This document shows positions 1-32,559 of a DNA stretch of 32,559 nucleotides, piece after piece. The notes below the pieces were generated by a model. That model made no database searches. It was given only the letters and a program-made list of their open reading frames with translations, and was not told the origin of the DNA. The DNA is from a virus: positions 1 through 32,559 of the IMG/VR virus record IMGVR_UViG_3300044630_003020; one strand, given 5' to 3'. Both the position numbers and the translations under genes were made by a program. Numbering within the stretch: position 1 is the first letter of the stretch; every line of letters begins with the position of its first letter.

Positions 1-330
1 CCACTCGCCGTTCCAGAGGACCTGAGGCTTATCAAAATAAGCCCCGTCAGTCGTGAAATAAGACCAGTCAAAAGTGACTGTCTCACCGACCGAAGAGTCG
101 GTGGTGATTTGCGTTAAAGTATTCTGCAAAGGCTGCCCTGGCAACGGGTTATTCGACCCGTTGATTACAACAGAGCCTTCTTCCAGCGTGATTGTGCCAT
201 TGGCATCAACCTGCTGATCCCAGGTATCCGCATCTTCCAGTCCCTTGACTGGGTTGGCGGAAAATAGTGCCGCAGTAAACGCGGCGGTAAAGATAATAGT
301 GGTTACTATAGTAACTCTGAGTTGGTTCAT
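1..330 (-). CDS. Secreted or membrane-anchored beta-rich protein, C-terminus cut off by the window edge
   Basis: Reading leftward from an ATG at 330, the frame stays open for 110 codons to the window edge, so the C-terminus is missing. A strong Shine-Dalgarno GAGGAGG lies about 5 bases before the start. Residues 6-24 are a hydrophobic stretch (VTIVTTIIFTAAFTAALFS) after one Arg, which fits a signal peptide or an N-terminal anchor. The rest is rich in Thr, Asn, Gly and aromatic residues (for example TVTFDWSYFTTDGAYFD), which looks like a beta-sandwich. Similar FDW-x-TTD-x-FD patterns occur in bacterial surface-anchored beta domains, but I cannot assign a family. It lies at the downstream end of the visible late operon, after a holin-like gene, so a host-surface or lysis-related role is possible. 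No function is claimed. Confidence 0.7.
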   Translation of the reverse strand, partial: MNQLRVTIVTTIIFTAAFTAALFSANPVKGLEDADTWDQQVDANGTITLEEGSVVINGSNNPLPGQPLQNTLTQITTDSSVGETVTFDWSYFTTDGAYFDKPQVLWNGEW

Positions 331-351
331 ATAACCTCCTCAGGGTGTATT

Positions 352-621
352 TTAGGGATTAAATTTCCTGTACATCCAGTATTGCAACTTAAGTTTAGAT
401 TTCATTTCTTCTGGAATTTCTATATCCCCAAGACGAGATGAGTGATCAATAAAGCAATTGTCTGCAGGGTGTTCGGTATTAGGTATCACATCAAATCTTG
501 AACCAATAGGTGTATTTTCTACATCTGCATTAGCGCAATACACATGCATTAGACCGTTAGCTGAAGGGTAATCTGGTTCAAATGTAACCCACCAAGTAAT
601 ATTCGGCTCATCCAATGGCAT
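352..621 (-). CDS. Hypothetical phage protein, 89 residues
   Basis: I do not recognise this protein. It is a soluble, mildly acidic 89-residue product with several Trp and Tyr residues, two Cys at about residues 29 and 55, no signal peptide and no clear repeat. Its ATG at 621 overlaps the TAA stop of the preceding holin-like gene (TAATG), which indicates translational coupling and supports a real gene. The next gene downstream starts after a 21-base gap. The dense packing with its neighbours is the main support for the call. Confidence 0.65.
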   Translation of the reverse strand: MPLDEPNITWWVTFEPDYPSANGLMHVYCANADVENTPIGSRFDVIPNTEHPADNCFIDHSSRLGDIEIPEEMKSKLKLQYWMYRKFNP

Positions 622-806
622 TATTTACCCTGCCCTGCAAGCCAGGCGGTTATGCCGCCTAGTCCGCTTACGCCCAGAAGGGCGATCACGAATTTGGCAA
701 GGCGATATGCTCCGCGAGTCTCAGCCATTTCTAGTTTGATGTCTGCAAGTTCACTCTCGATACGGTCAAGCCGCTCAAGGATCAGATCTACTTGACCTCT
801 GGTCAT
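621..806 (-). CDS. Small coiled-coil plus single-transmembrane protein, holin/XhlA-like candidate
   Basis: The protein has 61 residues. Residues 3-32 form a charged amphipathic heptad-like helix (VDLILERLDRIESELADIKL). Residues 36-56 form one hydrophobic, Gly-containing membrane segment (LAKFVIALLGVSGLGGITAWL), followed by a short tail. This order, coiled coil then C-terminal membrane helix, is that of XhlA-type haemolysin/holin accessory proteins of phages. The start at 806 was chosen over an upstream in-frame ATG at 842 because AAGGAGG sits 8 bases before it and its ATG overlaps the TGA of the preceding gene (ATGA). No endolysin is visible in the window, so the lysis role is an inference from topology. 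It could instead be a membrane-anchoring virion protein. Confidence 0.6.
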   Translation of the reverse strand: MTRGQVDLILERLDRIESELADIKLEMAETRGAYRLAKFVIALLGVSGLGGITAWLAGQGK

Positions 807-1015
807 GACTTTTCCTCCTTGCCCCACTTGCCCACAGGACATTCCGAATGTGGGAGCGAGCCTTTAAGCCGCATGAAGCAGCCGCATTTCTTACACTGCT
901 TCGACAGTTTTATAAAGAACTCACAGTCCTTGCAGATTGCGAGGCGTTGCTCTAGCACCTCGTCAGATACTCGACCAATGTTTGGATTGAGCAAATCCCA
1001 TGGCTTAGAGGACAT
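803..1015 (-). CDS. Small Cys-rich zinc-binding protein (DUF6171-like)
   Basis: This 70-residue protein has a compact metal-binding pattern: CxxC at residues 28/31, CxxCxC at 41/44/46 and a final Cys at 59 in a CPVGKW motif. The order R-L-x-x-C-x-x-C-x-F...C-x-x-CGCFM-x-x-K...CP-x-GKW is a pattern I associate with small phage proteins of the DUF6171 type, found near tail genes of large phages. Function is not known. It starts one base after the stop of the thioredoxin-like gene and its end overlaps the next start, so it is part of the operon. Zinc binding is inferred from the cysteines. Confidence 0.7.
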   Translation of the reverse strand: MSSKPWDLLNPNIGRVSDEVLEQRLAICKDCEFFIKLSKQCKKCGCFMRLKGSLPHSECPVGKWGKEEKS

Positions 1016-1016
1016 G

Positions 1017-1676
1017 TTAGTCCTCCTTGTGCTTACCGCACTTGCACTTCTTGCCAGACTCTGGCTTAGCCTCTACTGCTGCCATGATGTCGTCAGAGAG
1101 CGGGGCAAACCGAGACTCAATAGCATCTAGGCGCGCAAGGATGGAGCGCAATTTGTTGTCGATTTTTGTCAACGCTTCGTCCATCCCAGCGGCAATCTCA
1201 GCGACTTGCTGAGTGCTATCTCCACATCCGCTTGCTGCTGGGTTTTCATCCTGCGGTGATCCGACAAGTGAATTTGGATCTTCTTTGATGGCGGCAAGTT
1301 CTTCGTCACTTAGCGCTAGACCAGCATCAATCTTGTACGTCTTATCAAGACCAAGACGTTCCTCTAGCCATATACGCTGACCCTCTTCCCACCCAATGTC
1401 TGATCCCACCATTTTCTTTCCTTGAAAAAAGAAGTAGGCGGGCCAGCTCTCAACATTTGCGGCTTTGGCAATCTCTGGATTTACATCAACGTTTACGTTG
1501 ACTACTTCAACGCCAAACTTGGTGTACTTCCTAGATAGAGCCTCGATGTAGGGCTTTGCCCTTGTGCAAAATACGCAGTTGTCTGAGCTAAAAAAGTATA
1601 CAACTGCTTTTCCAGAGTTATCGCTGAGCATGGATTCCCAGACATTAAGCGCCGTTGGCTTCTTTGTACGAGCCAT
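1017..1676 (-). CDS. Thioredoxin-fold protein with C-terminal coiled-coil extension
   Basis: Residues 23-105 are a thioredoxin domain. A beta strand (AVVYFFS) leads to the redox motif CVFC at residues 34-37, followed by the helix. A further strand (VEVVNVNVDV) precedes an alpha segment (PEIAKAANV) and the loop SWPAYFFF carrying the expected cis-Pro at 79. The C-terminal half is unlike ordinary thioredoxin: a linker, a coiled coil at about 157-190 (MDEALTKIDNKLRSILARLDAIES) and a basic KCKCGKHKED end. At 219 residues it is about twice a thioredoxin. The gene starts 12 bases after a cysteine-rich adhesin and has a GGAGAG ribosome site. It should catalyse thiol-disulphide exchange, and the coiled coil suggests oligomers or virion attachment. 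Acting on the neighbouring adhesin is an inference. Confidence 0.85.
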   Translation of the reverse strand: MARTKKPTALNVWESMLSDNSGKAVVYFFSSDNCVFCTRAKPYIEALSRKYTKFGVEVVNVNVDVNPEIAKAANVESWPAYFFFQGKKMVGSDIGWEEGQRIWLEERLGLDKTYKIDAGLALSDEELAAIKEDPNSLVGSPQDENPAASGCGDSTQQVAEIAAGMDEALTKIDNKLRSILARLDAIESRFAPLSDDIMAAVEAKPESGKKCKCGKHKED

Positions 1677-1688
1677 ATCTTTACTCTC

Positions 1689-2849
1689 CTATCCAATTAT
1701 AATTCCAACACTATCGCCACCAAGCGGCTCATAGGTTAGATTAAAGTTATCTACTGTGTTGCCAGAACCAGGGCTTGCAGATCCGAGAGCGCCGACAACG
1801 ATCCCGTGACCAACAGCATTTTGCCAGTCTGTCTGACCAGAGCTGACAACAGTGCTATCGTACACTGAAGTTGTGCCAGTTCCGTCTGTATACCCAAGAA
1901 CTCGGTACGTTGCACCGCTAGTAATAACTCTTATATTGCTAAAATATCCGCTACTGCTTCCTAGGTCTGCGTAGAAGGAGTTTAAAACATTGGTTGCAGT
2001 TCCGTTAACAACTCGGTCTACTCTTACATAATACTCGTAGTCGTAGTTCGTACTTGTACTGGAGCCGCAGATATTGCAGCTTGTACCGCTTGCTGGAGCG
2101 TTAAGAGTTTCAGTGCAACCGCTACAGACCGCTGTACAGTTCCTGTTAGAACGACCAGTACTACCACAACTTCCACCGCATAGCACAGAAGTATACCCGC
2201 AAATTCTTGTTCCACAAGATCGGTTAGTACTTGTTACCGTGCAACTTGTGACACAGTTAGTTGTACCAGCATTAGTGTTTCCGCACGAGTTTGTGCTAAT
2301 GCAATTTAAATTTCTACTTGTTCGGTTAACGCAGCCTCCTCCGCATGAAGCATATGCATATTGAAGAAAGCTTCCATTGCCGCTATTTGCGCAGCTATGA
2401 CCTGAAACGCTGCAAGAACCAGCAGAGCACGCACCGCATCCACTGAAAGAAGTTTGGAGTGCAGTACTGCTTGACTTGCTACATCCTGTGTAGCCAGAGA
2501 CATTGCAGCCACCGAACGAACAGTCCGTGCAGCTATTGCAGTTCGTTGTTTGGCTTGCAATATATCGGTTCGACCTAAGCCAAGCCATCCAAAAGTTTGT
2601 AGAGTCCTTTACCCAAAACGCTATCCCTGGTCCATTTCCGTTATCTGTAGAAATAAGGATGTTAGCGTCTGGCTGCTCATTCCTGACCCAAGCTGCAGAT
2701 GCAGTAGTGCCATCATTGAGGGCAGTATTTGAACTGATCTGCCAATCTACTGCGTTTTGCCAAGCAAGAACAGCGCCAGTTTCCGTCGACCCTAGCGTGC
2801 CGACAGACGTATTGGCACGAGTAAACGTATCAGAAACTGTAATAGGCAT
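1689..2849 (-). CDS. Tail-associated adhesin with a 24-cysteine insert
   Basis: This 386-residue protein has two beta-rich flanks. The N-terminal flank is residues 1-100 (DTFTRANTSVGTLGSTETG, a common start in phage and bacterial lectin-like beta-sandwich proteins). The C-terminal flank is 268-386 (YEYYVRVDRVV... YRVLGYTDG... GSGNTVDNFNLTYEPL). Between them, residues 104-261 hold 24 cysteines in about 158 residues, with Ser, Gly, Asn and Thr between them and almost no hydrophobic core. The outer parts read as one domain interrupted by the insert. The even number of cysteines and their spacing (often 3-5 and about 10) fit a disulphide-rich knob, although metal binding cannot be excluded. The start overlaps the TAG of the preceding fibre gene, and the frame is intact throughout. 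A receptor-binding role is inferred from position and composition. Confidence 0.75.
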   Translation of the reverse strand: MPITVSDTFTRANTSVGTLGSTETGAVLAWQNAVDWQISSNTALNDGTTASAAWVRNEQPDANILISTDNGNGPGIAFWVKDSTNFWMAWLRSNRYIASQTTNCNSCTDCSFGGCNVSGYTGCSKSSSTALQTSFSGCGACSAGSCSVSGHSCANSGNGSFLQYAYASCGGGCVNRTSRNLNCISTNSCGNTNAGTTNCVTSCTVTSTNRSCGTRICGYTSVLCGGSCGSTGRSNRNCTAVCSGCTETLNAPASGTSCNICGSSTSTNYDYEYYVRVDRVVNGTATNVLNSFYADLGSSSGYFSNIRVITSGATYRVLGYTDGTGTTSVYDSTVVSSGQTDWQNAVGHGIVVGALGSASPGSGNTVDNFNLTYEPLGGDSVGIIIG

Positions 2850-4231
2850 TAGTAGGTAGCCTCCACTGTTACGGAGAGATCAGCGCCAGATGTACCAGCG
2901 CTTACAATTTCAACTTGTAGAATGTCGCCAACGGCAAGTGAAGTTACGGTTGACAGGGAAGTAGTAACTACTGCATTCCCAACAGTTCCGCTTGTGTTAC
3001 CGTTTGTTGAGTCGTTCTTAACGAGTCGGTATGTCACGCCAGACCCACCACCAGCGTACGCCCTAGCATTTACAAGGGTGCAGGCAATTGGCGAGATAAA
3101 CCTCGGCTGCTTTACGCCAACACTAAGCGCTCCAGCAATGTGGAACGAGATAGGCATCTGTAGAGCGTCGATCTTAGCCTTGTCTGCTGCGCTCATCGAC
3201 CCAGCGGCTGATGTAGTTGCAGCAGCGATAGTCAAAACGTTGGATGCAAGATCTAGTGGTGCGCTAGCAGTAATTGAACTAGACCCAGTGAACTGCGTAT
3301 AGGTCACATTATCTGTGCCGATCTTGATCGCACCGACTGGGTTCGTTGACGTACCAGTCGCAGTCATCACGAAACCGTCATTTGTATTGGCTGTCCCGTT
3401 GAGAACGAATACTGAATCTCCAGCATTCAGCTCACCAGCAGGGCTGTTGTTGGCATCGTCCGTTCGGGTAAGAACCCACGGGGTACTGCCGTTCCCAACG
3501 GTTGTAACCTTGTAGATACCGTTATGGATCTGGTTTGTCTGGTCCTTGACCAAGATTCGGTCATTCAGCGCTGCTGAATATCCGTCGATGCTAATTGCAC
3601 CGTTGGAAGATGCTGTGAGAATCGCTCCTATTCCCAAACCGCCACTTGCGTCTGCGGTTCCATCTGTATAGGTAGCAGATAGGTTTGTAGTCGTTGCAGC
3701 CTTCACAGCCTCGTGCGCGTGGATTCCAGCAGAAATGTCATCGGCATATTGCTTGGTGACAGCGTGCATGGCTGAGGTTGGGTTAGCGCCGAGAGTGATC
3801 TGGTTAATAGCAGTATCGCCGCTCGAATTTCGGAGCACAATCGTGCTCGCGGTTGCCGATGCTGTTGCGGTCGTCTGGTTGTTCAGGACCGTCAATGTGT
3901 TGCTATTTCCGTCGATCGTCTTATTGGTAATCGTCTGAGTCTCAGAGAGACCAGTAACAGTTGTTACGCCGTGGGTAGACGTATCACCTTCATGAGTTGT
4001 AAGCGCAGATGCCGCAGTAGCCTCAGCAGCAGACTGTGCATTGTTAGCCTTCGTAGTGACCTCGCTGGGAGTGTCAAAGGCATATGGCAATGTTGACCAT
4101 GTGCTAGTGCCATCGCCAATTTTGATCTTGTCATTCGTAGTGTCAAGACCCATCTCCCCGTCGTTTAGAACAGGGTTCACTGACGACCAGTTAGCAGACG
4201 TATCTCGTCGTAGTTTTATAATGTTAGGCAT
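2849..4231 (-). CDS. Tail fibre with Mtd-like N-terminal domain
   Basis: The protein has 460 residues. Residues 4-52 (KLRRDTSANWSSVNPVL..GEMGLDTTNDKIKIGDGTSTW) match the short N-terminal repeat found in major tropism determinant (Mtd_N) and many other phage fibre proteins. The middle is a long Thr/Ala/Ser/Asn-rich region typical of trimeric fibre shafts, including ITNKTIDGNSNTL and AVTKQYADDISAGIHAHEAVKAATT, elements widely shared among environmental phage fibres. The C-terminal about 105 residues (from MPISFHIAG) read as a compact beta domain and are probably the tip. The previous gene in the operon (4235-4963) ends 3 bases upstream. No reverse transcriptase or template repeat is visible, so the Mtd resemblance does not imply a diversity-generating system here. 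Confidence 0.85.
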   Translation of the reverse strand: MPNIIKLRRDTSANWSSVNPVLNDGEMGLDTTNDKIKIGDGTSTWSTLPYAFDTPSEVTTKANNAQSAAEATAASALTTHEGDTSTHGVTTVTGLSETQTITNKTIDGNSNTLTVLNNQTTATASATASTIVLRNSSGDTAINQITLGANPTSAMHAVTKQYADDISAGIHAHEAVKAATTTNLSATYTDGTADASGGLGIGAILTASSNGAISIDGYSAALNDRILVKDQTNQIHNGIYKVTTVGNGSTPWVLTRTDDANNSPAGELNAGDSVFVLNGTANTNDGFVMTATGTSTNPVGAIKIGTDNVTYTQFTGSSSITASAPLDLASNVLTIAAATTSAAGSMSAADKAKIDALQMPISFHIAGALSVGVKQPRFISPIACTLVNARAYAGGGSGVTYRLVKNDSTNGNTSGTVGNAVVTTSLSTVTSLAVGDILQVEIVSAGTSGADLSVTVEATY

Positions 4232-4234
4232 AGG

Positions 4235-4963
4235 CTACTTGAACTCCTTCTTTGACCACCATTGCACTTTGTAGGAATTAAACATCCTAGTAATATGCTT
4301 TGAGTTCACCTTGTCTGCTTCTTTAATCTCGGCTTCTCCGCCAATTTTCATCTCCCATGAATCTCGCTTAAATGGGATAACTTGAACCATTGGGGTTCCT
4401 GCTGGGATTAAACCAGTGAAATTAGGATTTATTAACGTGAACGGAAAATTTATTTCTTGAGTATATGCATCTGTGTCAACAACACCAGGTAGACATGTAA
4501 AATATCCATTTGGGTTATGCATAGGAGAAGTAATGAGCACAGAGTAACCTGGAGGAGTTTTAATTAACCATGGGTTGCTGAACTTAGGAATGTCTTTATT
4601 GCCCACAACTGACGGATGTTTTGGCGCTTGACCGTTAGCGTGGGTAGTAATTTTAAATCCAGGTCCTCGTGTCGTGTAAATTTGATCATGGTCATTTTCT
4701 GGGATCTCTACCCAAATATCCGATGGTGTAACTAGTATGTATCCAGCAGTCATTACGTCTAATACTGGCACACACTTTTTGATAGTTGCGTTCGGGTCTC
4801 CATTTGGGTAGACTTTCTTTTCAAAAATCACAGATTCTTTGCTGTTCCCAAATCCTCCATATGAGTGCATTTTTGTAAACCACTCTGGAAGATTTTGGCT
4901 GGCTGGTCTAGGGTAAAACTCTTCTGGAACATCATACCTTGAGGTAAATGTGATGTTTTTCAT
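4235..4963 (-). CDS. DUF6065-like protein of unknown function inside the fibre cluster
   Basis: This 242-residue protein is not fibre-like. It has ordinary soluble composition with many Pro, Trp and Phe residues. Recognisable blocks are an early LPEWFTKM, then TIKKCVPVLDVMTAGYIL at about residues 60-77, a PPGYSVLITSPMHNP block, a PGVVDTDAY block, and PAGTPMVQVIPFKRDSWEM near the end. I associate this block order with a family of uncharacterised phage proteins (DUF6065-like) also seen in T4-like cyanophages. I am moderately sure of the family and have no function. The fold may be cupin-like, given the alternating Gly/Pro turns and beta strands, but that is a guess. It sits between two fibre genes with 2-3-base gaps and has a GGAG ribosome site 9 bases before the ATG. 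Confidence 0.7.
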   Translation of the reverse strand: MKNITFTSRYDVPEEFYPRPASQNLPEWFTKMHSYGGFGNSKESVIFEKKVYPNGDPNATIKKCVPVLDVMTAGYILVTPSDIWVEIPENDHDQIYTTRGPGFKITTHANGQAPKHPSVVGNKDIPKFSNPWLIKTPPGYSVLITSPMHNPNGYFTCLPGVVDTDAYTQEINFPFTLINPNFTGLIPAGTPMVQVIPFKRDSWEMKIGGEAEIKEADKVNSKHITRMFNSYKVQWWSKKEFK

Positions 4964-4965
4964 TA

Positions 4966-6462
4966 CTAGGCTCCTCCGCCATCAAGCGTAATATTGTCGA
5001 GAGCAGCCCAAGATGGGTCAGTCCCGTTTGTGGTAAGAAACTTACCATTGTGGCTTGTCTGAACTGGGAGCAGGGCATTGATTGCCTCTGCTGCTGTGTC
5101 GTGACCAGTGCCTCCATAAGAGATTCCAATTACTGTCCCGTTCCATGTGCCAGTACTAATTGTACCAACAGATGTAAGAGAAGAATTAACAACCGAGCTT
5201 TCTAGGGTTGAGCTAGACAAAACACTCGTGTTATTAATTTTATAAGAAGAACCAAGTGGAAGGTCTACTCCGCTTGGAGTTACGATTAGTGCATCGTCGG
5301 TGGAACTTCCGCCGTTTGGAGTTACCTGAATAACGGCTTTTGTTCCCCTGTTAGTATCTGTGTGATTTTCAGTTGCTGAGAAGAGTATTCTTCCGCTAGA
5401 AACATTAGGAAACGAAGTTTCTCCATATCCACGGACTGAAAGTTCTCCTAGATTGTCGCCAGACTGAACGGCGGTAGGAGAAGCAGCGGTTCCGCGACTC
5501 CTGCGTGTTGAGTAAGCACCGTAAACATCAGTTCCGTGAGCGTCAAGAACAGTTCTTGTGATTAGACTGTCTTGATTAACTGCATGAAGTTGAGTTCCTT
5601 CTGAAGAGTCAATACTAATAGGGGTTGCAGCATTGTTGTCAATGGTCGCAACACCAGTAATCTTAGGGTCTGGGAACGTGTTAGCGTTTACCCAGTTTGT
5701 TCCGTCATACTTAAGGTAGTTATTAGAGGCTGGGCTTGCAATGAGAACGTTATGGAGTTCTTGTAGTTCAAAGCCATTTTGAATCATTACAAAGATTTCG
5801 CCATTGGCAGAAACCTTTGGAACATAGCCAACTAATACAGCGTGGTCTGGCGCGGGTGGTCGTGTACCAGTAAATGCGCCAGCGGTAGTAACCGAAAGCC
5901 AGATTGCTTGACCAGCAGTGAATCCTTCGGTATTAACGTTCTTTAACAGCCCAGAAAGCGTTACATATCCGCTTTCATTATTGACAATTGTCTGCCGAAC
6001 CACACCGACTGTTTTTGATGCTGTCGTCTCTGAATTAGCCTGAGAAAGTGCAACTGTAGGTACGTTACCGCTTGCCCCGTTGATGTAAACAACTTGACCC
6101 TTAGTCAGAGTCGAGCCAGTCTCGTTCTTGACAAGAAGGCGAGTTTCATCGGCAACGTTGTCGATCCACTCAACTCCACCAGTAACAGCGCTATTAGCAG
6201 CAACAATCTGACCATCAGTACCAACTGGCAGTCGCATTGCTGTATCCGCAGCAGACCCGACAATAAGGTCGCCCTTCGCATCGATAATCGTTTCTGGGAT
6301 ACCAGCGCCTGGGGCAGATGTAGCCCCAAGGTCTACCCACGCACCGTTGATGCGTGAGTAGACCTTATGGTCAGTAGTGTTATAGTAAACATCCCCATCC
6401 GTCGGAGAGGACGGAGCCGAAGCGTACTTAGGGAGATTTAGTGACGCAGTAAACTTTGGCAT
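4966..6462 (-). CDS. Tail fibre protein, 498 residues
   Basis: The N-terminus carries the common fibre motif SSPTDGDVYYNTTDHKVYSR followed by NGAWVDL (about residues 18-46). A second segment (AKGDLIVGSAADTAMRLPVG) is a widely shared phage fibre element. Residues 105-235 (VKNETGSTLTKGQVVYINGA ... GYVPKVSANGEIFVMIQNG) form a beta domain of the type seen in phage receptor-binding proteins. Near the C-terminus, SSLTSVGTISTGTWNGTVIG and YGGTGHDTAAEAINALLP match elements in the neighbouring fibre at 6481-7638, so the two share modules. It lies in a run of fibre genes. Trimeric assembly and adsorption are inferred from the family. Confidence 0.85.
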   Translation of the reverse strand: MPKFTASLNLPKYASAPSSPTDGDVYYNTTDHKVYSRINGAWVDLGATSAPGAGIPETIIDAKGDLIVGSAADTAMRLPVGTDGQIVAANSAVTGGVEWIDNVADETRLLVKNETGSTLTKGQVVYINGASGNVPTVALSQANSETTASKTVGVVRQTIVNNESGYVTLSGLLKNVNTEGFTAGQAIWLSVTTAGAFTGTRPPAPDHAVLVGYVPKVSANGEIFVMIQNGFELQELHNVLIASPASNNYLKYDGTNWVNANTFPDPKITGVATIDNNAATPISIDSSEGTQLHAVNQDSLITRTVLDAHGTDVYGAYSTRRSRGTAASPTAVQSGDNLGELSVRGYGETSFPNVSSGRILFSATENHTDTNRGTKAVIQVTPNGGSSTDDALIVTPSGVDLPLGSSYKINNTSVLSSSTLESSVVNSSLTSVGTISTGTWNGTVIGISYGGTGHDTAAEAINALLPVQTSHNGKFLTTNGTDPSWAALDNITLDGGGA

Positions 6463-6480
6463 TTAAACCTCCTTTGGTTA

Positions 6481-7638
6481 TCAGCCGATTACTACAACTC
6501 GGTAGTCGCCAGCGACACTGCACATTACAGTGATTGCGTTAGTGGTAGTAGTTACCACATCAGCGATAACATAGTTATCTGAAGAGTCGTAGACGTTAAA
6601 CGTAACGTCCTTTGTTCCAAGGCTGTGCGTAATGGTCTTGGTCTCGCCAGCAGTCCACGTTGCAGTGGTGGCATAGCGGGTCATGAATCCGAGATTCGTC
6701 TTGGCACCAGCAGCGTCGCTTGCGCCCGTACCACCGTCTGCAACGGCGATGTCAGTACCATTCCAAGTACCAGACGTGATCGTGCCTACCGAGGTCAGGC
6801 TCGAGCCAGTTACGCCGCTGCCAAGGGCAGATGCGCTAAGCACGCTTGTGCCAGCAATCTTGTATTCCTTGGCAGAAGCAAGGTCTGCATGCTCAGAGAG
6901 AGTCCATGCATCCGTAGCATCTACCCATGAAATCGTCTTATCAGTCGTACCCTTGAGCGTAATACCGCCGCCATCAGCGCCAGCATCTGTTGGGCTTGTA
7001 ACAGAACCAAGTTCAATGTTCTTGTCGTCAACCGTTACGGTCGTCGAGTTTACCGTCGTGGTGGTTCCGTTGACCGTGAGGTCGCCAGAAAGCGTCAGGC
7101 TCGTACCACTTGCTACACCGATGTTCGGCGTAACAAGCGTTGGGCTGGTTGCAAAGACCAGTGCGCCGCTGCCAGTTTCATCAGAGATGACACCAGCAAG
7201 TTCTGCGGAGGTCGTTGCCGCAAAGTCGCTGAGCTTATTTGCAGTGCTTGCCTTGCTAGCAGCAAGGTCGTAAGCAGCCTTGACCGCAGCAGGCGTTGCA
7301 GCCTTGGTGGTCGAGGTGCTGGAGTAAGAGTCCTCAAGCTGAACAGCACCCTTAACACTTGTCGTGCCATCGGCAATGCTGATTGTTGGGGTGTTGCCTC
7401 CAGTTGAAGCGATTGGGGCAGTAGCGTTAACTTCAGTAACAGTTCCAGTCGCGGTTGAAAGGGCAACCCATGCGCTGCCGTTGTAGTACTTCAGATAATC
7501 TAGCGTCGAGTCGTAAACGATCTGACCGTCGACTGGTGCGCTGATTGCATTAATCTGAGTTGTCGTAAGGTTCTGAACCCGAGCGTTCTGAAGTTCGTTC
7601 TGGCTCAGGTTGATATTAGCGAGAAATCGTGTAGCCAT
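6481..7638 (-). CDS. Tail fibre protein, 385 residues
   Basis: The protein starts with a fibre N-terminal module (NLSQNELQNARVQNLTTTQI, then DGQIVYDSTLDYLKYYNGSA at about residues 37-56). The shaft contains TSPTLVTPNIGVASGTSLTL and DLTVNGTTTTVNSTTVTVDD, elements that recur in many marine and freshwater phage fibres. SSLTSVGTITSGTWNGTDIA and DGGTGASDAAGAKTNLG are shared with the fibre at 4966-6462. The last about 55 residues (KTITHSLGTKDVTFNVYDSS to RVVVIG) form a small domain that matches the end of the next upstream gene product (7648-8007). A GGAGAAC ribosome site precedes the ATG at 7638. The role is host adsorption, by family. Confidence 0.85.
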   Translation of the reverse strand: MATRFLANINLSQNELQNARVQNLTTTQINAISAPVDGQIVYDSTLDYLKYYNGSAWVALSTATGTVTEVNATAPIASTGGNTPTISIADGTTSVKGAVQLEDSYSSTSTTKAATPAAVKAAYDLAASKASTANKLSDFAATTSAELAGVISDETGSGALVFATSPTLVTPNIGVASGTSLTLSGDLTVNGTTTTVNSTTVTVDDKNIELGSVTSPTDAGADGGGITLKGTTDKTISWVDATDAWTLSEHADLASAKEYKIAGTSVLSASALGSGVTGSSLTSVGTITSGTWNGTDIAVADGGTGASDAAGAKTNLGFMTRYATTATWTAGETKTITHSLGTKDVTFNVYDSSDNYVIADVVTTTTNAITVMCSVAGDYRVVVIG

Positions 7639-7647
7639 GTGTTCTCC

Positions 7648-8007
7648 TTAATTCAAAAATGCCTGCCCTGAGAACGACCCAGAGAAGGTGATTGTTATCG
7701 AGTTGGCTGAAACGTATGTCACATCGCCAACAACGGTTGTTCCTGCACTATCGATAACCGTCACCGACGGGTACGATCCTAGATTGTGGAGAATAGTCCA
7801 TACGGCAGATGGAACATTCTGATTGTGTACGTAGGTATTCCTATCAACGCCTGCTGGACCCTGTGGTCCAGTAGGACCTTGAGGTCCTTGTACTCCAGCA
7901 TCAGCGAGAACGACATCGAAGGAGGTCTCTACCACCTCTACCGTTAGATTTTCTTCGTCGATCTCTACCACGTTTGCTGGCTGCTCGATGGTAGTATTAG
8001 TACTCAT
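7648..8007 (-). CDS. Short fibre-type protein with collagen-like repeat and H-LG terminal domain
   Basis: This 119-residue protein has an acidic N-terminal segment (VVEIDEENLTVEVVETSFDVVLADAGV), a short collagen-like run of Gly-X-Y triplets (GPQGPTGPQGPAG, about residues 41-53) and a C-terminal domain beginning HNQNVPSAVWTILHNLG. The final domain has the pattern H-x-LG...V-x-V-x-DS...V-x-DV...N-x-IT, which also closes the fibre at 6481-7638. The arrangement suggests a trimeric connector or short fibre. Its ATG overlaps the stop of the preceding gene (ATGA at 8004-8007), which indicates coupling. Confidence 0.8.
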   Translation of the reverse strand: MSTNTTIEQPANVVEIDEENLTVEVVETSFDVVLADAGVQGPQGPTGPQGPAGVDRNTYVHNQNVPSAVWTILHNLGSYPSVTVIDSAGTTVVGDVTYVSANSITITFSGSFSGQAFLN

Positions 8008-8357
8008 CTTGTAACCTCCGCAATGATTTCGGCATTGCCGCGAAGCAGCCTTGTTACCTCACCGCCAGCGCTTGTCAGCTCGAGGTCGTACACAGCTTTT
8101 GGCATTTCGCTCAAAGTAGCTGTAACCTCGTCTTGCGCAACAATGGTGATTGTTCCAAGCGAACCGCCAAGTGTAATCCTACCGTTTGCAGTGCTGCATT
8201 CAAGGACAACGTCCGAATCACGGACTCGCTCGCGCACTTGCATCTTGGCGGTATATCCAGTAAGATTAATTGGCGTACCAGCTGAATCCTTCCAGGTAAT
8301 AACCCGTCGGAAAGTTGCGCCTTGCTCGATTATAATGTCATGCTTACCAGCAGGCAT
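8004..8357 (-). CDS. Small baseplate-type protein (BppU N-terminal-like)
   Basis: The 117-residue sequence follows a pattern common beside phage tail fibre genes: an early IIEQGATFRRVITWKDSAGT strand pair, then PINLTGYTAKMQVRER, a strand segment, and a closing YDLELTSAGGEVTRLLRGNA. This is the layout of a single Ig-like beta domain of the BppU N-terminal type, used as a baseplate or fibre attachment module. No catalytic motif is seen. It lies between the collar-domain spike gene and the collagen-like protein, 9 bases after the former. Family assignment is from pattern memory and is moderately secure. Confidence 0.7.
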   Translation of the reverse strand: MPAGKHDIIIEQGATFRRVITWKDSAGTPINLTGYTAKMQVRERVRDSDVVLECSTANGRITLGGSLGTITIVAQDEVTATLSEMPKAVYDLELTSAGGEVTRLLRGNAEIIAEVTR

Positions 8358-8366
8358 AAGCCCTCC

Positions 8367-9356
8367 TTAGGTTTTTATAATAAAGTTTAGTAACGTTGAC
8401 TTTAATGTCCTGTTAGCACTAGTTGATGTCATATCCAAATTTGCTGTCGTTGTAGATGTTCCAAGTGCAGTAACTGAACCAGATAAAGTACCAGCAGTAA
8501 CTGTATGTGTCATTGTAATATTCGTTCCACTGGAATCTTCTGGCTGTGTTGTTATGTCAGCAGGAGCGTTAAATGTATGAGTATGACCAATTAGAGAAGC
8601 ACTACTTCCAGTAGCGACAATGGTGACTTTTCCTTGAAAACTTGAACCGTCTCCAGTGGTACCTTCTCCTGGGTTTGCTGTATGATAGTGAGCAGCATGA
8701 GCTGCTACGCTACCTGCGCCTTGGGAAAAATCGTCAGCATGTGTATGATCCAACGTATGAGTATGAGCAAGATGAGTCGCTTCGGTCATTGTTGTATTTG
8801 GTCCAATGCTTCCGCTTGTGTTTGACCAAGTTCCAGTAGCGCTTAGACCCCCTAAAACACGATCCCTCATGTCTGGGACATTGAAATTTCCCCCCGCAGA
8901 CCCACCTAGGAGCGCTCCTAAGGCTGGATAGGTGTTATAGGCGTATGAAGTGCCATCGCAGAAAAGCCAGCCCGTAGGAGCCGTTCCAGTCAGCCAACCG
9001 ACCACGGAGCCTGTAGGGGCTCCAGCGATACCAGTAATGACTCCTGAGGAAATCTGTAGGTACGGCGTACTTGTCGCTGGTCGAACCACGGATTCAATCC
9101 ATCGGTCTTGACCATCTACGCATGCAATTACTTGATCTCCAACAGATGGTAGCTGCAACCCTCTTGAGCGAAATCCATCGGTTGCTACGTCTGATCCAGA
9201 TAGTTTTACAGTAATCTCAGAGGTTGTAGAGTTAACTACGGTAACTTCTGCAAGATAGCGGTTAATAAATGCATTCGTGCCAAGCTCTGCTTTAACAGCA
9301 TCTTTGATCAGCTGAATCATGTCTGTCGTAAACGACTTATCGCCAATATCTGCCAT
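8367..9356 (-). CDS. Tail spike or fibre with OB-like N-terminus, phage collar domain and His-rich HxH segments
   Basis: The protein has 329 residues. Residues 30-92 (INRYLAEVTVVNSTTSEITV ... VGDQVIACVDGQDRWIESVV) look like a small OB-type beta barrel as in tail spike or hub proteins. Residues 117-170 carry the phage tail collar motif: GSVVGWLTGTAPTGWLFCDG, then YPALGALLGGS, then FNVPDMRDRVLGG. After this, about residues 190-280 contain repeated His motifs (HLAHTHTLDHTH, HAAHYH, GHTHTF), which in T4 gp12-type and other trimeric fibres bind metal ions along the axis. The start codon overlaps the TAA of the hub-like gene. A role as a central spike or short fibre is inferred. Confidence 0.8.
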   Translation of the reverse strand: MADIGDKSFTTDMIQLIKDAVKAELGTNAFINRYLAEVTVVNSTTSEITVKLSGSDVATDGFRSRGLQLPSVGDQVIACVDGQDRWIESVVRPATSTPYLQISSGVITGIAGAPTGSVVGWLTGTAPTGWLFCDGTSYAYNTYPALGALLGGSAGGNFNVPDMRDRVLGGLSATGTWSNTSGSIGPNTTMTEATHLAHTHTLDHTHADDFSQGAGSVAAHAAHYHTANPGEGTTGDGSSFQGKVTIVATGSSASLIGHTHTFNAPADITTQPEDSSGTNITMTHTVTAGTLSGSVTALGTSTTTANLDMTSTSANRTLKSTLLNFIIKT

Positions 9357-10561
9357 TACAGTGCCCTCATCTTCTTGACGTTCAGAACTTGTCGGCTAGA
9401 GCGCATTGGAATATCAAAAGAATCCAGTGTATATTTCTGTTGCTGGAGACCAGTGTTCTGCTCAGTAATCTCAATAACATCGTGACCCTCAAATAAAGGG
9501 TTTACGATGGTCGGCAACTGAATCGTTTCCTCAACGACAAGATTCTTAGCCAGCTCAACTTTTGCTCGGTCGAGGCACTGCTGAGAAGTTTTAAGCGTAG
9601 TAGTTCGAATTACAAGAATCTTTGATCCAAGTTCTTGAATTGTAAGACCAGTTCCTACTCGACCGTTGTAGGTCCTCTTCAGCGGTGAAGTGTTGACATT
9701 TGTGCCAGTACCTTCAATATACTCGCCGCGAACGGCTGCTGTACCATCGGAGGTATCTCCAGTAACTACAATGTGGTTAAAGATTGTGTGAGAGGATTGA
9801 GCCTTTTGAATACCAAGCATAACAGCATTGTCACCAACTGCAAATGATGCATCTGGTGCGCTGTTTGAGGTACCAGTGTATGGTGGCAGGGTCATGTCAT
9901 GGGTAACAAGGTTGCCATTGACATCAAAGTAGATATCGATTGACCAGTCCTGAGCCCAGTCTTTTAGCTTTTGACCGATATTATCGCCAATAAAATACTT
10001 CCAGGTTACGTTGACTTGTTTTTCGGTCGTATTTCGACTTCCTAGTGGGTCAAGTGTAATCCTTGTTGAAGGTACCCCACATAGGCTTGCTGTATCAGAA
10101 ATAATCTGGTTAATAGAAGTTCCGCTTGCCCATCCACTATTGCTGGTAAAAGTCGCCATAGAGAAAGAATCCCACTGGTCGCTACCATCAATGTTGATAA
10201 CAGCTGCGCCGTTCTCTGCAATGATCTCAGATCGGTCAATTGTAAAGACACCTAGGGGTACATATGTGTACTCACCATCGATCTTCAGTCCATACTCAAT
10301 CTTGATCAGTTTGTCCCAGTAGAAGACTGAGCTAGAATCTTTTGGCGTGTACTCGCCGTTCTTATCAATGAGTCGGAGCTGGCAGGTTCGCCGTGTTGCC
10401 CTCGACGTATCGACGTATACTGTTCCTTCAATCGTAGAGGCAGTAACCTCCTCGATTGGCACCAGACTGCTGTTTAAAGCAGTAACCCGAATCTTAACGT
10501 CTCGGATTGGCGCAAGCAGCGCTTCTTTGAATGCGTTGAGATTCGGGATACCACTATACAT
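9356..10561 (-). CDS. Tail hub-like minor tail protein (DUF5047/Tal N-terminal type)
   Basis: The protein has 401 residues. The N-terminus resembles baseplate-hub proteins: VKIRVTALNSSLVPIEEVTA, then a strand-rich segment TCQLRLIDKNGEYTPKDSSS, and FTIDRSEIIAENGAAVINID. A middle domain (TSINQIISDTASLCGVPSTR; FIGDNIGQKLKDWAQDWSID) and a late domain (QCLDRAKVELAKNLVVEETI, FEGHDVIEITEQNTGLQQQK) fit the four-domain hub fold of gpD/gp27 and siphophage Tal proteins. The product of the upstream gene (10561-13521) ends in a Dit-like beta domain, so the pair would form the distal tail tip. Both junctions are TAATG overlaps. Confidence 0.75.
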   Translation of the reverse strand: MYSGIPNLNAFKEALLAPIRDVKIRVTALNSSLVPIEEVTASTIEGTVYVDTSRATRRTCQLRLIDKNGEYTPKDSSSVFYWDKLIKIEYGLKIDGEYTYVPLGVFTIDRSEIIAENGAAVINIDGSDQWDSFSMATFTSNSGWASGTSINQIISDTASLCGVPSTRITLDPLGSRNTTEKQVNVTWKYFIGDNIGQKLKDWAQDWSIDIYFDVNGNLVTHDMTLPPYTGTSNSAPDASFAVGDNAVMLGIQKAQSSHTIFNHIVVTGDTSDGTAAVRGEYIEGTGTNVNTSPLKRTYNGRVGTGLTIQELGSKILVIRTTTLKTSQQCLDRAKVELAKNLVVEETIQLPTIVNPLFEGHDVIEITEQNTGLQQQKYTLDSFDIPMRSSRQVLNVKKMRAL

Positions 10562-13521
10562 TAGTCAACCTCAATATATCCTACTGAAAGTTTTACAGTT
10601 CCGCCAGTTGCGTACTGATAAGATGGAGTTCCAAAGTAAACCTTGTAGACATCTCCAAATGGTGTCTTTAGGTAAAGCGGAAGGCTAAGTGCAAACAGAG
10701 ACTTAATCTTTGGAAGCTTGACCTCGACCTCATCGTTTGGGATATAGGCTGAGATGTTTCCTTCGATGCCGTATTGTCCATAACGGACAACGACCTTCTT
10801 AGACCGACCGAACGGCTCAAAGATTTCTTCCTGGTATGGATTAGTTCGGTCCTCTGAGTCAACGTAAAGCTCAACTCCAAGCGCCTCATTGCCGTCATAG
10901 ACGATAAACCAGTTATCGTAGATTGACGAAGCAACCACCAGGTCTGTTGCATCAATATCAGAATCAACTGGATTAGAGCCTACTGGAGTAGAGGTTTGAG
11001 TAATCTTGTACTCATACCTTGCCCCAATACCAGCAGAAAAATCTGTATAGTTAATAGTAGCAACATCTGGAATACTGGAAATTAGAGTATACGGTTGAGC
11101 GCTTCCGTAATTACGACGATAAACGTTATATTTTGTAAAAGATGCGTCAGCTGACTGATCCCAAGTAAGTTTTAAGGTTCCGTTTCCTTGCTCAGCGCTA
11201 AGACCAGTGATAACAGCTGGAGCGTTCCAAAGCGCAATGTAAGTAACAGAGATTGTTGACGACTGAACATCGTCACTATCAGTGACTGTTACTTCAAATT
11301 TGTATGTCGCGTTGTTAAGAATAACATCGGATGGGGCATCAAACGATGCCTCCGAGTTTAGAATAAACCCACTGTCGTAACGGACGGCATTACTTGCACT
11401 TGTTTCAATAATCCTAAGTCTTCGGCTTTTTTGAGCTTTTCCAAATGCACCAGTATAGGTGTAGCTAAGGAGAGGAATTGCATTATTGATCTTGCCAGTT
11501 GTTAAGTCGCTTGCATCTACTGCAAGAGCAGAGATTGTCGGACCGTCAGTTGGCTTAAAAAACACATAGTCGCTATAGCTGCCTTGAGCATTTGCAGCTC
11601 CAGAGTTATCAGTATAGCGGCTTCGGTAACGATATTGAACGTTCTTTGTTAGGGTTGTTCCGCCAGCACCAGCTGTAGTGGTTACCCCAGAAGCCCCCTG
11701 AGAAAGAGAATTGCTAACACTGGAAAGCGAAGCGCTTTTTACCATTGTATACATAACAACGCTATCGCTTGCTCGACTGACTTCGATTGAAAGCTGTGTT
11801 GGTGAATCCTCAAATCCGCTTGCAAGATCTTGATCGGCAAAAGCAACGTCAATTGCAGGGTTAATTGATGTAACTGCCTGATTATTGCTCGGGCTAATAT
11901 TATTTGCAACTGGTGCAGCATTGATCCAAAACGCAGCCTTTACAGATTCTGGCTGAGTTACATTGCTTGTATCCCTCCAGGTTACAGTCCATTGGTACCT
12001 TGTGCCGTACTCTAGCGCTGGCGATCCACTGTATGTGTAGGCAGTCGCAAGAGTCGTAGCTACAGGGCTAACCGCATTCGGTCCAATAGTAGTAATAAGC
12101 GTATTGTTTGTATCATAAATCTTTAGTGTGTATTGGTTCATATTGGACGGAGTTACAAAGTTAAACGCTGGCGTTAGCGTTTTTACCCATCCAGTTGATC
12201 CATTACTTAGGTTTGGTGTCATGTCTGTGACACCAGCGGCATCTGTCGTAAATGTAGCTGCTGAAGAAACAGATGAAGCTGCACCGTTACTATCCTTAAC
12301 TGTAGCCGTCCAGTAATAAGACGTGCTGTAGCTTAGGTTAAAGTACGTTGTTCCTCCACTGCCGTACTGCTTAGTAAATGAAGCAACACCAGATGCAAAA
12401 TCTCCGCTATCCCACATTGGCGTGTTATCGCTACTGCGGTATACTTGAATTCTTGCAGTGGAGATTGAATCTCCTACGTCTGGGTCTGATGCTTGACCGC
12501 TAAATGTTGGAGTCAGCGTTGGGATAACCGATCCGCCAGTTGGGGTTAAACCGCTTGGCGTGTTGGGCTTTGTATTTTGCTTGAACGTATCCCCAGCAGA
12601 GTACGGACCCCAAGAGCCAGCAGCATCCTGAGTTCGTGCTCGCCAATAGTATGTGGTGTTATACGTCAATGACGCAGTATGTGTAATTGAGAACGTTGTT
12701 CCACTATCTGCAACTACACCAGAGTCGTAAATAATTGATGTAAACCCAGAATCGCTAGCAATCTGAACCTGCACTGCCGAGAGGGAGTCGCTGGCATCTG
12801 GATCACTTAGCGTTCCGCTAAGGACCTTAGATGTGACTACCGCACCACCAGTTGGAGAAAGGTTGATCGGAGCATCTGGAGCAGTATTCGTTACTTCTGT
12901 CGTTTCAAGAACTGGAGAGAATGAAGAGTTCCTAGAATAGAATTGAACAAAAGAATTTGTATTGCTTGATCCCTCAGCGTCAAGCTTCAGCAAAAATCCT
13001 CGGAAAGTAAATCCTGGATTGCTAATAACGTACTGCATAAGGTTTGTAACGTCAACTTCTACAAGCGTTTGATTTGCCGTTACGCCGCTGATTGTCTTTG
13101 TAGCAGAAATTCCAGAATAGTATGTTCCATTGGCAAATTGTGTTTCCCAGTTGTATCCGCTTTTGCTTGTCCAACCAGAAGCTGGGAATGGAGTTCCACC
13201 ACCAGTGTCAACAATACTGTTTGTACTGTTTGCCAAGTATACTTGGACGATACGATTTGTGCTAGTACCAGAGTTCCCAGCGTTATTTGAAGACGTTCCA
13301 CTATGGTAGTAATAAAGCTTTAGCTTAGCATTTGTAATGCTTTGAATTCCAGTAGTTGAAAATGCAGTAAATTGCATTCGCGCTCGAAAAAGGATTGTTC
13401 CATCAGTGTTGACCCCAATAGGAGACATTACGCCATTGGCATTCCAGTCTGAAGAATAACCAGACCCATTTGGATTATTAATCGCGGTTGCGTCTTCTGA
13501 GCAACTATAAGGACCTGGCAT
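10561..13521 (-). CDS. Large minor tail protein with tandem Ig/FN3-type repeats
   Basis: The protein has 986 residues from the start chosen here. After an N-terminal beta domain of DNRLRE-like character (about residues 30-205: ILFRARMQFTAF, ITNAKLKLYYYHSG, VEVDVTNLMQYV) come five to six Ig/FN3-like repeats. They are recognisable by P-x-x-SPTGG openings and YWRARTQD-, YYWTATVKD- and YQWTVTWRD-type strands. A further FN3 domain is near 775-860 (PAVITGLSAEQGNGTLKLTW). The C-terminal about 120 residues (DNWFIVYDGNEALGVELYVD to the end) look like a tail-tip attachment domain. The start at 13521 (MPGPYS) is preferred. Upstream in-frame ATGs at 13563 and 13533 lie inside or against the hairpin at 13536-13561, and a GGGGGT block sits about 5 bases before 13521. 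Carbohydrate binding is plausible but unproven. Confidence 0.8.
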   Translation of the reverse strand: MPGPYSCSEDATAINNPNGSGYSSDWNANGVMSPIGVNTDGTILFRARMQFTAFSTTGIQSITNAKLKLYYYHSGTSSNNAGNSGTSTNRIVQVYLANSTNSIVDTGGGTPFPASGWTSKSGYNWETQFANGTYYSGISATKTISGVTANQTLVEVDVTNLMQYVISNPGFTFRGFLLKLDAEGSSNTNSFVQFYSRNSSFSPVLETTEVTNTAPDAPINLSPTGGAVVTSKVLSGTLSDPDASDSLSAVQVQIASDSGFTSIIYDSGVVADSGTTFSITHTASLTYNTTYYWRARTQDAAGSWGPYSAGDTFKQNTKPNTPSGLTPTGGSVIPTLTPTFSGQASDPDVGDSISTARIQVYRSSDNTPMWDSGDFASGVASFTKQYGSGGTTYFNLSYSTSYYWTATVKDSNGAASSVSSAATFTTDAAGVTDMTPNLSNGSTGWVKTLTPAFNFVTPSNMNQYTLKIYDTNNTLITTIGPNAVSPVATTLATAYTYSGSPALEYGTRYQWTVTWRDTSNVTQPESVKAAFWINAAPVANNISPSNNQAVTSINPAIDVAFADQDLASGFEDSPTQLSIEVSRASDSVVMYTMVKSASLSSVSNSLSQGASGVTTTAGAGGTTLTKNVQYRYRSRYTDNSGAANAQGSYSDYVFFKPTDGPTISALAVDASDLTTGKINNAIPLLSYTYTGAFGKAQKSRRLRIIETSASNAVRYDSGFILNSEASFDAPSDVILNNATYKFEVTVTDSDDVQSSTISVTYIALWNAPAVITGLSAEQGNGTLKLTWDQSADASFTKYNVYRRNYGSAQPYTLISSIPDVATINYTDFSAGIGARYEYKITQTSTPVGSNPVDSDIDATDLVVASSIYDNWFIVYDGNEALGVELYVDSEDRTNPYQEEIFEPFGRSKKVVVRYGQYGIEGNISAYIPNDEVEVKLPKIKSLFALSLPLYLKTPFGDVYKVYFGTPSYQYATGGTVKLSVGYIEVD

Positions 13522-13535
13522 TTCTACCCCCATTA

Positions 13536-13561
13536 GGGGGAGGAGCCAAAGCCCCTCCCCC
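13536..13561 (-). other. Strong RNA hairpin between tape measure and minor tail genes
   Basis: On the minus strand GGGGGAGGGGC and GCTCCTCCCCC pair over 11 positions around a TTTG loop. One pair is G-U in minus-strand RNA. In plus-strand RNA it would be a C-A mismatch, so the structure belongs to the late transcript. No U-tract follows, so it is not a standard terminator. It may be an RNA processing, stability or partial pause element between the tape measure stop at 13567 and the next start. Confidence 0.75.
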
Positions 13562-13566
13562 ATATA

Positions 13567-16500
13567 TTACTGCGTTTTGATACTGTGAACAAGGTTGTTA
13601 ATAAACACATCCCCGCTCAACAGGCTTGCAACTTCCTGAGCCGAGGCATTCTTAAGAACACCGTTCGGGTCAGTGACCACATGGTTGATTGTCATGGTGT
13701 TGTTGTTCTGCCGAGTAATCGACGTTCCAGCCCCACTCATAATCTGAGTCAACCGATTAGCCTCAGCTGCGAGTGCAGACTCACGGGACTGCATTCCCAC
13801 AATGAGACTATCAACAAAGTGTGCTCCGACAATTTGACTTGTCGTTGCAAACGCTTCAATAATTGATAGTACTGAATTTACGGCTCCCTGGAGTGAGTCA
13901 GCAAGTAATGCTGGGTCTCCACCAGTGTTGACTGCTAGGTTAAAGAATGCTTCAAGCGCTTCGGCGATAGCCTTAGCAGCGTCTGCGGCATCTCTTGCCA
14001 TTGCAATCATTCCAACTGGCATAGAAGAAGCGATATCCGCCATCTTGCGAATACCGTCTTCGATCCATCCAAAGACTTTATCGTAATCAATTTCTTCCCT
14101 GAACTGATCAACGAAGTCCATCTGCTTTACGAACGCATCATAAGTTCCGCCGACTGCATCGGCAATCGCCTTAGCTACATTTGCGAACGTGTTGACAACT
14201 TCCCATTGATCTTTGTTCAGCGAGAACCTACCCATCGAAACAAGCATCTGTCGAACAGCAGTTTCAATGGTGTTTACAACCGCCTGAAGATCACTTGCAA
14301 GCGGCTTGACGTAGTTTCGTAGATCTTTAAACGAGCTGATAGCACTACCGATAGTGCCAAGAACAGCGTTTGCTGCCTCAGCGAATGCCTTTGCTTTGTC
14401 TAGCATTGGCTGTGTCGGCGCGGAGCTAAGCTTGCTTACGAAAGCTTGCACTGCTTTGCTAATGTCTTCAGCAACTTGCCTAAGCACACGCTCAGGCGGT
14501 TGGTAGACACCAGTTGCCATCGAGTTAAATGCATCAACAGCAGCTGCAATAGATCCAACAACTGCTTGAGCGCCAGTAGAATATGCCTCAACCGCAATCA
14601 CCTGACTGCCAGCGAACTTCTTCGCCTCGGCAATCATGTACTTCATTGCGACAGACATATCTGAGATAATCTTTTTCAGGTTAGCCGCGCTTGGAGATTT
14701 GTAGGTAGCAAGCTTTTCAGCTGCATCAACCATGCCACCAACTGCGGAAGCAATGCTTCCTACAGCACCAGCAAAATTTCCTACCTTCTCGAGAGTGGCT
14801 GTCTTAAACGCCTTAGCGTAAGGAGCAGTTAGCTTGATCGCAAGCTTCATGGCTTCCGCCACTTTGCCCATGGTCTTCCTAATCAGTTCCTTAAGGTTAA
14901 TTCCTTCGATCTTGTAGAGTGCTTCGGCAAGACTTGCAGCTTGCTGAGCCAGCTCAAGAGCTTTCTCTCGTGCTGTCTTTTGCTCACCACCGCCTCCACC
15001 GCCACCGCCACCGCCACCGCCGCCGCCACCACCGAGCAGATTTTGGTTTGCTCGTTCTCTGGCTGCAACGATGTCCTGGTTTCCTCCCAGGAAATACGTT
15101 CGCTCTGCGTTCGCCAAGCGAGTTGCTTCAACGATTGCAAGCAACTTACCGCGCTCAAGGTTAAGAGCGGTAATCCTAGCTTCTGCAGCTTTCTTTTCTT
15201 CACCACGAAGACTCTTAATCGACGCGGTAAGGACATCAATCTGCGTTTGAATCTCTTTAGCTTGAGAGATTCTCTTCTCTTGTTCCAAAGCAGTTCTAGA
15301 CGTAGAGCTGATTAGATCTTCAAGATACTTCTTTTCATTCTCGAGTTGCTTAATCCTAGCAGCATTATCTTCTGCTGCAGCCCCGTAGAACCTGGAAGAC
15401 TGCTCCGTCAAAGAAGCAATCTGTAGTTCGATCTCTTTAAGTTTTTCCTTATTAGGGTCAAGAGAGTCGTCGTTTAGTTTCTTAAACTCAGCTGTAACAG
15501 TATTGATTGCATTACCGATTCCACCAAGGAGATCGCCAATTCCACCAAACACTGTTCCGATAAGACCTGGAAGGAATCCAAGAGGACCATCTGGTCCAAA
15601 GATCTTTCCCAGCTGAATTCCTACAAATCGCGCAGCCTCAAACAGCAAGCCAAAGCCAGCTGTAAGGACATCAAGGACACCGCTAACAAACTTGAACACT
15701 TCTCCAAGGACACTTACCGCGCCTGAGAGTGCGTCAGTCTCTTTCTTGCCGCCACTAATTGCCTGGAAGAACCCGACAAAAATACCAGCAGCAATCGTTA
15801 GGAATGCTTGCCATGTAATAGAAATAAACCGTGCGAACTTGGTAATTCCACCAAGGAAGCCACTTAACGTCTTGCCCAAACCAGCCATAATGCCAGTAGA
15901 GGCTTTTGCTCCTCCGCTTAGTGCGACAAACGGAGCTTTAATCTTATTCCCTAGTCCTGTAACAAGTTTACTAAGGAATTGGAATGTAGCAGTAAAAGGA
16001 TTAATTGCGCGAAGTGCGCTTATTGCACCACCTGCAACAGCTGTCATTCCTTCTGCTGCTGTAGCTGCACCAGCTGCTGCTGGACCAATCTTAGAAAGTC
16101 CACCAACAAGCAGCCTAATCTCTGAAAATGCTACTCGTACAACAAGCAAGATAGCTCCGACAAGACCGAGGATTGCTCCTCCAGCTGTCATCAGAACTCC
16201 TGCAAGTACAGTAAGTGTTGCTAGAGTTTTAAGCAATTCTGGGTTTGCTTTTGCAAATTCGTCAAACCTCTTAGCAATATCTGCTAGTCGGAATGATAGA
16301 TTTTCAATTGCTGGGGCTAGTGCCTCACCAAGCGTTGCTTTAATATTTTGAATTGCGTTATCGATCCTGCCGAGAGCAGCCTTTGTAGACTGAGAAACAA
16401 GATCTACTGATTGTGCAAATAGTTCACGAGCTCTTGTTGCGTCTCCAACGCCCTTAGTGTTATCACTAATGGCACTTGTACCACGCTTCATTGCTTCGGT

Positions 16501-18234
16501 TTCAGCTTCAATAAGCTTTGTAAGTGCTGGAACTTCTGCAGCAGTTGCGATAACACCAATGATGTTACCCTTTTGCTCGTCGTTCATATTTGCAGTTACT
16601 TTCGCAAGTGTGCGAATGTAACCAGCCATACCAATAAATTCGCCCTTTGGGAACACGAGCTGTTTAAAGCTCTTGTTTAAACCAAGTTGTGATTTTACTG
16701 CTTTGTCCAGCGCTTTGGTTGCCCTTGCTGCTGGATCGTTTAGCTGAAGGAACATTTGGCGAACAGCACGTCCAGCCATTGTTCCACGAATTCCGTTGTC
16801 TGCAAGAATTGCAAGCGCTTTTAGGGTATCTTCGAAGCTTACCCCAGCCTGTGCTGCCACAGGACCAAGCATCTTCAAAGATTCAACGAAATCTGGAAGC
16901 TCTGCTGCAGTCTTTTGTGCTGCATAGTAGAGCATCTCAGTTACTGATGCTGCATCTTCCATGGGTCGACTAAACTGATTAAGGATTCCGTAGACACCCT
17001 TAATCGTTGTTTCCATGTCGCTTTGTGTAATAGCCGCAGCTTGCATAATAGGCGTAAGTTGGCCCATCATTATGCTAAGCTCTTCAACGCTATTGACCGC
17101 AGAACCAGTTGTTGATGCGAAGAAGTACATGCCCTTGGCAATTTCTTCGGACTTGAAATAACCCATTTGCTCAGCGAGTCGCTTTGACTCTTCGGTCATT
17201 TCAACGACCATGTCCCTAGTGCCGCTTGTTGCAGCTGCGGCGCGAAGGACCTGGAACTCAACGTCTCCGAATGCCTGAGATGATTCTCTACCAAGAACTT
17301 GCAGCTGGTCGCCGTAGTTCTTGAGCTGACCGCCAGCGATCGTTAGGGCATATGCTTGCCTACGAGCTTGGTCAATCCGAGCTTGTTCAGTTGCAATTTG
17401 CGTCTGACGCTTCTGCTCTTCAGTAATTTGTTTCTGCGTAACAAGACGAAGTTTCTCGCTTGTTGTTAGCTTAGCCTCTTCTGCCTTTGTTAGTTTAAGG
17501 GTAGAAAGACCAGTACTAAGTGTATTATTAATTGTTCCAAGGATACGGTTGCGTTCGCTCTCTTGAGCTTTCTGTTCAGCACTATACTTGGTAACAACTT
17601 TAGTGAGCTCGGCTTCTGCTCGCTTAAGACGTGCTTGGGTTTCACCAAGCTTTTTAACGCCAGCTGCATTAGTAGCAAGAGGAACACGAAGATCGTATTC
17701 CTTGCGCAGATCTGAGACTCTTTGGCGGATTTCTCCTACCTGAATAGCCTGATCTTTAAGCTTCTTGCGATATCCTTCTGCGTCAGCAGAAATTTGTCGC
17801 CATGCTCCGTTAACCTTGAAGAGCGCGGTGCTAATCTTTGGAACTTCTTTAGCAGAATTCCGCAGCGTTCTTTCAAGGGCTTTAGCCTCAAGGTCTTTTG
17901 TAGTTCGCTTGACCTTGTTTGCAGTAGTATTAACAGACTCGAACTCTTTGCCGAGTTTACCACCAAGGCTTCTTGCAAGACTGTTGACGGTTTTTTCCGC
18001 CTCGCCCATCCCCTTGGCAATTTCAGATCCAATCTTTACTCGACCAGAAATTGGTACGTTCTTTAGACCCTTTTGTGGATCAAGAGCTTTACCGATAAAT
18101 TGACCAAGTTCTTCATACTGCTTCTTAAGATCTTTTGGCGCAAATTTTGCGAAGATCCCAGCCATATTAGATGCTGCCTGAGCAAGAGGACTTAAATCTG
18201 CATCTACCCGTGCATTAAATTTTAGATCTGCCAT
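13567..18234 (-). CDS. Tail tape measure protein
   Basis: This is the largest gene in the window, at 1,555 residues, placed directly after the tail tube and tail chaperone genes. Long coiled-coil helices dominate the first 330 residues. Residues about 320-650 contain the TP901-type tape measure core (for example GDVEFQVLRAAAATSGTRDM, GRAVRQMFLQLNDPAARATK). Hydrophobic segments follow (LATLTVLAGVLMTAGGAILG; FLTIAAGIFVGFFQAI), then a run of 16 Gly, then further helices with repeating A/V-x-x-A heptads. The start at 18234 has GGAGG 5 bases upstream (GGAGGTGAA then ATG). A longer reading from 18288 would run through the terminator stem, so it is rejected. By the usual rule of about 0.15 nm per residue, the tail would be roughly 230 nm long (inference). 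The protein sets tail length and probably helps DNA entry. Confidence 0.95.
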   Translation of the reverse strand: MADLKFNARVDADLSPLAQAASNMAGIFAKFAPKDLKKQYEELGQFIGKALDPQKGLKNVPISGRVKIGSEIAKGMGEAEKTVNSLARSLGGKLGKEFESVNTTANKVKRTTKDLEAKALERTLRNSAKEVPKISTALFKVNGAWRQISADAEGYRKKLKDQAIQVGEIRQRVSDLRKEYDLRVPLATNAAGVKKLGETQARLKRAEAELTKVVTKYSAEQKAQESERNRILGTINNTLSTGLSTLKLTKAEEAKLTTSEKLRLVTQKQITEEQKRQTQIATEQARIDQARRQAYALTIAGGQLKNYGDQLQVLGRESSQAFGDVEFQVLRAAAATSGTRDMVVEMTEESKRLAEQMGYFKSEEIAKGMYFFASTTGSAVNSVEELSIMMGQLTPIMQAAAITQSDMETTIKGVYGILNQFSRPMEDAASVTEMLYYAAQKTAAELPDFVESLKMLGPVAAQAGVSFEDTLKALAILADNGIRGTMAGRAVRQMFLQLNDPAARATKALDKAVKSQLGLNKSFKQLVFPKGEFIGMAGYIRTLAKVTANMNDEQKGNIIGVIATAAEVPALTKLIEAETEAMKRGTSAISDNTKGVGDATRARELFAQSVDLVSQSTKAALGRIDNAIQNIKATLGEALAPAIENLSFRLADIAKRFDEFAKANPELLKTLATLTVLAGVLMTAGGAILGLVGAILLVVRVAFSEIRLLVGGLSKIGPAAAGAATAAEGMTAVAGGAISALRAINPFTATFQFLSKLVTGLGNKIKAPFVALSGGAKASTGIMAGLGKTLSGFLGGITKFARFISITWQAFLTIAAGIFVGFFQAISGGKKETDALSGAVSVLGEVFKFVSGVLDVLTAGFGLLFEAARFVGIQLGKIFGPDGPLGFLPGLIGTVFGGIGDLLGGIGNAINTVTAEFKKLNDDSLDPNKEKLKEIELQIASLTEQSSRFYGAAAEDNAARIKQLENEKKYLEDLISSTSRTALEQEKRISQAKEIQTQIDVLTASIKSLRGEEKKAAEARITALNLERGKLLAIVEATRLANAERTYFLGGNQDIVAARERANQNLLGGGGGGGGGGGGGGGGEQKTAREKALELAQQAASLAEALYKIEGINLKELIRKTMGKVAEAMKLAIKLTAPYAKAFKTATLEKVGNFAGAVGSIASAVGGMVDAAEKLATYKSPSAANLKKIISDMSVAMKYMIAEAKKFAGSQVIAVEAYSTGAQAVVGSIAAAVDAFNSMATGVYQPPERVLRQVAEDISKAVQAFVSKLSSAPTQPMLDKAKAFAEAANAVLGTIGSAISSFKDLRNYVKPLASDLQAVVNTIETAVRQMLVSMGRFSLNKDQWEVVNTFANVAKAIADAVGGTYDAFVKQMDFVDQFREEIDYDKVFGWIEDGIRKMADIASSMPVGMIAMARDAADAAKAIAEALEAFFNLAVNTGGDPALLADSLQGAVNSVLSIIEAFATTSQIVGAHFVDSLIVGMQSRESALAAEANRLTQIMSGAGTSITRQNNNTMTINHVVTDPNGVLKNASAQEVASLLSGDVFINNLVHSIKTQ
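14986..15033 (-). repeat. Triplet repeat encoding 16 consecutive glycines in the tape measure gene
   Basis: Sixteen Gly codons in a row (GGT, GGC and one GGA; CCACCG-type repeat on the plus strand) interrupt the helical tape measure protein between NLL and EQK. The tract is in frame and could act as a flexible hinge. It could also change length by slippage. Confidence 0.9.
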
Positions 18235-18246
18235 TTCACCTCCAGA

Positions 18247-18290
18247 GAAATAAAAAGATGCCCACACAGGGGGAGCCTGTGTGGGCATCT
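18247..18290 (-). terminator. Intrinsic terminator between tail chaperone and tape measure genes
   Basis: On the minus strand AGATGCCCACACAGG (18290-18276) pairs perfectly with its complement (18270-18256) over 15 base pairs around a CTCCC loop, followed directly by a T-rich stretch (TTTTTATTT). It begins 6 bases after the stop of the frameshifted chaperone (18296) and ends about 13 bases before the tape measure start codon. It has all parts of a Rho-independent terminator. I see no room for a new promoter before the tape measure start, so it must be read through at least in part. Confidence 0.85.
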
Positions 18291-18295
18291 AGTGG

Positions 18296-18966
18296 CTACT
18301 TCGTCAGCGATTTATTGGATGCTATACGTTCCCCGTGCATAAACTGGGAAAAGGCATCAACAATATAAGAAGGCTGATCGAGCAGTCCTCCCTGGTATGG
18401 CAAGAAAGAGTATCCGACTGGTACATAGACCATTCGAATCTCTGTTTGTTTGCCTCCAGGCTTGGGTACTTCATGAACTACTAGTTGCCGTACTCGGCAT
18501 TGATCAAATAGGGCGTACGCCTCAGCTAAACGTGGATACTTTTGGAAAATATTTCCTCTTGTGTACCCTTCCGCCGCCGCCTTAGCGAGGTCTACTGCTT
18601 TCCCGCTTCGTCACCACTTAGTGACTGACCGTTGAAGTGCTCAAACAGGATCTTATCAACCCAGTTAGCAGCATCACTTGGAAGGGAAAGGTAGGTCTCT
18701 ACCTTGGGAGAGTCGTCGACTGACCAGCCGACAACGAGGTTTGTGAACAGGGTTTCTGCGACAGACGTAAGAACGTCTACCATTTCAGCCCCGCTCTTTT
18801 CCTTCGTGCTGTCAGCAACATCAGTTGGCATGACGCGAAGGATTGCGTTAACCTCACGCTTTGAGAGATTCTGGCGAAGTTCAATCCAATCGCCAGAGTC
18901 GTGTTCGTATCGCTTCGTCAACGTCTTATCAACAGGACGAAGGAACTTTGAAGTATTTTCAGTCAT
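18296..18966 (-). CDS. Tail assembly chaperone long form made by -1 ribosomal frameshift (gpGT-like)
   Basis: If ribosomes slip back one base at the heptamer G-GGA-AAG (18598-18604), translation bypasses the TAG at 18592. It then continues for 100 codons, starting AVDLAKAAAEGYTRGNIFQK, to a TAG at 18296-18298. The product would have 223 residues: 123 from the short chaperone plus this tail. The extension is protein-like (KYPRLAEAYALFDQCRVRQL, VPVGYSFLPYQGG) and has no start codon of its own with a ribosome site. The position just before the tape measure gene and the two-product layout match lambda gpG/gpGT, whose slippery site is the same GGGAAAG. The long form is expected to bridge tape measure and tail tube protein during assembly. 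Confidence 0.85.
18592..18966 (-). CDS. Tail assembly chaperone short form (gpG-like)
   Basis: This 124-residue, mainly helical acidic protein (KTLTKRYEHDSGDWIELRQN, then LSKREVNAILRVMP, then ILFEHFNGQSL) lies between the tail tube and the tape measure genes, the fixed position of gpG-type chaperones. Length fits the family. Its last codons hold the slippery heptamer, and it ends at TAG two codons after the slip site. A GGAG ribosome site lies about 10 bases before the ATG. It is expected to coat the tape measure protein before tube polymerisation and to be absent from the finished virion. Confidence 0.85.
   Translation of the reverse strand: MTENTSKFLRPVDKTLTKRYEHDSGDWIELRQNLSKREVNAILRVMPTDVADSTKEKSGAEMVDVLTSVAETLFTNLVVGWSVDDSPKVETYLSLPSDAANWVDKILFEHFNGQSLSGDEAGKQ
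18598..18604 (-). promoter_or_regulatory. Programmed -1 ribosomal frameshift site GGGAAAG
   Basis: On the minus strand the zero frame reads GCG GGA AAG CAG TAG. The heptamer therefore has the required X-XXY-YYZ phasing (G-GGA-AAG), the same as in the lambda G-T pair. The -1 frame stays open for 100 codons to 18296. No obvious strong pseudoknot was identified, although a G/C-rich segment (GCGGCGGCGG) begins about 16 bases downstream of the heptamer. Confidence 0.85.
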
Positions 18967-19002
18967 GGAAGTCTTAACTCCTCTTTCTTATGCTATATTA
19001 GA

Positions 19003-20010
19003 TCAAAGACCAGCGAGAGCAGCGCTCTTGCCGTTCACCAGCGTCACCGTAGCAATGTCTGATGCATTCGGCTTAAGAACCGTGCACTCAACATCCTGGG
19101 TAATAAAGTCGCCAGCAGAGATCGGCACACCGACTCGGCGGAACTTTACGCGTGGAAGGTCAACAGTAAGTTGGTTGTATACCGAGCCGCCAACAAGTGA
19201 GCCACGGAATACGAGAGTCACGCCAAACTCGTCCTCGTCGAGGAGAGCCTGATAGTCGCTTGTGTCCTGGAAGTCCATGGACATCGACATCGTAATTTCG
19301 CGTGCGCCCGAGGCAACACGACTGAAGTTACGAGTCTGTCGAAGCGTACCGATGTGCTCAACATTGTTGTTGATTGAGAAGGTAAGATCCTTCACAGTTG
19401 CCTTGTCAGTGCCGTCAAACTGAACCTTTGCACCATTGAAGTGGAAAGGCTGCAGTGACGTGCTGGCGTAGACTGGGCTAAGCGGATCCAGGTTTCCACC
19501 GACAAGCGGCTTGGTCTGTCGGGTTGAACCGTCGAGACCGAATGAAGCCGTTACGATTTCACCGAAGGATGCGCGCAGCTCAAGCGTGTTCACGCGAACA
19601 CCACCGTACTGGCGAATCAAGCCGTCCGTGGTGAGACCGTCGCTACCACCCGTGTAACCCTCAAACGTAAACGTTGGAGAGATAGCGCCAGGGGTAAAGA
19701 CGTGTGAATAGCTGCTCGATGCTCCAGCGGTTGTAACCGTAGAAGCCGAGAACGCAGACTTAAGAAGCAACTCGATGTCGTCTGGCACAAGAGGCATCTC
19801 AAGCGTACCCGTCACGTTGAACGGAGCAGGCATAGCAAGAGTCATATCCTTAGTACCGCGAATCGTCATCGGGCTGAGGTATTCGTTTGTGTCGTCGAAG
19901 TTAAAGTTGTTGGCAGCGAGGAACTTACCTGCGGTAACGAACGTACCCTCGGTTGTTTCCTTGCCGTAGGCGATATACCCTAGAGCGCCAACGCCAATGT
20001 TGTTAGCCAT
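19003..20010 (-). CDS. Major tail tube protein
   Basis: The 335-residue product begins GVGALGYIAYGKETTEGTFV followed by LAANNFNFDDTNEYLSPMTI and RGTKDMTLAMPAPFNVTGTL. This strand pattern is typical of phage tail tube proteins of the Phage_tube_2 type. It ends with a beta-rich half (DLTFSINNNVEHIGTLRQTR, EITMSMSMDFQDTSDYQALL). It lies between the tail terminator-like and chaperone genes, as expected. The start has a GGAGAAAATAC spacer before ATG. It should assemble as hexameric rings around the tape measure. Confidence 0.9.
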   Translation of the reverse strand: MANNIGVGALGYIAYGKETTEGTFVTAGKFLAANNFNFDDTNEYLSPMTIRGTKDMTLAMPAPFNVTGTLEMPLVPDDIELLLKSAFSASTVTTAGASSSYSHVFTPGAISPTFTFEGYTGGSDGLTTDGLIRQYGGVRVNTLELRASFGEIVTASFGLDGSTRQTKPLVGGNLDPLSPVYASTSLQPFHFNGAKVQFDGTDKATVKDLTFSINNNVEHIGTLRQTRNFSRVASGAREITMSMSMDFQDTSDYQALLDEDEFGVTLVFRGSLVGGSVYNQLTVDLPRVKFRRVGVPISAGDFITQDVECTVLKPNASDIATVTLVNGKSAALAGL

Positions 20011-20021
20011 GTATTTTCTCC

Positions 20022-20492
20022 TTAGCGGGTAAACGCCTTCATGATTTGAAGGTTGACCCTTGCTGTTTTGACGATCGCGTTACCACGATCTTGGATATCA
20101 TAGGTGGTATCATTCACCATGATGTCATTGACTAGTCCGCCAAGCTGTCGCTTGTCCTGAGACCTAAAATATCGGGAGATTAGTGCGGCGGACTGGACCA
20201 GTTTACGATCTCCCATTGCCTCTTCAGCGTCCACTTCAAAGTAGTCTCGAGCATCAATCATCAAAAGAATGTTGATCTCCATGAACCTCTTGTCATAAGA
20301 GGTTGTCTCTCCATTTGGGGACTCAGCAATTGGCTCAACCATGACACAAGGCATAAGGCTTTGTGGAATGATACCAGGATCTCCAAAATAGACTGACTTT
20401 ACTTCTAGGACATCTGCGAGACCACCGTCGGCGCGAGTCAAGCTCGTCAATGTTTTGATCTCTTGAATAAGACGGTCAATAATTTCTTCCAC
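20022..20492 (-). CDS. Tail terminator or tail completion protein, GTG start
   Basis: The protein has 156 residues with a mixed alpha/beta layout: helix (EEIIDRLIQEIKTL), strand (EVKSVYFGDP), strand with SLMPCVMVEPI, long strand (MEINILLMIDARDYF), helix (LVQSAALISRYF), closing strands. This is the order of gpU/terminator-type proteins, and the gene lies between the gp10-like and tube genes, the standard place. The start is GTG at 20492, with GGAG 6 bases upstream. Assignment rests on fold pattern and synteny, because no unique motif exists in this family. Confidence 0.75.
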   Translation of the reverse strand: MEEIIDRLIQEIKTLTSLTRADGGLADVLEVKSVYFGDPGIIPQSLMPCVMVEPIAESPNGETTSYDKRFMEINILLMIDARDYFEVDAEEAMGDRKLVQSAALISRYFRSQDKRQLGGLVNDIMVNDTTYDIQDRGNAIVKTARVNLQIMKAFTR

Positions 20493-20504
20493 GGGCAGCT
20501 CCTA

Positions 20505-21266
20505 TTACTTGAACTTTTCTACATACCCGTAGCTTTTCACAATCGCTGTAGAAGAGTTTTCTGAAGCAATCATATTCTGTTTAAAAGCTTTGTTTAGTTG
20601 CGACTTAAACCTTTGGAAATAACTATTAGTAAATTTAGGAACATAAGGTCGCGCTGGAACTTGGGCTTCATACTTACGCATTCTTCCAGACTTTGGACCG
20701 CGCAGTCGGACATTTTCAAAGACTTGACTAAACCCGTAAAGATGTCGTACTTTCGGACCGCTTAACTGCCAGTAAAAAGAACCAGCTATTTGAGTTTCGC
20801 CAAGTCGATAATTTACCCGAGTCTGTAGTCTTACTCCATCTTTAGCGATAGATCCGCTAGATGAGTTTCCGCCCCTGTTCCTAGATCTAGCTCCACCAGC
20901 TACTGCATAAAGTTTTCCGCTATCGATGAGTGGGTGAGTAGGACCCATAATATTTTTACCCTTAACCATTCTTGCAGCAATTGTTTTTCTTGCAAGTGGC
21001 TTAAACTTCTTCCTTGAAGTTGGGTCAATACTTCGTTCAAGAGAATCTTGAATCTTTAGCCCAGTATGTACTGTCAACATCTGAAATGCATCTGAACTCC
21101 AAACTTTAAGGTGATCCTCAAAGTTCTTCATATGCTGACCTTTATTGTACTTTATAGCTTCTCTTTCAATAGTTGTTCCAAAAAACCTTTGCATCCTTTT
21201 GCTTACGAATGTAGGCGAAAGAGATATACCAAATGCTGGTACGTTTTGACCACGGACATAAGCCAT
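20505..21266 (-). CDS. HK97 gp10-like / Mu gpG-like neck or minor tail protein
   Basis: The protein has 253 residues and is basic. Features of the gp10/virion morphogenesis family are an N-terminal helix region, the segment GLKIQDSLERSIDPTSRKKF, a KPLARKTIAARMVKGKNI block with HPLIDSGKLYAVAGG (the LIDTG-like motif common in this family), and a C-terminal PARPYVPKF motif. The start ATG at 21266 overlaps the TGA of the connector gene (TGATG). A TTG three bases earlier would add one residue and is less likely. The position between connector and terminator fits a head-tail joining role. Confidence 0.8.
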   Translation of the reverse strand: MAYVRGQNVPAFGISLSPTFVSKRMQRFFGTTIEREAIKYNKGQHMKNFEDHLKVWSSDAFQMLTVHTGLKIQDSLERSIDPTSRKKFKPLARKTIAARMVKGKNIMGPTHPLIDSGKLYAVAGGARSRNRGGNSSSGSIAKDGVRLQTRVNYRLGETQIAGSFYWQLSGPKVRHLYGFSQVFENVRLRGPKSGRMRKYEAQVPARPYVPKFTNSYFQRFKSQLNKAFKQNMIASENSSTAIVKSYGYVEKFK

Positions 21267-21832
21267 CAAACACCAATCCTTCGACGGCGGTAGATGCTAA
21301 GCAAGTCAGCAATCTGTTGGCTGGTCATCGGAATAATCTCTGGGGTGCTGTCTTGTGCTCCACCGTAATCGGGCTTGACCAGCTCGCTCATAAAAAGCGC
21401 AGTCGCATGCTTAATGGCAGGTGGAAGAGTAGCATACCCAGCGGTATACACGATAGTGTACTTTGAAGTCGGAGAAAACAACGTTGATTCGCTGGCAGGT
21501 CCCAAAAGAACCTTGCCAAACTTGTCTGTTTCGCTTGTCCGCACCAGAGTACTGGGAGTAGTTGTTGTTGTAACTGGAGTAGTTGCAATTGTTGTTTCAG
21601 AGATTGAAGTAATTGAAATCAACGGGTATTGAAGCGTCAAATAAGTTGAAGACCCATCCCCAACAAAGCTTTCTGTGTACGTTGCCTGTTCAAATATTCG
21701 TTCGCAAAACGTTTCAACCTGTTCAGTTGCGATTTCAATCAAGGAATCTAGCTGATCGTTGGAGTACTGGCGAAGCGCAATGCCCAAAGGCTTATCTTTG
21801 AACTCTGTCGCGGTGATGTACTTCCTCGCCAT
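21266..21832 (-). CDS. Head-tail connector (gp6-like adaptor)
   Basis: This 188-residue protein starts with helices typical of the gp6/gp15 adaptor family (ALRQYSNDQLDSLIEIATEQ, then VETFCERIFEQATYTESFVG). A strand-rich insert follows (TYLTLQYPLISITSISETTI), then SKYTIVYTAGYATLPPAIKH (the YTAGY-x-x-LP-x-x-IK motif is a hallmark of this family). A C-terminal helix ends in RRRRIGV. It lies after the basic protein and before the gp10-like gene. It should form a ring under the portal. Confidence 0.85.
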   Translation of the reverse strand: MARKYITATEFKDKPLGIALRQYSNDQLDSLIEIATEQVETFCERIFEQATYTESFVGDGSSTYLTLQYPLISITSISETTIATTPVTTTTTPSTLVRTSETDKFGKVLLGPASESTLFSPTSKYTIVYTAGYATLPPAIKHATALFMSELVKPDYGGAQDSTPEIIPMTSQQIADLLSIYRRRRIGV

Positions 21833-21841
21833 TGTGCCTCC

Positions 21842-22048
21842 TTAGGTTACTTTTCTCTTTTTCTTGTTACGAAACGAAGCAGGAATCATCTTTGCAGCAG
21901 CAAGTCGTGCTATGGTTATTAAACGCAGTCTTCGTCGCTTGAATGCAATTCTTCGTCTTGGTGAAATAGAAAACTTTTTATTAATGGCAAACTTACGAGT
22001 AAGTCTTCGCCTATTGGTTGTTTTTAGAAAGGGTCTTAACTTCGCCAT
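21842..22048 (-). CDS. Very basic 68-residue protein, protamine-like composition
   Basis: By hand count the protein has 26 Lys/Arg in 68 residues (38%) and no Asp or Glu. Clusters include NRRRLTRK, SPRRR, FKRRRLR and NKKKRK. I do not recognise a family. The start at 22048 was chosen because GGAGGG lies just before it, whereas an in-frame upstream start at 22102 has no good site and would overlap the glycosyltransferase gene far more. Even so, it overlaps the end of that gene by 38 bases. It sits within the head/connector cluster. Binding to packaged DNA, or to an acidic capsid surface, is an inference from charge only. It resembles ribosomal proteins in composition, but no known ribosomal protein pattern was seen. 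Confidence 0.7.
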   Translation of the reverse strand: MAKLRPFLKTTNRRRLTRKFAINKKFSISPRRRIAFKRRRLRLITIARLAAAKMIPASFRNKKKRKVT

Positions 22049-23195
22049 TGAATGCCCTCCATAGTGATGTGCGGTAGCCGTCCCATGAGAACTGCTTTGC
22101 ACGGATCAGTCCCTTCTCACGCATCTGCTCTCGCAGCGACGGGCTAAGGAACATCTTCTCAATCTCCGCCGCGATTGACTCTGGGCTGAGATTTGCATAT
22201 CGACTATGACTCTTATTGACTACCCAGTCGTGTGGCTCAATTAGAGCCCCAGCATCACCCAAAACTTCAGCGCCTGCGCCGTAGTTTGTATGAGCAACTG
22301 GAAGACCACAAGCCATTGCCTCAACAAGTGGTAGACCAAAGCCCTCGACCTGCGAAGGCAGGACAAAGCAGTCAGCCATGTTGTAGAGATCAACAAGACC
22401 AGGATAGTTATGGGAAGTAAGTGCAACTGCGTCATTGTGCTTTGCGTGCTTTCCAGAGAAGAGCACGTTATCCACAATGTCAAGTTGGTGAGCAAGCTGA
22501 GGGAGATCGTGTCCACCAAGATGGTAGTTATCAAACGGCACGGTGTGCGCGTAGAGCACCACTTGCGGGTGCTTATAAGCTACAATCTTAATCGCCTCGA
22601 ATAGCCGAGGCCACTGCTTACGCTCAACATTTTGAGCAACATTCATAACTACAAACTTGTCGTCCCAACCAACGGACTCCCGAAGGAAGCGTCGGTGTTC
22701 TGGCTCGTACTGGTAGAAGTCATCAGATACTCCATGGTATGCCATCGTTGACTCAAGTCCATTGCGCTTGAGTTCATCTACGCCATACTGCGAGCATGTA
22801 ATGATTTTCAAGTTCGGTGTCTGCTGTAGCACCTGAACCCAGTTGTAGTTCATTGGAGCACCCTCAATCGGCATGTAAACCGTAATCGGGTACTTAATCA
22901 GATCTCGGCGTAGTAGCCACATGACTACTGTTGCTGGATCTGCGATGATGTGTACCGCATCGATCTTATGCTTCTTCAGCGTGATCGATACGTTCTTCCA
23001 TCCGATCGCGTCTTTTTGCATTGACTCGATTGGATAGTAGTGATGTCCTTTGCCAAGATCACGCTTCTGCGTGTCCTGACCTCCAATGACCACCAACTGA
23101 TGACCGACAGACTTCAAGTGCTCTACAGCGACTGAGTTGACGATTCCGAAACCAGTTTTAAGAAACGGTGAATCACCGAGCATTAGGATCTTCAT
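22011..23195 (-). CDS. GT4-type glycosyltransferase (GT-B fold)
   Basis: The protein has 394 residues. The N-terminal Rossmann half begins MKILMLGDSPFLKTGFG, with a Gly-rich acceptor-side loop. The C-terminal half has MNVAQNVERKQWPRLFEAI (the N-x-x-RK-x-x-x-RL pattern of nucleotide-sugar binding) and EGFGLPLVEAMACGLP at residues 284-299, the E-x7-E motif of GT4 enzymes (E284 and E292), followed by GDAGALIEP. Both lobes look complete. The start overlaps the previous stop (ATGA). It lies inside the head gene cluster, two genes after the major capsid gene, instead of among the fibres. Modification of a virion protein, perhaps the capsid, is therefore more likely than DNA modification, but donor and acceptor are unknown. 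Confidence 0.9.
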   Translation of the reverse strand: MKILMLGDSPFLKTGFGIVNSVAVEHLKSVGHQLVVIGGQDTQKRDLGKGHHYYPIESMQKDAIGWKNVSITLKKHKIDAVHIIADPATVVMWLLRRDLIKYPITVYMPIEGAPMNYNWVQVLQQTPNLKIITCSQYGVDELKRNGLESTMAYHGVSDDFYQYEPEHRRFLRESVGWDDKFVVMNVAQNVERKQWPRLFEAIKIVAYKHPQVVLYAHTVPFDNYHLGGHDLPQLAHQLDIVDNVLFSGKHAKHNDAVALTSHNYPGLVDLYNMADCFVLPSQVEGFGLPLVEAMACGLPVAHTNYGAGAEVLGDAGALIEPHDWVVNKSHSRYANLSPESIAAEIEKMFLSPSLREQMREKGLIRAKQFSWDGYRTSLWRAFNGEVKTLSKNNQ

Positions 23196-23431
23196 GCTAC
23201 TTCATACCCATTCATTCGCATCCGATTAACCCAATGGGTATTCTCAGCTGGAATGTAGGCGACCCCATCTACTACTTCGACCTCTCCGTCATAGAACGTT
23301 TCAAGGCAATTGACTTTTTCCCAGTTTTCTGGTGAAAGCATCTTGATGAAACCTTCTCGGTCCTGTGCTGGACTTTTGTCGAGATCTTCTGTAATAAACT
23401 CAATACTAGCTTTCTTAGCCTTTGGCATCAT
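23192..23431 (-). CDS. Hypothetical small protein after the major capsid gene
   Basis: This 79-residue protein starts with Lys-rich MPKAKKASIEFITED and ends with VDGVAYIPAENTHWVNRMRM. I do not recognise a family. Two in-frame ATGs stand in tandem (23431 and 23428). AGGAGG lies 3 bases before the first and 6 before the second, so the second is the better start. The stop overlaps the glycosyltransferase start. The location between capsid and connector genes suggests a head accessory role (inference). Confidence 0.65.
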   Translation of the reverse strand: MMPKAKKASIEFITEDLDKSPAQDREGFIKMLSPENWEKVNCLETFYDGEVEVVDGVAYIPAENTHWVNRMRMNGYEVA

Positions 23432-23454
23432 GTGCCTCCTTCTGTGTGGTGTGG

Positions 23455-23482
23455 TAGGGGGATGGATTTCTCCACCCCCCTA
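23455..23482 (-). other. RNA hairpin with GAAA tetraloop downstream of the major capsid gene
   Basis: In minus-strand RNA the arms form 12 base pairs (TAGGGGGGTGGA against TCCATCCCCCTA) closed by a GAAA (GNRA) loop. One pair is G-U in this strand but would be an A-C mismatch in the other, so the late transcript is the functional one. No U-tract follows, so it is more likely an mRNA stability, processing or partial termination element after the highly expressed capsid gene. Confidence 0.8.
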
Positions 23483-23507
23483 GCAGCACCTAGTTCACGC
23501 TAAAAAA

Positions 23508-24383
23508 TTAGATCGTGAAGTTCTTGAGGCGCACAGGGCGACCCTCAAGAGCGAAGCCGAAGTACCCCTTGATGTAGAAGTCTTCAGCGTCCTTGGTCTT
23601 AGCAAGCATCTCCATCGTGAAGTCCTGGTTCACGATAAGCTTCGCGTCAGCACGTCGGAAGACGAGAATCTCGTTCTCCTCGTAGTGGTCGTCCGTAACG
23701 ATCGGCACGCCGTCGTACGAAAGAACGCGGAAGCCAGCGCCAACCTCAACTCGGTCGAGGAAGCGCTGCTGACCCTGAAGAAGGGCACTGATCTTGCGGC
23801 GAACTGCGCGGCTCGTCATAATAACGTCAGCCTCGCCCTTCGTGTCGTCAAGAGCCTTGTCCAACATGGCAAGGGTGAGAGCGGCAGCCGAAGCGTCCGT
23901 CGTACCACCCTCATCGCCAGGGGTCGAAGTGTTGATCTGATGCTTGATGCCGATGATACCAGCATTGGTATCTTCGGTGCCGTCGCCGACGCAGATCGCC
24001 GTGGCGAGTCGCTCAGCAATCACGCCCGAGTGGACGCGAATCTCTTCCTGTAGCGCGTTGACAACTCCACCAGCAGCCGCGATAAGCGGACCAGTGACTT
24101 CACCACGGGTGTACAGGTACTTGACGGTCTTTGCGACCTTAGCGTAGGTCGAGCTTGAAGCGCTTGGAAGTGAACCACCATCGGTGCTGAATGCAGCCGT
24201 AGGAAGCCCGCTTCGCTTGCGGATGTAATAGGTCTGTGTAGGCCAGTTTACACGCGTTACAACGCTAAGAACAGGTGTAGCCTTGGCAACGTAATCGCGA
24301 ATTACTGGATCGACTACCTCTGGGAGGAGGTATGCACCAGTAGATGCGACGGACGTGCTAAGAGCTCGCTCAATGTCAGCCAT
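23508..24383 (-). CDS. Major capsid protein, HK97 fold
   Basis: The 291-residue product has the order of the Phage_capsid family. An early segment GAYLLPEVVDPVIRDYVAKA precedes TQTYYIRKRSGLPTAAFSTD (E-loop region) and KTVKYLYTRGEVTGPLIAAA. The A domain has ALDDTKGEADVIMTSRAVRR, a motif found in many such capsid proteins, with FRVLSYDGVPIVTDDHYEEN and a final FALEGRPVRLKNFTI. No N-terminal scaffold domain is present, in agreement with a separate protease/scaffold gene 21 bases upstream. A strong hairpin follows the gene. Confidence 0.93.
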   Translation of the reverse strand: MADIERALSTSVASTGAYLLPEVVDPVIRDYVAKATPVLSVVTRVNWPTQTYYIRKRSGLPTAAFSTDGGSLPSASSSTYAKVAKTVKYLYTRGEVTGPLIAAAGGVVNALQEEIRVHSGVIAERLATAICVGDGTEDTNAGIIGIKHQINTSTPGDEGGTTDASAAALTLAMLDKALDDTKGEADVIMTSRAVRRKISALLQGQQRFLDRVEVGAGFRVLSYDGVPIVTDDHYEENEILVFRRADAKLIVNQDFTMEMLAKTKDAEDFYIKGYFGFALEGRPVRLKNFTI

Positions 24384-24404
24384 TGAAAGTCTCCTTAATT
24401 ATTA

Positions 24405-26225
24405 TTACTTGTAGATATTACCGAGAGCGTACTTCAACTTATCCTCATTGCTCATTGAGCCGAGGTCTGGAAGTCCAGTCTCAAACTTTTCGCGGACAAC
24501 GGCAGCAGGCAACTTGCCAGCAGGAAGCTCTTCGAGCTTCTTGATGTATTCAGCCTGCTTCTCGACTGTCTCACGGAGGACTGCCGTGCTCTCGTCAACC
24601 TTAGAGGTGACAAAGGCGGTAATAGCCTCAGCGAGGTCGCGGCGAACCGAAACCCCATTAAAGTCCACGTTCTCATCTGCAGGAGCATCTTCAGTCTTAG
24701 CGACTGGTGCTTCCGCTGCAGCCTGTGGTGCGTCGGGCTCAAATACCCCGAGCGTTTCGAGTTGCCCCTTCAACGCGTTGAATGCTTCGACAAGCTTCTC
24801 AGCATCGCGCTTGGCGATGCGTGCACGCTCGACTTCACCGTTCTCCTCAGCGGGAGCAGCAGCCTCTACAGGCGCAGCCTCCACGACGGGAGCTGCTTCA
24901 GCTGCAGGTGCAGCGTCAGCAACGGGTGCTTCAACAACGGGGGCTTCGGTCTGCTCGGTCACCTGAGCGGCAACGGGTTCCACAGACTCATTTGCGGCGA
25001 CGTTCTCAACCACTTCGGTTGCGTCGCTCTTAACGAGCTCTTCTGCCATATTTTCTCCAATCTCCTCGCCCTCGATGGAGCGAGCGAGCACAGTGCCGAA
25101 CGACGGTACCCACGAGGGGCGCGTCGTGTTACTAATTTCCTTCAACTTAATCTTGAGGAATCGGATAACCTTTTCTCCAGAGGAGGGGTCATCAACCATG
25201 CGGTACTGGACACCATCTCCAGCAATCGACATCCCATACTTCTTACCACGCTTAATTCGGCTATGCAAATACGCCGCTGCGGGGTTATCTGGGTGTAGGC
25301 GAACTTTGATGTTCAACCTGTAGTCGCTAGAAACAGAGCCATCCACAACTTCTCCAAGTTCGCGGAGGACACCATCTTTCATGTGATGGTCTAGGTAAGG
25401 TAGTGGATCACCATCGTTTGTGCGAGATACAATCTGATCCGCGAAGTCTTGAATCGCAGTGGGGTCCATCTCAGTCCCATGAGAATCTCGCTCGGGACCT
25501 GATGCCTGTCCATAGAGGAACAGTCCGCCATCCTGCTCTTCGGCACGATCGACTGGGATAGTGATTTTCCAGTTGTTAGTTGTCATTTGTGGCTCCTCAG
25601 AGCGCATGCTCATAAGAGGATTGATCTTTGTGACATCAGACATTTTCTTGCCGATGCTCATTTCAGTTTCAATCCATCCCTCACCAGCTGGCTGATAAAT
25701 CCTAATTGCCAGTGCTGGGTTTTCTGGACTTGCTGGGAGTGCAAAGTTTGAGTCTGGAAGACCATAAATGCCGTCAAGCATTACATGTTCTACCCTACCA
25801 CTAGCGAGACCAGATGGTGAATACCAACTGACAAAATCGCCTTCTTTTACTTCTCCTGCCATTGCACGCTCTTCCTCATCGTCTTGGGACCTTTCGTCTT
25901 TAACGATGCTATTAGCCCACGATTGACCAGCGTCTCCGCCCCAAGCGTCCCAAGCAACTCGACCAGGAGAGGGGTATCCCTCTTCTCCTGAACTAAAGCC
26001 TGTAGCTTTCTTGTCAACTTCGTGTCGAGCAAAGAACGATTTCATTCGTCCAAGTGTTGCAACAGAGATCTCTGCTCCACGAGCAAGATCTGCTGCGCGT
26101 TTTCGACCTACGTCAGTAAAGCCGCTTCCAGCTTTGCCTTCTTCGATCCACTTCAGTGCACGCTTTGCAGCTGCCCGAACGCCCTCTGGAGGACTGTATG
26201 ACTCTGCTCGTTCGATCTCAGACAT
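24405..26225 (-). CDS. Prohead protease fused to scaffold, with two N-terminal accessory domains
   Basis: The protein has 606 residues in four parts. Residues 10-107 are a helical domain common in environmental phages (VRAAAKRALKWIEEGKAGSG ... YPSPGRVAWDAWGGDAGQSW). Residues 128-200 resemble the small Tudor-like HVA1/DUF2945 domain (GDFVSWYSPSGLASGRVEHV ... ALAIRIYQPAGEGW). Residues 218-385 are the protease, with the expected His in LDHH (280/281) and Ser333 in YGMSIAGDG. Residues 400-606 are a scaffold: an Ala/Pro/Val/Glu-rich low-complexity linker (APVVEAPVADAAPAAEAAPV), then coiled coil (VLRETVEKQAEYIKKLEEL). It should drive capsid assembly and then cleave itself and others. The start overlaps the portal stop by 8 bases (ATGTCTGA). 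Confidence 0.88.
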   Translation of the reverse strand: MSEIERAESYSPPEGVRAAAKRALKWIEEGKAGSGFTDVGRKRAADLARGAEISVATLGRMKSFFARHEVDKKATGFSSGEEGYPSPGRVAWDAWGGDAGQSWANSIVKDERSQDDEEERAMAGEVKEGDFVSWYSPSGLASGRVEHVMLDGIYGLPDSNFALPASPENPALAIRIYQPAGEGWIETEMSIGKKMSDVTKINPLMSMRSEEPQMTTNNWKITIPVDRAEEQDGGLFLYGQASGPERDSHGTEMDPTAIQDFADQIVSRTNDGDPLPYLDHHMKDGVLRELGEVVDGSVSSDYRLNIKVRLHPDNPAAAYLHSRIKRGKKYGMSIAGDGVQYRMVDDPSSGEKVIRFLKIKLKEISNTTRPSWVPSFGTVLARSIEGEEIGENMAEELVKSDATEVVENVAANESVEPVAAQVTEQTEAPVVEAPVADAAPAAEAAPVVEAAPVEAAAPAEENGEVERARIAKRDAEKLVEAFNALKGQLETLGVFEPDAPQAAAEAPVAKTEDAPADENVDFNGVSVRRDLAEAITAFVTSKVDESTAVLRETVEKQAEYIKKLEELPAGKLPAAVVREKFETGLPDLGSMSNEDKLKYALGNIYK

Positions 26226-27486
26226 CAGTTTCCTCCGCTACATCGTCAGTCGTTTCTCCAACAGGTTCTGCTGGAGCTGGCGTATTTGGCTGCGGAGCTC
26301 CGCCAAGGAGTTGAGATACTGGCAAGATACCAGTCGAGGTTTGAATAAACGGCTCGCTCCCGTTCGGAATTGCAGCCAATCCTAGCTGATTACGAATGTA
26401 GTTCAAGTCGTAGATTCCATGAGTTAGTGCATCAATATACAACTTCATCTGGGTCGCTTCGTCTCGAGTATCAACTTCACGATGTTCAAACATCACGTCA
26501 TCAATACCAAAGGTTGTCATGATCAAGTTTTCATTAATGACTTCTTCAACAATACCTTGCAAGGGAGAGATTGTCTCCGTTCGATAGGTCTTGTCGTTCT
26601 CAGCACTCTGTGAGCGGTTTGCGCTTTCAGAGGTTCCGCCGAGCTTGGTGTATGGTAGGTCGAAGACCGCAAGGATCTCCATCGTCAACTGCCGTCGACC
26701 CTCGATAAACTGCATCTCTGCAGGTGAGGAAACGGACTTGCTGACTTCCACATCGCCCTCCAAAAGGAGCGGCTTGTGTGCGTTCGCAGCCGAAGTGTAT
26801 TCCTTCTTAAGGAACTCTCGGTTGCGCTCAACCTCTTCCTTCGAGGCATTCTTCATGTTGAAGACAATGCCTGTCTGGGCTGAGTTAGCAAAGAATGATT
26901 CGTTGTAGGTTTGCGCGAAAAGATCTTGCGCGACGGTTGAGCCAAGCGACTCAAGCGGGCTTAGCCCGTAGAAGTCGTTGTCTGGGTCGGCGATCTTGAA
27001 GTGCAGGAACTCATCTGGCTCGTACTGAGTCTCGCGTCCATTCTTTGGATCACGGGTGATGTAGCTCATCACCTCACGGGTCTCAGTATCGATGACAAGG
27101 TTTACCTGCTGTGGCGCGATACGATAGAATCGGAACGGAACGCCATCACGCGCTGGGAGAATATACCAGAACGCATCACCGTAGATCAGAAGATCTTGGT
27201 AGGTCTGGCGGAGCAAAGAAATAATCTTTGACCGACGAAACGTCAGGTCTATCTTTTGCGCGTTTGACTCATTCAATTCGTCCTTTGAATCAACAGGGGA
27301 CAACTGATAACCAGTCGAAACGGCAGTGCGCGAAATCTTGTCAATAACAGCACGGACAATAGGGTGCTGCTTGTACATTCGCGTGTAAGTTGAGTGAGAC
27401 TTAAATGGTGTCTCGCGGTTTTGATTCCCCTCGATCCGAGGTGGAGTCTGGGAACGGACTACGGGGATTCGCTCGATGTTAGCCAC
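26218..27486 (-). CDS. Portal protein, HK97-type, GTG start
   Basis: The protein has 422 residues. Family features are YTRMYKQHPIVRAVIDKISR near the N-terminus, then LLRQTYQDLLIYGDAFWYIL, FYRIAPQQVNLVIDTETREV, EFLHFKIADPDNDFYGLSPL and YNESFFANSAQTGIVFNM. The late EILAVFDLPYTKLGG is followed by a helical stem and a Pro/Thr-rich tail. The start was set at GTG 27486 because AAGGAGG lies 6 bases before it. An in-frame ATG at 27516 would give a 10-residue basic extension without a ribosome site. The gene overlaps the zinc-ribbon gene by 8 bases. The portal is the dodecameric DNA channel of the head. Confidence 0.92.
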   Translation of the reverse strand: MANIERIPVVRSQTPPRIEGNQNRETPFKSHSTYTRMYKQHPIVRAVIDKISRTAVSTGYQLSPVDSKDELNESNAQKIDLTFRRSKIISLLRQTYQDLLIYGDAFWYILPARDGVPFRFYRIAPQQVNLVIDTETREVMSYITRDPKNGRETQYEPDEFLHFKIADPDNDFYGLSPLESLGSTVAQDLFAQTYNESFFANSAQTGIVFNMKNASKEEVERNREFLKKEYTSAANAHKPLLLEGDVEVSKSVSSPAEMQFIEGRRQLTMEILAVFDLPYTKLGGTSESANRSQSAENDKTYRTETISPLQGIVEEVINENLIMTTFGIDDVMFEHREVDTRDEATQMKLYIDALTHGIYDLNYIRNQLGLAAIPNGSEPFIQTSTGILPVSQLLGGAPQPNTPAPAEPVGETTDDVAEETDV

Positions 27487-27688
27487 GGCTTTCCTCCTTG
27501 GTCTTCTTTGCAACAAGGATTACATCCTCATTGGGCCAGACAACGGTCATTGCGCATTTGCGACATGGACCGCTGACTCGACCTTCAATCTCTCGATAGA
27601 GATCCTTAAACTTGATGCGCAGTACTCCGTCTTCACCTTCGATACCGAAGAGTGAGCCGCAGTGCGCGCACTTCACCGAATTCGGCAT
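27479..27688 (-). CDS. Small zinc-ribbon protein between terminase and portal
   Basis: This 69-residue protein has two CxxC pairs, at residues 7/10 (VKCAHCGS) and 42/45 (GPCRKCAM), with a charged helix-like middle (VLRIKFKDLYREIEGRV). It resembles small Com-like zinc fingers of Mu-type phages in size and Cys spacing, but I would not claim the function. The start at 27688 (MPNSV) is preferred over an in-frame upstream start at 27742 because AAGG lies a few bases before it and the motif begins directly after. It overlaps the portal start by 8 bases. Confidence 0.75.
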   Translation of the reverse strand: MPNSVKCAHCGSLFGIEGEDGVLRIKFKDLYREIEGRVSGPCRKCAMTVVWPNEDVILVAKKTKEESRG

Positions 27689-27782
27689 CCTGCACCTTCT
27701 GTCTATATGTGTTGGTGAACGGGGGGAGACCACGCGTCTCAACCGTTACCCTGCGCCCTTGCAATGCTCGGAGAGCAGCCCG

Positions 27783-29204
27783 TCACCATGCAAAGTTGAT
27801 GGCAGGAGCTTTGCGACCCATGCCGTAAATTGCGAGCATCGCTGACCAGAAATAGTCGTCGTGCCCATCGGAGCGAGCTTTGAACTGGTAGTTACCAGCC
27901 TCGGTCTTCTTGCGCTCGATGGCGTGGATCTCCGCGAGGAGCTCACGTTTTCGAGGGAATCGAACCTTGCCCATTTGCATATCGCCTTTGAAAGTTGTTG
28001 CCCATCGTTCTTTGTTGGAGTTCGTAAAGGTTACAGCCTCAACGATGCCACCATGCTTAGAAACTAGCTGTTCCGCAATAACACCACCAACGCCAGTAGC
28101 GTCAATGGTAACTCGGTTAGGCTTAATGTCTGCAATAAGTTTGTTGAAAAACTCAACTTGTTTGCTATAGTCATCCTGTGTCTCAAATGTCTTGTGGATA
28201 GTGATGTTGCCAGTGTCATCGTCGATTGTAGCCACAGTGACTACAGTCTTATCGATCTTCTTCGCAATGTCAATTCCGATAACGTAACTGAGATTAGGGT
28301 CGTAGTCTTTCTGGTTTAGTTCGTCATCTACACAGTTAACAATCAAACCCCATGGGTAAAAGTTGACCGACTCATCCGCGAAGGAGCACTCGTACTCCTG
28401 TTGGAACGCGTCGAGACCCATGTTATTGTAAATAGACTTAATCGAATCCGTACCCCACCGCTTTACGCGCTGGTCGGTATCGAAGTCTGGCGCAAGCGCC
28501 GTGCTCTCGGCTGGATCGATGGTCATGATAGAGCATTCCCACCAGGGCACAATGTGCACTGAGTATTCTGGGTAGCGAGACCGATCGTTCGCCATCTCAA
28601 AGAAGAGACCGCTTTGTCCGAGAGGTGTAGATACAACGGTCAGCCGACCATCGCCTCGAGTAGTCGCAGGTATGGCAGCGTCGTAGAGCTTTCGAGCGTC
28701 TCGCACAAATGCGAACTCATCGAAGTAGACATCTTTCTCGCCGCCACGGACCGCTGCAGAAGCGGGCTGGCTGATCATGTATGAAGTATTCGGGTGATCG
28801 TGAAGGCTGAACTCAAACTCTGCAGACGTGTAGACGGCAGACTTGAAGCCAGACTTATCAGGGATTGAGTAGTAGAATTGTTTGGCATAGTTGATCTTGT
28901 CCGACGCTTCCTTCTGGTTGATGGAAACGTAGTTAACCTTCTTGCCAGTCGAGGTAGCAACGCGGTGAAGACCCTCTCCTGAAATGATGTAGGAGAATCC
29001 AATCTGACGCGACTTAGCGACAAGACGGAACTTACTCCGATCGTTCAGGAAGTTGATCTGATACGGCTCTAGCTTCGTCGGCTCCCCCTTGGTCTTCGTG
29101 AGAAGTTCCAGGTAGAGGGCGGGCGACACCTTCAATAGACCCGCCAAATCCTCCTGCGAGAGTTGCGAGCCGAGCTTGGTCGATTCCTCGTGATTCAAAG
29201 ACAT
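27783..29204 (-). CDS. terL: Terminase large subunit
   Basis: The protein has 473 residues. The ATPase half has an adenine-binding segment LEPYQINFLNDR, a variant Walker A KSRQIGFS at residues 64-71 (Lys at the front, Phe where Lys is usual, like lambda gpA), Walker B VYFDEFAF with D162/E163, and a coupling motif VVSTPLGQSG. The nuclease half has the RNase H-like acidic residues D312 (VIGIDIAKK), D368 (TIDATGVGG) and D449/D450 (SDGHDDYFWSA). It packages DNA into the prohead through the portal. Its start overlaps the small subunit gene by 173 bases and lacks a clear ribosome site, so it may rely on coupling. The 94-base gap after the gene holds only two short hairpins (TGCTC-TCC-GAGCA and GAGAC-GCGTG-GTCTC). 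Confidence 0.93.
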   Translation of the reverse strand: MSLNHEESTKLGSQLSQEDLAGLLKVSPALYLELLTKTKGEPTKLEPYQINFLNDRSKFRLVAKSRQIGFSYIISGEGLHRVATSTGKKVNYVSINQKEASDKINYAKQFYYSIPDKSGFKSAVYTSAEFEFSLHDHPNTSYMISQPASAAVRGGEKDVYFDEFAFVRDARKLYDAAIPATTRGDGRLTVVSTPLGQSGLFFEMANDRSRYPEYSVHIVPWWECSIMTIDPAESTALAPDFDTDQRVKRWGTDSIKSIYNNMGLDAFQQEYECSFADESVNFYPWGLIVNCVDDELNQKDYDPNLSYVIGIDIAKKIDKTVVTVATIDDDTGNITIHKTFETQDDYSKQVEFFNKLIADIKPNRVTIDATGVGGVIAEQLVSKHGGIVEAVTFTNSNKERWATTFKGDMQMGKVRFPRKRELLAEIHAIERKKTEAGNYQFKARSDGHDDYFWSAMLAIYGMGRKAPAINFAW

Positions 29205-29595
29205 TTTGTATAAACGTCACGGCATTCGGCGTATCTTCGCCCTTCTCGTGCTTCTCCATCTGGAATCGCAACGCGAGAAGTTCTTTGATAGTGCTCGAGC
29301 GCTGTGTCGCCTCCTTCGTCAGCTGTCCACCCTCAATCTCTTGCGCCAGTTGTGGCAAGAGGGCTTTAAGCTGGAGGGTAAGGAAGATGTCCAGGTCTTT
29401 CTCAAGAACTGGCTTATCCGTACCCTCGAGCACGCCTGCGAGGTAGTTCCAGTCTGCCTGTGGGAGGAACCTGCCAACCTTGTCCTTGAGCTCGTTGAGC
29501 TGCTGGGTATCAAGCTTTGGCTTATTTCGAGCCCCAGAAGGTCGTCCACGGCGGATCTGACCCTGGGTCTTGGAAACGATCGTCTCATCAGACAT
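29032..29595 (-). CDS. terS: Terminase small subunit (DNA-binding)
   Basis: The protein has 187 residues. The N-terminus has a basic AT-hook-like motif RRGRPSGARNK (about residues 15-25). The centre is helical (LDIFLTLQLKALLPQLAQEI; STIKELLALRFQMEKHEKGE), consistent with the oligomerisation core of small terminases. The last 57 residues (from about GIDQARLATLAGG) lie in the overlap with the large subunit. They are Gly/Ala/Asp/Glu-rich with no clear structure, as expected if that part is overprinted. The gene is placed directly before the large subunit. Recognition of the packaging site is assumed from the family. Confidence 0.78.
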   Translation of the reverse strand: MSDETIVSKTQGQIRRGRPSGARNKPKLDTQQLNELKDKVGRFLPQADWNYLAGVLEGTDKPVLEKDLDIFLTLQLKALLPQLAQEIEGGQLTKEATQRSSTIKELLALRFQMEKHEKGEDTPNAVTFIQNVFESRGIDQARLATLAGGFGGSIEGVARPLPGTSHEDQGGADEARAVSDQLPERSE

Positions 29596-30058
29596 CTGGT
29601 GTCTCTTTTCTTGGTCGCTTGCGAAGCGGGCTTGGGTCCCGCTTGTATCGCCGCTTATAGTAGCGCACGGCTACTGGATAGTCACGGGCAACCCGCAAGT
29701 CCCAGCGTCGGCACTGAATCGGTGACATATACTGCTTATGCAGTCGGAACAGGTACTTCGCCCACCGCTTGGAGTGTTCCGAGCGGGTGGCGACGTGGGC
29801 TAGTTCGTGGAGCGCCGTGTCAATGTCGGCGGAGCAGAGGGTGAGCTTGTGTACCCAGTCCTCGGCGAACCCCGCGTCGCGGCACATCTGGTCAGCGTGG
29901 TAATGCAGGCTGACCTGGCGCAAAAAAATTTTGTGGTCTGTGACCGCCCTCGCCATGATAAGTAGAGCTGGCTTATATCGCTTGAGATAATCCTTTGTCA
30001 TGCCCTTCCCGCATACCACCTTAAATGGTAGACTGGAAAACCAATCTGGATGTCTCAT
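29588..30058 (-). CDS. HELAH-motif metalloprotease-like protein, first gene of the late operon
   Basis: The protein has 156 residues. Residues 82-90 read ALHELAHVA, a HExxH zinc-binding motif, with a further His at 95 (SEHSKRWAKYLF) in the place of a third ligand for SprT/zincin-like small enzymes. The C-terminus is strongly basic (YYKRRYKRDPSPLRKRPRKE). Small HELAH proteins of this type occur in actinophages and other siphophages near packaging genes, with function unclear. Alternatives are a protease or a DNA-bound SprT-like protein. A GGGAG ribosome site lies 8 bases before the ATG. The gene overlaps the terminase small subunit start by 8 bases. Confidence 0.75.
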   Translation of the reverse strand: MRHPDWFSSLPFKVVCGKGMTKDYLKRYKPALLIMARAVTDHKIFLRQVSLHYHADQMCRDAGFAEDWVHKLTLCSADIDTALHELAHVATRSEHSKRWAKYLFRLHKQYMSPIQCRRWDLRVARDYPVAVRYYKRRYKRDPSPLRKRPRKETPDV

Positions 30059-30083
30059 AGATATACTCCCATATACTCATTAG

Positions 30084-30300
30084 CTGGGTTAACTGGGTTA
30101 GATTATCTTACTGGTAAGAAATTTACCCTTCACTCTATACGCGCTTTTTGAGGGTATTTTGGTCTCATATAATAGTACCACTTATATTTTATAACATATA
30201 CCAGGTTAGCCTGGGTTATTTTCTTAGAGGAGGAGGGGTAGGAGCAGAGTTCCAGACAGAGTTCCGTAGAGTTTCCCCACGGTCGGCCTGGGTTAGATTA
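30084..30300 (+). repeat. Four copies of CTGGGTTA (two extended to CTGGGTTAGATTA)
   Basis: Exact copies lie at 30084-30091, 30093-30100, 30211-30218 and 30288-30295. The second and fourth extend to CTGGGTTAGATTA (30093-30105 and 30288-30300). Copies one and two are spaced by 9 bases. The third directly follows a perfect 5-base-arm dyad CCAGG-TTAG-CCTGG at 30201-30214. The pattern is that of a multi-copy binding site for a regulator or replication initiator. Confidence 0.7.
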
Positions 30301-30312
30301 GGTGTCTTTGCG

Positions 30313-30341
30313 TCTACAACATAAGTTCTTACTTATATAAT
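30313..30341 (+). promoter_or_regulatory. Candidate sigma-70 promoter for the rightward genes
   Basis: TCTACA (30313-30318, 4 of 6 to TTGACA) is followed after 17 bases by a perfect TATAAT (30336-30341). Transcription would start near 30348, about 220 bases before the first rightward gene. This is a consensus match only. A second TATAAT at 30168-30173 has only a poor -35 (TTTTTG). Confidence 0.4.
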
Positions 30342-30405
30342 ATTTCAGATTCTGTATATATTTCCTCTAGGTACTAAATGGGTGCCCACACCTCGCCTGT
30401 GGAGC

Positions 30406-30435
30406 GCATACTAGGGGGGGGTATGCCGTTTTTTT
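30406..30435 (+). terminator. Possible intrinsic terminator or attenuator in the rightward leader
   Basis: GCATAC (30406-30411) pairs with GTATGC (30421-30426) around a G-rich loop of 9. T7 (30429-30435) follows after CG. The stem is only 6 pairs, so strength is uncertain. It lies between the candidate promoter and the first rightward gene and could attenuate it. Confidence 0.45.
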
Positions 30436-30484
30436 GTTCTATTTCGTGCTCATTTCTTGTTCTATTTGGCATATACTCCCCCCC
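30414..30484. repeat. Inverted repeat with G8/C7 tracts enclosing two TTGTTCTATTT direct repeats
   Basis: GGGGGGGGTATGCC (30414-30427) is inverted at 30468-30484, which reads GGCATA-TACT-CCCCCCC with a 4-base bulge. The 40-base loop contains TTGTTCTATTT twice (30434-30444 and 30457-30467, 23 bases apart). The pairing competes with the small stem at 30406-30426. Confidence 0.6.
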
Positions 30485-30569
30485 TTGCAGGCATGGTACC
30501 CTTTAGGGGTCAGGTCGGATCTCCGATCTGGCGCAGCACCCCGCTGCCTTAGTAGGGGAGAAAGGAGTC

Positions 30570-31205
30570 ATGAAGATGACTCACAATAGAATCACGGCGG
30601 AGATTATCCGCCAGGTCGCAGCGGCGGTCGCTGCGCTCCATACTGGAAACCTGCGAGGGTATGCCGATCGTGAGGATATGGCGCAGGATGCGCTCATGAT
30701 TCTCGCAACGGATCCCGCTGCTACGGTCGCTGCAGCGGTGCGCGCTGCATACAATGCGAACCGTGAGGAGCGGTCAGGGGATGGCGCAGCGGTGCGCTTC
30801 GCCTACTTCTCGCAAGCGGTGAACGGCAAGAATGGCGAGAGGAAGGATCTGGGATCCGTACTGGCCGATCAGATCGCAGACAAGGCGCACGAGGTGCGCG
30901 GTGCAGATGCGGAGCGCGCTGCACTGGTCGCAGCGGTGGTCGCGGTGCGCCACTCGCACACCGTGGCAGCGCACGGTGCAGAACTGGCAGCACGCGGTGC
31001 TGCTAACGGTGCACGAGGCGCAGCGAATGATGCTGCGATCCTCGCCGAACTGGAAGCGGTGGGCGGTGCTCACTACGGGTACGCTGCGAAGGTCGCTGCG
31101 AACCTGCGCGCACGAGGGATCCGCACCACCGCCAACGCAGTGCGGGTAGCGGTGAATCGTGCGAAGGCGCGCACCGAGGGCGGTGCACACTCTAGCCGAG
31201 ACTAG
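30570..31205 (+). CDS. Alanine-rich DNA-binding or sigma-like protein
   Basis: This protein has 211 residues, about a quarter of them Ala. Residues 31-45 (YADREDMAQDALMIL) resemble the helix 2.1-2.2 motif of sigma-70 region 2 (the E-D-x-x-Q-D/E pattern). Residues 170-201 (YAAKVAANLRARGIRTTANA then VRVAVNRAKAR) could be a helix-turn-helix as in sigma region 4. The middle (ALVAAVVAVRHSHTVAAHGA and the AARGAANGARGAAND run) is low complexity. The gene is much richer in G+C than the late genes. AAAGGAG is 2 bases before the ATG at 30570 but 8 bases before an ATG at 30576, so the true start may be 30576. GGGGAG at 30555-30560 would suit 30570. A role as a phage transcription factor for repeated rightward promoters is a hypothesis. 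Confidence 0.7.
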   Translation: MKMTHNRITAEIIRQVAAAVAALHTGNLRGYADREDMAQDALMILATDPAATVAAAVRAAYNANREERSGDGAAVRFAYFSQAVNGKNGERKDLGSVLADQIADKAHEVRGADAERAALVAAVVAVRHSHTVAAHGAELAARGAANGARGAANDAAILAELEAVGGAHYGYAAKVAANLRARGIRTTANAVRVAVNRAKARTEGGAHSSRD

Positions 31206-31213
31206 CCGAAACG

Positions 31214-31270
31214 GACGGAGCGGGGATGGCATCCCGCTCCGCTCCGTCTCGCAGGGATTGTCTCCTGCGA
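31214..31270 (+). other. Structured leader before the second rightward gene
   Basis: GACGGAGCGG (31214-31223) can pair with CCGCTCCGTC (31239-31248), or the inner GAGCGGG/CCCGCTC arms can pair instead. The two folds exclude each other. A second hairpin, TCGCAGG/CCTGCGA with an 8-base loop, follows at 31249-31270. No U-tract follows. The block starts 8 bases after the stop of the previous gene and leads to the AGGGGAG ribosome site before 31309. Confidence 0.6.
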
Positions 31271-31308
31271 CTGATGAGGCAGACTGATCCTCAGGGGAGA
31301 AACAAACA

Positions 31309-31590
31309 ATGGCAGCACACGCAGCACCAACGCACACAGCACAGGGTGCAGAGATTGTCGCATGGTCAAAGAGGTACACGGAGGATCCCTACGATCAGGG
31401 ACGCACCGTATGCCGACCGTGCGGGGATCCATTCTGGATCCTACAGGACTGGGATATGAGCATGGCACCGATCACCGAGAGCGCACTGATCGCCACCATG
31501 TACAGTCCGTGGTGCTCATCATGCGGCGTAGACATTCTGGAGATGCTTGCAGACATGGCAGAGGCAGCACAGGCAGAGTACAGAGCCTGA
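31309..31590 (+). CDS. Hypothetical small protein with two CxxC pairs
   Basis: This 93-residue protein has Cys pairs at 35/38 (VCRPCGD) and 69/72 (WCSSCG), about 30 residues apart, which is a zinc-ribbon or treble-clef-like layout. The C-terminus is a helix (DILEMLADMAEAAQAEYRA). I do not recognise a family. AGGGGAG lies 9 bases before the ATG. The gene has its own structured leader and ends 16 bases before a strong terminator, so it looks like an independently regulated unit. An overlapping frame at 31362-31664 has no ribosome site and was not chosen. Confidence 0.7.
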   Translation: MAAHAAPTHTAQGAEIVAWSKRYTEDPYDQGRTVCRPCGDPFWILQDWDMSMAPITESALIATMYSPWCSSCGVDILEMLADMAEAAQAEYRA

Positions 31591-31606
31591 CGGACGGACG
31601 CACCAC

Positions 31607-31647
31607 GCGGGGAGATTGGCACGGGCCAGTCTCCCCGCTTTTTTTTT
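31607..31647 (+). terminator. Strong intrinsic terminator after the second rightward gene
   Basis: GCGGGGAGATTGGC (31607-31620) pairs with GCCAGTCTCCCCGC (31625-31638) over 14 positions, including one U-G pair valid only in plus-strand RNA. The loop is ACGG, and T9 follows (31639-31647). Confidence 0.92.
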
Positions 31648-31652
31648 GCTTT

Positions 31653-31807
31653 TTATATGTGTAATGATTCTGGCACCGCACATAATCTTATATGTGAAAT
31701 GATTATATTTATATGTGTAATGATTATGAATCTGAGATTGTTTCACATATGCTTCTTCTAGTGGCTTGCTTTCAGGGTAAACCATCACGCGGATATGTGA
31801 AATGATC
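31653..31807 (+). repeat. Cluster of five TATGTG(A/T)AATGAT elements between terminator and next gene
   Basis: Direct copies begin at 31653 (TTATATGTGTAATGATT), 31688 (TTATATGTGAAATGATT), 31709 (TTATATGTGTAATGATT) and 31792 (GATATGTGAAATGATC). An inverted copy reads ATTGTTTCACATATG at 31737-31751. No gene lies in this stretch. Repeat spacing is irregular (35, 21 and 83 bases for the direct copies). Confidence 0.85.
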
Positions 31808-31859
31808 TCGGCTAGAGGGTAGGAGTGCAAAAGCATTCCACTAGTAGGAGGACTCGGAG
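31792..31859 (+). promoter_or_regulatory. Leader unit with conserved hairpin and Shine-Dalgarno, copy 1
   Basis: From 31792 the unit carries the repeat element, then CTCGGCTAGAGGGTA, then a hairpin GGAGTGC-AAAA-GCATTCC (31822-31839), then CACTAGTAGGAGGA with GGAGG 8 bases before the ATG at 31860. The same unit recurs at 32106-32172. The 34 bases 31792-31825 match 32106-32139 with one difference. Confidence 0.85.
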
Positions 31860-32018
31860 ATGTTTGAGGTCTTTATCAGCGGAGCAGCATCAGGAGCACT
31901 GGCGGTCTTGGTTCTGATCCTTATCATCCAGAAGATTGAGCAATATCGGGATCGGCAGGATTTTCTAGAAAGTAGGGCGGCACTATACGACAAGGCACGA
32001 CGAGAAGGCAGAATCTAA
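31860..32018 (+). CDS. Small membrane protein, 52 residues
   Basis: A short gene beginning MFEVFISGAASGALAVLVLI has one transmembrane segment at residues 5-23. A charged coil-like tail follows (IQKIEQYRDRQDFLESRAAL then YDKARREGRI). The GGAGG site is 8 bases before the ATG, and TAA is at 32016-32018. It is framed by its own leader and by a terminator 6 bases after the stop, which strongly supports a real gene despite its length. Function is unknown. Possibilities are a membrane-located host-takeover or superinfection factor, or a small holin-like protein, with no evidence to choose. Confidence 0.75.
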   Translation: MFEVFISGAASGALAVLVLILIIQKIEQYRDRQDFLESRAALYDKARREGRI

Positions 32019-32024
32019 AGAGAG

Positions 32025-32061
32025 AAGGCAGGGGGGTCAGCGTACCTCCCTGCCTTTTTTT
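32025..32061 (+). terminator. Strong intrinsic terminator after the third rightward gene
   Basis: AAGGCAGGGGGGT (32025-32037) pairs with ACCTCCCTGCCTT (32044-32056) over 13 positions with one G-U pair valid in plus-strand RNA. The loop is CAGCGT, and T7 (32055-32061) overlaps the stem end. Confidence 0.92.
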
Positions 32062-32067
32062 ATTGTG

Positions 32068-32121
32068 TTATATGTGAAATGATTGTGGCTCCGCATATTT
32101 TTTATGATATGTGAAACGATC
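32068..32121 (+). repeat. Two further TATGTGAAA(T/C)GAT elements
   Basis: Copies lie at 32068-32084 (TTATATGTGAAATGATT) and 32106-32121 (GATATGTGAAACGATC). The segment from 32068 continues as GTGGCTCCGCA, matching the segment after the copy at 31653 (CTGGCACCGCA), so the repeated block is longer than the core. Confidence 0.85.
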
Positions 32122-32172
32122 TCGGCTAGAGGGTAGGAGAGAAAACCTCTCCACTAGTAGGAGGATCAGGAG
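32106..32172 (+). promoter_or_regulatory. Leader unit with conserved hairpin and Shine-Dalgarno, copy 2
   Basis: This unit parallels 31792-31859: repeat element, CTCGGCTAGAGGGTA, then hairpin GGAGAG-AAAAC-CTCTCC (32136-32152), then CACTAGTAGGAGGA with GGAGG 8 bases before the ATG at 32173. Compared with copy 1, the outer stem is the same on the 5' side, and the inner stem bases differ on both sides while pairing is kept. Confidence 0.85.
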
Positions 32173-32511
32173 ATGAATCTACGCGATAGAATCCTGCGGG
32201 ATGGCGGAGCGACGATCAAGAGTCGCACCCTCACCCCGATCACCCCGAAGCGGGGGTACGCCGTGGGAGCCACGACGGAGACGGCGATCAGGCTCCCGAT
32301 CACGGCGACGGAGACGACAATCCGTCAGGCATTGTTCCTCATCTGGTATCGGTTCGGGACTCGGCATCTGGGAGCGTGGGTGGATGGCGATACCATCCAT
32401 CTGGATCCTACGACAATCGTCCGCACGAAGCGGGATGCACTCAGACTCGGGAGGGAGAATCGCCAGATGGCGATCTACAATCTGGCGAAGGGTCAGACGA
32501 TCACCATCTAG
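32173..32511 (+). CDS. Hypothetical protein, 112 residues
   Basis: A Thr/Arg/Ile-rich soluble protein: an N-terminal basic part (MNLRDRILRDGGATIKSRTL; PITPKRGYAVGATT), a central alpha/beta part (TTIRQALFLIWYRFGTRHLG then AWVDGDTIHLDPTTIV), and a C-terminal part (TKRDALRLGRENRQMAIYNL then AKGQTITI). The central and C-terminal pattern is similar in style to small actinophage proteins of unknown function, but I cannot name a family. The start is fixed by the conserved leader, with GGAGG 8 bases upstream. A hairpin follows the stop. The plus-strand frame was preferred over the near-equal minus-strand frame (32179-32532) because only it has a ribosome site and leader. Confidence 0.75.
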   Translation: MNLRDRILRDGGATIKSRTLTPITPKRGYAVGATTETAIRLPITATETTIRQALFLIWYRFGTRHLGAWVDGDTIHLDPTTIVRTKRDALRLGRENRQMAIYNLAKGQTITI

Positions 32512-32515
32512 GGGA

Positions 32516-32545
32516 TAGGGGAGGGTGGACAATCACCCTCCCCTA
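32516..32545 (+). other. Perfect hairpin after the fourth rightward gene
   Basis: TAGGGGAGGGTG (32516-32527) pairs perfectly with CACCCTCCCCTA (32534-32545), 12 base pairs around GACAAT. Only CCATATG follows, so there is no U-tract and it is at most a weak terminator, unlike the two upstream ones. Confidence 0.75.
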
Positions 32546-32547
32546 CC

Positions 32548-32559
32548 ATATGTGAAATG
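32548..32559 (+). repeat. Eighth copy of the TATGTGAAATG element, cut by the window edge
   Basis: ATATGTGAAATG ends the window. It directly follows the hairpin after the fourth gene, just as earlier copies follow terminators, and suggests that another cassette begins beyond the edge. Confidence 0.8.

Follow-up and report, generated by a model that had tools for sequence, protein, structure and literature searches.

Repeated two-block elements and covarying leader hairpins at single early genes suggest a phage-specific promoter family in a group of related phages

In the phage analyzed here and in its relatives, many small early genes are each preceded by a near-identical copy of an asymmetric two-block DNA element of 23 to 25 bp. 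The repeat family is replaced as a whole between relatives, one early protein diverges in parallel with it, and the stems of the hairpins found in many of the leaders covary. With slightly better than even confidence, and from sequence comparison, we read these copies as a family of promoters that are specific to the phage, each serving one early gene, and that a phage factor recognizes together with host RNA polymerase. A wider claim, which we advance only tentatively, is that a novel sigma-like factor family that current profiles fail to detect drives dozens of promoters in each genome, every one for a single gene, that promoter specificity has been replaced genome-wide together with the factor, and that the covarying hairpin insulates translation from the purine-rich edge of the promoter.

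The window (the whole stretch of DNA analyzed, 32,559 b) is an entire IMG/VR record and represents a phage fragment. Leftward genes at 352 to 30058 are mostly structural (terminase, portal, SU10-type capsid, tape measure, and tail); the structural cluster includes a glycosyltransferase gene (22011 to 23195), and a thioredoxin-like protein is encoded toward the left end (1017 to 1676). The early region runs rightward from ~30.3 kb and is cut by the contig end, the final 900 bases being the beginning of a long early region. No DNA matches to the window were found among 50,697 phage records, nor was a prophage or relative found among sequenced genomes.

Relatives were obtained by scanning viral contigs. 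The start of the 83-kb contig IMGVR_UViG_3300027608_000021 (L013 to L017) matches window positions 21294 to 30313 and, further on, the contig matches positions 1 to 30313 again. It holds two nonidentical copies of the structural region ~55 kb apart and, judged by its sequence, is evidently an assembly of two related phages, whose halves are referred to here as A and B (the window phage is W). Relative C is a 57-kb contig that encodes a bacterial DnaB helicase and is probably complete, since its ends repeat 127 b. L026 and L023 are close relatives, and L039, L040, and L041 are more distant (terminase identity, 77 to 78%). A search with a MoxR-like protein returned only phages that had already been found, and G003/L010 was a false lead that carries no repeats. 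In the early regions of A, B, and C, this MoxR-like AAA ATPase (L016:2400-3389) adjoins a von Willebrand A protein gene (719 to 727 aa).

The early region of the window contains the following features.

30313 to 30341, + strand: TCTACA-17-TATAAT, a candidate host-type (sigma-70-like) promoter ahead of the regulator-like gene, matched by consensus only (2 matches versus 2.5 expected in shuffles)
30570 to 31205, + strand: candidate trans-acting factor, 211 aa, first rightward gene
31309 to 31590, + strand: zinc-ribbon-like gene, 93 aa, weak MqsA-type match below cutoff
31607 to 31638, + strand: intrinsic terminator closing the first rightward operon
31656 to 31668, + strand: class-2 copy (left block without right block)
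31691 to 31703, + strand: class-2 copy
31712 to 31724, + strand: class-2 copy, inverted pair with 31737 to 31749
31737 to 31749, - strand: class-2 copy in reverse orientation, 2 mismatches
31792 to 31816, + strand: class-1 element, promoter candidate of unit 1, GATATGTGAAATGATCTCGGCTAGA
31822 to 31839, + strand: leader hairpin of unit 1, GGAGTGC-AAAA-GCATTCC
31845 to 31852, + strand: ribosome binding site of unit 1, GTAGGAGG
31860 to 32018, + strand: unit 1 gene, 52 aa, no assigned function, hydrophobic N terminus
32020 to 32061, + strand: intrinsic terminator of unit 1
32071 to 32083, + strand: class-2 copy
32106 to 32130, + strand: class-1 element, promoter candidate of unit 2, GATATGTGAAACGATCTCGGCTAGA
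32136 to 32152, + strand: leader hairpin of unit 2, GGAGAG-AAAAC-CTCTCC
32158 to 32165, + strand: ribosome binding site of unit 2, GTAGGAGG
32173 to 32511, + strand: unit 2 gene, 112 aa, no assigned function
32549 to 32559, + strand: beginning of another element copy, truncated where the contig ends

Between 31656 and 32120 there are seven near-copies of TATGTGAAATGAT, six on the + strand and one on the - strand (31737). Allowing up to 2 mismatches, nine matches occur in the window against 0.71 expected; none of 100 shuffles reached nine, and a chance origin of the repeats is thereby ruled out. The class-1 element of the window phage consists of TATGTGAAATGAT as its left block and CGGCTAGA as its right block. 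An initial annotation, made from the window alone, had reported that the leaders of two consecutive small genes match over 34 bases with one change, differ in their hairpins, and share a ribosome-site sequence at the same distance from ATG. All of this is borne out: positions 31792 to 31825 and 32106 to 32139 differ by a single T/C change, both hairpins are present as described, and CACTAGTAGGAGGA is common to both leaders with equal spacing. The eighth, truncated copy at the right edge is likewise real, and the further units it was taken to predict are present in the relatives. About 18 to 19 promoter-leader units were counted in A, 23 to 29 in B and C, and 17 to 23 in L039, L040, and L041, in support of the proposal of a modular expression system for small accessory genes. 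The claim that each unit ends in a strong terminator survived in part. It holds for 31607 to 31638 and 32020 to 32061, but the strong hairpin GGGGAGGGTGGACAATCACCCTCCCC that follows the second unit gene (stop at 32511; hairpin within 32512 to 32548) has no T run, and across all relatives terminators within the 140 nt upstream are confined to 11 of 53 units with a hairpin leader (shuffles, 12 of 212) and 1 of 51 with a short leader.

In total, 133 class-1 units were collected from eight sources, and in 107 an open reading frame (ORF) starts within 56 nt downstream. Leaders were ~28 to 56 nt long in 56 units and short (≤27 nt) in 51, and the other 26 units had no nearby ORF. In A, a unit comprises the element, a constant CGGCTAGAGGGTAG, and then either a hairpin with a second ribosome site or a ribosome site directly. 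The elements at equivalent positions in B and C (TGTTAGGGTTTAGGGTATA...), L039 (AAGCCCGTAATGGTNNGGGTTGATAGT), L040 (TAGCCCGTAATGGTTGGTGTATA), and L041 (AAGCCCGTAATGATGTCGGTGGATAGT) are 23 to 25 bp long and differ from those of W and A, and copies inside each genome are near-identical. Counted from the base that follows TAKA (TAGA, TATA, or GATA), positions about -25 to -1 were conserved in the sequence logos of all five groups, and positions before these were not. The class-1 core is an asymmetric two-block element whose right block differs between phages and is fixed within each; close to the right block, all groups have xANNNT in common. Class-2 equivalents occur at equivalent places as TGTTAGGTTCTAGGGTCAG in B and C and as GTGTAATGAT in L039, L040, and L041; auxiliary binding sites or insulators are possible roles for these copies. 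Four features had escaped the initial annotation: the element is a 25-bp, two-block, phage-specific signal that switches as a set with one early protein; a hairpin is missing from about half of the units, in which the signal leads directly into the ribosome site; there are additional left-block copies lacking the right block; and certain units precede conserved noncoding sequence.

Between W/A and B/C the entire element set is replaced without mixing. The A part has 17 right-block sites and no B-type site, the B part has 29 B-type and no A-type sites, and C has 25 B-type sites and none of type A. The W/A, B/C, and L040 types are unmixed, and the types of L039 and L041 are alike and cross-match. 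When 13 genes of A were paired with their orthologues in B, the A member had a type A element and the B member a type B element in 12 of the pairs, the pattern that a shared trans-acting reader would produce. The unit 2 gene (112 aa) has orthologues in all relatives, each preceded by the element of its own phage. The head and packaging proteins of the switching phages remain 86 to 98% identical. Because these phages share ancestry, independent switches are few, and the genome-wide switch may amount to only one or two independent events.

The best candidate for such a reader would be the 211-aa protein encoded at 30570 to 31205, in what would be the first gene of the early operon. It has an orthologue in every relative having an early region, and it is the most divergent early protein of >100 aa between groups, with 92% identity within W/A, 78% within B/C, and 40 to 42% across, compared with a typical identity of ~77%. 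Between A and B the candidate is 41% identical, the terminase 93%, the MoxR-like protein 93 to 95%, and the neighboring 112-aa protein 77 to 81%, although other early proteins diverge too (e.g., the protein at A 16785, with 49%). The helix-turn-helix (HTH) part of the candidate is identical (100%) within W, A, and L023 and 50% identical to that of B/C, and L026 combines a B/C-type protein with B/C-type sites. A phage-specific signal ahead of many genes thus follows the candidate between relatives, as is characteristic of sigma-factor promoters.

By eye, the candidate shows an EDxxQEA-like motif near region 2 ('REDMAQDALMILA') and a C-terminal HTH-like motif ('VAANLRARGIRTTANAVRVAVNRAKART'), and a six-frame search of the 83-kb contig gave a subthreshold Sigma70_r2 match (E = 0.014) at the motif of the B orthologue. 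The sigma region 4 profile did not match the candidate, and comparisons with Pfam, NCBIfam, and PHROGs gave nothing above cutoff; no match was found among PDB sequences or phage-record proteins. AlphaFold2 models were poor (pLDDT of 69 and 59 for two models), and with these models Foldseek and VIA-align returned no significant match; Mycobacterium tuberculosis sigma H appeared at a Z of 3.2 amid unrelated rows in a structure search, which is meaningless by itself. From its sequence the candidate is possibly a divergent sigma-like protein, a leading hypothesis only. Upstream, L026 carries a TTACAGTATAAG..TTATATAATATT block similar to the promoter candidate at 30313 to 30341, and the 93-aa zinc-ribbon-like gene is probably cotranscribed with the regulator-like gene.

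In the mechanism that we propose, the class-1 element would act as a two-block start signal of 23 to 25 bp for one early gene and would be recognized by a DNA-binding factor that the phage encodes and that would work with host RNA polymerase; this factor is probably a divergent sigma-like protein made from a host-type promoter. Because the right block differs between phages, a factor that recognizes both blocks, as sigma does, is favored. The copies having the left block alone argue instead for an activator rather than sigma, and one of them is inverted, which is not expected of sigma sites. A MotA-like arrangement, in which the left block is an activator box at the -35 place, host sigma reads xANNNT as a -10 within or following the right block, and the early HTH protein is the activator, is the strongest of the alternatives, though we consider it unlikely. 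It would account for left blocks that stand alone and in both orientations, as an activator or operator box does, for the sharing of xANNNT by all groups, and for the lack of sigma family hits above cutoff. It fits poorly with a right block that is itself phage specific and fixed within each phage, with the 'GAGGGT' of W/A, which is poor as a host -10, and with the weak Sigma70_r2 similarity of the B orthologue.

The leader hairpins provide a separate line of evidence. Hairpin leaders (n = 53) had a mean minimum free energy of -10.98, versus -6.44 for dinucleotide-shuffled sequences, and the short leaders (n = 51), which serve as an internal control, did not differ from shuffled sequences (-3.5 versus -3.0). 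Covariation was assessed on ten ungapped 8-bp stems, drawn from four genome types and matched in the lengths of stem and loop. The stem covariation score was 0.569, versus 0.291 for shuffled stems, and was reached by none of 500 shuffles; 98.8% of stem cells were paired (versus 86.5%), a percentage inflated by the choice of stems for pairing, and 5 of 8 pairs changed on both sides, compensatory changes which that choice alone does not explain. Slid controls collapsed. The earlier suggestion that the RNA fold is under selection, drawn from two copies in the window, is strengthened by this covariation in relatives.

The 5' arm of the hairpin is GGAG-like and the 3' arm CUCC-like. In about half of the units, we propose, the downstream GGAGG edge of the signal would double as the ribosome site; in the others an inserted hairpin would absorb the promoter-imposed GGAG in its 5' arm, pairing it with the CUCC-like 3' arm, and a second, open AGGAGG would serve the gene. 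In folding predictions, the mean probability that the ribosome site is open was 0.62 for the full leader and 0.37 without the 5' arm. The modeled hairpin thus probably keeps its own 3' arm and the competing GGAG of the promoter from interfering with the real ribosome site, and by analogy with ompA and papA stem-loops it may also protect the mRNA 5' end.

Stems begin ~0 to 5 nt past the conserved T after the right block, a few including this T, and the ribosome sites of short leaders lie there also. A normal -10 at xANNNT would place the start inside the hairpin or beyond the ribosome site; this leaves two options, an unusually close start immediately after TAKA or hairpins that function in read-through RNA. 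Since hairpins and short-leader ribosome sites touch the conserved T, these parts must sit in some RNA, and terminators seldom precede short-leader units (1 of 51). It is therefore conceivable, if improbable, that the genes are read from upstream promoters and that the repeats and hairpins are SAS-like signals for transcript processing or translation. Strong terminators before some units, in the window and in 11 of 53 hairpin units, speak against this, as do the strict conservation of a 25-bp block that does not contribute to the hairpin and its genome-wide switching with a DNA-binding-like protein.

The repeats might also be operators or stoperators at which, as in cluster A mycobacteriophages, a phage repressor would bind and silence many early promoters. 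Asymmetric 13-bp sites, many per genome and in one main orientation, that codiverge with a DNA-binding-like protein would suit such a system. We nevertheless judge it quite improbable, given that class-1 copies keep a constant distance to gene starts and have a conserved right block, that no integrase or repressor was recognized among the annotated part of the relative C genes, and that 13-bp GGTGGMTGTCAAG sites numbered 0 in the window end and 0 to 4 per strand elsewhere (0 to 4 in shuffled sequences). Promoters of a T7-like single-subunit phage RNA polymerase, contiguous ~25-bp signals ending at the start site, are the least probable alternative and very improbable: the contiguous core does end in TATA, GATA, or TAGA just before G-rich sequence, and the hairpin and ribosome-site positions would suit a start immediately after it, but PF00940 (RNA_pol) had no match in six records (nor in control genomes), a scan for polymerase motifs in the ORFs of relative C, a contig with terminal repeats of 127 b, gave no candidate, and most large proteins hold other assignments. 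An archaeal-type TATA promoter, considered after the halovirus HF2 paper, was dropped, as the left blocks of L039/L041 and B/C are not AT-rich and C has a bacterial DnaB helicase.

To our knowledge, SAS/ESAS-like repeats of actinobacterial phages have been known since 2011 with no function assigned. The initial annotation had named no family for the leader, and indeed no tested named motif occurred above chance, but relatives in kind do exist in the SAS/ESAS of cluster K and of Microbacterium EF phages. The SAS of cluster K is a 13-bp sequence (GGGATAGGAGCCC) at the ribosome site, and the ESAS is an imperfect 17-bp inverted repeat upstream of it, for which RNA hairpins were judged unlikely (PMC3203893); promoters have been proposed inside the ESAS (PMC11373665). 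As in cluster K, many near-identical copies lie here at the starts of small nonstructural genes in one main orientation, the consensus varies between subgroups (subclusters in cluster K), and function is unproven in both. In contrast to the ESAS, the core here is an asymmetric two-block element, and the inverted repeat is a variable, covarying hairpin downstream of it. With up to 2 changes, GGGATAGGAGCCC occurred 0 times in the window end and 0 to 2 times per strand elsewhere, as in shuffles; despite its resemblance to cluster K SAS/ESAS, the unit system does not belong to that family. An RNA role, thought unlikely for the ESAS, gains evidence here from the covarying hairpins.

Among Microbacterium phages, EF phages have SAS/ESAS centered on GTAGAG, and EC and EI phages have a repeated intergenic motif and a sigma factor gene (PMC7302621). 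These share with our phages a repeated intergenic motif upstream of many starts, and the EF core GTAGAG resembles CTAGAG here; the EF SAS, EC, and EG motifs were absent, and no sequence relation was found in phage records. The sigma-factor promoters of phages phiEco32 and 7-11, where sigma identity is established, drive long operons from few copies (PMC4331800). Similarities include structural and functional genes in opposite clusters and short phage-specific promoters without a classic -35, and in phiEco32 and 7-11 site specificity follows the sigma factor; in our phages, however, dozens of copies stand at single genes, sigma identity is hypothetical, and the consensus TAATGTATA was absent. 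Halovirus HF2 has two classes of intergenic repeats that are proven viral promoters by reporter assay and primer extension (PMC8707807). Two classes of conserved intergenic repeats are found here also, but HF2 is an archaeal virus with TATA/BRE promoters, and its gamma motif was not above chance here. The 5'-terminal stem-loops of ompA and papA stabilize mRNA, according to work cited in PMC3997798; here too a stem-loop is predicted near the 5' end of the mRNA, ahead of the ribosome site, but it is repeated over many leaders of one phage and its stems covary. Under the promoter reading, there are five promoter specificities, each matched by a distinct version of one small protein, so that the pairing of factor and site is easily testable; if true, this reading would yield, besides a new transcription-factor family, a compact panel of orthogonal phage promoters whose leaders are insulated.

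Some ORF-less promoter units precede conserved noncoding sequence. In six phages such a unit is followed by ~170 nt of conserved, foldable sequence: A (L016, R 12021), B (L013, R 67532), C (L018, G2r 55745), and the early regions of L039, L040, and L041 (4198, 3740, and 4240, respectively). This stretch has a mean identity of 79%, shows changes on both sides in 7 of 36 predicted pairs, has no Rfam match, and is a candidate new phage noncoding RNA on the basis of its sequence. Across 116 kb of relatives, Rfam gave 0 matches above the gathering score; the few hits with E < 1 were to microRNA and riboswitch models far below it and were rejected. A long structured noncoding stretch also lies behind a class-1 element just before the MoxR-like gene in A (R 19351), B (R 76290), and C (G2r 6261), with a strong hairpin (CTCTGGTGAGTGGG...CCCACTCACCAGAG) that is alike in A and B and partly so in C, and no Rfam match. 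Two more ORF-less promoter units stand before conserved, possibly structured sequence, at L039 early 5137, L041 5232, and L040 4730 and also at R 12973, R 69166, and G2r 61.
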